From: Candidatus Methanodesulfokora washburnensis
GTDB taxonomy: Archaea; Korarchaeota; Korarchaeia; Korarchaeales; Korarchaeaceae
Length of the DNA: 64,000 nucleotides
Direction of reading: 5' to 3'
Assembly (NCBI RefSeq): GCF_003947435.1
Contig: NZ_RCOS01000113.1
Coordinates: 1 to 64,000 of the forward strand
Positions 1 through 64,000 of this stretch are shown here, in pieces. The notes below the pieces were generated by a model, which did not search any database, had not been told where the DNA came from, and saw only the letters and a list, made by a program, of their open reading frames with translations. The position numbers were made by a program, and so were the translations under genes. How positions within the stretch are numbered: the first letter of the stretch is position 1; the number at the start of each line of letters is the position of its first letter.

Positions 1-698
1 CTGCTTTCTTTGTAGAGATTGGAACTCATGTGCTAAGCCCGATAAAAGAGCCCACAAAGCTGTTTGGAATAGCACTTCTAATAGGAGCTTTTGAGATACT
101 ATTGGCATTTGTGATAAGAACTATTGATAAAATCCTATCCGGCGATAAATTCGCAGCTTTCTTGGAGTATGGAGGTATACTAACAATAGCAATGTACACA
201 GGAGCGGTTTACGCAGCAATAAGAAATGGAGCCGATGTGATGAAGACTGTCTCGGATCCTCTCTTTCAGGCAATGGTCATACCGCTATTGATAACAGCAA
301 CCGCACCAATGCTCAAATCTATGAAGGAGGGACATGGACTACTTCATGGAATGCCGGAAATGGTGTCAACACTTATAGAAAGCACCTTAGCTCTCCTTAG
401 CAATTCTCTCTCATTCATAAGGTTAGCTGCCTTTGCAGTAGCTCACGAGACCTTTGGCGTTCTTGCAGGGATGTTCACTGTGGGCTCCACCTCGATAACT
501 CCAGAAAATCTGATACACCTGCTGACTAATCCCGTTTCCCTAATAGCCTTCACCTTCATCAACATAGCTGTTATAGGGCTTGAAGGGCTACTATCCTTTA
601 TACAAGCAATGAGGCTCACATTCTACGAGTTCTTCACGAAGTTCTATTCTGCTAACGGCAGACCATTCCTGCGAGTGAGGGAGCTTCTCTCAGCCTGA
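1..698 (+). CDS. atpI: A/V-type ATP synthase subunit I (a), C-terminal part
   Basis: Membrane stator subunit of the archaeal A/V-type ATP synthase. Its membrane domain faces the rotating proteolipid ring and forms the ion half-channels. The frame is open from base 3, so the gene starts upstream of the window and only about 232 C-terminal residues are seen. They hold several hydrophobic helices; SFIRLAAFAVAH carries the conserved arginine that opposes the ring glutamate in this family. atpK follows 62 bases later on the same strand, so I and K form a unit separate from the other seven ATPase genes, which are on the opposite strand. The GTG at 30 is an internal valine codon, not a start. Confidence 0.93.
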   Translation, partial: AFFVEIGTHVLSPIKEPTKLFGIALLIGAFEILLAFVIRTIDKILSGDKFAAFLEYGGILTIAMYTGAVYAAIRNGADVMKTVSDPLFQAMVIPLLITATAPMLKSMKEGHGLLHGMPEMVSTLIESTLALLSNSLSFIRLAAFAVAHETFGVLAGMFTVGSTSITPENLIHLLTNPVSLIAFTFINIAVIGLEGLLSFIQAMRLTFYEFFTKFYSANGRPFLRVRELLSA

Positions 699-760
699 TG
701 TGTTAGAGTTAAACTTTTAAAGAGAAACATCGCAGGTTCCACTAAAGGAGGTGCTTTCCG

Positions 761-1081
761 ATGGACAAGGTGAAGCTGCTCAGAATATCCCTTTTGGTCC
801 TATTAATACTTCCTCTGGTCGTATTTTCTGCATCAGTTAAAATAGTGTTTGCACAGACAGATCAAGCTAAACCAACAGATATATACAGATCACTAGGAGC
901 TGCTTTGGCTGTTGCTGGAAGCACAATAGGAGCGGGAATAGCTTTATACGGTATAAACATAGGAGGATCAGCTCTTCTTGCTGAAAGACCAGAGGCATTC
1001 ACTCAAGTTCTTCTGCTTGCTGGTTTGTCAGAGGGAATTGCTATCTATGGGCTCCTCATAGCGTTCCTACTGATGGGATAA
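761..1081 (+). CDS. atpK: A/V-type ATP synthase subunit K (proteolipid c)
   Basis: Rotor-ring proteolipid. The 106-residue protein has an N-terminal hydrophobic stretch ending near SAS/AQ (residues 8-32) that looks like a cleavable signal or extra helix. A single proteolipid hairpin follows: a glycine-rich helix (about 45-70) and a second helix with the ion-binding glutamate E91 in LSEGIAIYGLL. This is one hairpin (8-kDa type), not the duplicated 16-kDa form. The start is well supported by an AAAGGAGGTG ribosome site 8 bases before the ATG. It lies just downstream of atpI and converges with the F-H-E-A-B-D-C operon. Confidence 0.95.
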   Translation: MDKVKLLRISLLVLLILPLVVFSASVKIVFAQTDQAKPTDIYRSLGAALAVAGSTIGAGIALYGINIGGSALLAERPEAFTQVLLLAGLSEGIAIYGLLIAFLLMG

Positions 1082-1306
1082 CGAAACTGCTTTCATTCAG
1101 TGTAAAGTTTGTTAACTATAATAACTGTGAGGACCGCTAAGTTTAGATATAAAAATAGTTTTTGGGCTGTACCTGATATATAGGGAAAAGCCTAGAATGA
1201 GCACAGGCGAGAAGATAGATGTGAGAGCTTCGTCCGTTCACCTGAAGGTCCCATGAAATAAGGAAGATCTATCATTATGGAAGTTAACATTAGACCAGAA
1301 CAATGA
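1082..1306. other. intergenic region with promoter-like box and possible small transcript
   Basis: This 225-base gap separates the convergent genes atpK and atpC, where no promoter is expected. A good TATA-like box, ATATAAAAATA, lies at 1147-1157 on the + strand, which predicts a transcript start near 1178. Downstream, GATAGAT (1214-1220) can pair with ATCTATC (1267-1273), and GTGAG with TTCAC inside it. A 19-codon ORF (1197-1256) is also present. A small structured RNA or a micro-ORF is possible; no known RNA family was recognised. Confidence 0.25.
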
Positions 1307-2317
1307 TTAGTAAAGCGAAAGCATATCATATATTTTTTCTGGCTCGATTCTGCTCAGCTTTCCAAGTATAACTGTTCTTACAGCCCAGGATTCCCATTCT
1401 GCAGCTACTACATAGCTAAATGGGAATATTGGGGAGAAAGGCTTCATTCGAGCTAGATTCCTTATTTTAGAATATAACTCTTTAAATAAACTTAGATCTA
1501 GCGTCCACGGAACTCCATATTTCTTGTAGATCTCCATTAGTTCTGAGGCCATTGATTTATGAGCTTCTGTAGATAGAAGAGTCTTGAGAGATTCCTCAAA
1601 TGTGCCTGACTCTGAAAGAACTTTCCTCACATTTTGGGATAGAAATTCGAACATAGAACTATATACTTCCCTCCCTGCTCCCATCAGTTGGGATCTTAGT
1701 ATGATCCCTAGAGCGTAATTCTCCACGTACATTCTAAACACTTCCCACATTTCCGTCCTTTTTGCCCATGCCATTATCTCCATCAAATAGGCCCTATCTA
1801 TCCCTATATCTAGTGAAGGTATATCCATCTGGCCAGATGAAAGCCATTTTGAGATGAAATCTTTCAGTCTGTTTCGGGGAAGAAGGTCGCATATCTGACT
1901 TACATCGCCAGCTCTTAGGATAGAATCTATGTTCAATATAAATCCGCTTATAGGTAGAAATCTTTCCTCTGATACGCCTTCCTTCCTTATCAAGAGGGAG
2001 AATACCTTTCTTTTAAGGTTTTCAACATCATATTTTGCTAGATAGCGAACAACGGCTTCCCCAACAATATCCCCCTTTGATATCTCTAGGAATGTCCTTA
2101 TCCTCCTGCCGAGCATTCTAAGGGTTACATCCGTCACTTTATCAGCCGATTTCAGATCTTCTTGCTTTTCTATGAACATACCATACTCTGTTGAACTTAT
2201 CTCCTTGAAAAGAGACTCCCAGTCTGGAATCATTGCCCAAGATCTTATTTTATCAGGATTTAAAAGATGAGTCATCAGACCATGCGTCCTTACTACCAAA
2301 TAACTCTCCTTTGACAT
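1307..2317 (-). CDS. atpC: A/V-type ATP synthase subunit C
   Basis: Central-stalk socket subunit (homologue of eukaryotic V-ATPase d) that couples the D/F shaft to the proteolipid ring. The 336-residue, mostly helical soluble protein is near the usual family length. Identification rests on position (last gene of F-H-E-A-B-D-C, starting directly after the stop of atpD), length and general composition; no short catalytic motif exists in this family. Its stop faces atpK across a 225-base gap. Confidence 0.82.
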   Translation of the reverse strand: MSKESYLVVRTHGLMTHLLNPDKIRSWAMIPDWESLFKEISSTEYGMFIEKQEDLKSADKVTDVTLRMLGRRIRTFLEISKGDIVGEAVVRYLAKYDVENLKRKVFSLLIRKEGVSEERFLPISGFILNIDSILRAGDVSQICDLLPRNRLKDFISKWLSSGQMDIPSLDIGIDRAYLMEIMAWAKRTEMWEVFRMYVENYALGIILRSQLMGAGREVYSSMFEFLSQNVRKVLSESGTFEESLKTLLSTEAHKSMASELMEIYKKYGVPWTLDLSLFKELYSKIRNLARMKPFSPIFPFSYVVAAEWESWAVRTVILGKLSRIEPEKIYDMLSLY

Positions 2318-2935
2318 TCACTCACCTCTCTTTATCTGTCTGTACTTCTTTATAGTCAAGAATTCCTCTAGATCTTCCTCCTCGAGCAATTCCTCTACAT
2401 ATTTTATTGCTGCAACATAGTCAGGAATCACTATCTTTTCAAGTGCATTCACTTTTCTCATTGTCTGAGCTAAGGCCTCTGCTATTCTTTCAAACCTAGC
2501 CTCTGCATTTACTAGCGGCATCATCTCTTTTATGGCTTCAGAAAGCTTTACTGCAGCAGCCATAACTGCTGAATTAAGAGAAGGTGAGACTGCAAGCCTG
2601 AACTCAGATGCTGTTATCTCTGGAGTCTCAACTCCGACAACGCTTTTAGTCCTAACTTCTATCTTCAGAGGCGTCGCTAAAAGGGCTGCCTTTCTCATCT
2701 CCTGAGGCCCGGCTACTGCATATGCCATCTTCACCATGAAAAATGCTTCTTCTAGCTTCTTATCTATATCCTTCCTGGCATGAAGCTGTTTCAATAGCTC
2801 TTGACTTTCCCTTATAAGCTGGTCCCTTTTCATCTTGAGTGCCTCTATTCCCATTTGCAAAAGAGCCGCTCTTTCTCTCAGCCTGATAAGAAATCCTTTT
2901 GTGGGAAGTATTCTTCCAACAGACCTAAAGCTCAT
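2318..2935 (-). CDS. atpD: A/V-type ATP synthase subunit D
   Basis: Central rotor shaft. The 205-residue protein has long N- and C-terminal helices suited to an antiparallel coiled coil. The N-terminal segment with PTKGFLIRLRERAALLQMG matches the family start (typically P-T-K then a long helix), and the C-terminal region is acidic. The start codon overlaps the atpB stop by one base, and atpC follows with no gap, which implies translational coupling. Confidence 0.92.
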   Translation of the reverse strand: MSFRSVGRILPTKGFLIRLRERAALLQMGIEALKMKRDQLIRESQELLKQLHARKDIDKKLEEAFFMVKMAYAVAGPQEMRKAALLATPLKIEVRTKSVVGVETPEITASEFRLAVSPSLNSAVMAAAVKLSEAIKEMMPLVNAEARFERIAEALAQTMRKVNALEKIVIPDYVAAIKYVEELLEEEDLEEFLTIKKYRQIKRGE

Positions 2936-5900
2936 CAGATCCCCTCATATACTACTGCCTTCTCCTCTCTCAGCTTTGGATGAAACTTTCTTATGGTTCC
3001 ATCGCTTATTCTAGTTAGTTCTCCTTCAGGAAGCATTGATAAGACATCCCAGGCTATGTCGAGAGTTTCCTCTATTGTTCTTCTTTCCTTAAAGCCCTGT
3101 GATAGGAGTCTCTCTTCAAATCTCTTGGCAAACTCCAGATAGAGCCTCTCCCTCTCGCTTAAGCCCGCCTCTCCTACTATTTTCACAAGCTCTCTAGCCT
3201 TAACTCCCTGGCTATATGAAGCATAAAGCTGATCCGACACCTCTTTATGATCCTCCCTTGTTTTTCCAGCACCTATTCCATCTTTCATAAGCCTGCTCAA
3301 GCTGGGAAGGACATTTATAGGTGGATATATCCCTCTGTTGAAGAGGTCTAGATCCAAGAAGATCTGCCCCTCAGTTATATATCCCGTGAGATCTGGTATA
3401 GGATGAGTAAGATCACCTCCGGGCATTGTCAATATTGGCATGAATGTTATAGAGCCGGGTTTTCCCTTTATCCTTCCAGCTCTCTCATATATAGAGGCTA
3501 GGTCACTATACATGTATCCCGGATAGCCTTTTCTGCTGGGAACTTCTTCTCTTGCTGAACTGAGCTCCCTTAACGCCTCGCAATTTGATGTTATTATCCC
3601 ATTGGCCACAATTAGCCTGCTTGTGGCTGGAACAGTGATATCATAAACAAAATCATGCTCGCTGGAAACCTCTGCTATGCTAACTATCTTGTCAAGCACA
3701 TAGTTGCCATTGCACATCCTTCTAAGTGCAACATAATCTGGATCCTCATTGTTTACAAACCTGCTGAGCCTGTTCAACCACCTCTCCAGCGTCTTTCTCG
3801 ATATTCTCTTCCTCAGATTCTCGAAATCAGATATATTACCTGAAGCTTCTATTGACTTCTGTGAAATTCCATACCTCTCTCTAAGTCTTTTGAACACCAA
3901 AGCTGCCCCCTTAGGCGCTAATCTCGCCTTCTCTGCTTTATATGAATTAAGTTTGGAGAGCATCTCTACCAATTTCATGAGTTTAGCTCTCTTTTCTGAA
4001 TGAGCTAGCTTAATTCCAGAAGCAAGCCTCAACACGTCAGTTTTACCTCTTACTACAATATCATATACTGTAGATGTCTTCCATCCCCTGCTAACTCTGC
4101 TTACAATAGAGCTCTGAACTCCCATCCTTTTCAGAAGAAGCTGGATTCTGTTAGCCCTGAGCCTGCTTGAAGTCGTAATTATCACTGCTTTATTCCTCAG
4201 ATTTATGCTACCATCTCCATCTATATAACCTGACAGAAATTCTCCTATATATTTTCTCGGCAACCTGACTATAGGCAGAAGTTCCTCCTTCTCTCCAGGC
4301 CTAGCCAAGCTCTTGAGAATGGAATAAGCCAAGGCATTTGCAAACCTAATCATAAATACCCCATTTTGGTCCCTCTGAACTTTTGCTCTAGGACCAATGA
4401 ATGAGGATGTGAAATAGCGAGTGAACTCATCTATAAGCTCCTTGGACTTTGCTGAGAATCCAACTATATATTGTGATTGATATTTTGCGATATATCCATC
4501 GGACATAACCCAACCTAATAATCTTAAAATCTCCGGAGTTATTTTATAGTTTGGTATCCTAGTGCTAATTTTCTTCCCAGCTGTAATTCTATCAACATGT
4601 CCAGCTATATCTTTCATGCTGATTCCCAGTTCATTTGATATCTTCAGAACATCGGAGAGACTTAATGCTCTCTTAAACTTAGCCTCCGTAAACTTCCTGT
4701 AGCTTATTCCTAGCCTATTAGATGAAGCTTTCAGGTTACCATATCTCTCTATAAGCTTCTTTTCAAGCCAATCATCCTTGAAGTGCAGGTAAAACATGTT
4801 AGGATTATCCTGTAGAAGAGTTAGTACGTCTGGAACTTCCTCTTCCACTTCTATTGTTTCGATCGAATAGACCTCATCCCCTATTCTCAGCTCCTTTGCT
4901 GGAATCATTCTTGGCCCAGAAATGGTATCCACTAAAATCTTATGATCTGGAGTAACTTTAAGGATTGCTCCGCTTCTAAAAGTGATCTCTAGGAGCTTTC
5001 CAGAGTAGGCTACTTTCTCAACTGCTCCTACTTTTGCCTTTGTGTGCTGAAATTCGTTCCATGATAGTACTGTATAAGGACATTGTTGTGATGAGATTAC
5101 TCCCAATTGAAGCAAACCTGACCCATTTCTCATGTCAATAAGTTTTCCTGCTTTTCCAGCAGCTAATTCAACTATCTCACCTATTGGTCTGGTGGTTCCA
5201 TCCGCTAGAATTACCTCAGTATCCCCAGCAAAGCAATAGTTGGTCATATCGGTTACTATCACTAAAACATCCATGTCCAGATCAAAGGCCAAGTACTCTG
5301 CTGCAGTTAGTGCAACCCTTGGTGTGGTTATCCTCTCTATCACTGGGTCATTCGCTAGATTAAGGAACAGAATTGACCTGCTTAATGCACCGAACTCCTC
5401 AAATTGTTTCCTGAAGAACAATATATCATCATACTTGAGCCCTACTGCAGCAAACACTATTGCAAATCTCTCCGATTTCCCGGGAACTACCGCCTGTCTT
5501 GCTATTTGAGCAGCAACCATGTTATGGGGTAGTCCTGCTTCAGAGAAAAGGGGTAACTTTTGGCCTCTGACTAAGCTCAACATCCCATCAATTACGGATA
5601 TCCCCGTTTCAACAAATTCGTCTGGGTAATCTCTTTTCACTGGATTTATCGGTGCTCCATTTATGTCCCTATAATCATCGGCTCTGATGGGAGGCCCACC
5701 GTCTATAGGCATTCCTGATCCATTGAACACCCTTCCGAGCATCTCATCTGAGACAGGAAGCTTCAACGTGCTCCCTGTGAACTTCACCATGACTTTTGTT
5801 TCTAGTCCTTCTGTATCACCCAAAACCTGCAGTATTGTCTTCCCCTTTCCCACTTCTATCACTTGACCAAGCCACTCTCTCCCATCATCGGAGTAGAACC

Positions 5901-6000
5901 TGACTACCTCCTCATACGATGCATCGGGAACCCCCCTCATGATGACTAGGGGGCCCTTCACCTGTTCTATTCCTCTATACACTTTCCCATAAAGGGCCAT
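2935..6000 (-). CDS. atpB: A/V-type ATP synthase subunit B, interrupted by an intein
   Basis: Regulatory (non-hydrolysing) nucleotide-site subunit of the A3B3 head. The reading frame encodes 1021 residues. Residues 1-255 and 807-1021 join to give a 470-residue B subunit of normal length; residues 256-806 are an intein (separate entry). Family features include [19 protein letters not shown] (about 135-153) and, after the intein, [20 protein letters not shown]. Insertion falls in DMTNY/CEALRE, a highly conserved segment beside the nucleotide-interface loop, with Cys807 as the +1 extein nucleophile. The gene overlaps atpD by one base and abuts atpA. Splicing must occur for a working ATPase. Confidence 0.95.
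3583..5235 (-). mobile_element. LAGLIDADG-endonuclease intein in atpB (551 residues)
   Basis: Self-splicing protein element within the B subunit (protein residues 256-806). Block A begins with Cys256 in [13 protein letters not shown]. Block B has VTPDHKILV with the usual T-x-x-H. Two dodecapeptide motifs of a LAGLIDADG homing endonuclease are intact: LLGWVMSDG (acidic D501) and LSGYIDGDG (acidic D596). The C-terminal block ends [10 protein letters not shown] followed by Cys807. The penultimate residue is Ser rather than the usual His, a known tolerated variation. Helix-turn-helix-like segments lie at about 445-470 and 705-740. Both endonuclease acids are present, so homing activity looks possible. 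Confidence 0.93.
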
Positions 6001-7781
6001 CAGGACACCTCCGCAACAAGCCTATTAAGCTCATCCTTTAGTTCTTTTAAGGCCTCTTCCAGCTCCTTATCAAACTCCTTCTCAGGAACGAACTTCAATC
6101 TTCTCAATCTCCCCAAAGAGGAGAGTCTCTGCATTTTTGATATAGGCACACCATAATCAAGCAGAGGCCGAGCCTCTCTGTAAAACTGTATTAAGGCTTT
6201 TAGAAGCTTAGCCTGCTTCTTTGGGGAGCAGAATGTATCCACTTCATGGTATGCATTTTGAACTAAGTAGCCTTCTCTTATTAGTTCTGCCTCCAAGAGA
6301 AGAAGTCTGTTTTCCTCTGAGAGGGCTGCCTCACCAACTACTCTAGCCACTTCCTCTAGTCCAGATGCCCTCTGAAGTATATCCATAGCCTCGGTTCTCA
6401 AGCTCAGCATATCCTCCCCAGAATTTCTCATCCACCACTCTTCAAGTCCAGATACATATTTAGAGAAGCTTCTAAGCCAATTTATTGATGGAAAATGTCT
6501 TCTAAATGCAAGATCTTTGTCTAAGGCCCAGAAAGCTCCTACGTATCTCATGGTATGCTGGGTCACAGGCTCGTTAAGATCTCCTCCGGAGGGGCTTACG
6601 GCTCCTATTATTGCCACTGATCCGATCTCATTTCTATTGCCCAGAACCTTCACTCTTCCAGCCCTCTCATAGAATGATGCTATATAATCAGGAAGATACG
6701 CAGGATATCCTTTTTCCGATGGTATTTCCTCAAGCCTAGAGCTAAGCTCCCTCAGCGCCTCAGCCCATCTAGATGTGGAATCTGCTGTCAGTACCACATG
6801 AAGGCCCATATCCCTAAAGTACTCAGCATACGTAATCCCCATGAATATGCTGGCTTCTCTTGCAGGAACAGGCATGTTGCTTGTGTTTGCTATCAACACG
6901 CTTCTCTCGAGAAGGGGTCTTCCGGTCTTTGGATCTATCAGCTTTGGAAATGTATGAAGAAGATCTGTCATCTCATTACCTCTTTCACCACAGCCTACAT
7001 AAACTACCACATCAGCATCAGCCCACTTCGAGATCTGATGAAGAGTTACTGTCTTTCCGGTACCAAATCCTCCTGGAACAGCAGAAGTGCCTCCCTTTAC
7101 TATCGGAAAGAAAGTATCTATAACTCTTTGTCCTGTAAGAAGAAGCTCCACTGGCTCTAACTTTTCCTTAAATGGTCTAGGGTATCTCACAGGCCATTTA
7201 TGATACATCTTCAGGTCAACTTTTCTCCCTGCCCTTTCAAGAGTAGCTATCACTTCCTCAACAGTATAATCTCCTTCGCTAGCTATTTCAGTTACTTTGC
7301 ATCTTCCCGTCCTCGGAGGAACCATTATTTTGTGATCTATCGCTCCTTCCCTCACAGTTCCCAGTACGTCTCCATCCTCCACTGTATCTCCTTTTTTCAC
7401 AACAGGCTTAAACGTCCACTTCTTGTCTCTTGGAAGCGTGGGAACTTTTATCCCTCTTGTTATAAATGGCCCTCCGGCTATCTCTGCCACAGCTTCTAGA
7501 GGTCTTCCGAGACCATCAAGAACAGATCCAAGTAAACCAGGTCCTAGTTCCGCTGAAAGTGGCTCTCCTGTTCTTTCAACAGGTTCTCCAGGCTTAAGTC
7601 CGCCCGTCGGCTCATAAACTTGAATTACTGCTACATCTCCCTCTACCTTAACTATCTCCCCAATCAGCCTTTCTTCTCCAACAAGCACTACCTCTCTTAT
7701 TTTAGCCCCTTTTAGATTCTCTGCAAAAACGACAGGACCTCTTATGTGGAGTATCTCTCCCTTTGCAAATACCTCCTCCAT
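6000..7781 (-). CDS. atpA: A/V-type ATP synthase catalytic subunit A
   Basis: Catalytic ATP-binding subunit of the A3B3 head, 593 residues, the usual length. It carries the P-loop GGFGTGKT (residues 237-244), the catalytic glutamate in GERGNE (about 265-270) and [15 protein letters not shown] (about 331-345). The family-specific non-homologous insertion (about 110-190) is present. The P-loop, a frequent intein site in other archaea, is uninterrupted here. Start and stop abut atpE and atpB exactly, as expected for a tightly coupled operon. Confidence 0.97.
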
Positions 7782-8402
7782 CTAGCTCCCTCCCAATATC
7801 ATATCTAGTATCCTCCTCTGATTTCTGTCAAAGTAGTCTCTAAGCCTCCCCTCAAAAGTTCCATAAAATCTTATGGAATCATCTTCATTTCTCATGATCA
7901 CTCCTCCCAAGGATTGGATGCTCCTATCATCCAGCCTTATCTCCACGTTCATCTCTTTAGAGATTCTTTCACTTATCTTTTTGATCATTTCCTTGTCCTT
8001 CTCTCTAGATGCCACATAAACAACTTTACTTCCAAGCACATTAATGCCCTCTTTAATATATCTCTCGAGCACTTCCTCGTAGTTTATTTTTCCCTTCCCA
8101 TCCGAGATTTTTGCCAGTTCTTCTTCTATTCTAGCCTCTATTTCTCTTAGAATGCTCTTTTTAGCCTCCATTAATATTTTCTTGGCCTCTATTTCAGCAA
8201 CGCTTTTTCTTCTCATAGCCTCTTCTGCAGCTTCTCTTTCTGCTTTTTCCCTCTTAGCCATCATTATTCTCTCTGCCTCCCTTCTTGCTTCTTCTATTAT
8301 TCTCTCTGCCTCCTTTTTTGCCTCCTCTATTATCTCTTCTGCTCTTCTCTTTGCCATGCTGAGAATTGCATTGACTATGACTTCAGCCCCTTCCTCACTC
8401 AC
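7782..8402 (-). CDS. atpE: A/V-type ATP synthase peripheral stalk subunit E
   Basis: Peripheral stalk (stator) subunit that pairs with subunit H. The 206-residue protein has an N-terminal right-handed coiled-coil region rich in Ala, Glu, Lys and Arg (about residues 17-85) and a globular C-terminal head that binds A3B3. The start overlaps the end of atpH by 8 bases. A 77-bp tract in its coiled-coil part is identical to a tract in atpH (see repeats). Confidence 0.92.
   Translation of the reverse strand: MSEEGAEVIVNAILSMAKRRAEEIIEEAKKEAERIIEEARREAERIMMAKREKAEREAAEEAMRRKSVAEIEAKKILMEAKKSILREIEARIEEELAKISDGKGKINYEEVLERYIKEGINVLGSKVVYVASREKDKEMIKKISERISKEMNVEIRLDDRSIQSLGGVIMRNEDDSIRFYGTFEGRLRDYFDRNQRRILDMILGGS
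8279..8355 (-). repeat. 77-bp exact repeat, copy in atpE
   Basis: Identical over all 77 bases to 8547-8623 in atpH (offset 268). It encodes the shared coiled-coil stretch beginning AKRRAEEIIEEAKKEAER. Identity at silent positions points to recent duplication or gene conversion, not only shared heptad bias. A further partial copy of about 30 bases lies near 8467-8496. Confidence 0.9.
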
Positions 8403-8685
8403 CGAAGATCACCTCCCGAACCAGTATATCTAGCACATCATTTATTCTCATGTCTAACATCTTCTTTATTCTCTCTGCCTCCTTTTTTGCCTCCTCCACT
8501 ATCGAGTCAATATCAGAATTAGTCGAATGATCGATCTTCACCTGAGCCCTTCTTGCTTCTTCTATTATTCTCTCTGCCTCCTTTTTTGCCTCCTCTATTA
8601 TCTCTTCTGCTCTTCTCTTTGCCTCTTCCACCATATTCGAGGATTTTTTTTCGGCATCCATCAGTACTTCTACAAGTCTAGGCAT
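8395..8685 (-). CDS. atpH: A/V-type ATP synthase peripheral stalk subunit H (G)
   Basis: Small stator subunit forming a coiled coil with subunit E. It has 96 residues and is almost entirely charged helix with repeated E-E-A-K/R blocks, matching the archaeal AhaH/G type by size, composition and operon place (between atpF and atpE). The middle of the gene is a 77-bp exact copy of part of atpE. It ends 8 bases inside atpE. Confidence 0.88.
   Translation of the reverse strand: MPRLVEVLMDAEKKSSNMVEEAKRRAEEIIEEAKKEAERIIEEARRAQVKIDHSTNSDIDSIVEEAKKEAERIKKMLDMRINDVLDILVREVIFGE
8547..8623 (-). repeat. 77-bp exact repeat, copy in atpH
   Basis: Partner of 8279-8355. The two copies diverge at the very next base on both sides (g8546 against t8278; t8624 against a8356), so the tract has sharp limits. 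Confidence 0.9.
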
Positions 8686-8694
8686 AACATCACC

Positions 8695-9027
8695 TCATAT
8701 CTCCACCTCAGATGAGCCTATTGCCCTGGCTAGATAAGATTTTAGCTCATTTAACCTGATTCCTCTGGAACCTTCCATATCAGGTACCACTGCAAATACA
8801 GGAGTTATCCTCCCTCTATTTATAAGATCCATTCTTACGGGTGCTATTTTTTCAGCAACCCTCTCATTCACAAAAATAACCAAGGGCAGATTTTGCTCCT
8901 CCTTGAAAAACCTGAAAAGCTCTCTCGTTTCTTTTATGACGATAGCTCTTATTCCCACCATCTCAAATGCCATTGCCATTATCTCATCATCGACAACCGC
9001 CATAACTGAGTCTGAGCTTCCGCTCAT
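8695..9027 (-). CDS. atpF: A/V-type ATP synthase subunit F
   Basis: Small central-stalk subunit attached to subunit D, about 110 residues with a Rossmann-like fold; the N-terminal beta strand SVMAVVDDEIMAMAFEMVG fits the family. I chose the ATG at 9027, which is preceded by GGTG at a 6-base distance; a GTG at 9036 would add three residues. First gene of the - strand ATPase operon. A TATA-like box on the - strand centred near 9062 serves as promoter, close to the promoter of tRNA-Leu on the other strand. Confidence 0.9.
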   Translation of the reverse strand: MSGSSDSVMAVVDDEIMAMAFEMVGIRAIVIKETRELFRFFKEEQNLPLVIFVNERVAEKIAPVRMDLINRGRITPVFAVVPDMEGSRGIRLNELKSYLARAIGSSEVEI

Positions 9028-9054
9028 CTCATGCACCGAATGATGTTCTTTCTA

Positions 9055-9084
9055 GCAAATATAAAGACAAACTCTTTATATACC
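9055..9084. promoter_or_regulatory. divergent promoters of atpF and tRNA-Leu
   Basis: On the + strand, CTTTATATACC at 9074-9084 lies about 33 bases before the mature tRNA end at 9112. On the - strand, the complement of 9057-9066 reads TTTATATTT about 25 bases before the atpF start region. The two TATA boxes sit almost back to back. Confidence 0.6.
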
Positions 9085-9111
9085 AAGCGTGATGTATACT
9101 TGACAATACTT

Positions 9112-9196
9112 GCGGGGGTAGCCAAGCCAGGACAAAGGCGGCGGACTTAAGATCCGCTCCCTTAGGGGTTCGTGGGTTCAAATCCCACCCCCCGCA
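9112..9196 (+). tRNA. tRNA-Leu (anticodon TAA)
   Basis: Acceptor stem GCGGGGG (9112-9118) pairs with CCCCCGC (9189-9195), and A9196 is the discriminator. The anticodon loop CTTAAGA gives TAA. A long variable arm, as expected for a class II leucine tRNA, precedes the GTTCAAAT T-loop. No intron, no encoded CCA. A TATA box lies at 9074-9084. Confidence 0.95.
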
Positions 9197-9212
9197 TATA
9201 AAGAGGGATAGC

Positions 9213-9809
9213 TTGGCTGTTGAAAAGGAGATAAAAGTTAAGATGCCACATGATGAATTCGTTGGGATGTTGAAGAGTCGGGGGGTAAATTTCTCATTCA
9301 TAAAAGAGATCTGTCAAGTAGATCTAATTCTCGACTATGATGATATGAGGCTTTTAAAAGAGGACTCGCTTTTAAGAATAAGGAAGGAGAACGAATCTCT
9401 GTTCATAACGTATAAGGGACCGAGAAGGCTCGGTAATGTGTACAAAGAGAGAGAGGAAATAGAAGGAGAGCTGGGATCAGAGGAGTCTGTACTAGCTCTA
9501 AAAATGGCCGGAATATACTTAAATGAGGATATCAGGGATGAAAAAGCACTTATTGAGTTTTTATCATCAAGGGGAATTAAAATCAGGGCTGTTGTCGAGA
9601 AACATAGAATAGTAATGCGGGTCTATCCATGGAAAAGCCTTATTTTCCTAGATGATGTTAAAGGGTTGGGTGAATATATCGAGATAGAGGGAGATGATTG
9701 CCAGGAGGTAGCTAAATTTTTAAATTTAAAAAATTTTGTAAAAGAAAGTTATGCTGAGCTTATTCTGAGAGAAAGCTCCTTACACCAGCTCTCTCTAGGA
9801 GATCCATAG
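9213..9809 (+). CDS. CYTH-domain protein (class IV adenylate cyclase / triphosphatase family)
   Basis: Soluble 198-residue CYTH protein. The N-terminal E-x-E-x-K signature is seen as E4-K-E6-I-K8, and LLRIRKENESLFITYKGPR (about 50-70) gives the basic residues that line the triphosphate tunnel. Family members hydrolyse triphosphates (polyphosphate, thiamine triphosphate, NTP) or make cAMP; the substrate here cannot be read from sequence. The TTG start is preceded by AGAGGGA. It lies 17 bases after tRNA-Leu, and its last 50 bases overlap the end of the convergent amidohydrolase gene. Confidence 0.85.
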   Translation: MAVEKEIKVKMPHDEFVGMLKSRGVNFSFIKEICQVDLILDYDDMRLLKEDSLLRIRKENESLFITYKGPRRLGNVYKEREEIEGELGSEESVLALKMAGIYLNEDIRDEKALIEFLSSRGIKIRAVVEKHRIVMRVYPWKSLIFLDDVKGLGEYIEIEGDDCQEVAKFLNLKNFVKESYAELILRESSLHQLSLGDP

Positions 9810-11079
9810 CAGCTTTTTCTGCGTTCTCCATTATTTCGTTTTCATCCATTGTCTTAAGGTGACCTTCTTCAATTACCAATCTGCCATCCACTATGACATG
9901 CGTCACATCGGTTGATCTGAAGGAGTAAACTAAATGGGAAATTGGGGAGTGAATGGGCCGCCACCATGGTTTCTTTAGATCTATTATCACAATGTCAGCC
10001 CTCTTTCCCACTTCTATCGAACCAATTTCTAGGTTCATAGCTTTTGCAGGGTTTATGGTCGCCATATCGATCACATCTTGTGCTTTTATCAATGTAGGAT
10101 CCCTATTGACAGCTTTATGTATTAATGCAGTTAGCTTCATTGTTTCTGGCATATCTAAGATGTTGTTGCTAGCAGCCCCATCTGTTCCAAGTCCTATTAA
10201 CACTCCATGAGAGAGCATCTTTGGAATTGGAGCCACTCCAGCCGCTGTTTTCATGTTACTTACGGGATTATGAGATACCAACACCTTTTTTCTCCTTAAT
10301 ATCTCAATCTCCTCATCTGAAGGCCAGACTACATGTGCAGCTATTGTTTTTAAGTCTAAAACTCGATGAATTTCAGCGTATTCTATTGGTCCAACTCCAT
10401 ACGTGTGCTTTATCTGCTCTACCTCCCTGCTATCTTCAGATAGATGTATGTGCACCGGAACATTATACCTACTTGCAGCTTCAGCAGTGGCCTCCATAGC
10501 CTCTGGACCTACTGTGTACGGGGCATGAGGACCAAAAGATGGTATTATCCTTTTGCTTTTTCCTTTCCACTTCTTAACGAAGTTCTCAGCTACATTTAGC
10601 GCTTCTCTCCAGTTTTTAGTTTCGGGAGTCTCTCCGTCTATTATAGAGGATGAGAGCAGGGCTCTTATTCCTATCCTCTCAGCTGCCTCTGCTATTCTCT
10701 CCTCAAAAAAGTACATATCGAATATTGTTGTTGTTCCCGTCCTCAAAGCCTCAAGCATTCCAAGTAAAGACCCTTTTTCAACGTGATCCGGGGTTAATTT
10801 CCTCTCCATAGGCCATATCTTCTCATTGAGCCACTCAAACAGTTTCATATCGTCTGCAACGCCCCTAAAGAGGTTCATGGGTATATGAGTATGGGTATTT
10901 ATCAGCCCTGGCAGTGCCGCCTTTCCTCTTCCATCCAGCACTATATCAGCACTTCTCTTGACTGTCCCTACTTCTAAGATAATCCCATCCTCTACGTATA
11001 TATCCGCATCCTTCAGTATCCTCCTTCTGCCATCTTGAGTGATCACTATGGAGAGATTCCTCACTAATATGCTCTCCAT
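9760..11079 (-). CDS. mtaD: amidohydrolase, S-adenosylhomocysteine/methylthioadenosine deaminase type
   Basis: Metal-dependent deaminase of the ATZ/TRZ-SAHD branch, 439 residues. HTHIPMNLFRG (about 63-73, HxH zinc ligands), HIHLSEDSREVEQI (about 225-238) and GTDGAASNN are the family blocks. Archaeal relatives deaminate S-adenosylhomocysteine, methylthioadenosine or 5'-deoxyadenosine. Substrate choice is inferred from the family. It shares a 50-bp 3' overlap with the CYTH gene and starts 46 bases from the divergent metallopeptidase gene. Confidence 0.82.
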   Translation of the reverse strand: MESILVRNLSIVITQDGRRRILKDADIYVEDGIILEVGTVKRSADIVLDGRGKAALPGLINTHTHIPMNLFRGVADDMKLFEWLNEKIWPMERKLTPDHVEKGSLLGMLEALRTGTTTIFDMYFFEERIAEAAERIGIRALLSSSIIDGETPETKNWREALNVAENFVKKWKGKSKRIIPSFGPHAPYTVGPEAMEATAEAASRYNVPVHIHLSEDSREVEQIKHTYGVGPIEYAEIHRVLDLKTIAAHVVWPSDEEIEILRRKKVLVSHNPVSNMKTAAGVAPIPKMLSHGVLIGLGTDGAASNNILDMPETMKLTALIHKAVNRDPTLIKAQDVIDMATINPAKAMNLEIGSIEVGKRADIVIIDLKKPWWRPIHSPISHLVYSFRSTDVTHVIVDGRLVIEEGHLKTMDENEIMENAEKAAMDLLERAGVRSFLSE

Positions 11080-11125
11080 AGGTTATAAAGGAGGAGATTA
11101 AATATAACGATGAGGGTCATGCCAT

Positions 11126-12727
11126 ATGTCTAAGATCTATGTACTAGTCCTCTTGCTACTTCTCATACCTTTTGCTGAAGTAAAAGGAGACGATAGACCC
11201 AGTCTTACCTACACTTTCATCGTGCATGAAAGCGGATTGACAGACATAATTTACAGATTCTCCTCAGAAAGCGGTGGAATAAGCTGGTTCCTCGTGCCAA
11301 AGTTTGAGAACTACACTGTGAGATTGGTAAGGGGAAACATTAGTTCAAGTTTAAAGGATGCTTACACGACATCAGGTGAGAAATTCTATTTTTACGAAAA
11401 CTTCTCGTTCTCATATTCTCCTGGCACTATTCTTGAGTTGAACTGGAGCTATAAGTACGGGGCGATGATAATAGAACCGAATGGAATGTTTTACTCAACT
11501 CAGATTGGATTTAGCCCACAGACCGATTGTCGTGTTTTAGTCTACTTGCCGGGCGACTTCGGGATAGTATATTCCTATCCAGAAGAATATTATAGTACAA
11601 AAAATTCAAGTTGGATTCTGCTTTCTTATAGCAATTTCTCATCCAATTTTATGAGAGTAATGATAACCTTCAGGACAAAAAGAGAAGCTTCCCTGCTGAA
11701 CTATAGCCAAGGAGGCCTGAAAATAGAGATACCAAAAAGATATTCTGATATAATAAATAATTTAACTTATATATATAATAAAGCATTGCCATATATAAAA
11801 AATATAACAGATACGAGCAATGAGCTTAACATTGTGCTCAGGTTCTCCATCCCAAGCGATATAAGCGGCCTCGGAACGCTTGGATACACAAACTTGAAGA
11901 GCTCATACGATATAATATCCGCTGGCAACATAACTCTCAACATAATACTCCTCAGAATGGTACCATATGAGCTACCACAGGTTATGATACACGAGATGCT
12001 TCACCAGTACATGTGGTATTCTGGCTTGGATGTGAGCCTAAGATGGGCGCATGAGGGTCTAGCAGATTACCTAGCCTCATATATCGCTAAAAGAATAGGT
12101 TATCCTGATGCCGGAAAAGAGGAGTTTAGTTCGTTAAGTGAGCTCGTAAACAGGACAGGAGGTAAGGTGGGATTTGTTGCTAGCTGGAGCGGAGGGGGAC
12201 TTCCTATAAATCCAGATTTATACTATGCAGCATCCTTGTATGTCATAAAGACAGTAGGGGATGAAAATGGTGGTGTTGATTTGTACAGGAATTTCTTTCA
12301 TATAATAAAGGGCGAAGGTGTTAGAGTTAGCGATCTATCTGGATTTATATACTATTTAAGCAAAGCTGCTGGGAAAGACCTGAGAGAAGAGTTCCAGTCT
12401 ATGGGTTTCCCAATAAGGGCAGAGATAAAGGAATTAACCTATGCGAGGACTCTCACATCAATGCTATCTCCAATAAACCCCCTTAATTTTGCTTCCAACT
12501 CCTACCTAGCAGAAGCTGAAAGAGCAGTCGAGATCGGAAATACTGACATGGCCAAAGAGTACTCATATATTTGCATATTTACAGATATTTTTGGTCTAGT
12601 GATAGATATATCTATAATAATTATTATCTTAGGCGCTATAAAAAGAATGAAGAGGAAAAAGAAGGATGTTCTCACAGAATACTCTCCATTTTCTCCATCT
12701 CAAGCAGACGGTTCCACCAATCAATAG
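11126..12727 (+). CDS. secreted/membrane-anchored gluzincin-like metallopeptidase
   Basis: A 533-residue extracytoplasmic protein. A signal peptide (about 1-20) precedes a beta-rich domain with many N-x-S/T sites. A zinc site HEMLH (residues 289-293) is followed by a second glutamate in WAHEGLADYL (E310). This HExxH...E arrangement is that of M1/M61-like gluzincins, with slightly short spacing. A C-terminal transmembrane helix (about 485-505) and a basic tail would anchor it. Substrate unknown. Its final 56 bases overlap the end of porB on the other strand. Confidence 0.72.
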   Translation: MSKIYVLVLLLLLIPFAEVKGDDRPSLTYTFIVHESGLTDIIYRFSSESGGISWFLVPKFENYTVRLVRGNISSSLKDAYTTSGEKFYFYENFSFSYSPGTILELNWSYKYGAMIIEPNGMFYSTQIGFSPQTDCRVLVYLPGDFGIVYSYPEEYYSTKNSSWILLSYSNFSSNFMRVMITFRTKREASLLNYSQGGLKIEIPKRYSDIINNLTYIYNKALPYIKNITDTSNELNIVLRFSIPSDISGLGTLGYTNLKSSYDIISAGNITLNIILLRMVPYELPQVMIHEMLHQYMWYSGLDVSLRWAHEGLADYLASYIAKRIGYPDAGKEEFSSLSELVNRTGGKVGFVASWSGGGLPINPDLYYAASLYVIKTVGDENGGVDLYRNFFHIIKGEGVRVSDLSGFIYYLSKAAGKDLREEFQSMGFPIRAEIKELTYARTLTSMLSPINPLNFASNSYLAEAERAVEIGNTDMAKEYSYICIFTDIFGLVIDISIIIIILGAIKRMKRKKKDVLTEYSPFSPSQADGSTNQ

Positions 12728-13562
12728 CCTCTTTCTCCATCTTTTCTATTTCTTCATCAGACAAATGCCTAAATCTTCCTTGGATTGAGAGATAATCTTT
12801 TAGAGGTCTCTTTTTTGGAGGTTTGACCGTCACTCTGAGCTTTCCATTTTCAATCTCATATAATGGGAAGAAATAAGTATCTGTTGCAAGCTTGGCTACA
12901 TCAACTGTCATACTGGAGTCTATGCCCCAGCCGGGAGGACAAGGAGAAAGCAGGTGTATATATCTGAAGCCCTTTATCTTTGAAGCTTTCTCAAACTTTC
13001 TTATCAGATCAAAAGGATATCCTACACTAGCAGTCGCAACATATGGGACTTTATGCGCAGCCACTATCATCGGAACATTCTTCTTTGGCTCCTCCTTTCC
13101 CTTTAAGGTAGTTCTGGTCCAAGCGCCCTTTGGTGTTGCACCGGACCTCTGTATGCCTGTGTTCATATATGCCTCATTGTCATAGCAAACGTATATTATA
13201 TCTTCATTCCTCTCAGCCGCACCTGAAAGCGCCTGAAGCCCTATATCCGCAGTTCCTCCATCTCCAGCCCATACAACCACATTTATATCCTTATTTAGAG
13301 TTTCATAGGCTCTTTTTATCCCGCTTGCAGCAGCAGCTGCTGCTGCAAAAGCTATATTCAGGATAGGGGCTTTTATCGAAGTGAGAGGCATAGGACTCTG
13401 TACAACTGAAAAGCAACAGGCAGGCACTACATACACCGTGTTTTTTCCTAGAACTCTGGATGCAATTCTAAAAGAAAGACTTAGACCGCATCCGGGACAG
13501 GCTGCTGACCCTGGAAGATACGCACCCTCCATTTTCATCAAATCCTTAACTGTTAGGGGCAT
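12672..13562 (-). CDS. porB: pyruvate/2-oxoacid:ferredoxin oxidoreductase, beta subunit
   Basis: Thiamine-diphosphate-binding subunit of a 2-oxoacid:ferredoxin oxidoreductase (pyruvate + CoA to acetyl-CoA + CO2 with ferredoxin reduction). The 296-residue protein has ACPGCG (cluster cysteines C22 and C25) and the TPP motif GDGGTADIG (about 100-108) ending near YDNEAYMNTG. It overlaps the stop of porA by one base. Pyruvate as substrate is inferred from overall similarity to PorB. Confidence 0.92.
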   Translation of the reverse strand: MPLTVKDLMKMEGAYLPGSAACPGCGLSLSFRIASRVLGKNTVYVVPACCFSVVQSPMPLTSIKAPILNIAFAAAAAAASGIKRAYETLNKDINVVVWAGDGGTADIGLQALSGAAERNEDIIYVCYDNEAYMNTGIQRSGATPKGAWTRTTLKGKEEPKKNVPMIVAAHKVPYVATASVGYPFDLIRKFEKASKIKGFRYIHLLSPCPPGWGIDSSMTVDVAKLATDTYFFPLYEIENGKLRVTVKPPKKRPLKDYLSIQGRFRHLSDEEIEKMEKEAIDWWNRLLEMEKMESIL

Positions 13563-14776
13563 TATATCACCTCCTCAAATCCTGACGATCTCACTCTCTC
13601 TTTAAGACCGTACCAGTAGGTTATCATATTCTTTCCTTCCTCTTTTTCGCTGTGAAGGACCATTTTCTCTATATCCTTGTAAGTGACATCCCTCCCGCCG
13701 AGACCTGCTACATAGGATACTAGCTTAGGTCTCTCATCCAAATTATAGAGAGCAGATCTTATTTCCATTGCCAGAGGACCTCCGTATCCGAAGGAATAGC
13801 TTCTGTCTATCACGGTCAAGGTTCTAGCTTTCGATAGTATGGTTCTTGTTTCTTCTTGCGGAAATGGCCTAAATAAACCTATTTTCAGCAAACCTACTTT
13901 CCTTCCATCTTTTCTCATGCTATCGACAGCCACCTCAGCTTCGGAAGCGAGAGTGCCTGATGCAATAATGATGTGCTCTGCATCATCTACTTTGTAGCAA
14001 TGAACCATTTCGTATCGCCTTCCGAAAATCTCATAAAACTTGTCTGCTGCCTCTTTGAACACCTCTCTGGCGTTTTTCATCCCTCTTTCTATAGACCACC
14101 TCATTTCCATATACTCCTCCTCTGGCATGGTTAGATTTCCCATGTCAACCGGATTATCTGGGTCGAGAGACCAATGAGGTGGTCTATACTCTGGCAGGAA
14201 GTAATCAACATCATCCTGATCTGGTATGTTAACAGGCATATGGGTATGGCTGAGGATAAAGGCGTCCATACACACCATGAAGGGCAGAAGCACTCTATTG
14301 TTCTCGGCTACCCTGTACATTATCAATATGGAATCCAATGCCTCCTGAGAGGACGAGACGAAGAACTCCATCCATCCTGTATCCCTCTGCGATATAGCAT
14401 CCTGATGATCCGCATGAATGTTCCATGGCGGTCCAACGGCCCTATTTACCACAGCCATCCCTATAGGAAGCCTGGATCCAGCTGCCCAGTGAAGTACCTC
14501 ATGCATATAAAGCAATCCTTGACTAGCTGTTGCTGTAAAGGTCCTAACACCTGCCGAGGACGCTCCTATGGCCGCAGCCATAGCACTGTGCTCACTTTCA
14601 ACTCTTATGTACTCAGCAGTCATCAAGCCCTTCGCTATGAATTCTTCTATCACCTCAACTATCATTGTTTGAGGAGTTATTGGATATATCGGAATCACTT
14701 TTACCCTTGCCAATCTAACTGCATGAGCTGCAGCTTCATTAGCATTTATCAGCTCCCACATTCCTTTCTCCTTCAT
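13562..14776 (-). CDS. porA: pyruvate/2-oxoacid:ferredoxin oxidoreductase, alpha subunit
   Basis: Alpha subunit of 404 residues with the pyrimidine-binding TPP domain (EYIRVESEHSAMAAAIGASS) and the TATASQGLLYMHEVLHWA block typical of PorA. Its length excludes a fused gamma domain. It overlaps porD by 4 bases and abuts porB. The order is delta-alpha-beta; the usual gamma gene is not in front of delta. Confidence 0.93.
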   Translation of the reverse strand: MKEKGMWELINANEAAAHAVRLARVKVIPIYPITPQTMIVEVIEEFIAKGLMTAEYIRVESEHSAMAAAIGASSAGVRTFTATASQGLLYMHEVLHWAAGSRLPIGMAVVNRAVGPPWNIHADHQDAISQRDTGWMEFFVSSSQEALDSILIMYRVAENNRVLLPFMVCMDAFILSHTHMPVNIPDQDDVDYFLPEYRPPHWSLDPDNPVDMGNLTMPEEEYMEMRWSIERGMKNAREVFKEAADKFYEIFGRRYEMVHCYKVDDAEHIIIASGTLASEAEVAVDSMRKDGRKVGLLKIGLFRPFPQEETRTILSKARTLTVIDRSYSFGYGGPLAMEIRSALYNLDERPKLVSYVAGLGGRDVTYKDIEKMVLHSEKEEGKNMITYWYGLKERVRSSGFEEVI

Positions 14777-15036
14777 TCTCTCTCCTCCACCATAGTTATA
14801 GCCTTTGCAGGACAGATTTTAGCGCATACACCGCATCCCTTGCAGTAATCATAATCCACTGTAGGAACATCGTCAGCGAGTATTGTCTCTTCTGGACATA
14901 GAAGCCAGCATTGCCAACATTTAACACATTTCTGAAGGTCTATTACGGGTTTAAAGACCCTCCAAGTCCCTGTTTTTCCAGAAGCTCCTCTAGAAGGCTT
15001 GGATATAGGAAGAACAAGCTCCTTTGATAGGCCCAA
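14773..15036 (-). CDS. porD: 2-oxoacid:ferredoxin oxidoreductase, delta subunit (2[4Fe-4S])
   Basis: Electron-transfer subunit of 87 residues with two full [4Fe-4S] cysteine sets: C37, C40, C43, C47 and C65, C68, C71, C75. It passes electrons from the TPP intermediate toward ferredoxin. It is followed by porA and porB with 4- and 1-base overlaps. Directly upstream is an unrelated 85-residue ORF where a porG gene would commonly be. Confidence 0.93.
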   Translation of the reverse strand: MGLSKELVLPISKPSRGASGKTGTWRVFKPVIDLQKCVKCWQCWLLCPEETILADDVPTVDYDYCKGCGVCAKICPAKAITMVEERE

Positions 15037-15045
15037 ACATCCCCC

Positions 15046-15180
15046 CTAGAATGAAGAAGTAAAAATATTTACATTTTTCCCTTCAGCAAAAAGCCCTATC
15101 AGGTTCAATAATGAAGAGATCACCAAGAAGAGAAACAATAGAATAAAGATTGAGAAAAATATTGAGATAGGCTCAGTAAG
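15046..15180 (-). other. possible transmembrane-segment reading frame between an 85-aa ORF and porD
   Basis: Immediately around the stop of the 85-residue ORF, a different frame stays open for about 44 codons and encodes a strongly hydrophobic stretch (from ISIFFSIF through NLIGLF) with a short polar tail. No good in-frame ATG, GTG or TTG lies before the helix, though AGAGGAGG sits just upstream. It may be a tail-anchor joined by a frameshift, a small membrane protein with an unusual start, or chance. Confidence 0.25.
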
Positions 15181-15430
15181 AGCCTCCTCTTGGCCCTCTT
15201 TCTGGTCTCTCTGGCGGGAGGTTTTCCTCGAACACCAGCAATTTCTTGTTCTCAAAGAGAAGCTCCATTGTTCCTCCCTGCAATGAACCAGGCTTTACAC
15301 TTACTTCTATTGGCTCATTATCCCTCATGGGATAATATATCTTCCAGACAGAGGACCTAAGTCCCGGACTCTTCTGATCTAAAAATTCTAGAATCCTCTC
15401 GGTCATAGGAACTCCAACACGTGCTGCCAT
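15173..15430 (-). CDS. uncharacterised 85-aa protein upstream of porD
   Basis: Family not recognised. The protein is soluble and mixed, with a likely helix (MTERILEFLDQ), a beta-rich centre (SVWKIYYPMRD, MELLFENKKLLVFEE) and a Pro/Arg/Gly tail. It precedes porD by 136 bases on the same strand and may be co-transcribed with the oxidoreductase genes. The ATG at residue 9 is an alternative start. The hydrophobic stretch that opens in another frame at its end suggests it could be membrane-tethered. Confidence 0.5.
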   Translation of the reverse strand: MAARVGVPMTERILEFLDQKSPGLRSSVWKIYYPMRDNEPIEVSVKPGSLQGGTMELLFENKKLLVFEENLPPERPERGPRGGSY

Positions 15431-15547
15431 AGAATCACCTCTCGACTAGCTATGGTTGACTAACTAACAGAAGCCCTACATAAAAACTTTGCGGAACCAA
15501 ATGGTGAAAAGCTAAATATTACTTTTCAGAGGTATCATGGGGTATAA

Positions 15548-16402
15548 ATGACTTATCTGAGATTTCTCAACATAGATTCAGACTATGATCAGTCAAAATA
15601 CGTGATAATACCGGCACCCATGGACATAGGTTCTTCATGGGGGGTCGGATCTAGATTTGGTCCTCTTGCCATTATAGAGGCATCTAGACACATAGATCTA
15701 TATGATATAGATTTGGGCTTGACCTTGGACTCTATATATACGATGGAAGAAATAGAACCTACAGCAGAGATTGCGAAAAATTTGGATTTAGTTAAGGATG
15801 TTATATCAGATGTCCTTTCGCACGGTAAAGTTCCAGTACTTATAGGAGGAGATCACTCTATTTCAATAGCTTCTTCAAGAGCATCATCCATGCATGGGGC
15901 TTGTATCTACATAGCAATGGATGCCCATGCAGACTTGTATGATGAGTACAATGGGTCAAGGCTGAGTCATGCATGCGTGACTAGAAGAGTCCTCGATCTC
16001 CCCACTATTGAGAAAGCAATTTTGATAGGCGTGAGAACCATGGAGTTGGAGGAAGCTGTTTTTGCTAGAAATGACAGCAGAATAGTTCTTATCAGATCTA
16101 CTGACGATTTAGAAGTTCTAGACAACATAGAGGGGAAGAAAGCCCATCTGAGCTTTGATGTAGATGTTATAGATCCCTCTGTGATACCATGTGTTGGATA
16201 TCCTGAACCGGGTGGTATCTCTTACAGGGATGCCATAGCTTTCCTTAAAGCTATTTTTGAGAAGTTCGATGTGATATCGATGGATTTCGTTGAGTTCTCT
16301 CCCTGCCCGGGAAGGAGAGATGATTCATTTACTATAGCAAAATTAATATATAAATCTATACTAATGCATTATATATCACAACTTCATCGACACTCACAAT
16401 AA
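15548..16402 (+). CDS. speB: agmatinase / ureohydrolase family enzyme
   Basis: Binuclear manganese ureohydrolase of 284 residues. Metal ligands are visible: H103 in GGDHS, D125/H127/D129 in MDAHAD, and D204/D206 in FDVDVIDP. The family includes agmatinase (agmatine to putrescine + urea), arginase and related enzymes; agmatinase is most likely in archaea, where polyamine synthesis runs through agmatine. The final 19 bases overlap the end of the convergent membrane-protein gene. Confidence 0.85.
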   Translation: MTYLRFLNIDSDYDQSKYVIIPAPMDIGSSWGVGSRFGPLAIIEASRHIDLYDIDLGLTLDSIYTMEEIEPTAEIAKNLDLVKDVISDVLSHGKVPVLIGGDHSISIASSRASSMHGACIYIAMDAHADLYDEYNGSRLSHACVTRRVLDLPTIEKAILIGVRTMELEEAVFARNDSRIVLIRSTDDLEVLDNIEGKKAHLSFDVDVIDPSVIPCVGYPEPGGISYRDAIAFLKAIFEKFDVISMDFVEFSPCPGRRDDSFTIAKLIYKSILMHYISQLHRHSQ

Positions 16403-16932
16403 CACTCGATTAGGTGTTTCTTACATAAATTCCTCAAAAGAGGCTCTGTTACAGCAGCTAGTACCAGTATTTCCGCCCAAGCCTTGAGAAGAACCATTAA
16501 TATAACAGTTTCGGTTACATATTGTGAGATTCCAGGAATAAAGACCGGAGCCCATATAGCCATGGTTAAATAGGTAAAAATCGACTCTGGCACATATCCA
16601 ATCACTATAGCTGTAAATGGCCTAATTTTTCTCATTAATATAGATGAAAATATACCAGTGAGAGCTTTTCCCGGAAAGATCAAAAGACCGAATAACGGTC
16701 CGTATGCACCTTGGAGCCCAAATCTTATGTATGGGGATATAGACACTATGATACCGGTAAGGCCTCCGTAAATAGGACCTAGCATACCAGCTGAGAGGAA
16801 TGTCCCTATGTGGGACAGATCCAAAGCTATTTGTGGATGAATCAACGTTAGAAGCTCAAGCGAAGAAAAGCCAAGCACATTTCCAAGAGCTCCTAACATC
16901 ACAGATAGAACAAACTTCTGCCCTTTGTTCAC
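16384..16932 (-). CDS. small membrane protein resembling an ECF transporter S component
   Basis: A 182-residue protein with about five to six hydrophobic helices and glycine-rich turns (GPIYGGLTGIIVS, GPLFGLLIFPGKALTG), the general look of the substrate-binding S subunits of energy-coupling-factor vitamin transporters. The substrate cannot be told. The energizing module EcfA-EcfA-EcfT lies 35 kb away at 51528-53892 and could serve it. The C-terminus is unusual, with a cysteine-rich tail CKKHLIECYCECR. It ends inside the agmatinase 3' end. Confidence 0.55.
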   Translation of the reverse strand: MNKGQKFVLSVMLGALGNVLGFSSLELLTLIHPQIALDLSHIGTFLSAGMLGPIYGGLTGIIVSISPYIRFGLQGAYGPLFGLLIFPGKALTGIFSSILMRKIRPFTAIVIGYVPESIFTYLTMAIWAPVFIPGISQYVTETVILMVLLKAWAEILVLAAVTEPLLRNLCKKHLIECYCECR

Positions 16933-17015
16933 TGAATATCACCGCATATAGCGAAGAAGATGGAGATAAAAATATTTTGTTTTTGATTTTTGTTTCATAA
17001 ATGGAATAATAAATC

Positions 17016-18128
17016 TCAGATTTTTGCCAGCTCTATCTGTTCTTTTCTAAGAGCTTTCCTAATCTCATCAACAAGCAAATCTATTCCCATCTCTTTTTCA
17101 GCCGATATGGCAACTATTCTATCGAAACCAGCTTTTTTAAGCTCTATTGACCTCCATTCCAGTTCCTCCGGGCTCATTAGATCAGATTTATTCAAAACAG
17201 GAATTATCTTTTCTCTCGCCACTCCTATGCTATCGAGAATTCTGAGCACTTCCTTTAGCTTAAGTTGGAACTTAGCCCATTTATCAGAGGAATCTATCAC
17301 AAGCACAACAATATCTGAGTTCAGAATATCCAATAGGTTTATCTCAAAGGAGGATATAAGCCTTGGATCCTGATCTACAACAAATCCTATTGTATCAACT
17401 ATCAATAGATTATCTCCAACCTTTGCATACTTGCTTGAGAGAGTAGTAAAGGGAAGCGGTCCAACCGGCCTATTAAGACCTGTTAGTTTGTTAAAAAGAG
17501 TTGTCTTTCCAGCGTTGTAGTGTCCCACAAGCACGGCTATCTTATCTCCTCTGCTTTTTCTTTTCTCTATTTCGAGCATTCTTGCCTCCTTTATTTTCTC
17601 TATCTTATTCTTGAGTATCTTTATCCTCTTCTGAACTGCATTTATTTGTTTGTGATAAGCATACTCTCCGCCTCCTTTGAATCCTGCCCTTGTCTTCTTG
17701 AATTTCATTGCCGCTTGTAGTTTTATGTATGGAAAGGATTTTCTCAGCTCAGCCAATTGTATCTGAAGTTTAGATAGTATGTCTCTGGATGTCTCATTGA
17801 ATATCCTCAGAACGACATCGTATCTATCCAGAACCTCAGCTCTCAAGGCTTTCTCCAAGTTCCACTTTTGCTTACTTGTTAGGGTGTTGTAAAATACAAT
17901 TATATCGGGATCTATCGCCTTAACCTTGTCCTTCAGTTCCTCAAGCTTTCCTCTGCCGAGAAGATAATCCACTGCTGGCTTGCTTCTAGTCTGTATCATT
18001 CTGTAAGCTACATTATATCCTAGGGCCTCAAGAAGTTCATTTAGAATTTCCATTCTTATTAGATAGTTGGAATGATCGTGTATCTCTGTTTTTACCATCA
18101 CCGTTACTGCTTTTCCTGCCACAAGCAT
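17016..18128 (-). CDS. hflX: GTPase HflX
   Basis: Translation-associated GTPase that binds the large ribosomal subunit. The 370-residue protein has an N-terminal glycine-rich HflX domain (VDYLLGRGKLEEL), a basic helical linker, and a G domain with P-loop VGHYNAGKT (201-209), G3 DTIGF (about 245) and G4 NKSD (about 311). The P-loop shows GHYNAGKT where bacterial proteins have GYTNAGKS. A - strand TATA-like ACTTATATCC at 18143-18152 lies close before the ATG, suggesting a leaderless or very short-leader transcript. Confidence 0.92.
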   Translation of the reverse strand: MLVAGKAVTVMVKTEIHDHSNYLIRMEILNELLEALGYNVAYRMIQTRSKPAVDYLLGRGKLEELKDKVKAIDPDIIVFYNTLTSKQKWNLEKALRAEVLDRYDVVLRIFNETSRDILSKLQIQLAELRKSFPYIKLQAAMKFKKTRAGFKGGGEYAYHKQINAVQKRIKILKNKIEKIKEARMLEIEKRKSRGDKIAVLVGHYNAGKTTLFNKLTGLNRPVGPLPFTTLSSKYAKVGDNLLIVDTIGFVVDQDPRLISSFEINLLDILNSDIVVLVIDSSDKWAKFQLKLKEVLRILDSIGVAREKIIPVLNKSDLMSPEELEWRSIELKKAGFDRIVAISAEKEMGIDLLVDEIRKALRKEQIELAKI

Positions 18129-18330
18129 TCCTACTTCTGGAGGATATAAGTTTTCTGCACTGGGTTAAGTACTCCCCATACTTTATATTAGTTGTACAAG
18201 GATACAAAAATTTTAAAGGATCATATAACTAATAAATGACTGATTTCTCATGCCTGCGCAAGAAAATTAGAAAAATAATTCCAATAATTAACGGCCAAAG
18301 TTTTTATAATCCTGATCTTATTAAATCTAT

Positions 18331-19680
18331 TTATTTAGGAATTATTGGTCTCTCATAAAGCTCTTTAGGACCCTTTATTGTCGCATCTATTATCAGTTTG
18401 GATTGAGGCAGCGCCACAGGAACCTGCCTTCCATTAATCTCCATGTACCTTATGTTACTGTGATCTAAAGTTGATCCTCTAGCACCCTTTATAAATATAT
18501 AATCATCGGGAACATGAGCTCTTTGGTTAATAGCTCTCATTACTTCTTCATAGTTATATACATCAATGTCATCATCCACTATAATAATTCTCTTGAGGCT
18601 TCTGTGGGCATTTATCGCCGCAATTGCCGCCATAACAGGCTGACCTTCGAAATTCTTTCTTATGCTTATCGCTGCTTCAAGCCATCCAAATCCTCCAGGG
18701 GTCATAGATACTCCAGTGACATCGCAGTATCTACTAACCGAGTCGAATATAACTGCCTCCACTGGAAGTCCCATTAACATCTCATGTTCCTTGCTAGCAG
18801 GAAGTATAGCTTGGTATATAGCCTCATCTCTGTAAAGAACCCTATCAATAGTTAAAATCGGTTGCTTTCTTATTATATCTTTCCCTATTATCTCATAAAA
18901 TGGCCCCTCCTCCCTTAGATCCCAAGGTATTATCCTCCCAACCAAGACAATCTCCGAGAAGGCAGGTATTGCCAGATCCTCCTCTCTAACAATAGATATA
19001 GGATCTCCCTGTATTGAGCCTGCTATTTCCACCCTGTCTTTGTCCTCGGCTGGAGTAGCAGCTGCTATGATAAGACCTAGCTCTGAGCCTATGGATACCA
19101 CAACCTTTAGATCTTTTCCGTTCTTTTCAGCTCTTTTTACAAGTTTGTAAAGTTTTCTTCCTTCAACTATTCTTAATGTAAGAATATTTTTGGAGATGAG
19201 CATCATTCTATGGTACGATGCTGAGAATATCTTGTTTTCGTTATCATATGCTATAATTATACCTGCTGTTATGTATCTAGATGGTTCCCCACTGTAGTGC
19301 TTCAGGATAGGCAATAGATTACCTATATCCACCCTATCTCCCTCTACAGAATTTCGCATAACAGGAGCTTCTGTTTTTTCTACCTCTATAGGTTTTATTC
19401 CTGAGCTTATTGCTTCCAGTATCCTCTTAGAGATATCCCTTTCTGTACTAAGACCCAAAAGCAGCTTGATAAATGTCCTATTATTTGCTATTCCTCCTAA
19501 AACTCTGAATTTGCTCTCTTTTCCATCCGGCATTACTGGCTTCTCAAACAAAACAGGTCCTTTTCCATCTAGAAGTCTTAAATGATATGAGATTCCATGT
19601 ATAACATTAACAGGTTCCTTTATCACATTGATGAACCCATTTCTGTTAGCGGTTTCTACTATTCTCCTTATATCAAACAT
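18331..19680 (-). CDS. UbiD-family prFMN-dependent decarboxylase
   Basis: A 449-residue UbiD-type decarboxylase that uses prenylated FMN. The overall layout matches the family: ITAGIIIAYD, SYHRMMLISKN, then LVGRIIPWDLREEGPFYEI with acidic catalytic-region residues. In most archaea a UbiD homologue decarboxylates trans-anhydromevalonate 5-phosphate in the modified mevalonate pathway, a good candidate role here because archaea lack ubiquinone. Its start lies 60 bases from the divergent aspS start. Confidence 0.85.
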   Translation of the reverse strand: MFDIRRIVETANRNGFINVIKEPVNVIHGISYHLRLLDGKGPVLFEKPVMPDGKESKFRVLGGIANNRTFIKLLLGLSTERDISKRILEAISSGIKPIEVEKTEAPVMRNSVEGDRVDIGNLLPILKHYSGEPSRYITAGIIIAYDNENKIFSASYHRMMLISKNILTLRIVEGRKLYKLVKRAEKNGKDLKVVVSIGSELGLIIAAATPAEDKDRVEIAGSIQGDPISIVREEDLAIPAFSEIVLVGRIIPWDLREEGPFYEIIGKDIIRKQPILTIDRVLYRDEAIYQAILPASKEHEMLMGLPVEAVIFDSVSRYCDVTGVSMTPGGFGWLEAAISIRKNFEGQPVMAAIAAINAHRSLKRIIIVDDDIDVYNYEEVMRAINQRAHVPDDYIFIKGARGSTLDHSNIRYMEINGRQVPVALPQSKLIIDATIKGPKELYERPIIPK

Positions 19681-19740
19681 GAAGGCACCCTCTGCTACTT
19701 GTTAGAAACAGATTTATACTTTGACCCCGTAAGGGATCCT

Positions 19741-21045
19741 ATGAGCGAGAGGATAAGGCTTGCTAGATCCCACTATATAGATGAAATCACGGATAAACTG
19801 GCTGGATCAGAGGTCAAACTGGCTGGATGGGTTAGAAAGAAGATGGAACTAGGAGGACTCACCTTTATCATACTGAGAGATTCAACTGGAGTTATACAAG
19901 TTGTCTTCAGAGAAGACAGAATAGGAAAGGAAAAAATGAAGGAAGCAAGAAAACTCAGCATGGAGAGTTCTGTAATTGTTTCTGGCAAAGTAAAATTGGA
20001 TAAAAGAGCTCCAAACGGACTGGAAATAGAAGCAGAGGATTTGAAAGTTGTCGGATATGCTGAGGAGTTTCCAATAAAACCAGGTGTGGGAAAGAAATTT
20101 TTATTTGATAACAGGCACCTTCATATAAGAGGAAGGAAGACCCAGGCATTTTTGAGGATAAGAAGTGAGCTAATAAAAGCATTTGAGGAATGGTATAATT
20201 CCCATGGATTTACTAGAGTTGAGGCTCCCACTTTTGTTGGAACAGCTGTTGAAGGAGGAGCGACCTTATTTGAGGTGGACTATTTTGGGAAGAAGGCCTA
20301 TCTAACTCAAAGCTCTCAGTTCTACTTAGAAGCAATGATTTTCTCTTTTGACAATGTCTACACAATACAACCGAGTTTTAGGGCAGAAAAATCTAGAACC
20401 AAGAGACATTTAACTGAATTCTGGCATCTAGAAGCCGAGATGGCGTGGGCAGATTTAAATTCTATGATGGATATAGTCGAAAACTCACTTAAATATGCCG
20501 TGGAGAAAGTATGCGAGAGGGCTGCAGATCAGCTGAGCATATTAAAGAGGAAATTTGAACCTCCATCAGGGAGATTCCCAAGGATAACATACGATGAAGC
20601 GATAGAGATAGCTAAGAGAAAAGGAGTGAGGATAGAATGGGGGGAGGATTTAGGAGCAGAAGCTGAAAGGGCTATATCTCTTGAGTTTGACCTTCCTGTA
20701 TTTGTCACTCATTATCCAAAAACAGCAAAAGCATTTTACCATAAGATATATCAAGAGGATCCGAGAAAGGTTGTGTGTGCAGATCTTCTGGCACCAGAGG
20801 GTATAGGAGAGATAGTCGGGGGAGGACAGAGGATCGATGATCTGAACGAGTTGCTGACTAGAATAAAGGAGGAAAACTTGGATCCTGAGAGCTATAAGTG
20901 GTACATAGACTTGAGAAGATATGGAACAGTCCCTCATGCAGGATTTGGACTGGGGATAGAGAGAACAGCTAGATGGATAAGCGGCGCTGATAGCGTTAGA
21001 GATGTTGTTCCATTCCCAAGGACTCCTACAAGGATAAATCCGTGA
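19741..21045 (+). CDS. aspS: aspartyl-tRNA synthetase (archaeal type)
   Basis: Class II synthetase of 434 residues from the chosen ATG at 19741; the frame is open upstream, but RSHYIDEITDKLAGSEVKLAGWV is where archaeal homologues begin. An N-terminal OB-fold anticodon domain (about 20-105) is followed by motif 2 (FRAEKSRTKRHLTEFWHLE) and motif 3 (GFGLGIERTARWISG). Whether it also charges tRNA-Asn cannot be decided by eye. A TATA-like TTTATACTT lies near 19711. The last 20 bases overlap the end of the XPF-like gene. Confidence 0.95.
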   Translation: MSERIRLARSHYIDEITDKLAGSEVKLAGWVRKKMELGGLTFIILRDSTGVIQVVFREDRIGKEKMKEARKLSMESSVIVSGKVKLDKRAPNGLEIEAEDLKVVGYAEEFPIKPGVGKKFLFDNRHLHIRGRKTQAFLRIRSELIKAFEEWYNSHGFTRVEAPTFVGTAVEGGATLFEVDYFGKKAYLTQSSQFYLEAMIFSFDNVYTIQPSFRAEKSRTKRHLTEFWHLEAEMAWADLNSMMDIVENSLKYAVEKVCERAADQLSILKRKFEPPSGRFPRITYDEAIEIAKRKGVRIEWGEDLGAEAERAISLEFDLPVFVTHYPKTAKAFYHKIYQEDPRKVVCADLLAPEGIGEIVGGGQRIDDLNELLTRIKEENLDPESYKWYIDLRRYGTVPHAGFGLGIERTARWISGADSVRDVVPFPRTPTRINP

Positions 21046-21682
21046 TTTTTTCCTCCTCCTTCCTGATAAATCTTTTTTCAAGAGTATCAACAAATGCCCT
21101 TGCTTTTTTCTCTCCTAGGATGCTTTTTAGTTCCCCATAGCTCGCATTAAAAACTCCTTTTAGGGATCCAAATTTTATTAGAAGTTTTTCTGATAGTTTT
21201 GGCCCTATCCCAGGAAATCCTTGAAGAATGAACAAAGTCCTCTCTTTCTCCTCCACCCTTCCCTTTCTTCTAGCTGTTATGGACTGTAAGCCTTCTTTCT
21301 GTCTCTTCTCGGCTAAAGATGCAATGAATTCTACTGTTGCATCCCTGTCAGGAGTGTTTACAACCGATATTCCCTCCGCTATGATTCTGGAGATAGCTGA
21401 ATACAGTATCTTCTTCTCCCTCCCGTCTAGCCCGAGGAGATCTCCTTCTACTATAAGGACTACTTTTTTATATAGTTCTCTCATTCGCTTTACCTGATTA
21501 AAGAGCCTTCCATCATAAATAGAGGATAGAAAATCTCTAACGGTTTTTCTCTCTATACATGTATCATTTCCTAAAATGTAGTCCCCTGGCTCAAATTGCC
21601 TTTTCTCGGCCCATATCCCCCTAGATCTCAGTCCTAAGAATATTTCCTCAGGCTCCCTGTTCTCCACTATCACTCTGGTCAA
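21026..21682 (-). CDS. XPF/ERCC4-type structure-specific nuclease
   Basis: A 218-residue short archaeal XPF, with no helicase part. The nuclease signature ERKTVRD is present (E44, R45, K46, D50), followed by a helix-hairpin-helix domain (GFPGIGPKLSEKLL, about 150-165). Such proteins cut branched DNA with PCNA as partner. The start overlaps the end of the RPA gene by 35 bases, suggesting co-expression of two repair proteins. Confidence 0.92.
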   Translation of the reverse strand: MTRVIVENREPEEIFLGLRSRGIWAEKRQFEPGDYILGNDTCIERKTVRDFLSSIYDGRLFNQVKRMRELYKKVVLIVEGDLLGLDGREKKILYSAISRIIAEGISVVNTPDRDATVEFIASLAEKRQKEGLQSITARRKGRVEEKERTLFILQGFPGIGPKLSEKLLIKFGSLKGVFNASYGELKSILGEKKARAFVDTLEKRFIRKEEEKITDLSL

Positions 21683-23378
21683 ATCTATCGCCTCCCTTCG
21701 ATAGCTCAGTAATCATATTCCTGACCCTGTTTGTCAGAAAGGATATCTCATATTCCACCTTAGGAGCTTCCATCTCCTCTACTATTATTCTCGGTACACC
21801 GTCATTTCCTATCCTTGCCGACCCTCTAACAATTACCTCCTCTCCATTGAGCTTATTCCTCAGATCATCAGGAGAGTACCTGTCTAGTTCTAGCCCTTTC
21901 ATGTCTATTTCCTCTAGCATTTCTTCAACAGACTTCTTCACTACCTGTTCCACATCCTTTCCTGTTATTACCGCTTTTGCAACTCCGGTTCCATCATCTA
22001 TAAATATGGTTAAACTTGGTCTCGGAAGACCTGTAGTATCACCACAATTGGGACATATGAACTTTCCGTACTCTCTTTCAACTCTTTCTCCGCACTTTTC
22101 GCAATACCATCTTATGAATATATCTCCCACGTAGCTCACAAGACCCCTCACTTCAACAAGACCTCCAATAGCTTCCGATATCGAAGTCTTCGTGTATATA
22201 ATACCTTTTGCAGTCGAGTAATCCATAAAAGCACCACTTTCTGTTCTACTCTCTATAATTCTAATCTTGGAACCTTTATCTATCGATAGAAAATCTCTAT
22301 CTCCCAATTTTACTGTATATGCATCTTTAATCTCGACGAGGCACGGAACTCTTGTCCTAGATAGCATCTCTGCTGCATCATCCCAAGCTCTGCCTGGCAA
22401 TAGCTCTCCATTCTTTTTTATTATAAAGTACAGCATTTTCTTGGAACCGTTTCTTAAAGCTATATCCCTTATTTTTGATAAATAAATTATCTCCCCTTTG
22501 AAAAAGCCACTTGTCTGAGGACCTTCCACGAAAACTTCTGTCAGAGCTGTTGAGTGCAGTTCTATGGATCCGTTTCTTTCTCTTATTCTCATGTTCTTCA
22601 GTACAACTGGACTGTTAATTTGCACACCAGACAGAAGATCTACTTTTTCATTCCAGAAGACCACTCTTATCTCATCTCCGGTTTTCTCATCCCTGAGAGT
22701 AAGAGTCACCCTTCTTCCAGTTTCCCCGTCCTTCTTAGAAAATTCTGCTGGCTGAAATATATTTGATAATATCCCTCTTACATCAACTTCAGGGAGAGGA
22801 AATTCTTCAGATAAAATCTCAGCTACCGATAAGATTCTAGCTGATGGAGTTGGATATTCAGGAAATTCTCCTTCCAGCACATTTATCTCGCTTTCAGAGT
22901 CGATATTTATGGAGATCTCTTCCCCTCTTCTTCCTATTCTTGCTCTGGATATCATCACCACATCCCCTTCTTGGATTTCCCCTTTCTTTATTCTGTCAAC
23001 TATGCCTTTACTCCAGACAACAGCTCTTGCAGTTTTCTTTCCGTCTGATATGAAAAATTCAGCTCTTTCGGTTTTTTCCCCATCCCTAGAAATATATGGC
23101 ACCACGCCGATCATCCTAATTATCCTTCCTCTTATCATCGCCCTTCTCATTCCAGGAACTACTTTTTCCAGTGGGATTATCTCAGGTCCCTTTATTTTCT
23201 CCGCTTTCTGCTCTAATTTCACCCCAAGATCATGAGCAACCAAGTAGACAGCTCCATCTTCTCTCAATATTCCATCATATTCAGCTACATACTTTCTTAC
23301 CATATTCCATATCTCTTCCTTACTTTTACCTGATTTTCTTGAGATCTCCTCTACAATAAATTCAAGCTCGTCGTTCAA
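21648..23378 (-). CDS. rpa: replication protein A-like multi-OB single-strand DNA-binding protein
   Basis: A 576-residue protein with an N-terminal helical part, several OB folds (about 75-165, 195-285, 400-490) and a zinc finger C426-x2-C429...C442-x2-C445. This is the euryarchaeal/thaumarchaeal RPA plan and differs from the short single-OB SSB of Sulfolobales. It protects ssDNA during replication and repair. It overlaps the XPF nuclease gene and follows rtcA by 2 bases. Confidence 0.9.
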   Translation of the reverse strand: MNDELEFIVEEISRKSGKSKEEIWNMVRKYVAEYDGILREDGAVYLVAHDLGVKLEQKAEKIKGPEIIPLEKVVPGMRRAMIRGRIIRMIGVVPYISRDGEKTERAEFFISDGKKTARAVVWSKGIVDRIKKGEIQEGDVVMISRARIGRRGEEISINIDSESEINVLEGEFPEYPTPSARILSVAEILSEEFPLPEVDVRGILSNIFQPAEFSKKDGETGRRVTLTLRDEKTGDEIRVVFWNEKVDLLSGVQINSPVVLKNMRIRERNGSIELHSTALTEVFVEGPQTSGFFKGEIIYLSKIRDIALRNGSKKMLYFIIKKNGELLPGRAWDDAAEMLSRTRVPCLVEIKDAYTVKLGDRDFLSIDKGSKIRIIESRTESGAFMDYSTAKGIIYTKTSISEAIGGLVEVRGLVSYVGDIFIRWYCEKCGERVEREYGKFICPNCGDTTGLPRPSLTIFIDDGTGVAKAVITGKDVEQVVKKSVEEMLEEIDMKGLELDRYSPDDLRNKLNGEEVIVRGSARIGNDGVPRIIVEEMEAPKVEYEISFLTNRVRNMITELSKGGDRFDQSDSGEQGA

Positions 23379-23380
23379 GA

Positions 23381-24427
23381 TTAGATCCCTTTCCCAACAA
23401 CCTCAATTACACAGGGCTTATCTTTTTCCCCCTTTATATCAAATTTTATATTAAAGAATTTCTCACATAGCCATATGTTTGATATTGCATGAAGCGTCAG
23501 ATTGGACACCCCAATAGCTGACCTTCCACTAGATATTGCAAGATAGGGTATTAACATGTCCCCTGTATGCCTGTCAAAAGCCATTCCTGTTCTTATCTCA
23601 TCAATTAGTTTTAATGCTGCCTCCTTTCCTACTATTTCACTCGGTTTCCCTCTTTCACCAAGAGAATCTGCTCCTATTGTGCTATTGGACTCTGCCCACA
23701 CTGTTATTCCAGCCCCTGGACCAAGATGGCCATCCTCTGACCATTCCACGCCGATCTCAGGGTTAAATCCTTCGTTTTTAAGAATTTTTGTAGCAGATAA
23801 TGCAATTCTCTCAGCAATGTCCTTTCTGAGTCTTACTGCATGGGCTAATCCCCCTACTTTCCTTATCTCGCCAAGTCTTACCATCTCTATATTTTTTATC
23901 TTTGAAATTGGATTTATCCTGAGAAATACCCTTCCTCCGCCCCGCGGATAATGACCCCTCTTAATCAGCTGTAGCTCTACATTTATTCCTATAAGAGATA
24001 AATTTTTAAGAAATACGTTTCTCATATAATCAACTGGAGGTGCCATCCTCACATCCGTACCACCTATAAGCTCCAATTCTATGGGAGAATTTGCCCTGAT
24101 CGCAACAGGTAAAACCGCCTGTATTATAAGCGAGACGCTTCCTGCAGTACCCACATCAAATTTGTACCTTCCACCTCTTACTTCTCCAGGAATAAACTCA
24201 ACAGTAGTAGATCCTATTGCTAGACCACTTACTTTTGCACTAGATATCTCAGCCAACACCTTGGCTGCAGCTAGATGTTGAGGTTTTAGGCCAGGAGGAT
24301 CTCTTTTAGCCCTTATATTCTTGATTTTTACGGGTATCCCTGAGAGAGCTGACAAGGCGAGGGAATATCTAAAGAGGGACCCACCTCCCTCGCCATAGCT
24401 CCCATCAATTTCTATCATAAAAAACAC
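23381..24427 (-). CDS. rtcA: RNA 3'-terminal phosphate cyclase
   Basis: ATP-dependent enzyme converting RNA 3'-phosphate ends to 2',3'-cyclic phosphate through an AMP-histidine intermediate. The 348-residue protein shows IDGSYGEGGGSLFRYSLALS at the N-terminus, RAKRDPPGLKPQHLA, and GMAFDRHTGDMLIPY, whose histidine is the expected nucleophile. The ATG at residue 4 (24418) is an alternative start. Only 18 bases separate it from the divergent alkyltransferase frame. Confidence 0.95.
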   Translation of the reverse strand: MFFMIEIDGSYGEGGGSLFRYSLALSALSGIPVKIKNIRAKRDPPGLKPQHLAAAKVLAEISSAKVSGLAIGSTTVEFIPGEVRGGRYKFDVGTAGSVSLIIQAVLPVAIRANSPIELELIGGTDVRMAPPVDYMRNVFLKNLSLIGINVELQLIKRGHYPRGGGRVFLRINPISKIKNIEMVRLGEIRKVGGLAHAVRLRKDIAERIALSATKILKNEGFNPEIGVEWSEDGHLGPGAGITVWAESNSTIGADSLGERGKPSEIVGKEAALKLIDEIRTGMAFDRHTGDMLIPYLAISSGRSAIGVSNLTLHAISNIWLCEKFFNIKFDIKGEKDKPCVIEVVGKGI

Positions 24428-24444
24428 CTATTTTTAACTTACAT

Positions 24445-25029
24445 TTGCAGTTCTCTTCTGTGAGGTCGCAAGAATACATTGTGATCGAAGAGGTAAATAA
24501 ATTCTTTGTGGGAATGGTGTTCAGAGAGGGAAAACTTTTTTGCAACACTTTGCCTCTTGACAGCTGGGATAAAGCAATTTTCTATCTGAAAAGAAACTAT
24601 GATATCAAGAAGTTTCATGGTGAGGTGGATCCTCGCATTCAGGAGAGAGCAAGAAGAGTAGCCGAGTCTATATTTGATTTATTCATGGGAAAGCCCGTTT
24701 CTGTTGATCTTAACATCCTCATCGAGACCCCAAATTGGAGTGTTCTTACCTCTCTGTTGAGGATCCCTCGTGGAAAGGTCTGTACTTATGGGGAACTAGG
24801 CAAATTTTTTAAGATGAACCCAAGAGCTATGGGAAGGATAATGGGTATGAATCCTTTTCCTTTGATTATTCCGTGCCATAGAGTGATAAGAAGTGATATG
24901 AGCCTTGGAGGGTACTCTTATGGAGTGGACTTGAAGAGAAAGATCTTAGAGAGGGAAGGTGTTAAGATAAACAGGACCAACAAAGTTGATATATCCTCCC
25001 TCTATAGATTCACGGAAGCAGAGGTGTAA
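24445..25029 (+). CDS. ogt: methylated-DNA-protein cysteine methyltransferase
   Basis: Suicide repair protein that removes alkyl groups from O6-alkylguanine. The catalytic cysteine is in IIPCHRVIRS, preceded by the helix-turn-helix region (RIPRGKVCTYGELGKFF...MGRIMGMNPFP). The start is uncertain: TTG at 24445 opens the frame, while GTG at 24460 or at 24481 (GAGG about 12 bases before) would give 175-189 residues, nearer the usual length. Crenactin follows 2 bases downstream, so the two are probably co-transcribed. Confidence 0.9.
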   Translation: MQFSSVRSQEYIVIEEVNKFFVGMVFREGKLFCNTLPLDSWDKAIFYLKRNYDIKKFHGEVDPRIQERARRVAESIFDLFMGKPVSVDLNILIETPNWSVLTSLLRIPRGKVCTYGELGKFFKMNPRAMGRIMGMNPFPLIIPCHRVIRSDMSLGGYSYGVDLKRKILEREGVKINRTNKVDISSLYRFTEAEV

Positions 25030-25031
25030 GC

Positions 25032-26309
25032 TTGGGGGTTGTAATTAGACCTGTATTTGCTCTGGATTTCGGCACCAGTTTGGTTAAATTCGGCCCCATA
25101 TGGAGGGGAAAGTACCCAGATTTCATAGAAAATAGAGGATATTTTCCCAAGATTTCCAAAATATCAGCGGAGATAAGAGGTCTTGCTGCTGAGGAAGTTA
25201 TAGTAGGACCTGCTGTATCGGAGTACTTGGAATCAAAAGCCGATCTATCTAGACTCTATTATCCCATGAGAAATGGTGTAATAGCAAGAGATGATGAGCG
25301 AGGTTGGAAGATTGTCAAAAAGATAATTAAGTACACACTCGAAAAGTACTATCCTGGAAAATATGATCCAAGCGGAAGGCCTTTTGATGGTTTTTACGTT
25401 GTAGTTGCTCTAGCAGCTCAATCACCAACTTACATGTACGAGAGGATGTTTGAGATCCATAAAGAGGTAAATGAGGAACATGGAAGAGGTCTTATAAAAG
25501 CTGTTACAATAATACCCCAGCCTCTTTCTGTTGCTATAGCTGAAAAAGCCACTACATGCACTGTGATAGAGTCAGGCCATGGAAACACACAAGTCACTCC
25601 CATAAGCAGGGATGTGATAAGAGCTGCTCTAATTCCACTAAACAGAGGAGGTTACGATTCTGACAGAATTACATCTCAGATATTAAAGGATATTGGCTAC
25701 TCGGATCTGGCAAGAGAGGAGAAATTCGTCAGAATATTCAAGGAGATGGCTGGTCTTGTTCCATTAAATTTAGATAAAGCAATAGAATGGACAAAGGCAC
25801 ATAAAGGAGCTGTGAAGAACAGGTTTTCAATACCGGGAACTACTGTTAGCGTAGATATGGGAGACAAGGCATGGATGAGGTTTCTAATAGGTGAGTTCTT
25901 CTTTAATCCAGGACATGAGCTTTACCAGAGTTATTACACTAGAGGATTCGCTCCACCAGCCGATACTGTGGTGGGAGGGGAGGTTATACCCGGAAATGTG
26001 AGCATTGCGGAGGCAATCAGGCTCTCAATATCTAAGACTCCTGTAGAGATACAATCCAGCTTAGTGAGAAGGATAATACTCTCAGGGGGTGCCTTCAACT
26101 GGAAGGTTCCTGACGGAATGGAGGGTGTTGCTGTCAGCTCTCCTGAGAAAATAAGAATACAGCTGAGGGAGCTGGGGATTGATTCTCAGCCATCCATGAT
26201 AGCAGATCCGCAGTTCAGTGTATGGAGGGGATCTATAATATACGGGAATTATGTTCCAGAGGACCTCACTTGGGATTGGAGTTCTCTTGAGGGGTGGATG
26301 TACTTATAG
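25032..26309 (+). CDS. crenactin (archaeal actin homologue)
   Basis: Actin-fold ATPase of 425 residues. The phosphate-1 loop is seen in FALDFGTSLVKFGP (about 8-21), the connect/phosphate-2 region in CTVIESGHGNTQVTPI, and the adenosine region in RRIILSGGAFNW. Length and motifs match crenactin, the filament-forming actin of Thermoproteales, Korarchaeota and Aigarchaeota. Arcadin genes, often beside crenactin in Thermoproteales, were not recognised here; the neighbours are ogt (2 bases upstream) and a DUF72 gene that overlaps its last 44 bases on the other strand. Confidence 0.88.
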   Translation: MGVVIRPVFALDFGTSLVKFGPIWRGKYPDFIENRGYFPKISKISAEIRGLAAEEVIVGPAVSEYLESKADLSRLYYPMRNGVIARDDERGWKIVKKIIKYTLEKYYPGKYDPSGRPFDGFYVVVALAAQSPTYMYERMFEIHKEVNEEHGRGLIKAVTIIPQPLSVAIAEKATTCTVIESGHGNTQVTPISRDVIRAALIPLNRGGYDSDRITSQILKDIGYSDLAREEKFVRIFKEMAGLVPLNLDKAIEWTKAHKGAVKNRFSIPGTTVSVDMGDKAWMRFLIGEFFFNPGHELYQSYYTRGFAPPADTVVGGEVIPGNVSIAEAIRLSISKTPVEIQSSLVRRIILSGGAFNWKVPDGMEGVAVSSPEKIRIQLRELGIDSQPSMIADPQFSVWRGSIIYGNYVPEDLTWDWSSLEGWMYL

Positions 26310-27030
26310 ATTTCAGTACACTCAAGAACCTCTGGGAGTCCTCTCCCATATAGGAGTTGTTAAACATCACATATGAGACCTCAGAACTCAAGCCAGATAT
26401 GAATTCAGCGAGATGAGAGAGCTCTTCATCCCCATACTTGTACTTATACACTATTTTCCTTCCCTTTCTTCCTCCATGAAGCCTGAAGTAAGAGGTTCTT
26501 CCAACCAGCGCAGGTCTATCGTATAGAGGGTCTACTACATGTATTATGTCAAGTTCCCTTAGAATACTGTCTAACTTGTCCTTCCAGCTTTCATGTCTTA
26601 CCTCCCAGCCAATTTTGTCTACATCACCCCTTATGGACTTGAAAAATCTGTATGCATTATCAATATTCTCTTCTGTAGCTTCAAAAGAAGGGGGACTCTG
26701 AAATATGATCAGCTCTGGGTTTAAGGGCTTAATAGACTCTAGAAATTCTTTCCACAACTTGAGATTATCCTCACTGCATCTGAGCAACCCTACATTTCTT
26801 CCATGTGGAAGGCCTTTCTTCCTCCAGAAAGTGCTGTTTGGATCATGAGTGAGAGCCATCCATGCTTTTGGAACAAATTCAAACCATTCAGGGGACTCCT
26901 TTCTCCAAGAAGAAGCGAGTTTCTGAGATATAATTTTATAAAATGTATTCTGCACTTCAACTACATTGAATAAACTGTAATATTTCTTTTTAGAGAAGCA
27001 GAAGCCACAACATCCCACTTTGATGTGCAT
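26266..27030 (-). CDS. DUF72 family protein
   Basis: A 254-residue TIM-barrel-like DUF72 protein (YecE type) of unknown biochemical function. Hallmarks are VGCCGFCFSKKKYY at the N-terminus, EVQNTFYKI, FVPKAWMALTHDP, FQSPPSF, and YFRLHGG near the C-terminus. Its promoter (complement of the TATA-like box near 27047-27058) is placed for a leaderless start and interleaves with that of the divergent R15P isomerase. The 3' end overlaps crenactin by 44 bp. Confidence 0.85.
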   Translation of the reverse strand: MHIKVGCCGFCFSKKKYYSLFNVVEVQNTFYKIISQKLASSWRKESPEWFEFVPKAWMALTHDPNSTFWRKKGLPHGRNVGLLRCSEDNLKLWKEFLESIKPLNPELIIFQSPPSFEATEENIDNAYRFFKSIRGDVDKIGWEVRHESWKDKLDSILRELDIIHVVDPLYDRPALVGRTSYFRLHGGRKGRKIVYKYKYGDEELSHLAEFISGLSSEVSYVMFNNSYMGEDSQRFLSVLKSISTSTPQENSNPK

Positions 27031-27063
27031 TTAATAAGATGACCCTGCTAAAATATATTTCTT

Positions 27064-28068
27064 ATGACAGTGCCTGAAGAAGTCCTTAAGCTCGCAGAAG
27101 ATATAAAAAATATGAGAATAAGGGGTGCCGGCGAGATAGCTAGAGCGGCTGTAAGGGGATTAAGTATAGCTGCAGCAAAATCGGAGGCCACCAATAGGGA
27201 GGAGTTTCTGAGAGATCTTGATGATGCTGCTAAAGTGCTTCTACTGACAAGACCTACTGCGGTATCCCTGCCCAACGCATTAAGATATGTCATGGTTAGG
27301 GCGTATAAAGCATATGAGGAGGGAAGGACTAAGGATGAAATAAAGGAAAGTGTATTTAAGGCATCTGACGAGTTCTACAAGAACTCTCTTAAGGCCATTG
27401 ATCTAATAGGAATGTATGGATCGAGAAGAATAGAAGATGGAGATATTATAATGACTCATTGCCATAGCACTGCTGCTGTAAGTATTCTAGTGAATGCATG
27501 GAGAAGTGGGAAGAGGTTTGAGGTTATATCTACTGAAACTAGGCCCAGGTATCAAGGAAGAATAACAGCATCGATTCTTGCCAAGGAAGGGATACCTGTA
27601 TCTCTCATAGTGGATTCGGCTGCTAGATTTTTCATGGAGCATGTAGATAAAGTTGTTGTAGGAGCTGATGCTGTGGCTGCAAATGGAGCTGTAGTGAACA
27701 AAATAGGAACGTCCATGATTGCTTTAGCTGCCCATGAGGCCAGAGTCAATTTTATTGTAGCTGCTGAGACCTATAAATTCTCTCCAGAGACTGTTTTGGG
27801 ATCTCTCATAAGGATAGAGGAGAGGCCAGCTGACGAAATAGTGGAAACACAGTACCTAAAAGACAACCCGGGAGTGAAAGTCAGAAATCCTGCTTTTGAT
27901 GTCACTCCTGCCTCTTATGTCGATCTAATAGTAACAGAAAAGGGCGTAATTCCTCCAGAAGCAGCTATATTGATACTTAAAGAAGAGTTTGGATGGTTCT
28001 CCAGCGTAAACCTGCCTAAATTCCTGAAAGAAGGATTAGAAACTCCTGTGGAAATGAGCGAATACTGA
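27064..28068 (+). CDS. ribose-1,5-bisphosphate isomerase
   Basis: eIF2B-alpha-like isomerase of 334 residues. In archaea it converts ribose 1,5-bisphosphate to ribulose 1,5-bisphosphate in the AMP pathway that feeds form III RuBisCO. The N-terminal IKNMRIRGAGEIARAA, the active-site region MTHCHSTAA with its cysteine, and GADAVAANGAVVNKIGT with its aspartate are intact. It faces a RuBisCO-like gene across 29 bases. Translation initiation factor 2B-like or methylthioribose-phosphate isomerase roles are less likely given the RxGAG and DAVAANG pattern. Confidence 0.9.
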   Translation: MTVPEEVLKLAEDIKNMRIRGAGEIARAAVRGLSIAAAKSEATNREEFLRDLDDAAKVLLLTRPTAVSLPNALRYVMVRAYKAYEEGRTKDEIKESVFKASDEFYKNSLKAIDLIGMYGSRRIEDGDIIMTHCHSTAAVSILVNAWRSGKRFEVISTETRPRYQGRITASILAKEGIPVSLIVDSAARFFMEHVDKVVVGADAVAANGAVVNKIGTSMIALAAHEARVNFIVAAETYKFSPETVLGSLIRIEERPADEIVETQYLKDNPGVKVRNPAFDVTPASYVDLIVTEKGVIPPEAAILILKEEFGWFSSVNLPKFLKEGLETPVEMSEY

Positions 28069-28097
28069 TTAAAACTGATGCTTCGGCCTGAAAGTTA

Positions 28098-29207
28098 TCA
28101 CTGAGTTGCAAGGATTCCCCACTTCTTTACCGCTACTTTCACCTCTTCATGGCTGTTAAGTATTTCTGGAAGTCTTTCCCCTCTGAGAAAGGCATCTATG
28201 CATTCCCTCATGGATTTAACTCCTGCTTCTTCTCCCATTGGATGTTCATATACTGCTTCATCAGCTATTATTGCTTGTTCCTCCCCAAAAATAGCTAAGT
28301 TTGCCTCCACCTCCCCTGGATGAATGTTTCTTGCTACTGGCAGAGATTTCTTAACTTCAATTCCTGATGTGAGAGCCCTATCTATGCTGAGAACTTCCTC
28401 TCTGTTTGTTCCGTAATAGCCAGGTCTCTCCACGACATCGGCACCATAAAGTCTAGCAAGCTTAGCCAAGATGGATGGAGAAAAAGAGCTCTGATATGAT
28501 GGAAGGTTTACGTATAGAAAAATTCTCTTTCCAAATTCCTCTCTGATCGTAACAATGCCGTCCATGCACCCCACATTTAAATCATAAAATAATGTCCTTG
28601 CACCACTATCAAGGGATTTCTGAACTATGTCTACAAGTTTCTCCAGTTTGGATGTCACATTTACCCAGTAAACTGCCCTTCTTCCAGTTTCCTCTTTGAT
28701 CTTATCTATTTTTTCCTCTATAAGAGATATCCTTAAGCCTATTTGAGATGCCTCTTGGTTGATCAAACCTGGAATATCTCTTACAAAGTCTAAGCCTGCT
28801 GATATGAGTTTATATGAGACATCTGCCAAATCTGCTGGATGTATTCCCTGGATAGGCCTCAAAACTGCACCCAGCATAACTCCTCTCGCACCAAGAGACC
28901 TGTTTATCCCTTCAGCCCCATTGGAAGGTCCTGGCATGTGAGAGAAATCGGCCTCAACATCCTCTAACCTGATATCTCCATGAGGCAAACTGTCTATCAC
29001 TAGAGCTAGGGATTGAAGCAGACCAGATTCTGTATCTAGAATTGTCTCTGGAATTTGGACATAAAATGCATCTCCCTCACTGCTTAGCGAGAGAAGGGCC
29101 CTCTCCTCATCAGTCTCAACCCATTTTCTTAATCTCTCAAACCATTTTATAAATGAAGTATGATCTTCCCTCACAACAAATTTTAGCCTTAGTGCTCTAG
29201 TACTCAT
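28098..29207 (-). CDS. RuBisCO-like protein lacking the catalytic residues
   Basis: A 369-residue homologue of the RuBisCO large subunit, about 60-75 shorter than form III enzymes. Recognisable blocks are GDIRLEDV, GAVLRPIQGIHPADLADVSY, AGLDFVRDIPG, ILAKLARLYGAD, IHPGEVEANLAIFG, EHPMGEEAGVKSMRECIDAF and HEEVKVAVKKWG at the end. The catalytic positions are replaced: KPKxG is RPIQG (R117), the carbamylated-lysine block KDDE is RDIP (143-146), the HxHRAMH region is YVNLPSYQ with about ten residues deleted, loop-6 lysine is absent, and SSGG is VARN. Carboxylase activity is therefore not expected. It converges with the R15P isomerase gene. Confidence 0.85.
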   Translation of the reverse strand: MSTRALRLKFVVREDHTSFIKWFERLRKWVETDEERALLSLSSEGDAFYVQIPETILDTESGLLQSLALVIDSLPHGDIRLEDVEADFSHMPGPSNGAEGINRSLGARGVMLGAVLRPIQGIHPADLADVSYKLISAGLDFVRDIPGLINQEASQIGLRISLIEEKIDKIKEETGRRAVYWVNVTSKLEKLVDIVQKSLDSGARTLFYDLNVGCMDGIVTIREEFGKRIFLYVNLPSYQSSFSPSILAKLARLYGADVVERPGYYGTNREEVLSIDRALTSGIEVKKSLPVARNIHPGEVEANLAIFGEEQAIIADEAVYEHPMGEEAGVKSMRECIDAFLRGERLPEILNSHEEVKVAVKKWGILATQ

Positions 29208-29333
29208 AAGATCCTCATCTCTCAGATCTACACCTAGAATTTAAATATTTATTATTGACTCGAATCGAGAAAGGAAACTGAAGAACCTTTTTGCTACGCA
29301 AGTTTTTATTGAAAGATTTGTCATGACTGCCAG

Positions 29334-30893
29334 ATGGAAAACTCATTCTGTCTTGTTAATGGAAAAATTTATGTTTCCTTCAAACCAACAAAAATAGCAG
29401 ACTCTCTCGTTGTTATAAATGGTAGGGTAGTTTATACGGGTGATGAAGACAAAGCGAGAAATATAGTAGATGCACTTGACCTAAAATTGATAGATCTTAA
29501 AGGAAAAGTTGTTCTTCCTGGCTTTGTGGATTCTCATGTTCATCTAGATGAGCTTGGCATGTATCTGGAGATGCTTGATCTAAAAGGCGTTGAAAGCATA
29601 ACAGATCTAAAAGAGAGACTTAGATCCCATAATGGAAGGAATAAATGGATATTAGGACATGGATGGGATCAAGAAAATTTCAAAGAAAAGCGATTTCCGA
29701 CCAGATGGGATCTAGATGAAGTAGTTAGGGATAAACCTGTTGTACTCACTAGAATCTGCGTTCATGCTGCTGTTCTTAACACTAAAGCAATGGAGTTGAC
29801 CGGGCTTTTGAAAAGCGAAGATCCGAATGTAATTAAGAATGAGAAAGGAGAAGCCATCGGTATCGTTATGGAAAAAGCGCTTGAGAGAGTGAGAGAAAAA
29901 GTGAAGGAAGATTTAACTCAAGAGGACTACATAAGATTTCTCTCTAAGGCCATAGATTTTGCTGCATCTCAAGGAGTAACAACAGTCGGATTTGTTAGCT
30001 GTGATAGAAATAGTCTAATAGCTCTATATCATTTGAACAGCGAGAAGAAGTTGAAAATTAGGATTAGAGTCTATTTAAATCCAGAAGTTCTGGAAACATT
30101 GAGAAACTTAGGGATGAAAAGAGGATTTGGCGATGAGTTCTTGAGAATAAATGGGTTGAAGATCCTAGCAGATGGCTCATTAGGGGCTAGGACGGCTTGG
30201 CTTTCAGAACCTTATTCCGATTCATTCACAAGTGGTAATCCAAATATAAGCAGGGAAGAGTTGAGGAGGATAGCAGAGGAAGCTGATAAAAGCGGACTCC
30301 AGCTTGCAGTGCACGGAATAGGAGATAAAACCATAGATATGATACTTGATATATACGAAAATATAAAAACTTTCGAAAACAGGCATAGAATAGAGCACGC
30401 ATCTGTAGTGCGTGATGACCAAATCACTAGGATTAGTGGGCTTGGAGTCGTGTTATCCGTTCAGCCTCATTTTGTCATAACAGATTGGTGGGTATTAAAT
30501 AGAGTTGGAGAAAAGAGAGCAAAGTGGGTTTATCGATTCAAGAAGATGCTCTCAAGCGGCATAAACTTGGGTTTTGGGACAGATTGTCCTGTGGAGGATT
30601 TAAACCCATGGAAAACAGTTTATGCTGCTGTAACAAGAGGAGGCAAATCTCTACCTCTTTATGAGATCACAAAGGAAGAATGTTTAGACTTGGAGGAGGC
30701 TCTCTATTGTTATACTAAGGGATCTGCTTATGTGTTATTTGATGAGGAGAACTTGGGCTCTCTTGAGAAAGGGAAACTGGCTGATTTCATAGTACTAGAA
30801 GAAGATCCATTTAAGGTCGATGATCTGAGGAAGCTACGTGTTCTGGAAACTTATGTAGGCGGAACCAAGGTTTTTAGTGCCATGAACAGGTAA
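29334..30893 (+). CDS. YtcJ-type amidohydrolase
   Basis: Metal-dependent hydrolase of 519 residues with the composite beta domain and TIM barrel of the amidohydrolase superfamily. GFVDSHVHLDE supplies the HxH zinc ligands, WILGHGWDQENF is characteristic of YtcJ proteins, HRIEHASVVRDDQI and GTDCPVEDLNPW provide later ligands, and GKLADFIVLEEDPF closes the fold. Substrate unknown; relatives act on N-substituted formamides and other amides. The gene stands alone between divergent and convergent neighbours. Confidence 0.85.
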   Translation: MENSFCLVNGKIYVSFKPTKIADSLVVINGRVVYTGDEDKARNIVDALDLKLIDLKGKVVLPGFVDSHVHLDELGMYLEMLDLKGVESITDLKERLRSHNGRNKWILGHGWDQENFKEKRFPTRWDLDEVVRDKPVVLTRICVHAAVLNTKAMELTGLLKSEDPNVIKNEKGEAIGIVMEKALERVREKVKEDLTQEDYIRFLSKAIDFAASQGVTTVGFVSCDRNSLIALYHLNSEKKLKIRIRVYLNPEVLETLRNLGMKRGFGDEFLRINGLKILADGSLGARTAWLSEPYSDSFTSGNPNISREELRRIAEEADKSGLQLAVHGIGDKTIDMILDIYENIKTFENRHRIEHASVVRDDQITRISGLGVVLSVQPHFVITDWWVLNRVGEKRAKWVYRFKKMLSSGINLGFGTDCPVEDLNPWKTVYAAVTRGGKSLPLYEITKEECLDLEEALYCYTKGSAYVLFDEENLGSLEKGKLADFIVLEEDPFKVDDLRKLRVLETYVGGTKVFSAMNR

Positions 30894-31001
30894 TTGATGC
30901 TTAGATTACTTAAAGCAGCATTACAAGCCTCTTCGAACAATTTAACTTAATAATTTTATAGTTATAAAATTTAATACTAAAAATTCTCATTTGTATGACT
31001 G

Positions 31002-31679
31002 TCAGTCCCAGCTTAGCAGATCTACAGTTACTATATCCCCATCCTTCAGGTTCAATTTTCTTCTGAGGTTATCCTTAGATATAACTTCTATGACATCAGC
31101 ATTATAGTGCCTTCGCTCTGGAAAAATAGCATGACATAACTCTCCATTTAGTCTAACTGGGTATATTCTGACACTTCCGAAAGTTCTTCCTGACTCGGTA
31201 AACCCCGGCACTATGACAGGCCTGACCTTTTCAATCCACTTTATAACACTATATATAGCGGATTTTGATATTATCCTCAAGTTAAGAGTCCCCTTGAAGG
31301 GTTCGTAACCAAGGTGCTTAAGGAACTCCCTTCTGTAGCCCTCGAGAGACATGTAATATGCTCCCTCTCCGAGTCCCGTGAAAACCTCGCCAGCAATTCT
31401 TTCAATGGGCTTTTCTCCGGAGGATATAAGCTCACAAACTCCATTGAGAAGAGCAAGCCCCTTGGCACTCACTATAAAGTGATGTCTCTTTCCCTTAACA
31501 GCTCTTATTACATATCCGCCATTTTCTGCCTCCTTAAACCATCTAACTAAGGTAGGTTTTGGTATACCCGTGAATTCTGCTAAATCAGATAAACTTATTG
31601 GCTTATCCCTTCCTCCTGACTGAATTAGAGATATGAGAAGTAGAACTGTCCTCTGATTTACCCTATTGCTTATTGCCAT
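31002..31679 (-). CDS. ribK: CTP-dependent riboflavin kinase with N-terminal HTH regulator (RbkR)
   Basis: A 225-residue bifunctional protein. The N-terminal winged helix (about 1-75, SDLAEFTGIPKPTLVRWFKEA) is followed by a DUF120 riboflavin kinase (GLGEGAYYMSLEGYRREF, EPFKGTLNLRI, PVIVPGFTESGRTFGSVR). It makes FMN using CTP, and in many archaea also regulates riboflavin genes. A near-perfect palindrome (31690-31703) lies between its TATA box and ATG and is a candidate self-regulation site. Confidence 0.92.
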   Translation of the reverse strand: MAISNRVNQRTVLLLISLIQSGGRDKPISLSDLAEFTGIPKPTLVRWFKEAENGGYVIRAVKGKRHHFIVSAKGLALLNGVCELISSGEKPIERIAGEVFTGLGEGAYYMSLEGYRREFLKHLGYEPFKGTLNLRIISKSAIYSVIKWIEKVRPVIVPGFTESGRTFGSVRIYPVRLNGELCHAIFPERRHYNADVIEVISKDNLRRKLNLKDGDIVTVDLLSWD

Positions 31680-31689
31680 GTTATCCCTT

Positions 31690-31718
31690 CTAAGCTTCCT
31701 TAGGAAAACTATATATAG
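31690..31718. promoter_or_regulatory. bidirectional TATA box and palindromic candidate operator for ribK/taw1
   Basis: CTAAG-cttc-CTTAG (31690-31703) is an inverted repeat 11 bases upstream of the ribK ATG. TATATATA at about 31710-31718 is self-complementary: on the + strand it lies about 25 bases before the taw1 GTG (leaderless), and on the - strand about 35 bases before ribK. The operator is downstream of the box on the ribK side only, where a bound regulator would block that transcript. RbkR binding there is inferred. Confidence 0.5.
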
Positions 31719-31738
31719 CTTGATATCCGAATCTTATT

Positions 31739-32704
31739 GTGGAAATTCCAGCCGAGATTTCGCTGAGAAAGCTCATGAGAAGACAGGGATATCAGCTTAT
31801 ACTAAATCATTCAGCCTTAAAACCGTGTTCTTGGTTCAGAGAAGCTATAATGAGAGGTAGAACATGTTATAAACATAAGTTTTTTGGTATACCATCTTGG
31901 AGATGCATACAAATGTCACCAAGCATATACTGTAATTTTCAATGCCTTCACTGCTGGAGGACTAATGCAAGCGATCTTCCTCCGGAAATGAGATGGAAAG
32001 AGATTCCAGATGAGAGTTATAAATGGGATGATCCCGAAGAAATAGCAGAGGAGTCAATAAGAATTCAGAGAATGATTGTTCAGGGGTACAAAGGAGTCAA
32101 AGTATTCAGCAAAAAGATGCTGGAGGAAGCGGAGAATCCAAAACACGCAGCTATATCACTTACAGGAGAGCCCACCCTTTATCCTTACATAGGAGAGCTT
32201 GTTGAAGCCTACAAAAGGAGGGGGATGACCACATTTATAGTGACAAATGGCTCCATGCCTGATGTAATAGAGGGACTTTCCACAGAGCCCACTCAGCTTT
32301 ATATAACGGTTAATTCTCCAAACAGGGAATCCTTTAACAGAATTTCAAGACCTCTTGTCCCTGATGCTTGGGATAAAGTTGTAAAAACTCTTTCTCTGAT
32401 AAAATCTCTTACATCTCCTGTTGTCATGAGGATAACAGCTATAAAAGGAGTAAACATGCATCTTGCAAAAGAATTTGCTGAGCTTATTGATAAATTCGAG
32501 CCCACTTACGTGGAGCCAAAAGGATATAGTTATGTGGGATATTCAAGAAGGAGGATGTCAAGAGAAAACTCTCCATCGCATGAGGAAGTTAGATCTTTTG
32601 CTAAAGAAATAGCAAACCTAACATCTTATAAGATTATAGATGAGCAGAAGGAAAGCAAGGTCGTCCTTTTATCTAAGCTGGATAAACCAATAAGATTTTA
32701 TTGA
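31739..32704 (+). CDS. taw1: tRNA 4-demethylwyosine synthase (Taw1)
   Basis: Radical SAM enzyme that builds the tricyclic wyosine base at position 37 of tRNA-Phe from N1-methylguanosine and pyruvate. The SAM cluster motif is C65-NFQ-C69-LH-C72. Three further cysteines spaced 13 apart (C30, C43, C56) match the second [4Fe-4S] cluster of the family. ISLTGEPTLYP and KRRGMTTFIVTNGS are family blocks. The GTG start sits about 25 bases after the TATA box, indicating a leaderless mRNA. pyrH follows 6 bases later. Confidence 0.93.
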   Translation: MEIPAEISLRKLMRRQGYQLILNHSALKPCSWFREAIMRGRTCYKHKFFGIPSWRCIQMSPSIYCNFQCLHCWRTNASDLPPEMRWKEIPDESYKWDDPEEIAEESIRIQRMIVQGYKGVKVFSKKMLEEAENPKHAAISLTGEPTLYPYIGELVEAYKRRGMTTFIVTNGSMPDVIEGLSTEPTQLYITVNSPNRESFNRISRPLVPDAWDKVVKTLSLIKSLTSPVVMRITAIKGVNMHLAKEFAELIDKFEPTYVEPKGYSYVGYSRRRMSRENSPSHEEVRSFAKEIANLTSYKIIDEQKESKVVLLSKLDKPIRFY

Positions 32705-32710
32705 GAAGAG

Positions 32711-33400
32711 GTGATTCTATTGAATATAGTCCTCCTTCTGGGTGGTCATATATTCAATGAACTGAGAGAAGGAAAAATAAGCGAGATAAAGGAGATAGCA
32801 GATCTTTTAAGAAGACTTTTAAGAGAGGGAAATAGAATTGTCGTGGTAGCAGGAGGAGGTTTATTAGCAAGGGAGTACATAAGTATATCGGAGAAGCTCG
32901 GTGCAACAAAGGCAGTCCAAGATATCATTGGCATAGAGGCAACTAGATTAAATGCAATGGTTTTAATCTCTGCTCTCTTCGATATTTCCTATCCTTATGT
33001 CCCTTCATCATATGAAGAGGCCGTCAAAGGTCTTGACTCTAAAGGTCTTGTTATAATGGGAGGAATAGCTCCAGCTCAGTCAACAGATGCAGTAGCTGCG
33101 ATAATGGCAGAGCTAATAAGAGCGGATATCTTAGTAAAGGCTTCTGAGAAGGGAGGAGTTTATGAGAGGGATCCGAAAGAGGATCCAAATGCAAGAAAAT
33201 ATGATAGAATGACTTATGACGAGCTGGAGAGGATAATCCTTGAAAAGAAGTTTCTTCCAGGAAAATATGATCTTTTAGATCATCTGGCTCTCCTAGTCCT
33301 TAAGAGATCAAACATACCCCTAGCTATAGTGCCACCAGATGCTGAGTCGATAGAGAGAGCTCTAAAAGGCGAAGTTATAGGTACACTAGTGAGATTTTGA
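32711..33400 (+). CDS. pyrH: uridylate kinase (archaeal UMP kinase)
   Basis: Amino-acid-kinase-fold enzyme phosphorylating UMP to UDP, 229 residues. VLLLGGHIFN, VVVAGGGLLAREYI, GIEATRLNAMVL and KGGVYERDPKEDPNARKYDRM are the substrate and nucleotide blocks of archaeal UMP kinases. It follows taw1 by 6 bases, with GAAGAGGTGATT as ribosome site. Confidence 0.93.
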   Translation: MILLNIVLLLGGHIFNELREGKISEIKEIADLLRRLLREGNRIVVVAGGGLLAREYISISEKLGATKAVQDIIGIEATRLNAMVLISALFDISYPYVPSSYEEAVKGLDSKGLVIMGGIAPAQSTDAVAAIMAELIRADILVKASEKGGVYERDPKEDPNARKYDRMTYDELERIILEKKFLPGKYDLLDHLALLVLKRSNIPLAIVPPDAESIERALKGEVIGTLVRF

Positions 33401-33682
33401 CATTCTTCACGGCTAAAGCTAGGAGATTCTCGGCTTATTGGGATGGTCCTCATCCAATCAGGTTAGAGAGCTGTGCAAGGGTGGCTTTTGCTGTAGGCAT
33501 GTAACCTATAGTCTGCTTGAATATGTTCATCGCTTTGGCCTTCATAAGCTATATAAAAGTATAGACGATTAATCTTATGATAGAAACTATGGGATTTTCT
33601 ATTGATTTTGCAATTATTTATATATAAACTAAAATCCGCACATGGTTAAATATTCAAGTCTAGCTGACAACAAGGTGTGCTC
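33401..33682. other. 282-base gap with a short decayed-looking ORF and a promoter
   Basis: A frame from TTG at 33397 to TAA at 33504 encodes about 35 residues (…ARRFSAYWDGPHP…) that look like part of a once longer protein but match nothing I recognise. An A/T-rich stretch with TATTTATATATAAAC near 33615-33630 is a good promoter for the membrane protein starting at 33683. Nothing else seen. Confidence 0.3.
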
Positions 33683-34042
33683 ATGCTGAGGAGACCTATA
33701 AGACCTCCAGCTAAGCCAACTAAGTTAAGGGCCCCTCTTACCCTGAAGAAGTTACTTTTTGAAGCAGTTTTTGGGATTATCTATGCATTATTAACATTTC
33801 CCATATCCCTTCTTATAGCAGAGTTCAGCGTCTGGGTGTCAAGCGTGTGGATGCTGACTAAAGCAGATGCATTCAGGAACTTTAATTTATTTTTATGGCT
33901 AGTGCAGCTGATGTTCATGATAGTTCCACTGTACCACAAAAGGTATATGAGGGCACTTTTCTTCATCATAACAAGCCTTCTAATATATTATGCTGTCTTC
34001 TTTATCGCTGCTTTTGATCCCTTATCCCTGTTTGGTTACTGA
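33683..34042 (+). CDS. uncharacterised small membrane protein
   Basis: A protein of 119 residues from the ATG at 33683, which has AAGGTG five bases ahead. The N-terminal 25 residues are basic and proline-rich (RRPIRPPAKPTKLRAP); then three hydrophobic helices follow (about 30-55, 65-85, 90-110), with the second and third separated by a short basic loop HKRYMR. Family not recognised. It is flanked by tRNA-Glu on the other strand and has its own TATA-like promoter, so it is probably monocistronic. Confidence 0.6.
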   Translation: MLRRPIRPPAKPTKLRAPLTLKKLLFEAVFGIIYALLTFPISLLIAEFSVWVSSVWMLTKADAFRNFNLFLWLVQLMFMIVPLYHKRYMRALFFIITSLLIYYAVFFIAAFDPLSLFGY

Positions 34043-34089
34043 TCTAACAGGATAGCACAGGCGGAAAAGATCAGAAAGGGTAAGAAGTA

Positions 34090-34164
34090 TGCTCCGGCCG
34101 GGATTTGAACCCGGGTCTGAGGCTCGAGAGGCCTCCATGCTTGGCCGGGCTACACCACCGGAGC
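34090..34164 (-). tRNA. tRNA-Glu (anticodon CTC)
   Basis: Acceptor GCTCCGG pairs with CCGGAGC; D arm GTGTAGCCCGGCCAAGCAT; anticodon stem GAGGC/GCCTC around loop CTCTCGA, giving CTC; T arm CCGGG-TTCAAAT-CCCGG. Discriminator A, no intron, no CCA. Its 34097-34138 part is nearly identical to tRNA-Pro(CGG) 1.2 kb away (see that entry). Confidence 0.95.
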
Positions 34165-34260
34165 CCGGAAAATCAGGGGTGTGAAAATAAAAAGCTATAT
34201 GTCAGACTTATTGAATAGGAATCTTTTTCTTTTTGGTTAAAAAAGCTGGTTGGGGTAGAA

Positions 34261-35277
34261 ATGCCTGCTACTGTTGTTGTTGGAGGGTTCTATGGAGATG
34301 AAGGAAAGGGGAAGATACTGAGTTATCTTTCCCTTGCAGATGATGTGGATATAGGAGTCAGAGGAGGGGTAGGGCCAAATGCTGGACACACTGTTGTGTT
34401 TAAAGGGAAGGAGTTCAAGCTAAGACAGATCCCATCCGCTTTCGTTAATGAGAGATCTCTTCTCTTGATAGGCCCTGGTGTGTTGATAAATCCCGAGGTC
34501 TTTTTCAATGAGATAAAAATCACTGGAGCTGAAAACAGAATATACATGGATAAAAACTGTGGTATAATAGAGAGGAGACATATAGAGATGGATTCCTCTG
34601 ACCTTCACTTAAAGGGAACTGTAGGCACTACAGGAACGGGAACAGGTCCTGCAAATGCAGAGAGAGTCCTTAGAAAGCTTAAGATAGCAAGAGATGTGCC
34701 GGAGCTTCAGAAATATATAGAAGATGTTCCAAAAATAGTAAATGAGGCAGTCGATTCTGGGAAAAAAGTTCTCATTGAGGGAACCCAAGGCACATTTCTC
34801 TCCTTATGGCATACAGACTACTATCCATTCTGCACATCCAAAGACACGACTGCCTCAGCTATATGCTCAGACGTGGGTCTGGGACCGAAGAAAATAGATG
34901 ACATCCTAGTTATATTTAAATCTTATGTAACGAGAGTTGGGGGAGGGCCTCTCGAGAATGAGTACAGTGAGGAGGAGGCCAGAAGGCTGGGAATGCTGGA
35001 AGTAGCCACGGTAACAGGGAGAAAGAGAAGGTCGGCTCCCTTCAATTTCAAGCTTGCGAAGAGAGCCGTCATGCTGAATAGTGCCACGCAAGTAGCGATA
35101 ACAAAATTAGATGTGCTTTTTCCAGGGGCCTCAGGAGCCAGAAGATATGAAGATCTTCCCAGAGAAGCAAGGGATTTCATAGATATGGTTGAGAACGAGC
35201 TGAAAGTTCCCGTGACCCTTGTTGGAACAGGAAAAGATGTTATGGATGTAGTTGATATGAGAAAGGAGAAGCTTTAA
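34261..35277 (+). CDS. purA: adenylosuccinate synthetase
   Basis: GTP-dependent first step from IMP to AMP, 338 residues, the short archaeal form. GFYGDEGKGKI (about 8-18) contains the catalytic Asp and the GTP P-loop-like segment; GVGPNAGHTVVFKG carries the catalytic His; TGTGTGPANAERVLRK and TGRKRRSAPFN are further blocks. It starts at ATG 34261 after GGTTGGGGTAGAA and ends 3 bases before the tRNA-Pro gene on the opposite strand. Confidence 0.95.
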   Translation: MPATVVVGGFYGDEGKGKILSYLSLADDVDIGVRGGVGPNAGHTVVFKGKEFKLRQIPSAFVNERSLLLIGPGVLINPEVFFNEIKITGAENRIYMDKNCGIIERRHIEMDSSDLHLKGTVGTTGTGTGPANAERVLRKLKIARDVPELQKYIEDVPKIVNEAVDSGKKVLIEGTQGTFLSLWHTDYYPFCTSKDTTASAICSDVGLGPKKIDDILVIFKSYVTRVGGGPLENEYSEEEARRLGMLEVATVTGRKRRSAPFNFKLAKRAVMLNSATQVAITKLDVLFPGASGARRYEDLPREARDFIDMVENELKVPVTLVGTGKDVMDVVDMRKEKL

Positions 35278-35279
35278 AA

Positions 35280-35353
35280 TGGGGGCGCCGGGATTTGAAC
35301 CCGGGTCTGAGGCTCCCGAGGCCTCCATCCTAGCCAAGCTAGACTACGCCCTG
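35280..35353 (-). tRNA. tRNA-Pro (anticodon CGG), chimeric-looking
   Basis: Anticodon stem GAGGC/GCCTC with loop CTCGGGA gives CGG. The D arm (TAGTCTAGCTTGG) resembles tRNA-Pro(GGG) at 37459-37534. From position 26 through the T arm it equals tRNA-Glu(CTC) at 40 of 42 bases, differing only at anticodon bases 35 and 36. The acceptor reads CAGGGCG against CGCCCCC, so 1:72 (C-C) and 2:71 (A-C) do not pair. It may be a working tRNA with an odd end, or a conversion product under decay. Confidence 0.8.
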
Positions 35354-35405
35354 CAACTTAATGTGGTCTTTATAAAAACTGTTTCCCTGAGGTAGCAGGA
35401 AGATT

Positions 35406-36086
35406 ATGTTTGAGGATATCCTTACTATAAAAAGAGAAATCATGCACACCTTCGATAAAATAGCAGGTGATTACAGCAGCAAGAGGAGAAAGCCTTGGCC
35501 TGAAATAAAGCTTGTACACGGCCGAAGAGTATTAGATGCAGGATGTGGACCTGGAAGGAACTCAAAGTACTTTTTAGATGTGGGTTCTGATGTTTTCTCG
35601 GTGGATATATCAATAGAGATGCTCAGAATAGCAAGAAAGATGATCCCCGATGCTGAACTAGTACAGTGTGATATCACATCCCTTCCATTCAGAAACAATG
35701 CATTTGACTGCATTCTGCTTGTTGCAACACTACATCATGTGCCGTCTAAGCCGGAGAGATTGAAAACGTTAAAGGAGATATTTAGAGTGACATCTTGCGG
35801 AGGAGAAGTATTAATAACAGTATGGTCTGTTTTTCAGCCCAGATTTCTCAAAAAAATCCCTAGAATGGCATTAGATAGAATCTTGGGTAGAGTTAAAGAG
35901 CTGTGGGACACATATATTCCATGGGGAAAAGAGAAGAGATACTATCACCTCTTCTCAAGAAGAGAGCTTGTGGGTTTAGTTAAAAAAGCTGGTTTTTATG
36001 AGATAACTATTCATGAGGAGGGAATTTTTCCCAGAAACCATGTGGTGATAGCTAGAAAGGGAGTCGAAAATGGTGAGACATGCTAG
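35406..36086 (+). CDS. Trm9-like SAM-dependent tRNA methyltransferase
   Basis: Class I methyltransferase, 226 residues. Motif I is VLDAGCGPGRNSKYF (about 41-55), with motif II/III around FSVDISIEML and CDITSLPFRNNAFD. TVWSVFQPRF, DTYIPWGKE and RYYHLFSRRELVGLVKKAGF match the Trm9/ALKBH8 branch, which methylates 5-carboxymethyluridine at wobble position 34. The immediately following elp3, overlapping by 17 bases, makes the cm5U pathway very plausible. The specific substrate is inferred from similarity and context. Confidence 0.75.
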   Translation: MFEDILTIKREIMHTFDKIAGDYSSKRRKPWPEIKLVHGRRVLDAGCGPGRNSKYFLDVGSDVFSVDISIEMLRIARKMIPDAELVQCDITSLPFRNNAFDCILLVATLHHVPSKPERLKTLKEIFRVTSCGGEVLITVWSVFQPRFLKKIPRMALDRILGRVKELWDTYIPWGKEKRYYHLFSRRELVGLVKKAGFYEITIHEEGIFPRNHVVIARKGVENGETC

Positions 36087-37455
36087 GGTGTTATCAGGAG
36101 TGGCTGTAGTAGCAGTAATGACGAAGCCTAGCAAATGCCCTCATGGAAGGTGCTCTTATTGCCCCGGTGGAGAGAATATACCTCAAAGTTATGTAGAGGA
36201 ATCACCTGTTGTTGTCAGGGCAAGCAAAGTTGGATATGATCCGTATGTACAAGTTCAGGATAGACTGAAACAATTTATGGATGTAGGATACTATCCCTCA
36301 AAAGTGGAATTGATAGTGATGGGCGGAACCTTCACAGCAATGCCGCAACAGTATCAAGAGGAGTTCATAAAGGACTGCTTTGATGCCCTGACTGATTTCC
36401 CCTCAAGCACTTCTTACAGAAGCAGGGGCATAGAGGAAGCTCATCTGAGAAATGAAAAAGCTAGCTCAAGATGTGTAGCCTTGACTGTGGAGACAAGACC
36501 TGATTGGGCAAAGGAAAAGCAGGCAGAATTCATGCTGAGGCTTGGGGTCACTAGGGTGGAGATAGGAGTTCAGTCGATATATGATGATGTGCTGAGAAGA
36601 GTTGAGAGAGGTCACACAGTAAGGGATACTATTGAGGCCACAAGAGTATTGAAGGATAAGGGGTATAAACTGTGTTATCATATAATGCCGGGTTTACCAG
36701 GAAGTGATCTAGATAGAGATTTTGAGATGTTCAAGGAGATATTCGAGAACAGCTCTTTCAAGCCAGATATGCTTAAAATATATCCAACCTTGGTCATAAA
36801 AGGGACAAAGCTGTTTGAGGAGTGGAAGTCAGGAAGATATTATCCTCTAGAGGATGACGCTGCTGTAGATCTTCTGGCAAGAGTCTATGAGATAATGCCC
36901 AGATGGATAAGGGTGCAGCATGTTCAGAGGGATATTCCGATCGAGAGAATAGAGGCAGGAGTGAAAAGGAGAAATATAAGGCAATTAGTGGAGGAGAAGT
37001 TGGAGAGGAGAGGAATAAGGATAAAGGAGATAAGGTACAGAGAGGTTGGACATGCTATTGCTAGGGGGATAAAGCCAGATTTCAAGAATATAAGCATACT
37101 AAGAGAAGATTATGAGGCTAGTGGAGGAACAGAAGTTTTCCTGACCATTGAAGATGAAAAAAATGACGTTCTCATGGGCCTTCTCAGGTTCAGAGTCCCA
37201 ATCCATGGGAACATTGGAATAGTAAGAGAACTTCATGTGTACGGCATTCAGGTGCCGATAGGCTCATTTAATGAAGAAAGTGCTCAACACAGAGGATTTG
37301 GAAGAAGTCTTATGGAGAAGATGGAGGAAATCGCTGTAAGCGACTTTGATGTGAAGAAGATCCTTGTTATATCTGGTGTAGGTGCAAGAGAGTATTTTCG
37401 CAAGCTTGGATATCATAGAGAACAGGGAATTTTCTATATGCAGAAGGAACTTTAG
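36070..37455 (+). CDS. elp3: tRNA uridine(34) acetyltransferase Elp3
   Basis: Radical SAM plus GNAT-fold acetyltransferase of 461 residues that starts wobble uridine cm5 modification. The cluster motif is C23-PHGR-C28-SY-C31 in KPSKCPHGRCSYCPGG, and acetyl-CoA binding is at HRGFGRSLMEKME near the end. YYPSKVELIVMGGTFTAM and LRIYPTL-like KIYPTLVIKGTKLF are Elp3 blocks. The protein lacks most of the N-terminal extension of longer homologues. It overlaps the Trm9-like gene by 17 bases and is followed by tRNA-Pro on the other strand. Confidence 0.93.
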   Translation: MVRHARVLSGVAVVAVMTKPSKCPHGRCSYCPGGENIPQSYVEESPVVVRASKVGYDPYVQVQDRLKQFMDVGYYPSKVELIVMGGTFTAMPQQYQEEFIKDCFDALTDFPSSTSYRSRGIEEAHLRNEKASSRCVALTVETRPDWAKEKQAEFMLRLGVTRVEIGVQSIYDDVLRRVERGHTVRDTIEATRVLKDKGYKLCYHIMPGLPGSDLDRDFEMFKEIFENSSFKPDMLKIYPTLVIKGTKLFEEWKSGRYYPLEDDAAVDLLARVYEIMPRWIRVQHVQRDIPIERIEAGVKRRNIRQLVEEKLERRGIRIKEIRYREVGHAIARGIKPDFKNISILREDYEASGGTEVFLTIEDEKNDVLMGLLRFRVPIHGNIGIVRELHVYGIQVPIGSFNEESAQHRGFGRSLMEKMEEIAVSDFDVKKILVISGVGAREYFRKLGYHREQGIFYMQKEL

Positions 37456-37458
37456 CTA

Positions 37459-37534
37459 TGGGGCCGGCGGGATTTGAACCCGCGACCACCAGCGCCCCAG
37501 GCTGGCATCCTGAACCAAGCTAGACTACGGCCCC
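37459..37534 (-). tRNA. tRNA-Pro (anticodon GGG)
   Basis: Acceptor GGGGCCG/CGGCCCC is fully paired; anticodon stem CCAGC/GCTGG with loop CTGGGGC gives GGG; the T arm contains GGTTCAAATC. Discriminator A. The - strand promoter box TTTTTTAAAC is near 37575-37584, where a TATA-like sequence also serves the divergent DUF92 gene. Confidence 0.94.
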
Positions 37535-37605
37535 GTTATATGACGGATGCTCCATTGACTTTCAGCAACCACCTGTTTAAAAAAGCTATCGCTGAGAGGA
37601 TATCG

Positions 37606-38385
37606 ATGTTGGACGATAAGCTGGTTGGTCTGTTATTAGTTATGATTATAGCATTATTAGGTTATAAAAAAGACGCTGTAAATCTATCGGGCCTAGCTTC
37701 AGGAATTATCGTAGGATTTGTTACTGTTCTTCTGGGAGGACTTTTGCTATTCCTTCCATTGCTCACTTTCTTCGTTCTTGGATCTATGTTTACAGTGTAT
37801 AAATATAATTTGAAGGAGATAAAAGGCGCTGCTGAGGACAGAAAGGGAAGAAGAAGTTGGAACAATGTACTATCAAACGGCGTTCCTCCGTTGATCTTCC
37901 TGCTTATCTGGAGATTTAGCTCAAACGATGCCTTTCTTTTGGCTTTCTTCAGTTCGATAGCTGCTGACACATCAGATACTTTAAGTAATGAGATAGGAGT
38001 TCTAAGCGAGAAGGATCCTATCCTCCTGTTCTCTTGGAAAAGAGTTCCTGCTGGAACCTCAGGTGCTGTATCACTTCTTGGTACAGTTACAGCTTTGCTC
38101 TCTCCACTCCCCATATCTTTTGAATCTTACTTTATCTCTGGTGGAAGTATCAGATTTCTTATGATCCCTGCCTTTTGTGGCTTTCTTGGAAGTCTTTTTG
38201 ATAGTATTCTTGGAGCCTTAGTTCAGGAGAAGAGAATTTGTCCTGTTTGCGGAAGAATAACAGAAAAGAAGATCCATTGCGGCTATTCTACTCGATACCT
38301 AGCGGGAGTAAAGGGTTTTGGGAATGGATCTGTGAACTTCACAATGAGCCTTGCAGCTGGAGCTTTATCCCTGGTGATTCCATGA
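37606..38385 (+). CDS. DUF92 family membrane protein
   Basis: Integral membrane protein of 259 residues with about six helices, of the DUF92 (TMEM19/VTE6-like) family; some members are phytyl-phosphate kinases. Family marks are SSIAADTSDTLSNEIGVLS and VPAGTSGAVSLLGT. A late CPVCG segment is on a loop. The frame is open back into tRNA-Pro, but ATG 37606 has GAGAGG ahead and lies about 28 bases after a TTTAAAAA box, fitting a leaderless start. The glycosyltransferase gene begins in its stop codon. Confidence 0.8.
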   Translation: MLDDKLVGLLLVMIIALLGYKKDAVNLSGLASGIIVGFVTVLLGGLLLFLPLLTFFVLGSMFTVYKYNLKEIKGAAEDRKGRRSWNNVLSNGVPPLIFLLIWRFSSNDAFLLAFFSSIAADTSDTLSNEIGVLSEKDPILLFSWKRVPAGTSGAVSLLGTVTALLSPLPISFESYFISGGSIRFLMIPAFCGFLGSLFDSILGALVQEKRICPVCGRITEKKIHCGYSTRYLAGVKGFGNGSVNFTMSLAAGALSLVIP

Positions 38386-39077
38386 TCTCCGTCATAATAC
38401 CAACGAAAAATGAAGAGAAATACATAAAAAGGTGTCTAATTTCTCTGAACAGACAGAGAGAGTATATAGGGGAGATAATAGTAGCAGATGGGGGAAGCAC
38501 AGATAAAACAGTGGAAATAGCTAGAAGATACGCAGATATAGTTTTAGTAGATCCTAGGCTTAATAGTCCGGGAAAGGGAAGAAATGCTGGGGCAAATGTG
38601 GCAAAAGGAGATATACTGGCTTTTGTCGATGCTGATACCTTAGTTAACGATGAATGGGGAAAAGCAATAACCGAGGCATTCAACCAGAAAGGGGTTTTGA
38701 TGGCCTCTGGTCCTGTTTATCCCTATGACTCAAGCATTTTATTGAAGATCGCCTATATCTTCTCGTACGATTTTCTTGTGAGGGTCACAAGGTTCCTCAG
38801 GATAACTCACTTTCTTGGATTAAATGTGGCTTACAGAAAGGACTTCTTCATTAAATTAGGTGGTTTTCCAAATACAAAACTATCTGAGGACATACTGCTC
38901 TCAATGAAGGCTAATAAATATGGAAAATCCGTCTTTAGCAGGAAGATGTCTGTTCTAAGCTCAGCCAGAAGATTGAGAAAACAGGGGATCGGATGGATTT
39001 TGTTATATCTAATATTTAATGAATTGAAAGTTATTTTTAAAGGAAAACCCCTTGAGTACTATCCTGAAGTAAGATAA
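38382..39077 (+). CDS. family 2 glycosyltransferase
   Basis: GT-A fold transferase of 231 residues starting MISVIIPTKNEEKYIKRCL at an ATG that overlaps the DUF92 stop (ATGA). Nucleotide-sugar binding is shown by VADGGSTDKTVEIA and the metal motif FVDADT; the later LSEDILLSMK segment supplies the acceptor-side acid. Two hydrophobic stretches near the C-terminus may touch the membrane. With DUF92 it may act on a polyprenyl or archaeal lipid carrier, which is inference from coupling only. Confidence 0.85.
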   Translation: MISVIIPTKNEEKYIKRCLISLNRQREYIGEIIVADGGSTDKTVEIARRYADIVLVDPRLNSPGKGRNAGANVAKGDILAFVDADTLVNDEWGKAITEAFNQKGVLMASGPVYPYDSSILLKIAYIFSYDFLVRVTRFLRITHFLGLNVAYRKDFFIKLGGFPNTKLSEDILLSMKANKYGKSVFSRKMSVLSSARRLRKQGIGWILLYLIFNELKVIFKGKPLEYYPEVR

Positions 39078-39140
39078 AAATAATAATATTTTACTTCGAT
39101 TGTTCGCACAGGTATTGCACTAGAAAGTAACCCTCTTAAA

Positions 39141-39202
39141 CAAACCGAAAACTTTATATACCGATTGATGCCTATTTTAGTTGATAAAAAGTTTTCGGTT
39201 TG
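39141..39202 (+). promoter_or_regulatory. TFB core promoter inside a 15-bp perfect inverted repeat
   Basis: The left arm CAAACCGAAAACTTT (39141-39155) and right arm AAAGTTTTCGGTTTG (39188-39202) are exact reverse complements, 32 bases apart. The left arm carries the BRE-like purine run and the first bases of the TATA box CTTTATATACC (39152-39162). The expected transcript start is near 39182, so the right arm lies in the first bases of the mRNA, ahead of the GAGGGG ribosome site. A regulator binding both arms would cover the promoter. Confidence 0.75.
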
Positions 39203-39215
39203 TGAGGGGTTAGTC

Positions 39216-40118
39216 TTGGAAAAAGAGGAGGAACTTAGATGCCCCAGATGTGGGAGTACTAATATAATAGAAGATCCTGATGCAGGTGAGCTAGTTTGCG
39301 CTGATTGTGGTCTTATAATATCTTCTGGCGTTCCCACAGAGAGAAAAGAATGGAGAGCTTTTGATTCAGATGAATACATAAAGAGAGCCCATACTGGGGC
39401 TCCGATATCTCCTACAAGACCAAGTTTTGGTCTGGATACAGGTTTTATTGGTCAGGATAGCGTGAGTAAAAAGTCCGCAAAAAGGTTTCAGAGAACAAAG
39501 AAGCATGTCAGTGACTCAAAGGAAAAGACAATAGAACCAGCCCTCATGAAGATAAAGGATGTTGCTGAGACATTGAACATACCGGAAGAGGCTGTGGAGG
39601 ATGCCGCCATGTTATATAGAATGGCTGCAGGAAAGGGATTAGTAAAGGGAAGGAGCATGGATGCGATGGTGGCTGCTGTGATCTATGCTGCATGTAGAAG
39701 GATGGAGATCCCAAGAACTCTTGAAAGCATAGCAGAATTTTTTGGACTCAAGGAGAAGGATGTGGGCAGAAGCTTCAGGTTTCTCTTCAGAAAACTAGGA
39801 ATAAAAATACCTCCTCCCAAGCCGGAGAAATTTGCTTATCATATATGCACTAAATTAGGTCTCTCAGAGGAGGTAGCAACCCAAGCAACGAGAATATTAA
39901 AGCTTGCGAGAAAGATGGGTGCTACAATGGGAAGAGAGCCCGTGGGTGTAGCCGCTGCTGCTGTTTATATGGCTTGCCAAGAGCAGGGGATTCACAGAAC
40001 ACAAAGAGAACTAGCTCAAGCAGCTGGAGTTACTGAGGTCACTGTAAGGAACAGGTATAAGGAGCTTCTTGAGAGAATAAGACCTACTCTGAAGCAACAA
40101 AGCACTGAAGGGGAATGA
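39216..40118 (+). CDS. tfb: transcription initiation factor TFB
   Basis: Archaeal TFIIB homologue that recruits RNA polymerase to TBP-bound promoters. From the chosen TTG at 39216 the protein has 300 residues: a zinc ribbon (CPRCGSTNIIEDPDAG then CADCG), the B-reader/linker (ERKEWRAFDSDEYIKR), and two cyclin repeats (about 115-205 and 210-295) with a helix-turn-helix reading the BRE. An upstream ATG at 39165 lies before the expected transcript start, so TTG with GAGGGG six bases ahead is preferred. Confidence 0.95.
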   Translation: MEKEEELRCPRCGSTNIIEDPDAGELVCADCGLIISSGVPTERKEWRAFDSDEYIKRAHTGAPISPTRPSFGLDTGFIGQDSVSKKSAKRFQRTKKHVSDSKEKTIEPALMKIKDVAETLNIPEEAVEDAAMLYRMAAGKGLVKGRSMDAMVAAVIYAACRRMEIPRTLESIAEFFGLKEKDVGRSFRFLFRKLGIKIPPPKPEKFAYHICTKLGLSEEVATQATRILKLARKMGATMGREPVGVAAAAVYMACQEQGIHRTQRELAQAAGVTEVTVRNRYKELLERIRPTLKQQSTEGE

Positions 40119-40465
40119 TATAGCCCGCCTAGGTTATTTAGTATGAATAGCTGCTATTCTTATGTAATTTTGAACTATCTATCTGTTTTTGGGCTGAGAA
40201 TTAGGTTATAAAGGCCTTAGATTGCCTGAAAGAAGCTCTTTGAGATATACAGATACACCCCCTAAAGAGGATTAACATATTTAATCTGATCTTCGGATAG
40301 CAGTCAAGAAGTTGGCCTTAAAAGAAGTATTACAACAGGATAATTGAGCCAATGAGCATGAATAATTCACCCTTGTTCTGTTGTTTTTACCATTAATCAT
40401 AAGGAGACGTTAACCGGTAAGCTTAAATTCCGACCTTAAACAACTGACAGGAGAAGGGAAGTTTT
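40119..40465. other. 347-base gap between tfb and aIF1
   Basis: Contains a hairpin GAATAG-CTG-CTATTC (40145-40159) followed by a T-rich stretch, a possible tfb terminator, and a promoter-like CTTAAATT near 40421-40430 before the aIF1 gene. The middle 250 bases have no convincing ORF or recognised RNA. Isolated CTGA boxes occur but do not form a C/D guide. Confidence 0.35.
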
Positions 40466-40786
40466 ATGGTTGAGGATAGGTGTCCTGTATGTGGTCTTCC
40501 TAAGGAATTATGCGTTTGTGGAGAGATTAAGAGAGAAGAACAGAAGATAACAGTGAGATCAGAAAGAAGGAAGTATAGAAAGGAGGTTACATTAATAGAA
40601 GGCTTAAATCCTGGGGAGCTGGATATTAGATCGTTGTTAAAGGATATGAAGAGCAAGCTCGCATGCGGCGGTACATATAAGGAGAAAGAGAAGACCATAA
40701 TACTTCAGGGAAATCATGTGAAAAAAGTCAAGCCGATGCTTATAAAGTGGGGGATCCCTCCGGAGAAGATAGAACTTCTAGGTTAA
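40466..40786 (+). CDS. translation initiation factor aIF1 (SUI1)
   Basis: SUI1-fold initiation factor that checks start-codon pairing on the 30S subunit. The 106-residue protein has a short N-terminal zinc-knuckle-like extension (CPVCGLPKELCVC) then the SUI1 core (VTLIEGLNPGELDIRSLLK, LACGGTYKEKEKTIILQGNH, GIPPEKIELLG). The ribosome site AGGAGAAGGGAAG precedes the ATG. rpo12 follows 30 bases later. Confidence 0.93.
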   Translation: MVEDRCPVCGLPKELCVCGEIKREEQKITVRSERRKYRKEVTLIEGLNPGELDIRSLLKDMKSKLACGGTYKEKEKTIILQGNHVKKVKPMLIKWGIPPEKIELLG

Positions 40787-40816
40787 GTTTTTAAATGGAA
40801 CATTGAGGATAGGCGT

Positions 40817-40960
40817 ATGTACGAGTGTATGAGATGTGGTTACGTTTTCTCGAAAAGCGAGATGGAGGAATTCTTTAAGGACTATAAGTGTCCTCGGTGT
40901 GGTTATAGAATAATAAAGAAAGTGAGAAAGGAGGATATAAAAAGAGTGAAAGCCATTTGA
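40817..40960 (+). CDS. rpo12: RNA polymerase subunit Rpo12 (RpoP)
   Basis: A 47-residue zinc-ribbon subunit joining the Rpo3/Rpo10/Rpo11 platform. C4-MR-C7 and KCPRCGYRI (second CxxC) supply the zinc ligands, and the length and basic tail match archaeal/eukaryal Rpb12. It is short enough to be missed by length filters. In many archaea it follows rpl37ae; here that place (between 42387 and 42394) is empty and the gene sits between aIF1 and signal peptidase. Confidence 0.9.
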   Translation: MYECMRCGYVFSKSEMEEFFKDYKCPRCGYRIIKKVRKEDIKRVKAI

Positions 40961-40974
40961 AAAGGGGATTTTAC

Positions 40975-41475
40975 TTGAGCTCCCTCTACAGAAGAGCAGC
41001 AAAAGAGATAGTGTACATCATTTTAGTAGCTCTATTATTGCTAGTCCTTGTAGATTTTGGACTAAATTTAGTTTTTGGGGTTAAGTATCCGCTAGCTGTT
41101 GTTATGTCAGGATCTATGAAGCCCACACTTGAACCAGGGGATTTAATCCTGGTGCAAAAAGTGGATCCCATGAACCTTAAAGTAGGGGATATAATTGTCT
41201 TTGAAGTACCATGGAGCAGCACGCCAATAGTCCACAGGGTAGTGGCGATAGAGGATGGTAAAATTTTCACTAAAGGTGACAACAATCTCTATCCAGATCC
41301 CGGCTACAGATCCCCTGAGGATATCTATGGAAAGGTGATTGAGGTATCCGGTAATCCGTTTAGGATTCCTCTCGTAGGATATATACTTGCTTTTACACAG
41401 ACTATCTATGGAAAGGCTATTTTAGTTGTCCTGCTGGCAATAATGGTTATAAGGGACATATACAGAAAGGAATAA
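40975..41475 (+). CDS. signal peptidase I (archaeal/ER type)
   Basis: Membrane serine protease removing signal peptides from secreted proteins. From TTG 40975 (AAAGGGG seven bases before) it has 166 residues; a TTG at 40957 overlapping the rpo12 stop is an alternative. An N-terminal membrane helix (about 10-32) is followed by the nucleophile in VMSGSMKPT and the general-base histidine in PIVHRVVAIEDG, the Ser-His arrangement of the Sec11 type, then TKGDNN. A C-terminal helix is also present. Confidence 0.92.
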   Translation: MSSLYRRAAKEIVYIILVALLLLVLVDFGLNLVFGVKYPLAVVMSGSMKPTLEPGDLILVQKVDPMNLKVGDIIVFEVPWSSTPIVHRVVAIEDGKIFTKGDNNLYPDPGYRSPEDIYGKVIEVSGNPFRIPLVGYILAFTQTIYGKAILVVLLAIMVIRDIYRKE

Positions 41476-41519
41476 GGATTATCATTAATCTGAAGGACAG
41501 AAAAAGAAAGATGTTAAAG

Positions 41520-41592
41520 TGGGCCGGGTGGGACTCGAACCCACGGCCTCCGCCTCGTCAAGGCGGCGTCATAGCCGCTAGACTACCGGCCC
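41520..41592 (-). tRNA. tRNA-Val (anticodon GAC)
   Basis: Acceptor GGGCCGG pairs with CCGGCCC up to wobble; D arm TAGTCTAGCGGCTATGACG; anticodon stem CCGCC/GGCGG around loop TTGACGA gives GAC; T arm GTGGG-TTCGAGT-CCCAC. Discriminator A, no intron. Confidence 0.94.
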
Positions 41593-41606
41593 ATACCATA
41601 TCACCG

Positions 41607-41843
41607 CTATCTAAATAAATTTTCCTCCTTAGCAAGGGTATATATATCTGTTATTGATTGAACTAATCTTGTTATAGTATTGAACATAGCCCTTGCTTTT
41701 GTTATCTCATCTGCGCTGAATTTCACCAAGAGAGTGTCATCTGTCCTCTCAAATAAGATATCCTTATAATCAGGCTTGAGCGAGAGCGTTATCAAATTCA
41801 GAAATTCCTTATCTCCCCTAAGCCTTATCTCTATCTCTATCAA
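41607..41843 (-). CDS. pcc1: KEOPS complex subunit Pcc1
   Basis: Small dimerisation subunit of KEOPS, which makes t6A at position 37 of ANN-decoding tRNAs. The 78-residue alpha/beta protein ends with the long helix DEITKARAMFNTITRLVQSITDI typical of Pcc1. It is the last gene of the eL15-to-Pcc1 operon and overlaps the Brix gene by 26 bases. Kae1, Bud32 and Cgi121 are not in this window. Confidence 0.82.
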   Translation of the reverse strand: MIEIEIRLRGDKEFLNLITLSLKPDYKDILFERTDDTLLVKFSADEITKARAMFNTITRLVQSITDIYTLAKEENLFR

Positions 41844-42387
41844 ATAAATATGCCACCCCTTTTATGTATATTCTGGGTCCCAGCTCCTCCACTGGATCCG
41901 TCAAAAAGAAGCTTATTGCCGGTCTTTTATTTAGATGAACAAACAACACAACATCTGAGTCCACTTTCCCGAGCTCTTCTGTCTTTATGGGACACTCGAG
42001 CACTGATATGCCCATCCCCTCTCCTAATAAATTTGACAGCTCCTTCATATTATCATCAGAAAAAGCTATCTCAATTGTCTCCACTTTTGGAACCCTTTTT
42101 TCTGTAATCTCTCTTCTTAAAGCAACCCCAGAAAACAGAATTGATCTTGGATTGGGTTCCGGCGGAGTCTTTGCGACATCGAAAAATCTCATTCTAGACG
42201 GATTCCCTTTTATCTGATCTATTATGACAAGTTTAGATGCACCAAGCCTTATGGCCCTCTCGGACAGGTCGATTATAGAGCTTTTTCCTCTGTTTACCTT
42301 TATAGCTCCAGGAATAACTCTGCACAAGTCCTTTATAAAGGATCTAGTTCTCTGAGATGGATATCTTGATGTGGTGAATATAATCAA
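41818..42387 (-). CDS. Brix-domain ribosome biogenesis protein
   Basis: A 189-residue single Brix domain (Imp4-like), thought to help pre-rRNA folding in large or small subunit assembly. IIFTTSRYPSQRTRSFIKDL and GASKLVIIDQIKGNPSRMRF are hallmark segments. It lies 6 bases downstream of eL43 and overlaps pcc1 by 26 bases. Confidence 0.9.
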   Translation of the reverse strand: MIIFTTSRYPSQRTRSFIKDLCRVIPGAIKVNRGKSSIIDLSERAIRLGASKLVIIDQIKGNPSRMRFFDVAKTPPEPNPRSILFSGVALRREITEKRVPKVETIEIAFSDDNMKELSNLLGEGMGISVLECPIKTEELGKVDSDVVLFVHLNKRPAISFFLTDPVEELGPRIYIKGVAYLFDRDRDKA

Positions 42388-42393
42388 GTAGGA

Positions 42394-42642
42394 TCACTGC
42401 TGTAGCGCTGATTCTGCATGAGTCGCTATAGAGGTTTCCGGTTCCCAAGCACCTCCTGTGAACTCAAAACCACATTTTCTGCATCTCCAAACGCCAACAA
42501 ACACTCTTTTGACAGCCAAAGCTCCACAGTTGGGGCATTTATACACTGCCTTACTTTTCATTAAGACCTGCTCAGCTCTTCTTCTCACTCTGTATCCATA
42601 CTTAACGGACGATATCTTTGATCTAGGCGGTCTCTTGACCAA
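42394..42642 (-). CDS. rpl37ae: ribosomal protein eL43 (L37Ae)
   Basis: Zinc-binding large subunit protein of 82 residues; the CxxC pairs are in YKCPNCGALA and WRCRKCGFEF with a basic N-terminal tail (RPPRSKISSVKYGYRVRRR). The start overlaps the end of rrp42 by 20 bases. Confidence 0.95.
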   Translation of the reverse strand: MVKRPPRSKISSVKYGYRVRRRAEQVLMKSKAVYKCPNCGALAVKRVFVGVWRCRKCGFEFTGGAWEPETSIATHAESALQQ

Positions 42643-43417
42643 CTCTTAACACCTCCTCAAGCACAGACATCAACTCCTTCCTCTTCTCCCTGGCAATCTC
42701 ATACATCTTTTTAATCTCAACGTCTCTAAAGAACCCCTTTCTTAATTGTATAGAACATATTCTCCCTTGCCCATCTATGGCCATCGTGATCATCGCATCG
42801 GATGCTATTTCTTCGTCTAGATTAGGATCTAGGAGTATGTAGTCCCCTATCTTAACAAATGTGAAGTTCATCACCGGATCGCTAACCGGAACTGAAATCT
42901 GCTCGTTCATCACCGCTGGTGTTCCATCTGAGCTCAAGCTTACCTTTGGGATTTTAGATTTGGCGAGCGCTATCACAGTAGCTAGCGTGAGAGCATCCGC
43001 TAAGTTGCCCTTGTGATCCAATACATACATGTCCAGAAATAAAAGATACACAAGCTTTCCTGGAACTATTACTAATTTATCTAAGTCAACATATTTGGAG
43101 CTCCTTAAAGCTCTATCCACTATTCTAGCTAGCTCTATTGAGTTCTCATCTGGAGGACCTGGTTCAAAGCTTGGCGATGCAAGCGGAAGCAACTCTACAT
43201 TAGAGACCATTACTCCCTTTTCTGGGGTGTCAGGAAACGGCTCTCCTATATCTGCGCTTACCCCAACCAGAACCTTAGTTCCGCCCAACGAAAGCCAAGC
43301 CTCCCCGCAGGATTTGGTGTAAGATCCTGGTCTTACCTCTATTTCTCTCATTTCATAAAAGGATCTTCCATCAACCCTCTTTCCATTTTTCAATTCCTTC
43401 AGCATATATTCCTTCAT
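42623..43417 (-). CDS. rrp42: exosome subunit Rrp42
   Basis: RNase PH-fold, non-catalytic partner of Rrp41 in the hexameric exosome ring. I chose the ATG at 43417 (264 residues, MKEYMLKELKNGKRVDGRS), since the frame open to 43486 would overlap rrp41 and lacks a better start. Family blocks: VDGRSFYEMR, LGGTKVLVGVSADI, CSIQLRKGFF. It follows rrp41 with little or no gap and overlaps rpl37ae. Confidence 0.93.
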   Translation of the reverse strand: MKEYMLKELKNGKRVDGRSFYEMREIEVRPGSYTKSCGEAWLSLGGTKVLVGVSADIGEPFPDTPEKGVMVSNVELLPLASPSFEPGPPDENSIELARIVDRALRSSKYVDLDKLVIVPGKLVYLLFLDMYVLDHKGNLADALTLATVIALAKSKIPKVSLSSDGTPAVMNEQISVPVSDPVMNFTFVKIGDYILLDPNLDEEIASDAMITMAIDGQGRICSIQLRKGFFRDVEIKKMYEIAREKRKELMSVLEEVLRVGQETA

Positions 43418-43439
43418 CAGAGATGAACCTATGCTTTCT

Positions 43440-44201
43440 TCATACAGTTTGACCCCCTCCCACAACTTTTCTTTCCACGAACACAAAAGGCCTTCTCAGA
43501 GCCTCTTTTTGTAACTCATACACGAGTTCACAGCAGGACATACCGAGAGATAATGCCTCATTGAATTGGGATTCGTCCATCGGACCATCCATTTGCAGTA
43601 AAGTTATCACTCTGTCCTCGAACATCACAGCTATAGGCATGTCAGCATCTCCCCACATGTCCTCATCATGTCCAGGATCCACAACAATGACATCGCCTAT
43701 TTTCCCTATAGAGCAAGCAGCAACAAGCCCCCTCATCGCTATTCCAGCCTCTGCTAATGCTAAAGAGGCTGCTGTTATTCCAGCCACTCTAGTGCCAGCA
43801 TCTGATCTGAGGACTTCAACAAATATATCTATCGCCGCTCCTGGATACTTCTCGACGAAAATAGCCTGTTCTAGTGCGTTTCTTATAACTTTTGATAGCT
43901 CAATGCTCCTTCTGTCCGGCCCAGGCTTTCTCCTCTCCGGTGTGGAGAAGGGGGCCATGTTGTATCTAACTCTCACTAGGGCTCTGTCCGGCAAAGCCAT
44001 GTGTTTTGGATGCACTTCTCTCGGCCCAAATATTGCTGCAAGTATTCTGTTTCCTCCCCATTCAACTAGAGCTGAGCCATCAGCTCTATCAAGCACTCCA
44101 ACTTCCATTTTTATCGGTCTCATCTCCCTCGGTCTTCTGCCATCAGTTCTAAGACCATTCTCATCTATCAGCTTCTCAGGCCTTCTCTCAACGTACAACA
44201 T
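43440..44201 (-). CDS. rrp41: exosome subunit Rrp41 (catalytic RNase PH)
   Basis: Phosphorolytic 3'-5' exoribonuclease subunit, also able to add tails. The 253-residue protein has RTDGRRPREMRPIKMEVGVL, the RNA-binding GPREVHPKHM, YNMAPFSTPERRKPGPDRRS and the catalytic region DPGHDEDMWGDADMPIAVM. Its start overlaps the rrp4 stop by one base; rrp42 follows. Confidence 0.96.
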   Translation of the reverse strand: MLYVERRPEKLIDENGLRTDGRRPREMRPIKMEVGVLDRADGSALVEWGGNRILAAIFGPREVHPKHMALPDRALVRVRYNMAPFSTPERRKPGPDRRSIELSKVIRNALEQAIFVEKYPGAAIDIFVEVLRSDAGTRVAGITAASLALAEAGIAMRGLVAACSIGKIGDVIVVDPGHDEDMWGDADMPIAVMFEDRVITLLQMDGPMDESQFNEALSLGMSCCELVYELQKEALRRPFVFVERKVVGGGQTV

Positions 44202-44872
44202 CAGGAACCACCTGCTAAAATCGTATCTAATAGTTTTGATATTCTATCGCTTAGACCTGATATGTGGGATTCCTCCTGTATCACCTCAAGCGCCCTCATT
44301 ATCGCCATAAGACTCCTGTGATCCCTTGGCTTCACCACAACAAATCCGTTCTGAGCAACCAGTATCTCGCTCCCAGTTTTGCTCGAAAGTATGTTTAACA
44401 TGGAACCTCTCCTCCCTATAACCCTCGGAACCTTAGCTGGATCTATTTCCAGTAAAACACAACCCGATATCTTGCCCAAACCCTCAAATTCTAGCGTTAA
44501 GAGTGGGCTTGACATTCCATCAAAAGCCTTCACCTTGGCTAGTATGACATCGCCTACCTCAAGACCCAATTTGTTGTTTCTTGGCGGGACTATTACAGCA
44601 GTGAATGGAGAATTTATATCGACAAGTATAGTTCCCCCGGATATCTTTTCTATTTTTCCAACGACTAAATCATTCACTTTTGGAATATAAGCTGATGCAA
44701 GTGGAATTACATCCACTTTATTGCCCTCTAAAGATGCCAAACCCAGAAGAGCCGATCTCAAGAAGCCCTCCTTGTCGATATACACATTATCTCCTGGTGT
44801 CATCCCTTTTGCAATTTTTTGCCCGGGAATCACAATTTCCCTATCCTTAACATAGACTTCAGATCTGTTCAA
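44201..44872 (-). CDS. rrp4: exosome cap subunit Rrp4
   Basis: RNA-binding cap of the exosome, 223 residues from the TTG at 44872, which overlaps the SBDS stop (TTGA). The N-terminal domain is IVIPGQKIAKG; an S1 domain (about 65-135) is followed by a KH domain (KVPRVIGRRGSMLNIL, with I-G-R-R-G-S as GxxG loop). The frame extends upstream to 44977, but that part has no family similarity and lies within SBDS. Confidence 0.93.
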   Translation of the reverse strand: MNRSEVYVKDREIVIPGQKIAKGMTPGDNVYIDKEGFLRSALLGLASLEGNKVDVIPLASAYIPKVNDLVVGKIEKISGGTILVDINSPFTAVIVPPRNNKLGLEVGDVILAKVKAFDGMSSPLLTLEFEGLGKISGCVLLEIDPAKVPRVIGRRGSMLNILSSKTGSEILVAQNGFVVVKPRDHRSLMAIMRALEVIQEESHISGLSDRISKLLDTILAGGS

Positions 44873-45543
44873 AGCTCCACTCTCCCCCCTATTTTTCCAA
44901 TCCTCTCTGTTACAAGCATCTGAGCACCAACTGGTATCTCCACATGAAAACTGACAGTTGATCCATCTTCGGACCACTTTTCTGATAGTATATCTCCCTG
45001 TCCCTTGAGGAAACCTCTGACCTCTGACCAGCTTGAAGCTGGCACTATAACTTTTATTTTAATCTTAGAACTTTTTAATGGAAGATACTTTCTTATTTGT
45101 TCAACTACATCCTTAACCTGTCTTTCTGGTTCCTTAAATGGATCTATTTTTGCCTTGGACTCTTTTATTGCACTTATTATTCTCTGAAGAGAATGAGGCG
45201 CATTTGTATTTGGATCTACATAATTCTTCTGTATAAAGCTTGCTATCCAGTTCATCTTCTCCTCCTGCAGCTTTTTCCTTCTCTCAGCAGTTATCTGGAC
45301 CTCCCCCTCCCTTATTATTATCTCAGCTATTTTATATATGTCAGTAGTACCAAAAACAGAATTAAGATCAGATTTTGAGGCTTTCTGTCCCTTCTTGAAG
45401 TCGGTAAATACCTCCTCCAGAGCTATCACATCGCTTATCGGGATCTTCTTTCCCTCGAGCAGCTGGTATGCCTTATCTGCATTTACCACTATTTCGAATT
45501 TTTTCCCTCCTTTTTCCAGCCTAGCAAGCACTGTTTCAGTCAT
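44869..45543 (-). CDS. sdo1: ribosome maturation protein SBDS (Sdo1)
   Basis: Factor that helps release the anti-association factor aIF6 from the large subunit. The 224-residue protein shows the FYSH domain (about 1-85, FEIVVNADKAYQLLEGKKI and FTDFKKGQKAS), a three-helix middle domain, and a ferredoxin-like C-terminal domain (IKIKVIVPASSW). It sits between psmA and the exosome genes, the classical archaeal arrangement. Confidence 0.95.
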   Translation of the reverse strand: MTETVLARLEKGGKKFEIVVNADKAYQLLEGKKIPISDVIALEEVFTDFKKGQKASKSDLNSVFGTTDIYKIAEIIIREGEVQITAERRKKLQEEKMNWIASFIQKNYVDPNTNAPHSLQRIISAIKESKAKIDPFKEPERQVKDVVEQIRKYLPLKSSKIKIKVIVPASSWSEVRGFLKGQGDILSEKWSEDGSTVSFHVEIPVGAQMLVTERIGKIGGRVEL

Positions 45544-45555
45544 GTTATCTTCCCC

Positions 45556-46287
45556 TTAAGAGGGCTTCTCCTCTCTTGGAAGCTTGTTTATTATCCTCTG
45601 TATTTCCTCCTTTGTAAGGAGCCGGAACTCCTTCGTTTTTGTGTCTATAACAGCCATCTCAACTGTGTTTTCATTTATAGGCTCCTCCTGTCCCTTTGCT
45701 GCAGCAGATACAGCAAGAACTAGAGCTTCCTCAAGCGACATATCCGGCTTGTATCCATCTCTGAGGTAATCGTTCACCTTATCTGAATTCATGCCTGCTG
45801 CATAAGCTTCATAACTGTAAAATGCTCCACCAGGATGTGTTATGTAAAGCTCGGGCTGATCGTCAACCCCTCCAAATATCATCATGACACCAAATGGTCT
45901 GAGACCAGCATACTGGGTATACTGCTGCTTAAACATGGCTATCCTCTTTGCTAAGTTCTTCACAGTTATAGGTTCTCCGTATATTAGTTTATTGTATTGT
46001 GCCTCCTGTCTGCTTCTGTCTATGAGCATTAAGCCGTCTCCTACAAGCCCTGCAGCTATAGCACCTATGTGCTTGTCTATCTGGTGTATTTTTGTTGGTG
46101 GTTCGGCTAAAGGCGAGACATATTTCTTCACAGCAAGAAGTACTACACCCTCCTTGGACTTAACTCCCAGCGCTAATGCAGCTCTTTTTGTCGCAGCTAG
46201 AGCATATTCCACCTGAAGAAGCCTACCATCCGGACTGAAGACGGTTATAGCCCGATCATATCCCCGAGAAAGTTGTGGAAATACCAA
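45556..46287 (-). CDS. psmA: proteasome alpha subunit
   Basis: Outer-ring subunit of the 20S proteasome. From TTG 46287 (GGTGA five bases ahead) the protein has 243 residues and begins MVFPQLSRGYDRAITVFSPDG, exactly where family members start; a GTG at 46296 would add three residues. The N-terminal gate segment, LQVEYALAATKRA and GVKSKEGVVLLA are conserved. It precedes SBDS by 12 bases, with promoter-like A/T-rich sequence in the 61 bases before it. Confidence 0.95.
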   Translation of the reverse strand: MVFPQLSRGYDRAITVFSPDGRLLQVEYALAATKRAALALGVKSKEGVVLLAVKKYVSPLAEPPTKIHQIDKHIGAIAAGLVGDGLMLIDRSRQEAQYNKLIYGEPITVKNLAKRIAMFKQQYTQYAGLRPFGVMMIFGGVDDQPELYITHPGGAFYSYEAYAAGMNSDKVNDYLRDGYKPDMSLEEALVLAVSAAAKGQEEPINENTVEMAVIDTKTKEFRLLTKEEIQRIINKLPREEKPS

Positions 46288-46357
46288 ACTTCTCACCTAT
46301 CTTTTGTTGTCGCAGAGGGCTTATAAAGAGTTTATTTTTTATATATCAGCTAAAATA

Positions 46358-46756
46358 TTATATTATATTAGGCTTTCCCTCCCTATTTAAAACCTCCCTT
46401 ATCTTCCTCAAAGACCCGGAGATCGAGAGGATCCGCAAGTAGCCCTGGGCCTCCGGGAGACATGTTACTAAAAGGAAGATTACATCACTATATGACTTAT
46501 TAGTACATTTTATAACTCCATATGACCCATTAAAATACATAACTTTAAAATCGATTGTTGAACCGCACACAACACCGTACATCTTGCTTCTTGCTTTCCT
46601 CAGAAGATCAGATAGATCTCCCTGAAATTCTGGCTCCACCTTGAAGAGAATGTACCTCCTTCTATCCTTTACTCCAATGGGTATCTTAGGCTTTAACTTT
46701 TTTCTTCTCAATCTGGACCATAACATACTTAGCCACCTTAATATCCTAAACTTCAA
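46358..46756 (-). CDS. rnp2: RNase P protein component 2 (Pop5)
   Basis: RNase P protein that pairs with Rpp30 on the catalytic domain of the RNA during tRNA 5' maturation. The 132-residue protein contains KDRRRYILFKVEP, the family's N-terminal strand, and a basic start (RLRRKKLKPK). It overlaps the rpp30 gene by 11 bases, supporting the assignment of both. Confidence 0.88.
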   Translation of the reverse strand: MKFRILRWLSMLWSRLRRKKLKPKIPIGVKDRRRYILFKVEPEFQGDLSDLLRKARSKMYGVVCGSTIDFKVMYFNGSYGVIKCTNKSYSDVIFLLVTCLPEAQGYLRILSISGSLRKIREVLNREGKPNII

Positions 46757-47417
46757 CCTTTTTCACACCCTTGTCAAGCAGATTTCTCCTCTCCAAAGCG
46801 TGATATGGATAAGTGCTCACCGAGCAGACCCACCTATCCAAACTACCTCCTAGTAAAGAGTATGCCACAGAATAAGAAGCTATTTTATCGAGAAGATGAC
46901 CGCTAGGAGATCTCATCCTTGTGATTATAACCGGGACCTTCCTGAAGAAAGCTATCTCTATTTCCCTCCTAATATTTCCAAGGTTTATACCTTTCTTTGC
47001 CATTGAAAGCAAATCTAAGAGAGGCACCTCCAAGAACCCTTTTTTCTCCTCCAGATAAACAGCACAGACATCATCAAATATCATATCAGGAACCTTTATC
47101 ACAATAGAGTCTATTATCTTCGCTTTAGATGCCTCTCTGCACTCCACTAAGGAGTGAGGAACAGCTGAAAGATAATCCACTAGAGGTCTCAACTTTCTGG
47201 CAGTTTGCATCCATTTACTTTCAGACGTGTCCACTTCTGCTGTTAAAATAATCTTCACATCATCTTGGAATGTTATATTCTTCTTATCTTCCTTGGACGA
47301 TATGATAACACCTATTGCAGCAAGACCAATTATTTTAGCTCTTTCAAGATCGTTTCTATAATTAAGAGCATCAGAGAACTTTAAATCAATGAACTCATTT
47401 GCCGGCAAGGAGATCAT
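46746..47417 (-). CDS. rnp3: RNase P protein component 3 (Rpp30)
   Basis: A 223-residue TIM-barrel-type RNase P subunit. Sequence similarity is modest by eye: FIDLKFSDALN near the start, KPLVDYLS-like LRPLVDYLSAVPHSLVE, and an alternating strand/helix order. Position between DUF54 and pop5, with short overlaps (23 and 11 bases), is the conserved archaeal arrangement and carries much of the evidence. Confidence 0.78.
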   Translation of the reverse strand: MISLPANEFIDLKFSDALNYRNDLERAKIIGLAAIGVIISSKEDKKNITFQDDVKIILTAEVDTSESKWMQTARKLRPLVDYLSAVPHSLVECREASKAKIIDSIVIKVPDMIFDDVCAVYLEEKKGFLEVPLLDLLSMAKKGINLGNIRREIEIAFFRKVPVIITRMRSPSGHLLDKIASYSVAYSLLGGSLDRWVCSVSTYPYHALERRNLLDKGVKKVEV

Positions 47418-47838
47418 CCAGCACTTCTGAGAGGAGATCTTTAACTGAGTATGGTTTATAATAGTGAATTATAAGTTTTACAGCTCCTCCGTATCCTCCT
47501 TTGAATAGCGATAGATCTTTGAGAAGTAACTTCTGCTTATCAAATCTTATGTGCAACTTAGCACCCTCCAAATTTCTATCCAGCGAACTTGCTATTTCCT
47601 CTATCACTGATCTTTCCATCCTACTTTTTATGGAGTTCCACTTGTCCTCAGCTTCTTTCCCCTCTATAGAGAGCAAAATCCTTTTTATTGTAAAGCCATG
47701 TTCCGAGTGCACTTTCATTACAGTAAAATCTCTGTCCTCCTCTATTAAGTTCCTTATTATCGTCTGAGCAATATCCACTCTCTCTGTTGGATATGTAAGG
47801 AAGTCTACTTCCAGCCTCCTCACCTTAAGGCCCATCAA
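47395..47838 (-). CDS. RNA-binding protein, DUF54 family
   Basis: A 147-residue archaeal DUF54 protein, a predicted exosome- or RNase P-associated RNA binder. [20 protein letters not shown] and [17 protein letters not shown] are typical. It lies between eL15 (4-base overlap) and rpp30 (23-base overlap). Function is predicted from gene neighbourhood in the family, not shown here. Confidence 0.75.
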
Positions 47839-48419
47839 AGTTTACTCCTTCTCTTCTTTTTCAATCTTTTAACATGAGGAGGTATTCCTCTACTTTTCCT
47901 AAGACCTCTCATCTTTTTTCCAGCGCTTGTCAGACCTCTGAAAACTCTCCTCTTATTGGCTGGATTGAGAAGCCAGTTTAGGTCCTTGTCCGATTTAATA
48001 GCTGGGTTGTGTGGATCCACCATTATGACCTCATACCAGAAGTACTTTCCATCCTCGGCCACATAGTAGGAGTTCAGAACCTCCATATTTGGAAACTTTC
48101 TAGCAGCTCTCTCCTCTGCTATAAGCCTTATGCTCTTCGCTGGAGTTAGCTTTTCCACTCCCATTCCTGCTGGTTTTCTTCCTGCTCTAGGTCTTGGCTT
48201 TCTCCTCCCTCCTCTTCTTACCCTAACTCTTACCACTATAATTCCTTGTTTGGCCTTGTATCCAAGCTCCCTAGCCCTGTCCAGTCTAGTGGGTTTATCC
48301 ACTCTGACAACGGCGGGCTGTCTCCTCCATTCCACCAACCTAGCTCTCCAGAGTTTTACCAGCTCTGGATCCTTCTTTCTATTTCTCCATATGTACATCT
48401 CGTAGAACCTTGCTGGCAA
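47835..48419 (-). CDS. rpl15e: ribosomal protein eL15
   Basis: Basic large-subunit protein, 194 residues from the TTG at 48419, which has AGGTG six bases ahead and gives [13 protein letters not shown], in line with the family start. The open frame extends to 48521 but runs into its own promoter (CATATATTAA, centred near 48475). Conserved blocks: [35 protein letters not shown]. First gene of the operon ending with pcc1. Confidence 0.95.
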
Positions 48420-48493
48420 TTCCTTCACCTTGCTCGAGGAGCTCCTCTTGTGGGATTTAAAACCTAACTTTTTAATATATGTAGTTTTGCACA

Positions 48494-48528
48494 TAAAGTA
48501 TAAAAGGAAAGGTTGCTTCACTTTGAGA
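48494..48528 (+). promoter_or_regulatory. promoter of the YchF-type GTPase gene (leaderless start)
   Basis: AAGTATAAAAGG (about 48495-48506) is a strong TATA box about 26 bases before the ATG at 48528, so transcript and translation starts should coincide. No ribosome site precedes the ATG. It is divergent from the eL15 promoter. Confidence 0.55.
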
Positions 48529-49724
48529 TGCTCTTAGGAATAGTTGGAAAGACAAATGTGGGAAAAAGCACTTTTTTCTCAGCTGCCACTATGTCTGAGG
48601 TGGAGATAGGAGATAGGCCTTTTGTCACAATAAAGCCAAACGAGGGCATTGGATATGTGAGAGTTAGGTCTGTCTGCACAGAGCTTAATGTGAAGTGCAA
48701 TCCCAAATACGGTTGGTGTAATGGAATAAACAGATTCGTCCCAATCAAGCTGATGGATGTGGCAGGCCTTGTTCCAGGAGCACATCAAGGTAGAGGATTG
48801 GGCAACCAGTTTTTAGATGATCTAAGGAAGAGCGATGCAAATATAATAATCGTAGATGCTGCTGGATCCACGGATGATGAGGGTAGACCAGTCCCCCCTG
48901 GAACTCACGATCCCATAAGGGATGTTCAGATAGTTGAGGAGGAGTTCACCCTCTGGATTGCTGGAATTTTGAGAAAAAATTTAGAAAAGGTATCTAGGAG
49001 GATACTATCTGGAGAAAAACCGGAAAAGTTGCTTTCTGATGTGTTGTCTGGGCTAGAAGTTAAACCTGAAGATGTAAAGAGAGCGATGGATGAGAGTGGG
49101 TTAAATCCAAAGATTCTTCTTCAAGGAAAAAATGAAGACATTCTAAGGTTTTCGGAATGTTTGAGGAGAAATTCTAAGCCCTTTTTAATAGCTGCGAACA
49201 AGATAGATGTATCAAAAGCTGGAGAGAATTTTGAGAGAATGAAAAAAGAGCTTAGAGAGGTTGTAATTCCAGTTTCGTCTCAAGCCGAGCTGATACTCAA
49301 GAAAGCAGCTAAAAGCAAGCTAATAAAATACGAACCAGGAGACAGCAGCTTTTCCATCATAGATGAGGCAAAATTGACCGATGCACAAAGGAAAACCCTA
49401 AAGTTAATTGAAGAAAGGGTCTTAGATGTTTATGGATCGACAGGCGTGCAGAAAGTGCTGGAATCTGCTGTATTTGATGTCCTAGGATCTGTTGTGGTTT
49501 TTCCTGTGGAAAATGAAAATAAATTCTGCGATAAAGATGGAAACATCCTTCCAGATGCTTTTATAATGCCAAAAGGATCTAGAGTTATCGATCTTGCAAT
49601 GAGAATACATAGCGAGGTAGCCGAAAGAGCTGCCTTCGCAATAAACGCTAGAACTAAGGAGAGAATCTCTTTAGAGACAGAACTTAAGCACAGAGATGTT
49701 ATTAAAATATTTTTGAGGAGATGA
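48528..49724 (+). CDS. OBG-family GTPase (archaeal YchF-like)
   Basis: TRAFAC GTPase of 398 residues, starting [15 protein letters not shown] (P-loop near the N-terminus). G3 is in [23 protein letters not shown]4 in ANKID (about 224), and the C-terminal TGS domain ([20 protein letters not shown]) ends with RDVIKIF. The archaeal/eukaryal group binds ribosomes; exact role unknown. A TTG at 48513 opens the frame, but promoter spacing favours the ATG at 48528. It ends one base from the convergent nucleotidyltransferase gene. Confidence 0.9.
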
Positions 49725-50804
49725 TTACACAATAATCCATCCGTTTACTCTACATGCACACCTGATAGCTTGATTTGAGGATAATATCAGACCATATTCC
49801 GATGGGGTTAGCTCTATCCCCTCCGCATAAGATCCATCGCAAAGAACAGATCTCTTAATCATAGTATTATCGCCTAAAGAGGCCCCTTTCATCAACACAG
49901 AGTCCTCTACAGAGCTGTTTTTCCCAATAATGTTGCCTTCCTCAAGTGTGACGTTCTTTCCAATGAACCCCCTTATGAAGGAGTCCCTTCCTATATATGC
50001 TGGGCCCTCCAGTTTTTTATCCTCATCTACCTTGAAATCCCCTCCAATGATCAAAGGTCTTTCTATCTTCGTTCCTTTGGGTAGGGGATCAGTAAAGCCG
50101 CCCAGAATATCCTCAAATAAGTATTTCTGGGCCAAAAAAATATCCTCAAATCTGCCTATATCGGTCCATTTATCACCTAAATCGACTAAAGCCACCTTGT
50201 CTCCCCTTGTAACAGCCCTTGTTATGGCGTCTGTTAACTCATATTCCCCTCGAGGAGATAGGCTTATGTTCTTCAAATGGTCAAATATTGTCTGCGAGAA
50301 AAGAAAAACCCCAGCGACAACCATATTGGATGGCTCTTCTCCCTTTTTAGGTTTCTCTATAATTCTCTTTAAATAACCATTTTCCTGAAGGATGACCCCA
50401 TAATTCCAAGGATCCTTTACCCTTGCAACTCCAACCACGTGATCAGCTCTGTCCTTGGCGGATATCAGCTCATCCAGCATGTTCCATTTGAAGTAAACAT
50501 CAGCATATGTTAGGATAAAATCCTCCTTCAAGGAGCCTTCTAGATTTAAAAGGGCATCTCCAGTTCCCATGAGCTCTTTCTGCCGGAATATTCTTATGCT
50601 ACTATAGGAGAACAGGTGTTTCTCGACAAGCTCACATAAGTGGCCTACAAGAACAGATATTTCGGCTACACCGGATTTAAACAGGGCGGAAATATGATAA
50701 TCCAATAAAGAGGTCCCGGCAAGAGGTATGAGGGGTTTTGGTCTGGTTAGGGTTATAGGTCTAAGCCTCTTCCCCTTTCCCGCTGCTAACACTCCTGCTT
50801 TCAA
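49725..50804 (-). CDS. bifunctional-type sugar-1-phosphate nucleotidyltransferase
   Basis: Nucleotidyltransferase of 359 residues. The GT-A type N-terminal domain begins MKAGVLAAGKGKRLRPIT, with the nucleotide-binding G-x-G-K-R-x-R-P loop, and includes ILTYADVYFKW. The C-terminal part (about 240-340) is a left-handed beta helix with hexapeptide repeats (ANDSFIRGFIGKNVTLEEG region). Archaeal relatives make UDP-GlcNAc or NDP-glucose; substrate not determined. Its first 44 bases overlap the end of the eS1 gene in another frame. Confidence 0.88.
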   Translation of the reverse strand: MKAGVLAAGKGKRLRPITLTRPKPLIPLAGTSLLDYHISALFKSGVAEISVLVGHLCELVEKHLFSYSSIRIFRQKELMGTGDALLNLEGSLKEDFILTYADVYFKWNMLDELISAKDRADHVVGVARVKDPWNYGVILQENGYLKRIIEKPKKGEEPSNMVVAGVFLFSQTIFDHLKNISLSPRGEYELTDAITRAVTRGDKVALVDLGDKWTDIGRFEDIFLAQKYLFEDILGGFTDPLPKGTKIERPLIIGGDFKVDEDKKLEGPAYIGRDSFIRGFIGKNVTLEEGNIIGKNSSVEDSVLMKGASLGDNTMIKRSVLCDGSYAEGIELTPSEYGLILSSNQAIRCACRVNGWIIV

Positions 50805-51417
50805 CTTCTCCTCTCACCACTTCTGGAAGAGCTTCGCCAAACCTTAAAACCACTATTTTTCGCGGCTCTATATTTTTAACTGGGGCTATCTTCGTCGATA
50901 ATCCCTGGATATTTGTGTTTATTTTAGCTGGGTCCTCGAATATAGAGGATCTCACTAGTTCTTCCAAGGAAAGCTGGGGTATTAACTCATCTAGATACTG
51001 TTTAGCTCTCAACCTTATAGCAGTTTCCTGGCTGTGTCTAACTCTCACAGCTGTTGTTATAAGATAGAACACTCTAACATGATGCCCATCTTTTGTTATG
51101 CCCTCTGACATAACATCTATTCTGCTCGTCCTCCTTTGTATTATCGACCTGAGATAATCCCTGTTAAGCAACTCCTTGACGAATCTCGCATAGGATTTAG
51201 AGCCATCAACCCTGAATATCTTGAATACCAGTTTGTATTTTTCATGTGCAAAATCTCCTGTTATATCTCTGACAGATACCTCCACGTTTCTTCCTATCAG
51301 ACTGTCCTGATCGGAGGCTAGGGTTTCTCCTAGCCATTGGCCTGGAAACACATCAGCAGCATAGATCTGGAACCATGTCTTCGATCTCTTTGCCTTCTTC
51401 TTTCCACTTGACGACAA
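50761..51417 (-). CDS. rps3ae: ribosomal protein eS1 (S3Ae)
   Basis: Small-subunit protein of 218 residues with KTWFQIYAADVFPGQWLGET, GRNVEVSVRDITGDFAHEKYK and DVMSEGITKDGHHVRVFY as family blocks. The acidic/serine-rich tail (about 200-218) overlaps the nucleotidyltransferase start by 44 bases, so the two are translated in different frames from one transcript. Confidence 0.95.
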   Translation of the reverse strand: MSSSGKKKAKRSKTWFQIYAADVFPGQWLGETLASDQDSLIGRNVEVSVRDITGDFAHEKYKLVFKIFRVDGSKSYARFVKELLNRDYLRSIIQRRTSRIDVMSEGITKDGHHVRVFYLITTAVRVRHSQETAIRLRAKQYLDELIPQLSLEELVRSSIFEDPAKINTNIQGLSTKIAPVKNIEPRKIVVLRFGEALPEVVRGEVESRSVSSGKGEEA

Positions 51418-51527
51418 ATTTTCTCCTCCCTATGCTGAGATAGACGATCAAACTTAAATTTACTTCTGGTGATTGCCAGCTGCTTGGGTTTAAAAATTTT
51501 TATCCCATCAACATTGTAAGAGCTGTT

Positions 51528-52364
51528 ATGATCAGAATAGAGGATGTAACTTTTACCTATGCCGGAAGGAAAAAGCCTGCTATAAGGAATGTAAACCTTG
51601 ATATAAATCGTGGGGAGTTTATTCTAGTAGTTGGAGCCAGTGGAAGTGGAAAATCCACATTGTTGAGGCTCTTAAATGGACTTATACCGCATTTCTATGA
51701 GGGGGAGTTCAGGGGAAGAGTCTTAGTTGATGGTGTTGACACAAGGGAAACCAGCGTATCAAAGCTATCTAGAAAGATCGGTTTGGTATTTCAAAACCCA
51801 GATAACCAGATAGTAACTTTGCATGTGAAGAGAGAGCTTGCATTTGGGCTTGAGAATATAGGAATGAGGAGGGAAGAGATAGAAAAGAGGATAAGAGGAA
51901 TTATAAAGGAGATTCATATGGAGAGAATCGAGGATAAATACACGGATGAGTTGAGTGGAGGGGAAAAGCAGCTTCTGGCCATAGCCGCAACCCTTGCGAT
52001 GGAGCCCGATATAATAGTCTTAGACGAGCCTACAAGTGAGTTGGACACTGCTAACGCTATGAGAATAGCAGGTATATTGAGGAAAGTCCATGAAAAGGGG
52101 AAGGGTGTGATTGTATCGGAGCACAGACTGGATCTTTTCATCCCCTTAGCTGATAGAATAGTTGTCATAGACGATGGAGTTATAGTAGCAGACGGTCCTG
52201 CCAAAAAAATAGTCAAAGAAGTAGATTTCGCAAAACACAGAATAAATGAGCCCCTAGCTATAAGAATTTACAGAGAGGTCACTAGAAGAGGAATTAGTAT
52301 TGAAGAAGTTCCACTGGGAGTGAAGGACATCATAGAATTTCTAAGAAAGGTGAGAGGGAATTGA
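51528..52364 (+). CDS. ecfA1: ECF transporter ATPase 1
   Basis: ATPase subunit of an energy-coupling-factor importer, 278 residues: Walker A GASGSGKST (36-44), Q-loop near VFQNPDNQIVTLHV, signature LSGGEKQLL, Walker B IIVLDEP and an H-loop in VSEHRLD. VFQNPDNQ is typical of EcfA proteins. The paralogue starts in its stop codon. A 103-bp tract is identical to one in that paralogue. Confidence 0.93.
   Translation: MIRIEDVTFTYAGRKKPAIRNVNLDINRGEFILVVGASGSGKSTLLRLLNGLIPHFYEGEFRGRVLVDGVDTRETSVSKLSRKIGLVFQNPDNQIVTLHVKRELAFGLENIGMRREEIEKRIRGIIKEIHMERIEDKYTDELSGGEKQLLAIAATLAMEPDIIVLDEPTSELDTANAMRIAGILRKVHEKGKGVIVSEHRLDLFIPLADRIVVIDDGVIVADGPAKKIVKEVDFAKHRINEPLAIRIYREVTRRGISIEEVPLGVKDIIEFLRKVRGN
51647..51749 (+). 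repeat. 103-bp exact repeat, copy in ecfA1
   Basis: Every base equals 52480-52582 in ecfA2 (offset 833). It covers the end of Walker A through LLNGLIPHFYEGEFRGRVLV to DTRE. Flanking sequence diverges at once on both sides. Such identity at silent sites amid diverged paralogues indicates gene conversion or very recent segmental copying. Confidence 0.93.
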
Positions 52365-53161
52365 TAGAGATAGAAAGAGTGAGTTTTAAGTATTCAGGAT
52401 CAAATGAATATGCGTTAAAAGACCTAAGCCTCTCCATAAGCAGGCCTAGTATAACAGCTATCGTTGGAAGAAATGGTGCTGGAAAATCCACATTGTTGAG
52501 GCTCTTAAATGGACTTATACCGCATTTCTATGAGGGGGAGTTCAGGGGAAGAGTCTTAGTTGATGGTGTTGACACAAGGGAAGTTGATATCTCTGATCTC
52601 TCAAGAAAGGTGGGTTTAGTATTTCAGAATCCAGAGCATATGTTCTTCTCCGAGACTGTATGGGATGAAGTCATCTTTGGACCTAAAGCACTGGGAAGGA
52701 ATGATTTTGAGGAATTAGGGGAAAAAGCATTGAGATTAACCGGGTTAACTGATATGAAGGATTATCCTCCTTGGTCTCTCAGTGGAGGAGAGATGAAGAG
52801 GCTATCTATAGCCTGCATCTTGTCCATGGAGACTGATTATATAGCCCTGGATGAACCAACTGTTGGACAAGATGCTGTATCAAGGAGGGAGCTAATAGAG
52901 ATCTTGAGGAATTTAAGGAATATGGGAAAGGGAATTATAGTAGTTTCTCATGATTTAGAATGGATCTCCGACCTTAGACCGGATAGAATAATTGTGATCA
53001 GAGATGGTTATGTGTTTGTAGATGGAGGTCGTGATCTCTTAGCTGATGTCACTATACTGGCTAGAGCGGGTCTAATTCCTCCAATGAGTGCGATAATTGG
53101 AAGAGCGATTGGAGTGAGAGGTTTTGGGATTGATGACATCTTGAAGGAGGTCTTAGGTTGA
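52361..53161 (+). CDS. ecfA2: ECF transporter ATPase 2
   Basis: Second ATPase of the ECF module, 266 residues. It has Walker A GRNGAGKST (about 37-45), VFQNPEHMFFSETVWDEV, signature LSGGEMKRLS and Walker B YIALDEP, with H-loop VVSHDLEW. The TTG start overlaps the ecfA1 stop. The two ATPases pair as a heterodimer on EcfT, whose gene starts in the ecfA2 stop. Confidence 0.93.
   Translation: MIEIERVSFKYSGSNEYALKDLSLSISRPSITAIVGRNGAGKSTLLRLLNGLIPHFYEGEFRGRVLVDGVDTREVDISDLSRKVGLVFQNPEHMFFSETVWDEVIFGPKALGRNDFEELGEKALRLTGLTDMKDYPPWSLSGGEMKRLSIACILSMETDYIALDEPTVGQDAVSRRELIEILRNLRNMGKGIIVVSHDLEWISDLRPDRIIVIRDGYVFVDGGRDLLADVTILARAGLIPPMSAIIGRAIGVRGFGIDDILKEVLG
52480..52582 (+). repeat. 103-bp exact repeat, copy in ecfA2
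   Basis: Partner of 51647-51749. The tract begins right after the last variable base of the P-loop region and stops where the two proteins diverge (DTREV here, DTRET in ecfA1). Confidence 0.93.
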
Positions 53162-53892
53162 TAGACCCTACAAGGATATTCAAGGCATTTCAGATATCAA
53201 AAGAAAGAACTCCATACTCATCGCTTCATCCGATGACAAAATTCCTAATATTTTTGTCGTTTTTAGTGATCCCATTGCTAAGAGATGATATAATCTCACA
53301 ATTATCCATATTTCTGCTTCAAGTGCCTATTATGATCTGCTCAAAAACTGGAAAAAGAATAGGAGAAAGTCTTAAGGGGTCTTCTCTATTTCTCATAATG
53401 ATAATTGTACTCAATTATATATTTATAAGGGATCTTCTCTATAGTATAGCAATGGGATTGAGGCTGACAAACCTGCTTGTGGCTTCAGCCATTTTAATGG
53501 TAGCAACGAACCCAATGGAGATAGGGGATATTCTATTTATGATCAGAGTTCCGTATTATATAACCTTTTCATTTGTTATAGCTCTCAGATTTGTACCTGT
53601 CCTCGCAAGAGATGTTGAGAACATAGTTGCAGCTCAGAGAAGTAGGGGTATGAAGATCGCTACTGGAGGGCTTCTGAAAAGGGCGAGAAGCCTCATTCCT
53701 CTTCTTATTCCAATGATAATAATATCTATAAGGAGAAGCCAGCAGTTGAGCGAGGCTCTCGAGGTAAGAGCTTTTGGAAGTGGAAAAAGGAGTTTTTATT
53801 ACTCTTATAGATGGAGCTACTCTGATATAATTTTTATCTTGTATACTATTATATGTTGGATAGTTATAGTGAGAGGGTATCCTTTCCCCTAG
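53158..53892 (+). CDS. ecfT: ECF transporter transmembrane subunit EcfT
   Basis: Scaffold membrane protein of 244 residues with about five helices (HPMTKFLIFLSFLVIPLL..., NYIFIRDLLYSIAMGLR). It carries the two coupling-helix motifs of the family near the C-terminus, seen as AQRSRGM and LEVRAFGSG (A-R-G/S type). It links the ATPases to an S component; none lies beside it, so the module may serve S proteins elsewhere, such as 16384-16932. Followed by a 117-base gap. Confidence 0.9.
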   Translation: MIDPTRIFKAFQISKERTPYSSLHPMTKFLIFLSFLVIPLLRDDIISQLSIFLLQVPIMICSKTGKRIGESLKGSSLFLIMIIVLNYIFIRDLLYSIAMGLRLTNLLVASAILMVATNPMEIGDILFMIRVPYYITFSFVIALRFVPVLARDVENIVAAQRSRGMKIATGGLLKRARSLIPLLIPMIIISIRRSQQLSEALEVRAFGSGKRSFYYSYRWSYSDIIFILYTIICWIVIVRGYPFP

Positions 53893-54009
53893 TTCCACTC
53901 TAGATCTTCTAGGGCTTGAGGGGAATGGATGAGTTTTCCTCTCCACGAATTCACCTATGGAGGTGAAGGAGATGAAACAGCATGGTGTGTCTGCTGGAGA
54001 TTTATACAA

Positions 54010-55134
54010 TCAGAACCCACACATTTCCGGATCCCTGGGTTTCACAATCTCCCTCACGAATACCGTTGCATAAGATCCTGAATTCAAAAAGAAACTCATA
54101 AAAACAGTTTTTCCAAACACAAAAACCTTCAAATCTTTAGCTATGGAAATCCCTGGCCTCAATGATCCCAGAGAAGAGCATTCAGGGATCTCTTTTATAA
54201 GGAAGTCATCTAAACTGATATTATCCTCTTTCAACATCTCTTTGAGCAGTTTATCCATATATGGATTTTTCACTTTTGTATATGCTCCAGGTACTGGTAT
54301 AAGAAGAGTTCCCTCCTGCCTTCCATCATACCTCCTTACCCAACCATCCCTTCCTAGAACAAGATCTCCCTCCATCGGGTTAAGTTTATCTAAAGCCCTT
54401 TTGGAGAGAAGCTTGTTGAACAAAAATGATTGATAGGATTGCACAAGAATTCTCAAAATTCCCACTCCAACCGATCTAAGAGACCTTATGTAATCACTCT
54501 CAGGCGTTACCTTAAATCCCCTTTCCGCCAATGCTTCTAAAGCATCCTTAAATCTCCTCTGCAATATCATCCTTCCTATCTCATGGTTAAATGGTCTCTT
54601 ATACCCAAACCTCTGATATCCATAAAAATTTAAAAATCCTCTCGAGGCAAGTTTTGCTAGATTTACGGCTTTTTCAGGACAGGTCTCTCTAATCCCTATA
54701 ATGAATTTATTTCCCGATCCAATACCGGGAGCAAGAAACTTATCATATTTTCCCACCAATCTTATTGTAATTCCATCTCCTTTACAAAAACTTCTTCCCC
54801 TGACCTCGCTTGTAGCAAACTGAAAGGAGATCGATCTTTTATCCTTCATTCCGGCAAAACCAATTTTATCAACTCTTATCCCTAACAATGAAGATACAAC
54901 ACTCTTTAACCTGAGAAAATCCACTGGCATTGTCTTTGCAATAACATAGAGAAAATATCCCCCTTTTCCATCAAACCCATTCCTCATAGCCGAGGATGCT
55001 GTAATTCCATCCAAAACCTCGTCAACCAAGAAATCGCTCAATCTTCTCCGCAAATATCCACTTGAGAAATCATTAGTGAGGTAGCACATCATCCCAAGCT
55101 CTTTGTCTATATCAGGAGGTTCCAAATAGCTCAC
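54010..55134 (-). CDS. truD: tRNA pseudouridine synthase TruD
   Basis: Pseudouridine synthase of 374 residues (archaeal TruD/Pus7). The catalytic aspartate is in GFAGMKDKRSISFQ. NFYGYQRFG and an inserted TRUD domain follow, and the N-terminal segment DFLVDEVLDG is typical. It modifies U13 or U35 in archaeal tRNAs by family precedent. The start overlaps the pth2 stop by 4 bases. Confidence 0.93.
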   Translation of the reverse strand: MSYLEPPDIDKELGMMCYLTNDFSSGYLRRRLSDFLVDEVLDGITASSAMRNGFDGKGGYFLYVIAKTMPVDFLRLKSVVSSLLGIRVDKIGFAGMKDKRSISFQFATSEVRGRSFCKGDGITIRLVGKYDKFLAPGIGSGNKFIIGIRETCPEKAVNLAKLASRGFLNFYGYQRFGYKRPFNHEIGRMILQRRFKDALEALAERGFKVTPESDYIRSLRSVGVGILRILVQSYQSFLFNKLLSKRALDKLNPMEGDLVLGRDGWVRRYDGRQEGTLLIPVPGAYTKVKNPYMDKLLKEMLKEDNISLDDFLIKEIPECSSLGSLRPGISIAKDLKVFVFGKTVFMSFFLNSGSYATVFVREIVKPRDPEMCGF

Positions 55135-55487
55135 CTTAACAATTTCAATCCACCAGTTATTTTATCTATTCTCTCGGAGAGGTCTGGTCCTACGGCAACA
55201 GCTGTTGCAGTTCCGGGTGGTATCTCAGTTAGTCCGGCATCCCTGACCAGATAGCATGCTAGTCCAGAGGATTTAGCCTCCTCATAGATTTTCATAAGCT
55301 CCTCCTCAGACTTCACCTCAACAACGACCTTCTTGGATCCCTCCTCCTCCCAAATTTTGAGGAGATCCGGATATTTCTTCCTAGCTTCTTCGACAGCACC
55401 ACAAGCAGCATGAGCAACTTGAACAGCTATCTTTCCTCTACTCATTTCCAGATCAGTTCTAACTACTATAACTTGTTTGGTCCTCAT
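55131..55487 (-). CDS. pth2: peptidyl-tRNA hydrolase Pth2
   Basis: Pth2-fold enzyme of 118 residues that recycles peptidyl-tRNA. KQVIVVRTDLEMSRGKIAVQVAHAA contains the conserved K-x-A-x-Q-x-x-H-A block, and LVRDAGLTEIPPGTATAVAVGP closes the active site. It overlaps truD by 4 bases, pairing two tRNA-related genes, and is divergent from fen1. Confidence 0.96.
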   Translation of the reverse strand: MRTKQVIVVRTDLEMSRGKIAVQVAHAACGAVEEARKKYPDLLKIWEEEGSKKVVVEVKSEEELMKIYEEAKSSGLACYLVRDAGLTEIPPGTATAVAVGPDLSERIDKITGGLKLLR

Positions 55488-55507
55488 TATGTGAAGATCA
55501 TCAGTAA

Positions 55508-55540
55508 GGCTTAATTATATTGTGGGTTGTCTTTACTCAA
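55508..55540 (+). promoter_or_regulatory. fen1 promoter with leaderless start
   Basis: CTTAATTATATTG (about 55509-55521) lies some 25-28 bases before ATG 55540, so the predicted transcript begins at or near the start codon. No ribosome site is seen, which supports choosing 55540 over a start at 55522. Confidence 0.5.
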
Positions 55541-56565
55541 TGGGAGTAAAAATAGGAGATCTGGTGACAGCAGTTGAGATAGAAATAAAGGACCTCTCAG
55601 GAAAGAAAATAGCCATAGATGCTTTTAACACAATGTACCAATTTCTCTCGAAGATAAGACAGCCAGACGGCTCTCCTCTTATGACAAGCAAGGGGGAGAT
55701 AACCTCAGTTCATTCTGGCATACTTTACAGGACAGCAAACTTACTTGAGGATGGGATAATACCAGTTTATGTGTTTGATGGGGAGCCTCCTGAATTCAAA
55801 AGGGAAACTGTGGAGAAGAGGAGGGAGGAGAGAGACGAGGCAAAAAAGAAGTGGGAAGAAGCCCTAAAGATGGGAGATCTTGAGTCAGCGCAGAAGTATG
55901 CACAAGCAGCCCTCCTTCTCACAGAGGAAATGATAGAGGATGCAAAAAAGATACTGAAGTTGATGGGAGTTCCTGTTGTCCAAGCACCAAGCGAGGGAGA
56001 AGCTCAAGCAGCTCATATGGCTAGAAAAGGAGATGTATTTGCAGCAGCATCTCAGGATTATGATTCTCTCCTATTTGGCTCTCCAAGACTCGTGAGAAAT
56101 CTCACAATAACCGGAAAGAGGAAGCTTCCAGGAAAGGATGTCTATGTGGAAAATCCACCGGAGATAATAGAGCTGGAGAGGACTCTGTCGGACCTAGGAA
56201 TAACTAGAGAACAGCTGATAATAATTGGGATAATAGTAGGAACTGATTACAATCCAGACGGAATAAAAGGTTATGGGCCAAAAAGAGCTCTAGAGGTTGC
56301 TAAAAAATGCAAAAAGCCAGAAGACATAACTAGATTTGTTGAATGGAGTTTTGATATAAGTCCAGTAGACCTCTACAATTTCTTCTTAAATCCTCCTGTC
56401 ACGGATAGCTATAATGTGGACCTATCTCCACCAGACAAGGAGGGCCTAATAAGGTTCATGGTAGATGAGCATGAGTTCTCGGAGGATAGAGTGAGGAAAG
56501 TGGCTGAAAGAGTTGAGGAAAGCTTTAAGAGGGCTAGCTACAAGGGATTGGAAGCTTGGTTCTGA
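55540..56565 (+). CDS. fen1: flap endonuclease 1
   Basis: Structure-specific nuclease that trims 5' flaps in Okazaki-fragment maturation and repair. From ATG 55540 it has 341 residues and starts MGVKIGDLV, with the Gly2 that contacts DNA in FEN enzymes. Metal-site acids are in [24 protein letters not shown] and [29 protein letters not shown] is the H2TH motif. It ends with GLEAWF, a PCNA-interacting tail. Confidence 0.96.
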
Positions 56566-56602
56566 TATATTCCCTAGATTTCTTAGGGCTTATTAAGCAG
56601 CT

Positions 56603-56630
56603 TCACTGGATTTAGTCTTAAATTCAGTGA
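56603..56630. terminator. hairpin between convergent fen1 and MFS genes
   Basis: CACTGGATTTA (56604-56614) and TAAATTCAGTG (56619-56629) pair over 11 positions, one of them G-T, with loop GTCT, and T56603-A56630 extends it. AGCTTTTCTT follows. A smaller hairpin lies at 56572-56588 (CCCTA/TAGGG). It could end transcription from both sides. Confidence 0.45.
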
Positions 56631-56691
56631 GCTTTTCTTAACAAAATACAAAATCATTCCAAATCTTAAAAAGATATATACATATAGTGCA

Positions 56692-57894
56692 CTATCCTAT
56701 ATTCTCTTTTCTCAGTAATATGTAGATCATAAATATATAAAATAGGTAGATCAATCCTGTGGTAAATACAGGGGAGTCCAACCCCACGGCATCCATCATA
56801 ATACCTCCTATCTGGGCAGAGACAGAGTTGGGCAGGTTCCACAGAAGCTGTGAAATAGCATTAACAGTTCCTCTATCCCTGCTATCACAGCTCTTCATTA
56901 TAAGGGCTTGCCACAATGGGTTGACAGCATTCATCAGGATGTTCCTTGGTACTAGGATAGACAAAGCCATTGGAAAGTTGTGGGAATATGGAAGCATAAG
57001 GAGTAGTATAGTGGCAGAGAGCTGGGGTATGATAAGCCCTCTCATCATACCTATCTTCCTCACCATTATGGGAGCTGCTAAGTAGGCTAGAGATCCGGCT
57101 ATATTGCTGAGTAAATTTACTGATCCTATCGGACCTGACTCAACTGAGAATTTCTTGCTTAAGTAATATGGAAGCAGGGGTATTGCAAAACCAGCACCAA
57201 ACCCTATCAAGAAGTTCAAAAAGAAGAGCTTGGCTAGAAGCTTATTTATCCTAATTTTTCTTATATTCCAGGGCTCTGCTCTCTTATCCATGCTTTCTCT
57301 CACAAATATTACTGGTAGAGCAGACAGAAACATGAAAAAAGATGCTGAGATCAGCATAATCCTGTAAGATGAAAAATAGCTTCCTCCTAGTCTAACTAGG
57401 AACTCAGGAACCCAACCCAAGAGATTTCCAACACTCATACCGGCTGTTGAAAGGAAAAAGAACAAACTATAACCCTCCTCCATTCTATTCTCTGCCTTAT
57501 CTGCAAGCAGAGCTGATATAGATGGTCCCCCCAAACCCCAGGCAATTCCGCCAAGTACAGCTGATAGAGCCAAACTACTTACATCAGTGGATATAACCAC
57601 AATAAGCATAGAAAAAGCAGAAATCACAGAGCTTGCTATGACAGGACCTTTTTTGCCTGCAATATCGGAAATATATCCCCCTGGAACGACAAAAATGCTC
57701 ATTGTTATGCCGGATATTAAGGAATACATCCCAATTATCGTGCCAGAGTAGCCAACAGCTTTCAGGTAGAGTTGCCATATGGTGAAGTAGATGCCATTTC
57801 CTATGCCAAATATCAGCTCTGAAAGAATAACCAGCTTTGCATCTCTTCCAAGTTCTCTGTAAGATCCGATCCACTTAACCACAAAATCTCGCAT
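56692..57894 (-). CDS. MFS transporter
   Basis: Major facilitator permease of 400 residues with twelve hydrophobic helices. The loop between helices 2 and 3 shows PGGYISDIAGKKGPVIAS, the GxxxDxxGRK/R-type motif of the superfamily. Substrate unknown; drug or metabolite efflux is typical of this length. The gene ends against fen1 and follows a small winged-helix gene by 17 bases, so the latter may regulate it. Confidence 0.85.
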   Translation of the reverse strand: MRDFVVKWIGSYRELGRDAKLVILSELIFGIGNGIYFTIWQLYLKAVGYSGTIIGMYSLISGITMSIFVVPGGYISDIAGKKGPVIASSVISAFSMLIVVISTDVSSLALSAVLGGIAWGLGGPSISALLADKAENRMEEGYSLFFFLSTAGMSVGNLLGWVPEFLVRLGGSYFSSYRIMLISASFFMFLSALPVIFVRESMDKRAEPWNIRKIRINKLLAKLFFLNFLIGFGAGFAIPLLPYYLSKKFSVESGPIGSVNLLSNIAGSLAYLAAPIMVRKIGMMRGLIIPQLSATILLLMLPYSHNFPMALSILVPRNILMNAVNPLWQALIMKSCDSRDRGTVNAISQLLWNLPNSVSAQIGGIMMDAVGLDSPVFTTGLIYLFYIFMIYILLRKENIG

Positions 57895-57911
57895 TTATCA
57901 ACCTCTAAGAA

Positions 57912-58160
57912 TCACTCCTCATCCGGTGTAAGAAAGCTAGTTCCCTCAGCAAGCTCTACATTTAAAATACCTTTCTTTGATCCCTCATAAACTCTTATCT
58001 TTCCATTCAGCTCAAGTTTCATCAGAGCCTTTTCCACATCGGATATTGAGATCAGAGGGTCTATAGCTCTAGCCTTCTCATATATCTCCTGCTCTGTCAT
58101 CACTCGTCTCTCCTCCTTCAGTATCTGATACACTATATACCAAGACGGAAATCTAGGCAT
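57912..58160 (-). CDS. small winged-helix-like protein
   Basis: An 82-residue protein predicted as a compact winged helix: YIVYQILKEERRVMTEQEIYEKARA, SDVEKALMKLELNGKIRVYEG (recognition helix and wing), and an acidic tail. Family not firmly recognised. A TATA-like run near 58176-58190 on this strand suggests a leaderless mRNA. The MFS gene follows by 17 bases; a local regulator role is a guess. Confidence 0.6.
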   Translation of the reverse strand: MPRFPSWYIVYQILKEERRVMTEQEIYEKARAIDPLISISDVEKALMKLELNGKIRVYEGSKKGILNVELAEGTSFLTPDEE

Positions 58161-58208
58161 CTTATACCACTGCTTCTACAATATATATATAACTTTACTA
58201 ACTGCTTT

Positions 58209-58475
58209 TTATACTCTGCTTATTCTGTCCAGCTCGAAGGAGCTTATTCCCTTTACTTCTCCGAGTATCTGTTCGACCTTATCGGAGATCTCCTCCTTAT
58301 CTGGGCCCACTAGGAAAAGTTCTAGCTGTGATACACCAAATCCTATTGGTTCCTCTCTATAATCAGCTACCTCCACACCAAACTCCCCAAATCTCTTTTT
58401 GAGCTCTTCTACTATATCAGAAGGCTTTCTCTCACCATCCAAAATTGCCCTAAACACTAAACCAAGTTTTCCCAT
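58209..58475 (-). CDS. ef1b: elongation factor 1-beta (aEF1B)
   Basis: Guanine nucleotide exchange factor for aEF1A, 88 residues from the ATG at 58475 (MGKLGLVFRAI) with GGTGA ahead; the frame opens further to 58517. DYREEPIGFGVSQLELFLVGPD is the family core. The zinc-ribbon gene upstream is the usual neighbour in archaea. Confidence 0.93.
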   Translation of the reverse strand: MGKLGLVFRAILDGERKPSDIVEELKKRFGEFGVEVADYREEPIGFGVSQLELFLVGPDKEEISDKVEQILGEVKGISSFELDRISRV

Positions 58476-58486
58476 GAAAATCACCC

Positions 58487-58696
58487 TTAAGGTCCTCTGA
58501 ATCCACAAGCTGGGCATACATAGTCATTTACATGCTCCCTGCACTTGTTACATCTAACTATCTTAGCTTCTCCACAGTTAGGGCACTTGAATACGACGAC
58601 GTTTTTCTCATATGTCACTCTTCTACCGCATGACACGCAGTAAAGCTCCTCATCAGCCCTCACTAACTCGATCTTCATCATTCTAGCCGTGCTCAT
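58487..58696 (-). CDS. zinc-ribbon RNA-binding protein
   Basis: A 69-residue protein with four CxxC pairs: CVSCGRR, CPNCG, CNKC and CPACG, enough for two zinc sites. This matches the archaeal small Zn-ribbon protein (COG2888-like) commonly upstream of aEF1B, with a likely role near translation. ATG codons at residues 6 and 7 are alternative starts. Its first 14 bases overlap the end of the CWB2-like gene. Confidence 0.85.
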   Translation of the reverse strand: MSTARMMKIELVRADEELYCVSCGRRVTYEKNVVVFKCPNCGEAKIVRCNKCREHVNDYVCPACGFRGP

Positions 58697-59705
58697 GTGA
58701 CCTCTCTCCCTTGCCTGAAGCTAGACCGGATGCAGATATAAAGTTCTCTGTCAACCTAACAACAAAAGTCTTGCCAACCCTTTCCCTCTCCAGGACTTTT
58801 CTGTCGACAAGATCAGACACTATTCTGCTTATCTTCGGCCTTGAAAAGCCGGTAACCTCTGATAAATCATCTTGGCTTATCTCTTTTCTCCCCGAAACAA
58901 TTTCTATTATTCTTCTCTCGTCTGGAGAGAAGAACTGGAGTATGTCCGAAGCCTTTCTTCTCCTGTTCAGCATCACGATAGCAAACAAAATTAAAGATGA
59001 GATTAGAATTACAATGACAAGAATTATATGGATGTTGCCAGATGTTTCTTCAGATCTACTATGCCCCACTGTTACATTTACAGATCCCATTTCTATCACC
59101 TCAATTCCTAGTGATTTTATCTCGCTCATCATCCTGCTGCTGAGGCTCTGGTCAATTACGTAAACTGTTTTTACTGAGTTCATCTGATGCAACAAGTCCC
59201 CCAAATTTGGGAGCGAACCATTTGAGGAGTACACTATCGGGGCTGATTTATTCATGGATAGAAGGAGGGCTGGAAGGTAAAGCTCTGGTCTCAGGCCGTC
59301 AACTATTATCAAGCTGTTTGCATCCCTCCAATAATAGGTAGCCAGGTTTATGGAGGTCTCAACTCTGTTTACTCCTCCTATTCTCTCAGCAGTAGCTATC
59401 TCGCTAAGCCTTCTGTAGAAATCCTCCGGTATTGCATTTGGCTGTCCTATAACCAGCACTCTGATGTTCTTCTTGAATTGAGAAAGTCCCTCAATCATGC
59501 TGATTATTTCCCCATCATTCTGCCCTGGAAATAGGAGAAGGACCATGGATCCTGTTTTTTTGGCATATGCTGTTGCCACGGTCCAGTCCGGATATATATC
59601 CCCTCTCACTATTATAACATCATACGGGTTGCTCTGAGCTACTACTATGAGGAGGTTCAGCATTATCAGAAGCATTAGCAGAAGAGAGAACCTCATTTCA
59701 ATCAC
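58683..59705 (-). CDS. membrane-spanning CWB2-like sensor with cytoplasmic winged helix
   Basis: A 340-residue protein with an N-terminal signal or anchor (about 6-24), then an extracytoplasmic region with cell-wall-binding-2-like repeats (YPDWTVATAYAKKTGS, GGVNRVETSINLATYYW). A transmembrane helix follows (about 228-247), then a MarR-like winged helix (about 262-330, ISQDDLSEVTGFSRPKISRIVSDLV). This looks like a one-component membrane transcription regulator reading an envelope signal. Ligand and targets unknown. It may be co-transcribed with the zinc ribbon and aEF1B genes. Confidence 0.7.
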   Translation of the reverse strand: MIEMRFSLLLMLLIMLNLLIVVAQSNPYDVIIVRGDIYPDWTVATAYAKKTGSMVLLLFPGQNDGEIISMIEGLSQFKKNIRVLVIGQPNAIPEDFYRRLSEIATAERIGGVNRVETSINLATYYWRDANSLIIVDGLRPELYLPALLLSMNKSAPIVYSSNGSLPNLGDLLHQMNSVKTVYVIDQSLSSRMMSEIKSLGIEVIEMGSVNVTVGHSRSEETSGNIHIILVIVILISSLILFAIVMLNRRRKASDILQFFSPDERRIIEIVSGRKEISQDDLSEVTGFSRPKISRIVSDLVDRKVLERERVGKTFVVRLTENFISASGLASGKGERSHEHG

Positions 59706-59716
59706 TTCTTAATTAA

Positions 59717-59791
59717 TGGGCCCGCGGGGATTCGAACCCCGGACCTTCCGCTTATCAGGCGGACGCTCTAACCAGGCTGAGCCACGGGCCC
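59717..59791 (-). tRNA. tRNA-Ile (anticodon GAT)
   Basis: Acceptor GGGCCCG/CGGGCCC; D arm GCTCAGCCTGGTTAGAGC; anticodon stem TCCGC/GCGGA with loop CTGATAA gives GAT; T arm CGGGG-TTCGAAT-CCCCG. Discriminator A, no intron. 17 bases from tRNA-Ala; the two are probably one transcript. Confidence 0.95.
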
Positions 59792-59808
59792 TCCAAACCA
59801 TGATTAAG

Positions 59809-59882
59809 TGGACCGAGGGGGATTCGAACCCCCGACCTCTGCCTTGCGAAGGCAGCGCGCTACCAGACTGCGCCACCGGCCC
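59809..59882 (-). tRNA. tRNA-Ala (anticodon CGC)
   Basis: Acceptor GGGCCGG against TCGGTCC includes the G3-U70 wobble that marks tRNA-Ala. The anticodon stem CTGCC/GGCAG with loop TTCGCAA gives CGC; T arm GGGGG-TTCGAAT-CCCCC. Discriminator A, no intron. Confidence 0.93.
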
Positions 59883-59927
59883 CTCTATTAGCTACCATCC
59901 AAAATAAAAATCTCCTTATTTTTATAA

Positions 59928-61169
59928 TTAAACTACCTCATATCTAAGTATTGCAGCTATTCCTCCAAAGGCTCTTAGCTGTTGACCCCACTCGGTTCCT
60001 GCTGATATCACATATATCGATGCTCTTGTCTCCTTGGCTAGCTCCTCTATATAGTCAACGATATCCCTCTCCTCTATATCAAATGATGTCGCCTTGCAGT
60101 TAGGACAGACCCAGCTCTCAGAGTACATTCTCTCTAAACTCTCTTTATCAACGTATTTAACCTCCTCATACTTACAATTTAAGCACCTTCTTCTCGCTAA
60201 GAAGATGTTTATGTCCTCCAGAAGTAGTACTTCTTCCACAGAACCGTTTTTAAGTTGTTCTATCACGCTTTCTATTCCATAAGTGACGATATTTGGCTTC
60301 TTTGAGAGCAATGCAAGAAATTTCTCTACCTCTTGCTTCTCCCTGAATATGGATGCTTCCTTCATGAGCTCCTCCGACTTAGATATAAGCTCCCTTATCC
60401 CTTGGCTCTCTGTGTAAGATGTCGGTATGTTTCCCAATATCTTCTGCTTTAATCTGTAATCCAAGTAGTCACCTGAGGCAAACTCCTCTCTTGCATCCCC
60501 CGGACCACCTATTATCAACCCCTCAAGTTCATTTAGCATGGGAACGAATATCTTGTTTGCCTCCTCGCCAACCTTATTGTAGAAGTGCTGTACTCTTTCC
60601 TCTCTTATTCTCTCAAATCTCCTTTGGCTTTGTCCTCCAGCACTGTGTTTCGGTGGTATATCAGAGCTTAGCTCAGATACTATCTCGTAAGAGGAGCCTC
60701 TAAGCACGGCAATAGTAGCCCCCCCTCTATCCATCACTATCAACCCATACGCCTTCTTCTCCTTGGTCATGTCTAAGAGGGGCTCTAGATAGAACTCATG
60801 ATCACAGATGTATCTGAAAGATTGGACAGGTTCAGGAGGCTCCACAACATAGATCTCAATTTTTTCAGTTCCTCTCTCAGATCCTCTAGGTATGGCCCCA
60901 CAAAACACCACAAGACCATTGTCGGGAACTTTTCTGTAGAGCTTAAGCCTCTGAATTATGCTTTCTATTGCGCTCTGCACATTTTTCCTTGTAAGCTTGT
61001 CCTTTATATTCCCTGCTTGATCGTACTCCTGTCTAAGATACTTTATCACATCGTATATATTTCGCCCTGGAGGGATGTAGAGGGATATGAGCTCTGTCCC
61101 TCTCCCCCTCTTGGACTTCAGGTTCTCAAGCAACCTCTTGAAGTTGTACATTGTCAGCTGTTCCAGCAA
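59928..61169 (-). CDS. prf1: peptide chain release factor aRF1
   Basis: Class I release factor of 413 residues reading all three stop codons. The GGQ peptidyl-tRNA hydrolysis loop is in SAGGQSQRRFERIREE. The codon-reading motif is NIKDK, a variant of eukaryal NIKS. YxCxxxF-type elements lie in the N-domain. A C-terminal zinc-ribbon part shows CLNCKYEE and CPNCKATS (about 330-370). Residue 7 (MYNFKRLLEN) is an alternative start. Confidence 0.94.
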   Translation of the reverse strand: MLEQLTMYNFKRLLENLKSKRGRGTELISLYIPPGRNIYDVIKYLRQEYDQAGNIKDKLTRKNVQSAIESIIQRLKLYRKVPDNGLVVFCGAIPRGSERGTEKIEIYVVEPPEPVQSFRYICDHEFYLEPLLDMTKEKKAYGLIVMDRGGATIAVLRGSSYEIVSELSSDIPPKHSAGGQSQRRFERIREERVQHFYNKVGEEANKIFVPMLNELEGLIIGGPGDAREEFASGDYLDYRLKQKILGNIPTSYTESQGIRELISKSEELMKEASIFREKQEVEKFLALLSKKPNIVTYGIESVIEQLKNGSVEEVLLLEDINIFLARRRCLNCKYEEVKYVDKESLERMYSESWVCPNCKATSFDIEERDIVDYIEELAKETRASIYVISAGTEWGQQLRAFGGIAAILRYEVV

Positions 61170-61246
61170 AGGAAACCACCCATCTTTTCATCCTTTTCAT
61201 CCCTTTCTCAGAATAGGTTAAAAAACTTGGTGCTTCACATAGGCTG

Positions 61247-62488
61247 ATGATAGTCCTCTTCGAGGATGAGGGATATGTGAAGCTGAGGCCCATCTCAGAG
61301 CTGAATGCCATACCAACTTTTATTCTAGGAGCCATTTCGCTGGAAAAAAGGATAGAAAAAGTGTTTAAAGAAAAACCTGTGCTTCTTTTGAGGGAATATC
61401 TTGTGGAGAAGTACTCTGAGCTTGGATACAATGTTAAACCAGTGACCGACGAAAAAACTATATTCATAAACTCTAGAACAATTGCTACCTCAGAGGCAGA
61501 ATCTCTTTTAAACTTAGGAGAAGGGGAGGCAGTCCTGAAAGGAGGCAGTATAGTGGCGGCATGTCTCCCAAAAAAAGTGGCTAAAGATGTAATAGAGAGT
61601 TACTCTCCTGAAAAAATAAATAAAATCTTGCTTAAAAATTCAGTAAAAAGAAGAGAACTTGAAATAAATCTAATAGAATATCCATGGGATATTATATCGA
61701 AAGGATTGAAGCTTCTGAAGGAGGATCTTATGGGAATAGACGGAAGCAGGATACCCGAAGAAGTCAGAGTGATAGGACACAACAATGTGTTCTTGGATGA
61801 GGAGGCCGAAATACAAGGTCTTGTGACAATAGATGTAAGGGAAGGGCCAGTTATCATAGAAAAAGCGGAAGTGGAGTCCTTCTCGTATCTATCGGGTCCT
61901 CTTATAATTAAAAAAGGCTCGAAGATATTTTCAGGAGCTCGAATAGATTCCTCCTACATAGGGGAGGTCACCAGAGTTGGAGGAGAGGTAAGTTCATCCT
62001 TTATCATGCCCTTCTCGAATAAAAGGCATTTTGGATTTCTTGGTCATAGTTATGTCTGTAGCTGGACAAACATAGGTGCGGGAGCTGTTACATCAAATCT
62101 AAAGAATACTTATGGAGAGATAAGGAAGAAGACAAGCACTGGAGTTTTACAAACTGGAATGGAAAAGCTGGGGAGCTTTTTTGGGCAGCATTCAAAGATA
62201 TCTGTAGGAACCATGCTCTTTAGTGCAACTTACGTTGGCACAGCGTCCCATGCAATGGGCTTTGTTTTGGAGGATATACCCCCCTTCATCATTTATAGAG
62301 GTCATGGAGTTGCTGATGAGCTAGAAATAAGCTCAGCAATAAGGACTTATGAGAGGATGGCTTCAAGAAGGAACGTTGAACCAAGCAAAGGAGAAATAAA
62401 AGCTTTGAGATCTCTATTTGATATGACCTCGGAGGAGAGAGCTGAATTTCTGAAGAAGAAGCCGGGTGGGGGATTCGAACCCCCGTAA
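61247..62488 (+). CDS. GlmU-like nucleotidyltransferase-fold protein with beta-helix domain
   Basis: A 413-residue protein. The N-terminal 170 residues resemble a degenerate nucleotidyltransferase (no clear G-x-G-x-R loop); residues about 185-350 form a left-handed beta helix (VIEKAEVESFSYLSGPLIIK, WTNIGAGAVTSNLK). The GAGAVTSNL block is typical of GlmU acetyl/uridyltransferase relatives. Activity uncertain. The stop codon at 62486-62488 lies inside tRNA-Cys on the other strand, so the last nine codons are antisense to that tRNA. Confidence 0.75.
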   Translation: MIVLFEDEGYVKLRPISELNAIPTFILGAISLEKRIEKVFKEKPVLLLREYLVEKYSELGYNVKPVTDEKTIFINSRTIATSEAESLLNLGEGEAVLKGGSIVAACLPKKVAKDVIESYSPEKINKILLKNSVKRRELEINLIEYPWDIISKGLKLLKEDLMGIDGSRIPEEVRVIGHNNVFLDEEAEIQGLVTIDVREGPVIIEKAEVESFSYLSGPLIIKKGSKIFSGARIDSSYIGEVTRVGGEVSSSFIMPFSNKRHFGFLGHSYVCSWTNIGAGAVTSNLKNTYGEIRKKTSTGVLQTGMEKLGSFFGQHSKISVGTMLFSATYVGTASHAMGFVLEDIPPFIIYRGHGVADELEISSAIRTYERMASRRNVEPSKGEIKALRSLFDMTSEERAEFLKKKPGGGFEPP

Positions 62489-62546
62489 TAGCGGGTATCA
62501 GCCCGGAGCCTGCAGCCCGCCGCCTTGACCACTCGGCCAACCCGGC
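62460..62546 (-). tRNA. tRNA-Cys (anticodon GCA) with 13-base intron
   Basis: Acceptor GCCGGGT pairs with ACCCGGC, and discriminator U73 fits cysteine. The D arm is GCCGAGTGGTCAAGGC; anticodon stem GCGGG pairs with CCCGC only if 62497-62509 (GCTCCGGGCTGAT in RNA sense) is removed between G37 and A38, the standard archaeal intron site. The variable region has six bases, one more than usual. The 3' end of the GlmU-like gene overlaps it on the other strand. Confidence 0.85.
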
Positions 62547-62650
62547 CTGCATTTACAGTTAAGCTTCTATTTAAACTTGTCATCATCTACTAATAGTATT
62601 CCATTTTTAAGATCCGATAGGATTAAATTTCATCTCGTTTTACAACAAAT

Positions 62651-62726
62651 GGGCCCGTAGCTCAGCAAGGATTAGAGCGGCGGCCTCCTAAGCCGTAGGT
62701 CGCGGGTTCAAGTCCCGCCGGGCCCG
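62651..62726 (+). tRNA. tRNA-Arg (anticodon CCT)
   Basis: Acceptor GGGCCCG/CGGGCCC; D arm GCTCAGCAAGGATTAGAGC; anticodon stem GCGGC/GCCGT with loop CTCCTAA gives CCT; T arm GCGGG-TTCAAGT-CCCGC. Discriminator G. It lies 21 bases before the PIN-domain gene, so it may share its promoter region. Confidence 0.93.
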
Positions 62727-62747
62727 TTTTAAAGGGGTGCAAGATTT

Positions 62748-63119
62748 TTGAGATTGGTTTTAATAGATAGTTCTTTCCTTATGGGAATGGTTCAGAGGAA
62801 GAGAAGGATAAACCTAGATGAGGCGATGGAGCTGGTGGGTCCATCCAAGCTTATTGTGTTGAGAGAGTGTATTGATGAAGTGAGAAGAAAGATACCAAAT
62901 CAAAAAATACTTCCAATTCTAGAAAAATTAGGGGTAGAAATCATTGATTCCAATTTAAAGGGTCCTGTTGATGATTTAATAGTGGAGTTTGCGGAGAAAA
63001 ACAAAGCTATAGTGCTTACATTGGATCTTGGGCTTAAAAGAAGGCTTGTTGATAGAGGGATACCGGTTATATATCTGAGGGCAGGAAAGAAACTTGTGCT
63101 GGAGGCGGGAGGGATCTGA
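62748..63119 (+). CDS. PIN-domain protein
   Basis: A 123-residue PIN-fold nuclease-like protein. Acidic metal-site residues are visible in LIDSSFL (D7), LRECIDEV and TLDLGLKRRL. It resembles the archaeal FCF1/VapC9-type PIN protein usually found upstream of rpo7, with possible ribosomal RNA processing or toxin-like roles. The start is a TTG at 62748. It overlaps rpo7 by one base. Confidence 0.85.
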   Translation: MRLVLIDSSFLMGMVQRKRRINLDEAMELVGPSKLIVLRECIDEVRRKIPNQKILPILEKLGVEIIDSNLKGPVDDLIVEFAEKNKAIVLTLDLGLKRRLVDRGIPVIYLRAGKKLVLEAGGI

Positions 63120-63670
63120 TGTACTACATAGTTGAGGTTGAGGATATCGGCTCCCTTAAGCCCAGCGAGCTGGGTTCTGATGTGAAATCAGTGCTTCTAG
63201 AGAAATTCAGGAGGAGATATATCGGAAGGTATTTTAGCGATATAGGAATCGTGTTGGATGTATTGGATGTGCTGGAATATGGGGAGGGAAAATCTATAAT
63301 AGGCAGCCCGGATGTATATGTCAAGGTAAGACTAAGCCTGCTCTCATATATGCCAAAAGTTCAGGAGCTAGTGGAGGGAGAGATAAAATCAGTAGGTGAA
63401 TATGGAGTGACCCTGAGCATGGGTCCTGTAGAGGGTTTCATACACATATCTCAGCTGGGGGATGACATATTCGTTCAGAGATCTGATGGGCTTTATGGAA
63501 AAAAGACAAGAACAACGTTCAAGAGAGGTGACATAGTGAGAGCAAGAATAACTGCCGTGACGAAGCCGGATTATACAGCCCCGCTCAAGGGTGAGCCGAT
63601 AATAAAGGTATCACTGACATGCAGGCAGCCCGGTCTCGGTAAGGTGGCAGAGGGAAGGAGTGAAGAATGA
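63119..63670 (+). CDS. rpo7: RNA polymerase subunit Rpo7 (RpoE')
   Basis: Stalk subunit of archaeal RNA polymerase, 183 residues, paired with Rpo4. The N-terminal tip domain (FRRRYIGRYFSDIGIVLDVLD) precedes an S1 domain (about 85-160, LVEGEIKSVGEYGVTLSMGP). It lies between the PIN gene and spt4 with one- and four-base overlaps, a conserved archaeal cluster. Confidence 0.95.
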   Translation: MYYIVEVEDIGSLKPSELGSDVKSVLLEKFRRRYIGRYFSDIGIVLDVLDVLEYGEGKSIIGSPDVYVKVRLSLLSYMPKVQELVEGEIKSVGEYGVTLSMGPVEGFIHISQLGDDIFVQRSDGLYGKKTRTTFKRGDIVRARITAVTKPDYTAPLKGEPIIKVSLTCRQPGLGKVAEGRSEE

Positions 63671-63855
63671 AGTATAGAGCATGCAAGAAGTGCAAGATTC
63701 TTACCGACGAGGATAAATGTCCGATCTGCGGTTCAACAGATTTGACAGTTCACTGGGAAGGGATAGTCGCTGTAATGGATCCTGCAACATCCGATGTGGC
63801 CAAGGTGCTGGGGATAACTAGACCGGGAATATACTGTCTAAGAGTTCTAGAATAA
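63667..63855 (+). CDS. spt4: transcription elongation factor Spt4 (RpoE'')
   Basis: Small partner of Spt5, 62 residues with zinc ligands C7-x2-C10 and C19-x2-C22 (ACKKCKIL, CPICGSTD), followed by WEGIVAVMDPATSDVAK. It overlaps rpo7 by 4 bases and precedes rps24e. Confidence 0.95.
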   Translation: MKYRACKKCKILTDEDKCPICGSTDLTVHWEGIVAVMDPATSDVAKVLGITRPGIYCLRVLE

Positions 63856-63932
63856 TAAAATAAATATATGAAGGACCAAACTTTTATATAGCTAACTGCT
63901 TAATTGGCCAGCAGAAGAGCAGAGGTGTTCTT

Positions 63933-64000
63933 AATGAACGTTCTATCAATGGAGAAGAGGGAGAATAAACTCCTAAACAGAATCGAAGTGATAGCAAGGG
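63933..64000 (+). CDS. rps24e: ribosomal protein eS24, N-terminal part
   Basis: Only the first 22 codons are in the window. EKRENKLLNRIEV matches the eS24 start, and the place after rpo7-spt4 is the usual archaeal one. AGAGGTG lies before the ATG, and a TATA-like CTTTTATATAGC near 63878-63889 gives it its own promoter. Confidence 0.88.

Follow-up and report, generated by a model that had tools for sequence, protein, structure and literature searches.

How do two genes that encode different subunits of one enzyme come to share a block of DNA without a single difference? The question is raised by the peripheral-stalk genes atpE and atpH of the A-type ATP synthase in Candidatus Methanodesulfokora washburnensis (family Korarchaeaceae), which lie in a stretch of 64 kb that was analysed as a whole and that we call the window. 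The source genome is a MAG of 2.94 Mb in 179 contigs, with 5.47% contamination. As described in PMC6131620, the E and G/H subunits are right-handed coiled coils whose repeat unit is the hendecad of 11 residues, and they are partners in E/G stalks. A shared stretch of helix might thus seem unsurprising at the protein level, and it is the identity of the codons, the extent and ends of the identical block, and its behaviour in related genomes that need to be accounted for.

The ATP synthase operon

The A-type ATP synthase genes of the window lie on the minus strand in the order F-H-E-A-B-D-C. Next to atpF (8695-9036, minus strand; A-type ATP synthase subunit F) lies atpH (8395..8685, minus strand), which encodes the 96-aa peripheral-stalk subunit H (G-like) and has its last 8 nt in common with the start of atpE. 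The atpE gene (7782..8402, minus strand) encodes the 206-aa peripheral-stalk subunit E, which matches PF01991 at 1.1e-24 and passes its curated cut-off (87.4 bits vs 24.2). By contrast, atpH falls below the curated cut-offs of both TIGR02926 (AhaH; 23.3 bits vs 48.5) and PF16999 (V-ATPase_G_2; 27.0 vs 28), and its name rests not on models but on its position within F-H-E-A-B-D-C and on 35-45% identity to the H genes of the family. Its top NCBIfam match is the subunit E model PRK01005 (1.4e-7, below cut-off), so that automatic annotation could misname it.

Two further features of the operon deserve mention. Subunit B (2935-6000, minus strand) contains an intein with a LAGLIDADG domain, while the sister genome G002 has at this gene an open frame of 480 aa and is thus apparently without the intein. 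In subunit A, G002 is 96% identical to the window, whereas a second genome labelled as the same genus (G001, locus L080, G001:C7:24780-26525) reaches 54%; either its ATPase has been replaced or the label is at fault, and at this level of identity the G001 ATPase was left out of the comparisons below.

An exact 77-nt tract shared by atpE and atpH

An initial annotation, made from the sequence alone, had pointed to a 77-base block common to both genes, free of differences and with abrupt ends. Such a block is indeed present, as an exact direct repeat of 77 nt at 8279-8355 in atpE and 8547-8623 in atpH (both minus strand, 268 from start to start). It covers codons 17-41 of atpE, the probable donor, and codons 22-46 of atpH, the probable recipient, is read in the same frame in both and encodes AKRRAEEIIEEAKKEAERIIEEARR, with 88% purine in the coding strand. 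Beyond its ends, identity between the two genes drops to 0.36 over the 12 codons before and 0.29 over the 25 codons after. Compared with relatives, the tract columns are free of gaps in E and in H, that is, sequence was replaced in place and not inserted; the sole exception is the H gene of G023, which itself lacks 11 residues.

The third partial copy that had been placed near 8467 was also found. It lies in atpH at 8466..8496 (minus strand; codons 64-73, EEAKKEAERI), where 31 nt are exact, and it matches the 77-nt tract at 95% over 38 nt. It may be an older patch or a chance match, and we treat it as suggestive because the probability attached to it (P = 4.5e-4 for its 10 codons alone) precedes correction for the places compared. 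A diverged hendecad that neighbours the tract in atpE (8264..8301, minus strand), which matches the tract unit at 87% across 38 nt, is instead a native repeat of the coiled coil.

It is conceivable that the two genes converged, since each encodes a highly charged helix, the helices have the same composition and codon bias is strong. Some residues are in fact served by few codons in both genes (AGA 0.58, ATA 0.71), and the hendecad pattern is common to the two. However, Lys and Glu codons are split nearly evenly, and Ala has two common codons. With the identical residues taken as given, the probability of 25 identical codons is 4.3e-9 under the codon usage of the window, 8.9e-9 under that of E and H outside the tract, and 8.7e-8 when the tracts are themselves counted in the usage. 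A range of 4e-9 to 9e-8 rules out chance through codon bias, and it bears out the earlier remark that coiled-coil likeness can explain similar proteins but does not suffice for identical codons.

A survey of archaeal loci speaks against convergence as well. At 141 archaeal E loci we measured the longest exact run that E shares with the sequence around it. This run is 77 nt here and 23 nt in the runner-up (G235, likewise to an H-like gene), with a median of 13 and a maximum of 15 in the antisense control, so that none of the 140 other loci exceeds 23 nt. The sequence compared spans about 5 kb per side if the contig is long enough, and 1.5 kb at the 20 loci of the family; some contigs end near E and may lack H, which was named at only part of the loci. 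The loci stem from 141 genomes, namely the window, 20 of its family and 120 further archaeal genomes (among them G006, likewise of the family); an E match was present in 222 of 297 genomes, and 141 were surveyed. Matches of 20-32 nt in some relatives, and some of 14-17 nt, were set aside, as they begin at E position 1 and correspond to the H/E gene overlap. Taking codons and survey together, we give convergence a negligible probability.

The tract follows the genome and its flanks follow the gene

Comparison with relatives shows that the tract groups by genome and not by gene, as the initial annotation had anticipated for an exchange. Within this genome, E and H are identical in the tract (1.00), whereas the best identity of E to the 22 other E's is 0.68 and that of H to the 22 other H's 0.69, the tract of the sister G002 lying outside its contig. 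The flanks group by gene and resemble their orthologues at 0.45-0.58 on average. Hendecads are common to the E and H genes of the relatives, whose DNA identity in the tract columns averages 0.56 and reaches 0.64 at most; a shared E/H tract occurs in 0 of their 22 pairs. Moreover, the E and H of one relative resemble each other no more than an E and an H taken from different genera do, and the exchange is thus particular to this lineage, among the genomes seen. Nor are the same codons kept in both genes across the 22 pairs, an outcome that had been held to count against exchange.

These results divide the earlier proposal in two. That a segment was exchanged or converted between the two genes is well supported, both by the grouping of the tract by genome and by codon identity beyond chance. 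For the further idea, that such an exchange ties the two stalk subunits together in their evolution, no support was found: concerted evolution of the lasting kind reported in PMC6053082 was rejected for E and H on the 22 pairs, and a one-off event therefore does not establish lasting linkage between them.

Selection might also keep the two copies identical, either because identical helices form a pseudo-homodimeric segment of the stator or because the tract carries a shared DNA or RNA element. Both tracts do lie in the N-terminal coiled coils of subunits that, according to PMC6131620, pair in E/G stalks. Selection on the protein, however, does not fix codons, and since the tract is kept in none of the relatives' pairs, no conserved element is seen among them. 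We therefore regard selection as a very improbable source of the identity.

Assembly, local repeats and age

Because the source is a MAG of many contigs with some contamination, and because repeats that exceed the assembly word length invite artefacts, it is necessary to consider that H in truth carries a few differences from E, which the assembler erased in the middle of the gene by graph smoothing or polishing. Contig ends do lie at or near such tracts elsewhere: the first base of the sister G002's contig is 5 nt beyond the tract, and the contig of G018 ends inside the EcfA2 tract described below. However, each copy has two junctions that need reads of their own, and smoothing could remove one or two differences but could hardly build a patch of 77 nt with each gene's proper flanks around it; in addition, the frames are all open, and a similar tract is present in EcfA of the single-contig genome G009. 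An artefact thus appears improbable. With regard to G002, its contig holds 11 nt of the repeat sequence, and H and F were not found in the sister genome. The break hints at a repeat in the sister too, and to retain only 11 nt is an unusual signature. A wider contig scan returned only this sister contig and distant loci.

Other genomes, too, have long exact repeats at short distance. The window holds only one longer exact direct repeat, of 103 nt, which is shared by two neighbouring ABC-ATPase genes. Exact repeats of at least 60 nt within 5 kb number 5 in 330 kb of this genome (the window and 20 of the 179 contigs, at most the first 20 kb of each), 3 in 400 kb of G009 and, with any type of repeat counted, 5 in the 400 kb scanned of the distant archaeon G030, a similar count that speaks against special machinery. 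Elsewhere in the genome, tandem 135-nt repeats with exact runs of 84-97 nt occur at a contig end (L223, G000:C90, 1-430) in a gene that is perhaps TPR-like, to judge from the repeat, and an array that is CRISPR-like by appearance, with a repeat of ~25 nt, lies at 16669-19600 of another contig (L216, G000:C25).

The sister genome also provides a measure of age. Over residues 44-206 of atpE, G002 shows 81.4% DNA identity, a dS of 1.24 and a longest exact run of 32 nt; for atpA, dS is 1.09 and the longest exact orthologous run 26 nt. Thus, 77 identical nucleotides between different genes exceed the identity seen between orthologues. By simple arithmetic, zero differences in 25 codons place codon divergence below ~0.11 at 95%, while 0.35-0.39 of same-residue codons differ between the sisters. 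On this clock the copying is younger than the split from G002, or has been renewed since.

Direction of copying

Which gene served as donor is less clear, and we lean, with somewhat better than even confidence, towards copying from E to H. Against profiles built from the relatives, the tract reaches 38.8 bits for E and 32.0 bits for H, with a log-ratio of +8.2 bits for E, and its best match in another genus is an E segment (97, G007) and not an H segment (82). In mean DNA identity, however, the tract is about as close to the E genes of other genomes (0.58) as to their H genes (0.60).

It remains quite conceivable, if less so, that the same copying ran from H to E, or that several overlapping exchanges in both directions left a mosaic. 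The tract fits both profiles better than the opposite gene of the relatives does: on the H profile its 32.0 bits compare with at most 20.2 for the relatives' E segments, and on the E profile its 38.8 bits with at most 31.5 for their H segments. The third copy inside H would also fit overlapping exchanges. What tips the balance towards E as donor is the net score of +8.2 bits and the identity of the nearest foreign segment, the E of G007. The direction test misfires in genus g3, where all three H copies lean towards E, two of them strongly (+15.9 and +12.6) and the third slightly (+1.7). The g3 segments that score nearer the E than the H profile are those of G004 and G008a (L022, L023), perhaps owing to an older exchange or to convergence.

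A control case of conversion on the same contig

The 103-nt repeat offers an independent view of short-tract copying. It belongs to EcfA1 and EcfA2, adjacent ECF-transporter ATPase genes on the same contig as atpE and atpH (51528-53161, plus strand), and is exact between the Walker A region of EcfA1 (51647..51749, plus strand; gene 51528-52364) and the identical 103 nt of EcfA2 (52480..52582, plus strand; gene 52361-53161). All 11 complete EcfA pairs of the family (L249, L251-L259) carry a within-genome Walker-A tract that differs between genomes, the longest exact run ranging from 77 to 274 nt; G018, whose contig ends inside EcfA2, was left out of this count. Over 162 nt, EcfA1 and EcfA2 of one genome have a median identity of 0.99 (lowest 0.86, in this genome), whereas orthologues stand at 0.77. 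When the 11 genomes are compared in ordered pairs, the paralogue is nearer than the orthologue every time (110 of 110). The same is true of none of the 110 in the 144 nt downstream and of 22 in the 84 nt upstream, a stretch over which the two genes stay alike in G020 (identity 1.00) and G007 (0.87). Where it is resolved, the EcfA tree pairs A1 with A2 of one genome (several of these pairs have starred support), 10 of 18 inner branches being open. Since G009 also carries the tract and consists of one contig, fragmented assembly is no explanation there.

Judged by these alignments, the Walker-A tract of EcfA1/EcfA2 is a case of recurrent concerted evolution. Short-tract conversion between neighbouring genes thus happens in this family, which makes a conversion mechanism for E and H credible.

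A model for the exchange

We propose that a stretch of about 77 nt was very probably copied between atpE and atpH in a recent, homology-directed and non-reciprocal event, that is, by gene conversion in the broad sense. The N-terminal right-handed coiled coils of both proteins consist of 11-residue hendecads, encoded in units of 33 nt with a purine-rich coding strand, and because both genes are built in this manner they would offer short islands of similarity, 268 bp apart and in the same orientation, at which pairing could be seeded. Copying could then have proceeded by strand invasion or by a replication template switch followed by return, two routes that are indistinguishable here. The patch would have swapped the hendecads of the recipient codon for codon, leaving length and hendecad register unchanged, so that the stalk helix would presumably remain viable. 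According to PMC6131620, the b subunit of the F-ATPase tolerates swaps that fit the hendecad pattern. Residues 17-41 of E and 22-46 of H may face each other in the stalk.

Several points weigh against copying. An identity of ~0.56 between E and H in relatives represents little homology to seed recombination, long exact repeats within a few kb are not rare in the genomes scanned, and the event is seen in a single MAG. Taken together, the exchange nonetheless appears real and recent in this single genome, with an ordinary mechanism that joined, unusually, two different subunits. In keeping with the model, related repeat dynamics are seen inside H in the family, whose H hendecads appear to turn over by slippage. 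Exact repeats of 24-40 nt at a 33-nt offset are present in H of 7 of the 22 relatives (G004, G005, G008a, G009, G012, G014 and G019). Among the H genes compared (L007-L027), that of G023 lacks exactly one hendecad.

Discussion

Most descriptions of gene conversion concern genes that are clear duplicates, whereas E and H are different subunits whose evident likeness is confined to the repeated coiled-coil pattern. This suggests that helix-coding repeats may suffice for neighbours in an operon to trade segments, and it offers a concrete mechanism through which two partner helices might be altered jointly. There is also a practical corollary: profile searches can misname a gene with an exchanged segment, as the match of atpH to a subunit E model illustrates. 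A bolder and rather doubtful scenario is that hendecad segments of the stalk act as exchangeable cassettes, patches being copied often between adjacent genes of an operon and altering partner subunits together. It draws on the continual copying between EcfA1 and EcfA2 and on at least one copying between E and H; if true, partner subunits would change by the copying of DNA and not by separate compensating mutations.

A literature search, with few subscription journals and no preprints covered, returned no report of conversion between stalk subunits and no match for 'concerted evolution' together with 'peripheral stalk'. Several known systems nevertheless invite comparison. Gene conversion between mtrA-1 and mtrA-2 of methanogens (PMC4632066) likewise took place in one archaeal operon, between genes for one complex, and homogenised one domain while the remainder stayed distinct; however, mtrA-1 and mtrA-2 are clear duplicates with long-lasting conversion, whereas E and H are different subunits with 77 nt exchanged and seen once. 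Between the genes of the bacterial release factors RF1 and RF2 (PMC4530459), conversion likewise joined functionally different proteins, there members of one family, yet these are clear paralogues from an ancestral duplication and, by the title of the paper, underwent multiple conversions. Long-lasting recurrent concerted evolution has been described in PMC6053082 for 26 prokaryotic genes, most of which have undergone it for some 500 My; neither 'ATP synthase' nor 'ATPase' occurs in its main text. There, too, a paralogue is closer than the orthologue, the proteins mostly belong to the same complex, and tandem copies are included. Those genes are duplicates, unlike E and H, and it is the EcfA case that resembles them more. 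EcfA1 and EcfA2, for their part, differ from E and H in being true paralogues with a tract that recurs in all 11 complete pairs, but they share with E and H the adjacency of the two genes, the shortness of the tract, its abrupt ends and the same contig, and their recurrence throughout the family makes short-tract conversion in archaea directly testable.

Follow-up and report, generated by a model that had tools for sequence, protein, structure and literature searches.

A gene in a 64,000-nucleotide stretch of the genome of the hot-spring archaeon Candidatus Methanodesulfokora washburnensis (the window) was found to encode a RuBisCO-like protein (RLP) that has kept the two-domain RuBisCO fold, as predicted by modelling. 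Alignment showed that neither the Mg-carbamate centre nor either of the phosphate sites is preserved, and that the loop-6 lysine and the catalytic histidines have been lost as well. The protein belongs to a lineage of metal-less RLPs that, among the archaeal genomes and bacterial plasmids searched, has so far been found in Korarchaeaceae only. On balance we consider it somewhat probable that it is a non-catalytic pseudo-RuBisCO, a binding or scaffold protein, and we favour this reading over a sensor or a new enzyme.

Table 1. Features of the RLP gene and its neighbourhood in the window. Some block gene names are what we take them to be from our own reading of the sequences.
Feature	Positions	Strand	Basis or remark
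Metal-less RLP (pseudo-RuBisCO), 369 aa	28098..29207	(-)	ATG start, ORF intact
RPIQG, residues 117-121, replaces KPKxG (Lys175, Lys177 lost)	28845..28859	(-)	Alignment with own form III RuBisCO
RDIP, residues 143-146, replaces KDDE (carbamate Lys201 and Mg ligands Asp203, Glu204 lost)	28770..28781	(-)	Alignment
Arg261, end of strand 6	28425..28427	(-)	Alignment; 15/16 of clade; Ile or Val in aligned catalytic RuBisCOs
VARN, residues 291-294, replaces SSGG (Ser379, Gly381 region)	28326..28337	(-)	Alignment
Asp316 at the Gly403 (P1 phosphate) position	28260..28262	(-)	Alignment; 15/16 of clade
Ribose-1,5-bisphosphate isomerase, intact	27064..28068	(+)	Convergent neighbour, 29 bases from the RLP gene
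DUF72 (PF01904) protein	26266..27030	(-)	Same strand as the RLP gene
Actin-family protein	25032..26309	(+)	PF00022, 46 bits; position conserved in the family genomes examined
Block part 1: GTPase, UbiD, AsnRS-like, ERCC4-type nuclease, OB-fold protein, RtcA-like, MGMT-like protein			
Block part 2: actin, DUF72, isomerase, RLP, CLP1, glycerate kinase, TrmB			

RuBisCO homology and fold

The first-pass annotation of the window had proposed RuBisCO homology for the 369-residue product, and this was borne out by profile search and structure prediction. The protein matched Pfam PF00016 (RuBisCO_large) over residues 110-363 with 84.5 bits, well above the cut-off of 30.1, and a phmmer search of the PDB gave MtnW (2oej) as the best match at E 2e-27, with archaeal RuBisCOs at about 1e-24. 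The N-terminal domain was poorly recognised from sequence alone. An AlphaFold model based on an alignment of 16 orthologues reached a pLDDT of 88.7, and comparison of this model with the PDB by Foldseek gave an E value of 1e-26 and TM-scores of 0.80-0.87 (about 0.85); among the matches listed, 50 of 50 PDB structures were RuBisCOs or RLPs. Judged by the model, the two-domain fold is not in doubt, N-terminal domain included, and the RuBisCO fold was retained in a distant clade member too.

With a PF00016 match and the two-domain fold, the protein falls within the RuBisCO superfamily. Its predicted fold would also suit a form IV RLP in the broad sense, as a putative RuBisCO homologue without carboxylase activity. 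It scored far under the cut-off of every named NCBIfam RuBisCO or RLP model, with 110.7 against 497.45 bits for form III RuBisCO (TIGR03326), 99.6 against 513.6 and 111.8 against 409 bits for the two MtnW models (TIGR03332 and NF007095), and 64.3 against 700 bits for OiaX (NF042437). Annotation by PF00016 only would label the metal-less RLPs as RuBisCO. Immediately upstream of the RLP start lies an A/T-rich stretch, 29208-29260 (TTTAAATATT), possibly the TATA box of the RLP gene itself.

Distribution in Korarchaeaceae

A contig scan with the single RLP query gave one close relative, and orthologues were then gathered by genome searches. The close relative, L024 from Candidatus Methanodesulfokora, has an RLP that is 84% identical. 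The RLP was present in 16 of the 24 Korarchaeaceae genomes, seven of them in genera g1 (the window's genus), g2, g3 and g5 and nine in g4, for which 'Korarchaeum-like' is a working label; the 15 orthologues come from five genera, with identity down to about 26%. No further clade member was found among 394 archaeal genomes (about 370 other than Korarchaeaceae), nor, at a strict threshold, in partly overlapping sets of 23, 115 and 228 genomes; the bacterial part of the search covered plasmids. The best outside matches retain KPK or KPC plus KDDE, and the three best non-Korarchaeal candidates (f6, f85 and f15) were ruled out as extra members, KDDE being present in all. A limited literature search returned no papers on RLPs in Korarchaeota, and on that basis metal-less RLPs appear undescribed. 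On a plasmid of Terrarubrum flagellatum (L127, 488-1534) we observed a bacterial RLP, short at 348 aa, in which KDDE is replaced by KDDH; it adjoins a cupin gene.

Loss of the active site

Residues were checked against the genome's own form III RuBisCO at 20 canonical active-site positions, and the window RLP kept none of them (0/20). Positions K175, K177, K201, D203, E204, H327, K334, G403 and G404 correspond to R, I, R, I, P, E, a gap, D and E, and all the residues by which forms I-III are recognised (Lys175, Lys177, His294, Arg295, His327, Lys334, Ser379, Gly403, Gly404) are missing. The HxHR loop is shortened and the loop-6 Lys is gone; these two readings of the first-pass annotation, like those of RPIQG, RDIP and VARN, all proved correct in the alignment.

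The triad of carbamate Lys201 and Mg ligands Asp203/Glu204 was found in 0 of 16 clade proteins, which places them all outside forms I-III. Among the 15 orthologues, the residue at position 201 varies between R, M, A, L, V and F, and that at 203 between I and P; both g2 proteins have Glu at 204, without its metal-site partners. Isolated matches are scattered among the orthologues, for example a single Lys at position 175, a single Arg at 295 and Ser at 379 in some, and none of the clade proteins retains a working active-site set. Catalytic Lys and Asp/Glu residues might have lain elsewhere; in the alignment of the 16 proteins no substitute set conserved across the clade was found. The clade has near-invariant residues of its own, namely Y180, R261, D276, N303, D316, D338, R342 and E344.

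Conservation at the barrel mouth

If the clade shared a reaction, conservation would be expected to peak at the C-terminal strand ends. It did so in a control set of ten catalytic RuBisCOs and close relatives, where the mouth of the barrel (C-terminal ends) was more conserved than the base (N-terminal ends), with 0.63 against 0.46 (p 0.011), whereas the metal-less clade showed the reverse, with 0.31 at the mouth and 0.41 at the base. This test is modest, with about 40 positions in each class and a pool of lineages that possibly differ in function; g4 alone also showed no excess of conservation at the mouth. The parts held constant in the clade are the base and the C-terminal motif DxxxRGE (residues 338-344). 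A mouth less conserved than the base, seen against this control, speaks for a non-catalytic role, and a rebuilt active site, which we had favoured at first, was given up as the preferred reading.

A new enzyme was one of the possibilities raised in the first-pass annotation. Three mouth residues, Asp144, Arg261 and Asp316, show hardly any variation, so that a small new site could exist there, and a metal-independent enzyme might have rebuilt its mouth around them to act on an anionic substrate. Such an enzyme would fit the strong purifying selection described below, the near-invariant polar residues found where strands 2, 6 and 8 end on the C-terminal side, and the absence of Arg261 and Asp316 from catalytic RuBisCOs. 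However, the mouth as a whole is not preferentially conserved, the g3 member lacks both Arg261 and Asp316, and no metabolic operon surrounds the RLP gene. We regard a new enzyme as rather unlikely, and prefer the non-catalytic reading.

The neighbouring isomerase and the AMP pathway

The isomerase next to the RLP gene scored 425.5 bits with TIGR00511 (cut-off 314.1), which makes it a member of this family, and has Cys133 and Asp202, which we take to be its active-site residues from the Thermococcus enzyme; its description in the first-pass annotation as an intact neighbour was therefore right. The same annotation saw no other RuBisCO. That is true of the window, but a search of the genome located an intact form III RuBisCO with its full set of catalytic residues on contig C168, and AMP phosphorylase on contig C173. 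As predicted from these genes, the AMP pathway needs no contribution from the RLP to be complete, and a partner for the isomerase is already present. The contamination estimate of the assembly is 5.5%; all three genes recur in the sister genome G020, with RuBisCO 93% and isomerase 94% identical. Two AMP phosphorylase genes, both above the family cut-off, were observed in each of G001, G002, G003, G022 and G023.

The first-pass annotation had proposed a partner of the isomerase or a binding or regulatory protein for ribulose bisphosphate. In this reading the RLP would regulate the isomerase, pair with it, or sense ribulose bisphosphate in the AMP pathway. The two genes are adjacent in 7 of the 7 genomes having both, and these genomes also contain RuBisCO and AMP phosphorylase. 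However, the genes are convergent in all seven, and synteny extends over the whole block, so that the adjacency amounts to shared gene order; its functional reading was dropped after the synteny comparison. Moreover, searches of the nine g4 genomes with an RLP found neither a catalytic RuBisCO nor AMP phosphorylase, nor an isomerase above the cut-off, which indicates that the function of the RLP is independent of the AMP pathway, at least in g4. Conversely, G021 has isomerase and RuBisCO but no RLP. Both phosphate sites are lost, with a conserved Asp at the Gly403 position. We consider it improbable that the RLP is linked with the isomerase or with ribulose bisphosphate.

The gene block and DUF72

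About 15 genes stand in shared order across Korarchaeaceae (Table 1). The isomerase lies between DUF72 and the RLP in g1, g2 and g3; DUF72 is missing from the block in g5, where it is located elsewhere, and in g4 both block and genome are without a match to the isomerase above the cut-off. The CLP1 side of the block is relocated in g1. In G004, G005, G008, G016, G018 and G021 the block is the same except that it lacks the RLP, and no remnant of its gene was found in G021 or at the five RLP-less g4 loci. At the RLP site of G021 (L101, 8435-8995) we observed about 560 bases that lack the RLP gene and include a hairpin-like CTACCGTTAACGGTAG, maybe an insertion-sequence remnant; it gave no Rfam match.

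In g4, DUF72 directly follows the RLP on the same strand, and its GTG start overlaps the RLP stop (GTGA), with G014 and G015 less clear; from this arrangement the two proteins are probably co-produced in the Korarchaeum-like genomes. DUF72 proteins have a TIM-barrel fold, are relatives of UV-damage endonuclease and show some enrichment near PolB2 genes (PMC11791011). On present evidence the gene order points weakly to DUF72 as the best candidate partner of the RLP. Against a partnership, DUF72 is nearly universal in the family, including the genomes that lost the RLP, sits elsewhere in g5, and in g1-g3 has the isomerase between itself and the RLP. The ERCC4 nuclease, OB-fold, MGMT-like, RtcA-like and CLP1 proteins of the block also handle nucleic acids, and from gene order a role of the RLP beside nucleic-acid repair is conceivable.

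Phylogeny, origin and selection

In a tree with eleven RLP representatives the metal-less RLPs were monophyletic (support 100/99) and stood apart from form I, form III, MtnW, OiaX and other RLPs. The depth and the exact sister of the clade are unsure because the branches are long. A topology that forced the RLPs to group with the form III RuBisCOs of korarchaeotes was rejected (p-AU 0.003), and with it an origin of the RLP by duplication of the local enzyme. With the Mg-carbamate site missing throughout 16 proteins, the suggestion of a new RLP class stripped of catalytic residues is supported.

The clade shares with the archaeal form III RuBisCO of the AMP pathway the superfamily, the two-domain fold and the HPG, HPxG and C-terminal WG motifs. 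Unlike that enzyme, the RLP has lost the catalytic residues, is about 60 residues shorter, has 22-25% identity to it and falls in a separate clade. With form IV MtnW (2,3-diketo-5-methylthiopentyl-1-phosphate enolase), the best PDB sequence match, and OiaX it has in common the fold and presumably the lack of carboxylase activity, but the MtnW and OiaX sequences examined retain the KDDE block and the metal-less clade, which is without it, branches apart. The other RLPs whose sequences were examined keep the Mg-carbamate block wholly or largely, and to our knowledge all characterised RLPs use it.

A second RLP of G014, L113 (contig C9, 4467-5705, minus strand), was placed as a possible sister of the clade with support of 92/72, which is not firm. 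It shares with the clade the EAN motif after strand 7, but it has 412 aa, lies at another locus and keeps KDDE and HRTMH, though not the loop-6 lysine. L113 may thus be both sister and intermediate of the metal-less clade.

The RLP is under purifying selection, with dN/dS of 0.05 in the closest pair and values of 0.05-0.19 in the others, synonymous sites being close to saturation in some pairs; the frames are intact in 16 genomes. It evolves faster than RuBisCO and isomerase, with 84% identity against 93-94% for these two between the same pair of genomes. On a species tree from neighbour genes, the presence and absence of the RLP requires three changes, and these, together with the constant locus, fit ancestral presence in Korarchaeaceae and three losses; the RLP was thus apparently ancestral to the family and lost three times. 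That it is instead a copy of the local form III RuBisCO decaying towards loss is very improbable: its faster change and its absence from at least three lineages would agree with decay, but the selection data and intact frames contradict it, the AU test rejects a local origin, and new residues are fixed across five genera.

Role and significance

With the RuBisCO active site lost, the RLP must do something else. We propose that an old lineage of the RuBisCO superfamily retained the fold and lost its Mg-carbamate centre and phosphate sites. The protein would then do no RuBisCO or enolase chemistry and would act through binding or as a scaffold, and the isomerase beside it would be the functional companion of the form III RuBisCO encoded on contig C168. 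We give about an even chance to the fuller account in which the lineage was already non-catalytic before Korarchaeaceae diversified, had abandoned metal and phosphate binding and was kept for a binding or scaffold role outside carbon or sulfur-sugar metabolism.

The 16 proteins from five genera, together with the absences at an intact locus and the possible intermediate L113, form a clean set for studying how an enzyme fold loses its chemistry. A conserved clade without the Mg-carbamate block would show that the RuBisCO fold can persist for a wholly different purpose.

Follow-up and report, generated by a model that had tools for sequence, protein, structure and literature searches.

A proline tRNA gene with a mispaired acceptor end

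Can a tRNA gene whose encoded 5' end does not pair with its own 3' strand give rise to a working tRNA, and how would the missing pairs be supplied? This question is raised by a tRNA-Pro(CGG) gene from a hot-spring archaeon, Candidatus Methanodesulfokora washburnensis, whose genus belongs to the Korarchaeia and whose genome (G000) is a 2.94 Mb draft. The gene lies in the window, the 64,000-nucleotide stretch of DNA that was analysed as a whole, at positions 35280..35353 of the minus strand. Both ARAGORN and Rfam detect it, with nt 1 at 35353, the discriminator A73 at 35280 and no encoded CCA. It has a cloverleaf, an anticodon of the NGG type (CGG, 35316..35318, minus strand, called by ARAGORN and read from the sequence), A73 and a Pro-type D arm.

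The anomaly is found in the acceptor stem, where the 5' strand CAGGGCG faces the 3' strand CGCCCCC followed by A73. A first-pass annotation of this DNA had described C-C and A-C oppositions at the acceptor end, and this was borne out by ARAGORN, Rfam and RNAfold: C1 (35353) and A2 (35352) cannot pair with C72 (35281) and C71 (35282), respectively, and pairs 3-7 are Watson-Crick. In the RNAfold structure nt 1-2 are open and the remaining fold is intact. The covariance-model scan that the annotation had proposed, run here with Rfam, called 35280-35353 a tRNA with 47.7 bits, the lowest score of the nine tRNAs in the window and the second lowest of the 46 in the genome. No other tRNA among these 46 has a non-pairing acceptor pair; the nearby tRNA-Glu(CTC) (34090..34164) and tRNA-Pro(GGG) (37459..37534), both on the minus strand and used for comparison, have all seven pairs intact. 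A second, normal tRNA-Pro(CGG), which the annotation had named, together with a lack of expression of this one, among the observations that would count against it, was not seen, as a single one of the 46 Rfam tRNA matches carries the CGG anticodon.

The best-supported explanation, to which we assign a probability of about 60%, is that this is a functional tRNA-Pro(CGG) that encodes no usable 5' end, and that a Thg1-like protein rebuilds G1, and in G000 also G2. That the mismatch might need repair or editing had already been suggested in the first-pass annotation. According to this model, the mispaired 5' bases (C1 and A2 in G000, C1 alone in its relative G002) would be removed from the transcript or would never be transcribed, their loss resulting from cleavage at the first paired base, from trimming or from initiation inside the gene. 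The Thg1-like 3'-5' polymerase would then copy C72 (and C71) of the intact 3' strand into G1 (and G2). Because the 3' strand would serve as the template, the identity of the encoded nt 1 would be free to drift, as it seems to have done in several korarchaeal tRNAs. We infer the expression of the tRNA and the removal and replacement of its 5' bases from the anatomy of the gene and from the in vitro repair carried out by archaeal homologues of the enzyme.

The genes on either side, which we consider neighbours outside this mechanism, are both on the plus strand: an adenylosuccinate synthetase gene (34261..35277) that is convergent with the tRNA gene, and a methyltransferase-domain gene (35406..36086) that is divergent from it. 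A TATA-like box, TTTTTATA (35371..35378, minus strand), lies 17 bases from nt 1, compared with a median spacing of 22.5 in the 172 promoters scored from 220 upstream regions. This spacing allows for initiation inside the tRNA gene. However, a spacing of 17 occurs in six genes, including four other tRNAs with normal starts, and is therefore no proof of internal initiation.

The Thg1-like protein and tRNA-His

The genome encodes an intact Thg1-like protein of 256 amino acids, which matches PF04446 (Thg1, 1.1e-21) and PF14413 (Thg1C, 2.8e-12). Its best match among solved structures is the Methanosarcina acetivorans TLP 5axk (184.9 bits, E 1.8e-53; the next best scores 61.4). The LDG motif (from residue 28) and the SDE motif (from residue 75), in which the palm has its catalytic carboxylates, align with those of 5axk. 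In vitro, tRNAs with a truncated 5' end are repaired by archaeal TLPs, as stated in sections of PMC6471195 and PMC4284800. Against repair, the gene in G000 would need two Gs, whereas the M. acetivorans TLP is reported to add a single G to tRNA-His in vitro (PMC6471195).

The same protein would also be needed for another task in G000. The tRNA-His genes of G000 and G001 have C73 and do not encode G-1, with A or T at position -1; passages in PMC6471195 and PMC4284800 treat an archaeal tRNA-His of this kind as an exception. Among the 22 genomes with a tRNA-His match, an encoded G-1 is absent in 16, all of which have Thg1, compared with three of the six that encode it (Fisher p 0.013). A match to PF04446 is present in 22 of the 26 genomes G000-G025. 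The tRNA-His gene of G000 (L066, contig C162:3396-3481, minus strand) contains an intron and is labelled Tyr(GTA) by ARAGORN. At locus L002 of G000 (contig C173), the Thg1-like gene (ORF 6985-7755) lies immediately 5' of tRNA-Thr(TGT) and in the same orientation; in G002, too, it is near tRNA-Thr(TGT) (L157).

Recurrence of pair-1 mismatches in Korarchaeia

We surveyed 247 tRNA genes in six genomes, 120 of them from G000-G002 and 127 from G010, G011 and G017. Pair 1 is G-C in 221 genes, A-U in 16, C-G in five and non-pairing in another five. The latter are Pro(CGG) of G000 and G002 (C:C), Pro(TGG) of G010 (U:C), Ile(GAT) of G011 (U:C) and Ala(CGC) of G017 (A:C). In all five C72 is kept and it is the 5' base that has changed. 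Pairs 2-7 are unbroken throughout the survey except for A2 of Pro(CGG) in G000 and three Rfam matches that look badly modelled and were set aside, namely Ser(CGA) of G001 and the tRNA-Trp found in both G010 and G011. When 29 genomes of the phylum were searched with sequence patterns, the same five genes came up and one more, an Ile(GAT) in G022 with A1:C72, again with C72 retained. One of these searches gave 14 matches, of which 12 were judged off-register and two real (G011 and G022). Another gave 68, inspected by eye: 49 were tRNA-Gln with a normal A1, six were mismatched tRNAs and 13, for 11 of which stem pairing was examined, were no tRNAs.

In G010 and G011, with estimated completeness of 96% and 99%, the mismatched Pro(TGG) and Ile(GAT), respectively, are the only isoacceptors of their kind found, so that it is unlikely that these genes are non-functional. 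The Ile(GAT) gene of G009 starts with a normal G. The cases in G010, G011, G017 and G022 are each known from one assembly, and only for one pair of species is a case common to both.

The main rival to repair is that the mispaired end is simply tolerated, the tRNA being processed in the usual way and keeping one or two unpaired 5' bases at the least constrained pair of the stem. We consider this unlikely, although it is the alternative that has to be taken most seriously. Every case involves pair 1, where fraying is cheapest, and even Pro(CGG) of G000, having lost pairs 1-2 of seven, retains an otherwise intact fold. Moreover, bacterial initiator tRNAs function with an open 1-72 pair, which favours tolerance. 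On the other hand, the restriction of all five changes in the survey to the 5' side, with C72 kept, is what a template role of the 3' strand predicts, and the two broken pairs of the G000 gene would be harder to bear than one.

A comparison with another class of archaea also speaks against tolerance. As a control, the pattern for A1 or T1, which excludes C at position 3, was applied to 115 genomes from the class that includes G033, a Thermococcus-like genome that has no Thg1 match; the structure 1q3r is a Thermococcus protein. ARAGORN found no tRNA at any of the 43 matched loci, and hence no tRNA with A1 or T1 was found by this pattern in the control genomes. Mismatched tRNAs of this type thus occur in four of 29 korarchaeal genomes against none of 115 controls (p 0.0014), where the pattern covers 103 of 247 korarchaeal tRNAs and five of 17 in 560 kb of G033, G033 is the control genome that was examined for Thg1, and assembly quality is a confounder, most control genomes being near complete.

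Within Korarchaeia an association between mismatches and Thg1 has no statistical support, with mismatches in five of 22 genomes that have it and in one of four in which it was not detected. The mismatched one of these four, G022, is 63% complete. Two genomes that lack Thg1, G003 and G007, encode G-1 and have no mismatch detectable by pattern search. Extending the repair reading beyond this locus, we put the odds only slightly above even that Korarchaeia have a general tRNA 5'-end editing system in which a Thg1-like reverse polymerase uses the 3' strand to supply nt 1 (and 2).

The two tRNA-Trp matches set aside in the survey, L329 (G010:C34:7491-7586) and L352 (G011:C2:110650-110745), contain an intron and have acceptor positions 6-7 unpaired, which may point to one more intron or to some other unusual form of the gene; the Rfam matches for G000, G001, G002 and G017 include no tRNA-Trp. 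The tRNA-Ser(CGA) match of G001 (L177, G001:C10:6087-6157) scores 27.3 bits with broken 5' pairs, and is probably mis-bounded, a plausible GCCGGGG start being located upstream.

Conservation of the gene between Methanodesulfokora species

The closest relatives available for comparison were G002 (JAGDWR010000068.1, about 37x coverage), which also belongs to Candidatus Methanodesulfokora, and G001. The G002 orthologue has the same TATA-like box and the same C1:C72 mismatch, but its second pair is G2:C71, nt 2 being the sole position within the gene that differs between the two genomes. From nt 3 to nt 74 the genes are identical at 72 of 72 positions (and G001 is identical there too), whereas in the flanks of G000 and G002 identity falls to 117 of 144 and 97 of 120 aligned positions, or about 81%. 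At this flank rate, 72 of 72 would be expected with a probability of about 3e-7. Judged from these alignments, the comparison shows that purifying selection acts on the rest of the gene. In G001, where Pro(GGG) lies about as far away, the end of tRNA-Pro(CGG) is a normal GGGGGCG and the sequence upstream of the gene is different.

These data bear on the possibility, also raised in the first-pass annotation, that the mismatch marks decay. Such a gene would be decaying or unexpressed, with CCG codons read by tRNA-Pro(UGG); indeed, a tRNA-Pro(TGG) with a normal acceptor end is present in G000 and could read CCG by wobble, and the Rfam score of tRNA-Pro(CGG) is the lowest in the window. A pseudogene would have lost constraint along its length, however, and both the tRNA body (with flanks differing by about 19%) and the promoter box are conserved. 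CCG accounts for 114 of the 775 proline codons in the window's ORFs, and the comparable mismatches of G010 and G011 affect a Pro(TGG) and an Ile(GAT) gene, respectively, for which no second copy was found there. Decay is contradicted by this conservation across species and we regard it as improbable.

A further alternative is that the true acceptor end is a G(-1):C72 pair, with the C bulged by a one-base insertion and the stem sufficient in itself. A G does precede C1 in both G000 and G002. Nevertheless, it would not make A2 pair with C71 in G000, and nt 1 is preceded by C, A, T and G in G010, G011, G017 and G022, respectively, so that this reading fails for the set as a whole; for the gene studied here it is very improbable.

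Least plausible of all is an error of sequencing or assembly in a metagenome-derived genome: although every case is known from assembled sequence and A2 is seen in G000 alone, C1 recurs in a second, separate assembly, the coverage of one of the two being about 37x, and errors would scatter along the stem rather than cluster at nt 1. Taken together, the sharing of the mismatch with a second species and the 72/72 conservation indicate that it is the product neither of decay nor of an error in one assembly.

Relation to known 5'-end repair systems

The repair reading has its closest parallel in the 5'-editing of mitochondrial tRNAs in Acanthamoeba, Dictyostelium and Spizellomyces, where, as in Korarchaeia, mismatches with a wrong 5' base occur in the first acceptor pairs. 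As that system is presented in portions of PMC4284800, the 3' template strand is intact and a Thg1-like polymerase is encoded. The korarchaeal cases likewise have their mismatches within pairs 1-3, an intact 3' strand and an encoded Thg1-like protein, except that none was detected in G022. The systems differ in extent, since 12 of 15 mitochondrial tRNAs are edited in Acanthamoeba, according to the same portions of PMC4284800, and here a few tRNAs of an archaeon are concerned and the editing is a proposed one. The korarchaeal mismatches make a mitochondrial-type process a candidate in archaea but do not prove it. The activity that removes the 5' bases had not been identified even for mitochondria, as far as the relevant part of the 2014 review PMC4284800 goes.

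Addition of G-1 to tRNA-His by Thg1 involves the same enzyme family and the same chemistry, a G placed opposite a C. In that case an extra nucleotide at -1 is added opposite C73, whereas here it would be nt 1 (and 2) of the tRNA body that is placed opposite C72 (and C71), in tRNA-Pro, tRNA-Ile and tRNA-Ala. In the in vitro repair by archaeal and bacterial TLPs (MaTLP, BtTLP and the Ignicoccus TLP), an absent 5' end is restored from a template, as we propose here; the substrates in those assays were lab-made, and it is to a TLP (5axk) that the G000 enzyme is closest among solved structures. In Nanoarchaeum equitans, too, tRNA 5' ends do not arise from standard leader cleavage, the tRNAs being leaderless (as reported in a portion of PMC4284800). 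There, transcription begins at the correct nt 1, whereas the genes described here encode a wrong base at that position.

In the sections of the 2014 review that address the matter (PMC4284800), annotated bacterial and archaeal tRNAs are said to encode no 5' mismatches, and 5'-editing in bacteria or archaea would be the first outside organelles. Our search of the open-licence literature, with subscription papers outside its scope, found no report of archaeal tRNA genes with 5' mismatches. The tRNA-Pro(CGG) of Methanodesulfokora may therefore represent the first natural tRNA 5'-end repair outside organelles. General editing of this kind in Korarchaeia would be the first at tRNA 5' ends outside the organelles of eukaryotes, and would give an archaeal Thg1-like protein a natural substrate. 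Such proteins are present in many archaea and synthesise RNA in the reverse direction, with no established natural job there; their natural substrates are described as unsettled in parts of PMC6471195 and PMC4284800. The korarchaeal genes do encode mismatches, and the organisms concerned possess the enzyme; the exact tRNAs and bases can now be named for tests. Under general editing, tRNA genes, even apparently sole ones such as those for Pro(UGG) and Ile(GAU), would be free to drift at nt 1. Should this be confirmed, mitochondrial 5'-editing would gain a prokaryotic counterpart, and gene callers should not deem such tRNAs defective.

The glutamate-like segment

The first-pass annotation had also interpreted the gene as a Pro/Glu chimera. 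The similarity on which this was based is real: segment 35287..35328 (minus strand) matches 34097-34138 of tRNA-Glu(CTC) at 40 of 42 bases, and the two differences are the anticodon bases that it named. The chimera itself is a weak proposition, as the segment also fits other tRNAs of G000, with 39 matches to Glu(TTC), 38 each to Pro(TGG) and Asp(GTC), and 35 to Gly(TCC), a gene that bears an intron and is labelled Arg(CCG) by ARAGORN. In G001 the Pro(CGG) segment is identical at 42 of 42 bases and Glu(CTC) scores just 37. In three genomes of a sister genus the scores are 28 for Pro(CGG) and 37 for Glu(CTC). These scores show that Pro(CGG) and Pro(TGG) of the genus shifted toward the Glu/Asp type before the species split, mainly at two stem pairs and the variable region.

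A recent gene conversion between Pro and Glu was considered and rejected, as no specific donor or recipient emerges and G001 keeps the segment in its Pro gene with a different Glu. A link between the Glu-like segment and the 5' mismatch is likewise not supported, the segment being old and present also in the normal Pro(TGG). In G001, Pro(CGG) and Pro(TGG) differ at the wobble base only, and appear to have been homogenised within that genome; in G000 and G002 the same pair of isoacceptors is 93% identical over nt 3-74.

Follow-up and report, generated by a model that had tools for sequence, protein, structure and literature searches.

The tfb locus

The window, a 64,000-nucleotide stretch of DNA from Candidatus Methanodesulfokora washburnensis, an uncultured member of the Korarchaeia, carries on its forward strand the gene for transcription initiation factor B (tfb, 39216 to 40118), recognized by the Pfam TFIIB repeats and the TFIIB zinc ribbon. 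TFB is a protein required by every archaeal promoter, and a search of the entire host assembly (G000) returned a single match, so that this is the sole TFB gene found there. A family 2 glycosyltransferase gene on the same strand ends upstream at 39077, and a gene for a SUI1-type translation factor lies downstream. The ribosome-binding site GAGGGG (39204 to 39209, forward strand) stands ahead of TTG 39216, and its counterpart in the congeneric genome G001 is GGAGG, likewise before a TTG. The TTG start, the N-terminus MEKEE and the preceding GAGGGG or GGAGG are common to all three genomes of the genus, which supports the translation start at TTG 39216 proposed in the initial annotation; the automatic start at TTG 39165, taken from the open reading frame list of the whole window, was dropped in its favor.

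The host assembly is a metagenome assembly of 2.94 Mb with a completeness of 98% and a contamination of 5.5%, and its relatives all represent one family. It is two to three times as large as the two other genomes of the genus, which measure 1.0 and 1.4 Mb and are incomplete; together with the contamination, this suggests that some contigs may derive from other organisms. In G001, G003, G009 and G025 the tfb and tbp genes are at most about 2.5 kb apart (L153, L150 and L151 compared), and they reside on separate contigs in G000 (C105 and C127) and in the third genome of the genus, G002.

An inverted repeat composed of two facing core promoters

Ahead of tfb lies an inverted repeat consisting of two arms of 20 bp each, 39140 to 39159 and 39184 to 39203, which are 95% complementary and have 24 nt between them. 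It had originally been described as an exact repeat of 15 bp; the repeat stands, and its length is revised to an exact portion of 16 bp, 39140 to 39155 (ACAAACCGAAAACTTT) and 39188 to 39203 (AAAGTTTTCGGTTTGT), followed by one mismatch (39156/39187) and then three more pairs. With each match counted as +1 and each mismatch as -2, the tfb repeat reaches 17, the top score of the 64-kb window, where the runner-up scores 12, as does the best repeat in four shuffled windows. None of 500 shuffles of the 80 bp before tfb attained 17, and the assertion that the repeat is far beyond chance is thus upheld. Further copies of the arms with two or fewer mismatches were not found in G000, and copies with three mismatches occur at about the control level; a mobile element or dispersed repeat was rejected for this lack of other copies.

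Judged by its sequence, the repeat is a pair of near-identical, complete core promoters, each with a BRE and a TATA box, arranged head-on with their TATA centers 30 bp apart. Promoter quality was scored with a BRE/TATA matrix of 19 positions. The matrix was trained on 166 promoters located within 536 kb of G000, tfb not being among them; the background sequence sets amounted to 536 kb for G000, 290 kb for G001 and 395 kb for G002. The left arm (39140 to 39159, forward strand), the predicted forward core promoter of tfb, contains a BRE at about 39143 to 39150 and a TATA box at about 39153 to 39160. Its forward score of 15.4 is at about the 95th percentile (14.9) of the 166 promoters, in agreement with the assignment of this arm as BRE/TATA in the initial annotation. 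The right arm (39184 to 39203, reverse strand) contains the reversed second BRE and TATA box and scores 14.0 on the reverse strand, so that both arms rank as core promoters above the 75th percentile (12.2; median 10.6).

The gap between the arms (39160 to 39183, forward strand) is 24 bp long. From an archaeal core promoter, transcription is expected to begin some 23-26 bp beyond the TATA box. In Pyrococcus furiosus, 23 bp separate the last conserved A of the TATA box from the transcription start (PMC6640164). By analogy with this spacing, the forward start is predicted at about 39181 to 39183, with a pyrimidine-purine step present at 39182/39183, and the mirrored reverse start at about 39160 to 39162. 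With the starts so placed, each TATA box would be situated at the start of the other promoter. The reversed core promoter would accordingly cover the first transcribed bases of tfb, and the earlier placement of the right arm at the beginning of the tfb transcript holds, given this predicted start.

Conservation within the genus

The TFB protein of G002 is 99% identical to that of G000, and 50 of 123 fourfold-degenerate sites in its gene (41%) differ. Amid this heavy synonymous divergence, an ungapped alignment of the two genomes contains an identical run of 41 bp (39171 to 39211, forward strand) that takes in half of the gap, the right arm (20 of 20 bases) and the ribosome-binding site. Within the left arm 18 bp are identical, and its outermost bases have been lost in G002. 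In the tfb coding sequences, aligned over 900 bp, identical runs reach 32 at most. Among 48 orthologous upstream regions that were compared, a single one has a longer run, of 46 bp, beside or within a tRNA-Pro gene, and the next run measures 30, the tfb run being counted there as 18 since the automatic start at TTG 39165 was used.

G001, whose TFB is 80% identical, has a repeat in the same place with another spelling, AAAGTTTAAATATCGCTT / AAGTGATATTAAAACTTT, with a gap of 20 bp and a score matched by none of 500 shuffles. The TATA centers are separated by 30 bp in G000 as in G002 and by 40 bp in G001, that is, about one helical turn more. The G001 repeat spans only the 3′ part of the BRE plus the TATA box and extends several bp past the latter, and the portion of the BRE that stays unpaired in its right arm is only weakly above background (p about 0.05-0.1). 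Arm-to-arm matches inside one genome amount to 17/19 in G000 and 13/19 in G001, and the orthologous arms of G000 and G001 match at 12/19 positions; this higher agreement within than between genomes is expected if one binder reads both arms.

The possibility that the mRNA end folds together with the promoter strand had also been raised. In transcripts reading through from the glycosyltransferase gene, an RNA hairpin might mask the ribosome-binding site or terminate transcription, and the segment 39130 to 39218 does fold stably in G000 (-33.7 kcal/mol, z -6.4), and GAGGG in the ribosome-binding site takes part in the pairing. However, the equivalent fold of G001 is not significant (z -1.3), so that a conserved significant RNA fold is lacking between the two genomes, and the outer pairs that involve the ribosome-binding site are missing in G002. 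Moreover, the left arm is upstream of the predicted start, and RNA beginning at 39183 folds in an ordinary manner (z -0.36); an Rfam search gave no match to an RNA element. A hairpin in read-through transcripts is very improbable, and folding of the mRNA end with the promoter strand has become less likely owing to the position of the left arm before the predicted start and the insignificant fold of the relative.

Rarity of facing sites

Facing reverse sites of this quality are scarce at other promoters. The best one at the 166 other G000 promoters scores 9.9, versus 14.0 at tfb, and in G001, for which a matrix of that genome was used, the facing site at tfb reaches 12.2 versus a best value of 10.6 among 49 promoters. 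In 536 kb of G000, only one facing pair besides that of tfb reaches at least 11 at each of its two sites. The repeat, the promoter quality of both of its arms, its rarity and its preservation in the genus are directly established; across the three genomes on which conservation in the genus rests, the arrangement of these promoters is genuine, conserved and unusual.

The one other facing pair (L197:5124-5171, on G000:C110) has scores of 15.0 and 12.3 and TATA centers 18 bp apart, and it is located upstream of a leftward open reading frame, where a short contig ends; the gene content of this contig is reminiscent of mobile elements or viruses. The tbp promoter of G000 has no facing pair like that of tfb. 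There (G000:C127, near 58350; L155) the TATA box is flanked on both sides by BRE-like sequence, with scores of 12.0 forward and 7.8 in reverse, and the reverse site is weaker in G002 (6.5; L154/L155 comparison).

Possible roles of the reversed promoter

The upstream gene is co-oriented with tfb and the leftward sequence is unconserved between G000 and G002; the reversed promoter is consequently without an evident gene or conserved RNA of its own. A bidirectional promoter, in which the reversed copy would yield a leftward transcript that is either non-functional or competes with tfb for polymerase, has in its favor the strong matrix match of the reversed site (14.0) and the documented bidirectional transcription from BRE-TATA-BRE promoters in P. 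furiosus (PMC6640164). Yet tfb has two separate TATA boxes and none that is shared, and a leftward gene is absent. Furthermore, the left half of the gap, where the reverse start would fall, differs in G002 at 5 of 11 positions, whereas the right half (39171 to 39183), which includes the predicted forward start, is invariant. Overall, bidirectional transcription is an improbable account of the pair. The AT content of the region to be melted at the reverse start (0.6, compared with a mean of 0.63) was discarded as an argument against transcription because it does not discriminate.

The reading favored here, though tentatively, is that the facing reversed TBP/TFB site before tfb gives rise to negative autoregulation by TFB. 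The forward promoter would recruit TBP, TFB and RNA polymerase, generating tfb mRNA from about 39181 to 39183, and TBP and TFB would also fill the reversed copy over the first transcribed bases, thereby stopping or dislodging the forward polymerase. As TFB accumulates, tfb output would drop, which amounts to a negative loop operating through TFB's own normal site placed in reverse, with the feedback set solely by the spacing and the relative strength of the head-on promoters. That TFB and TBP, bound to the reversed core promoter over the start site, repress tfb directly and with no need for a dedicated regulator is conceivable, though doubtful enough to be put forward with reserve. Binding of TBP and TFB at the right arm, mutual exclusion and feedback are the elements of this scheme that we infer. 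Autoregulation through a second, inverted BRE copy had been suggested at the outset; the site itself is borne out, as a whole BRE plus TATA kept in the genus instead of a BRE alone, and autoregulation is a possibility.

A promoter in one arm of an inverted repeat automatically makes the other arm promoter-like, and the matrix score alone therefore cannot name the binder. Archaeal repressors often occupy the BRE/TATA region and the start site. The main rival to self-limitation by TFB, already named at the outset, is a separate regulator bound to both arms, a dimer or tetramer with one unit on the BRE/TATA and the other on the start, which would repress tfb jointly or through a short loop. Such a regulator would fit the 17/19 match between the arms of G000, a degree of agreement seen in at most 0.1% of promoter pairs, and also the inclusion of ACA(A) upstream of the BRE in the exact match of that genome. 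Against it, the arms are 16 to 20 bp long, about the length of a BRE plus TATA, and are without a clear internal palindrome; their sequence diverges strongly between G000 and G001, and G002 no longer has the left arm's outermost bases. The lack of further arm copies in G000 argues against the regulon of a separate regulator, although a regulator with a single target would need none. Taken as a whole, a separate regulator is rather unlikely. As to the binder, we lean towards TBP/TFB in view of the missing copies and the divergence of the arms between G000 and G001, while the exact match past the BRE in G000 and past the TATA box in G001 leans away from these factors.

Relation to known archaeal promoters

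Operators of archaeal repressors that lie over the BRE/TATA or the start are likewise symmetric and overlap the core promoter and the start. The arms at tfb differ from these in being core promoters themselves, so that TBP and TFB may bind them, and neither a regulator gene nor a regulon was found for the tfb repeat. Bidirectional promoters have been described in bacteria and archaea (Warman et al. 2021, as cited in PMC12825309). In P. furiosus they have a shared TATA box and starts about 50 bp apart, their origin is seen in the symmetry of this box, and the antisense transcript is considered to have no function (PMC6640164). Like the tfb pair, these BRE-TATA-BRE promoters carry core signals on both strands, and TFB could be placed on them in two orientations. 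They consist, however, of one TATA box with a BRE on both sides, a definition that tfb does not fit with its two TATA boxes at 30 or 40 bp, and the predicted starts at tfb are about 20 bp apart as opposed to about 50 bp.

Auto-repression by site occlusion or roadblock is the subject of a review (PMC10310618), and there, as proposed for tfb, a protein bound at or after the start halts the polymerase. At tfb, by contrast, the role of obstacle would fall to the general initiation factor. Autoregulation of TFB by way of a reversed core promoter was not described in the literature searched, a weak negative since few subscription papers were covered, and control of the levels of general initiation factors in archaea appears from the same literature to be little studied. 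The tfb pair may extend the known overlapping and bidirectional archaeal promoters, its autoregulatory use being a proposal. Head-on core promoters at tfb would be a simple design whereby a factor gauges itself, and if this is true, archaeal bidirectional promoters would move from presumed noise to possible regulation.

Other korarchaeal tfb promoters

Other korarchaeal genera (beyond the genus of the host, g1) have tfb without the long repeat, which makes the repeat a genus-level trait and no general property of tfb; the repeat is conserved upstream of tfb within the genus, and the counter-case named at the outset, relatives that have the gene and lack the repeat, does occur outside it. Among 79 tfb genes from other archaeal records, three have repeats at p ≤0.03 where about 2.4 would be expected, and there is no excess. 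This absence outside the genus, and the small number of genomes that exist, would suit an origin by chance or by a recent local duplication without function. Such an origin is nonetheless extremely improbable, as none of 500 shuffles matched the repeat in each of the three genomes and the 41-bp run is invariant amid the synonymous divergence between G000 and G002. A look-alike in G025, a member of another family (ACCGAAAAGCTTA / TAAGTTTTTTGGT), was matched by 80 of 500 shuffles and was rejected as not significant.

Other arrangements are encountered at korarchaeal tfb genes. The tfb promoter of G009 and one relative (L016:1391-1416, with the same element in L017) is a near-palindromic BRE-TATA-BRE, CGAAAGATTTATATATAATACTTTCG, and represents the bidirectional type with a shared TATA box, unlike the head-on pair of the window. 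In genus g4 (L007, L008, L010 and L011, at about 1435 to 1470), a block, TTCGGCAATTTACTAAAGGGGTGGTG, is kept between the TATA box and the tfb start, and may be a conserved element of the leader or of the start site.
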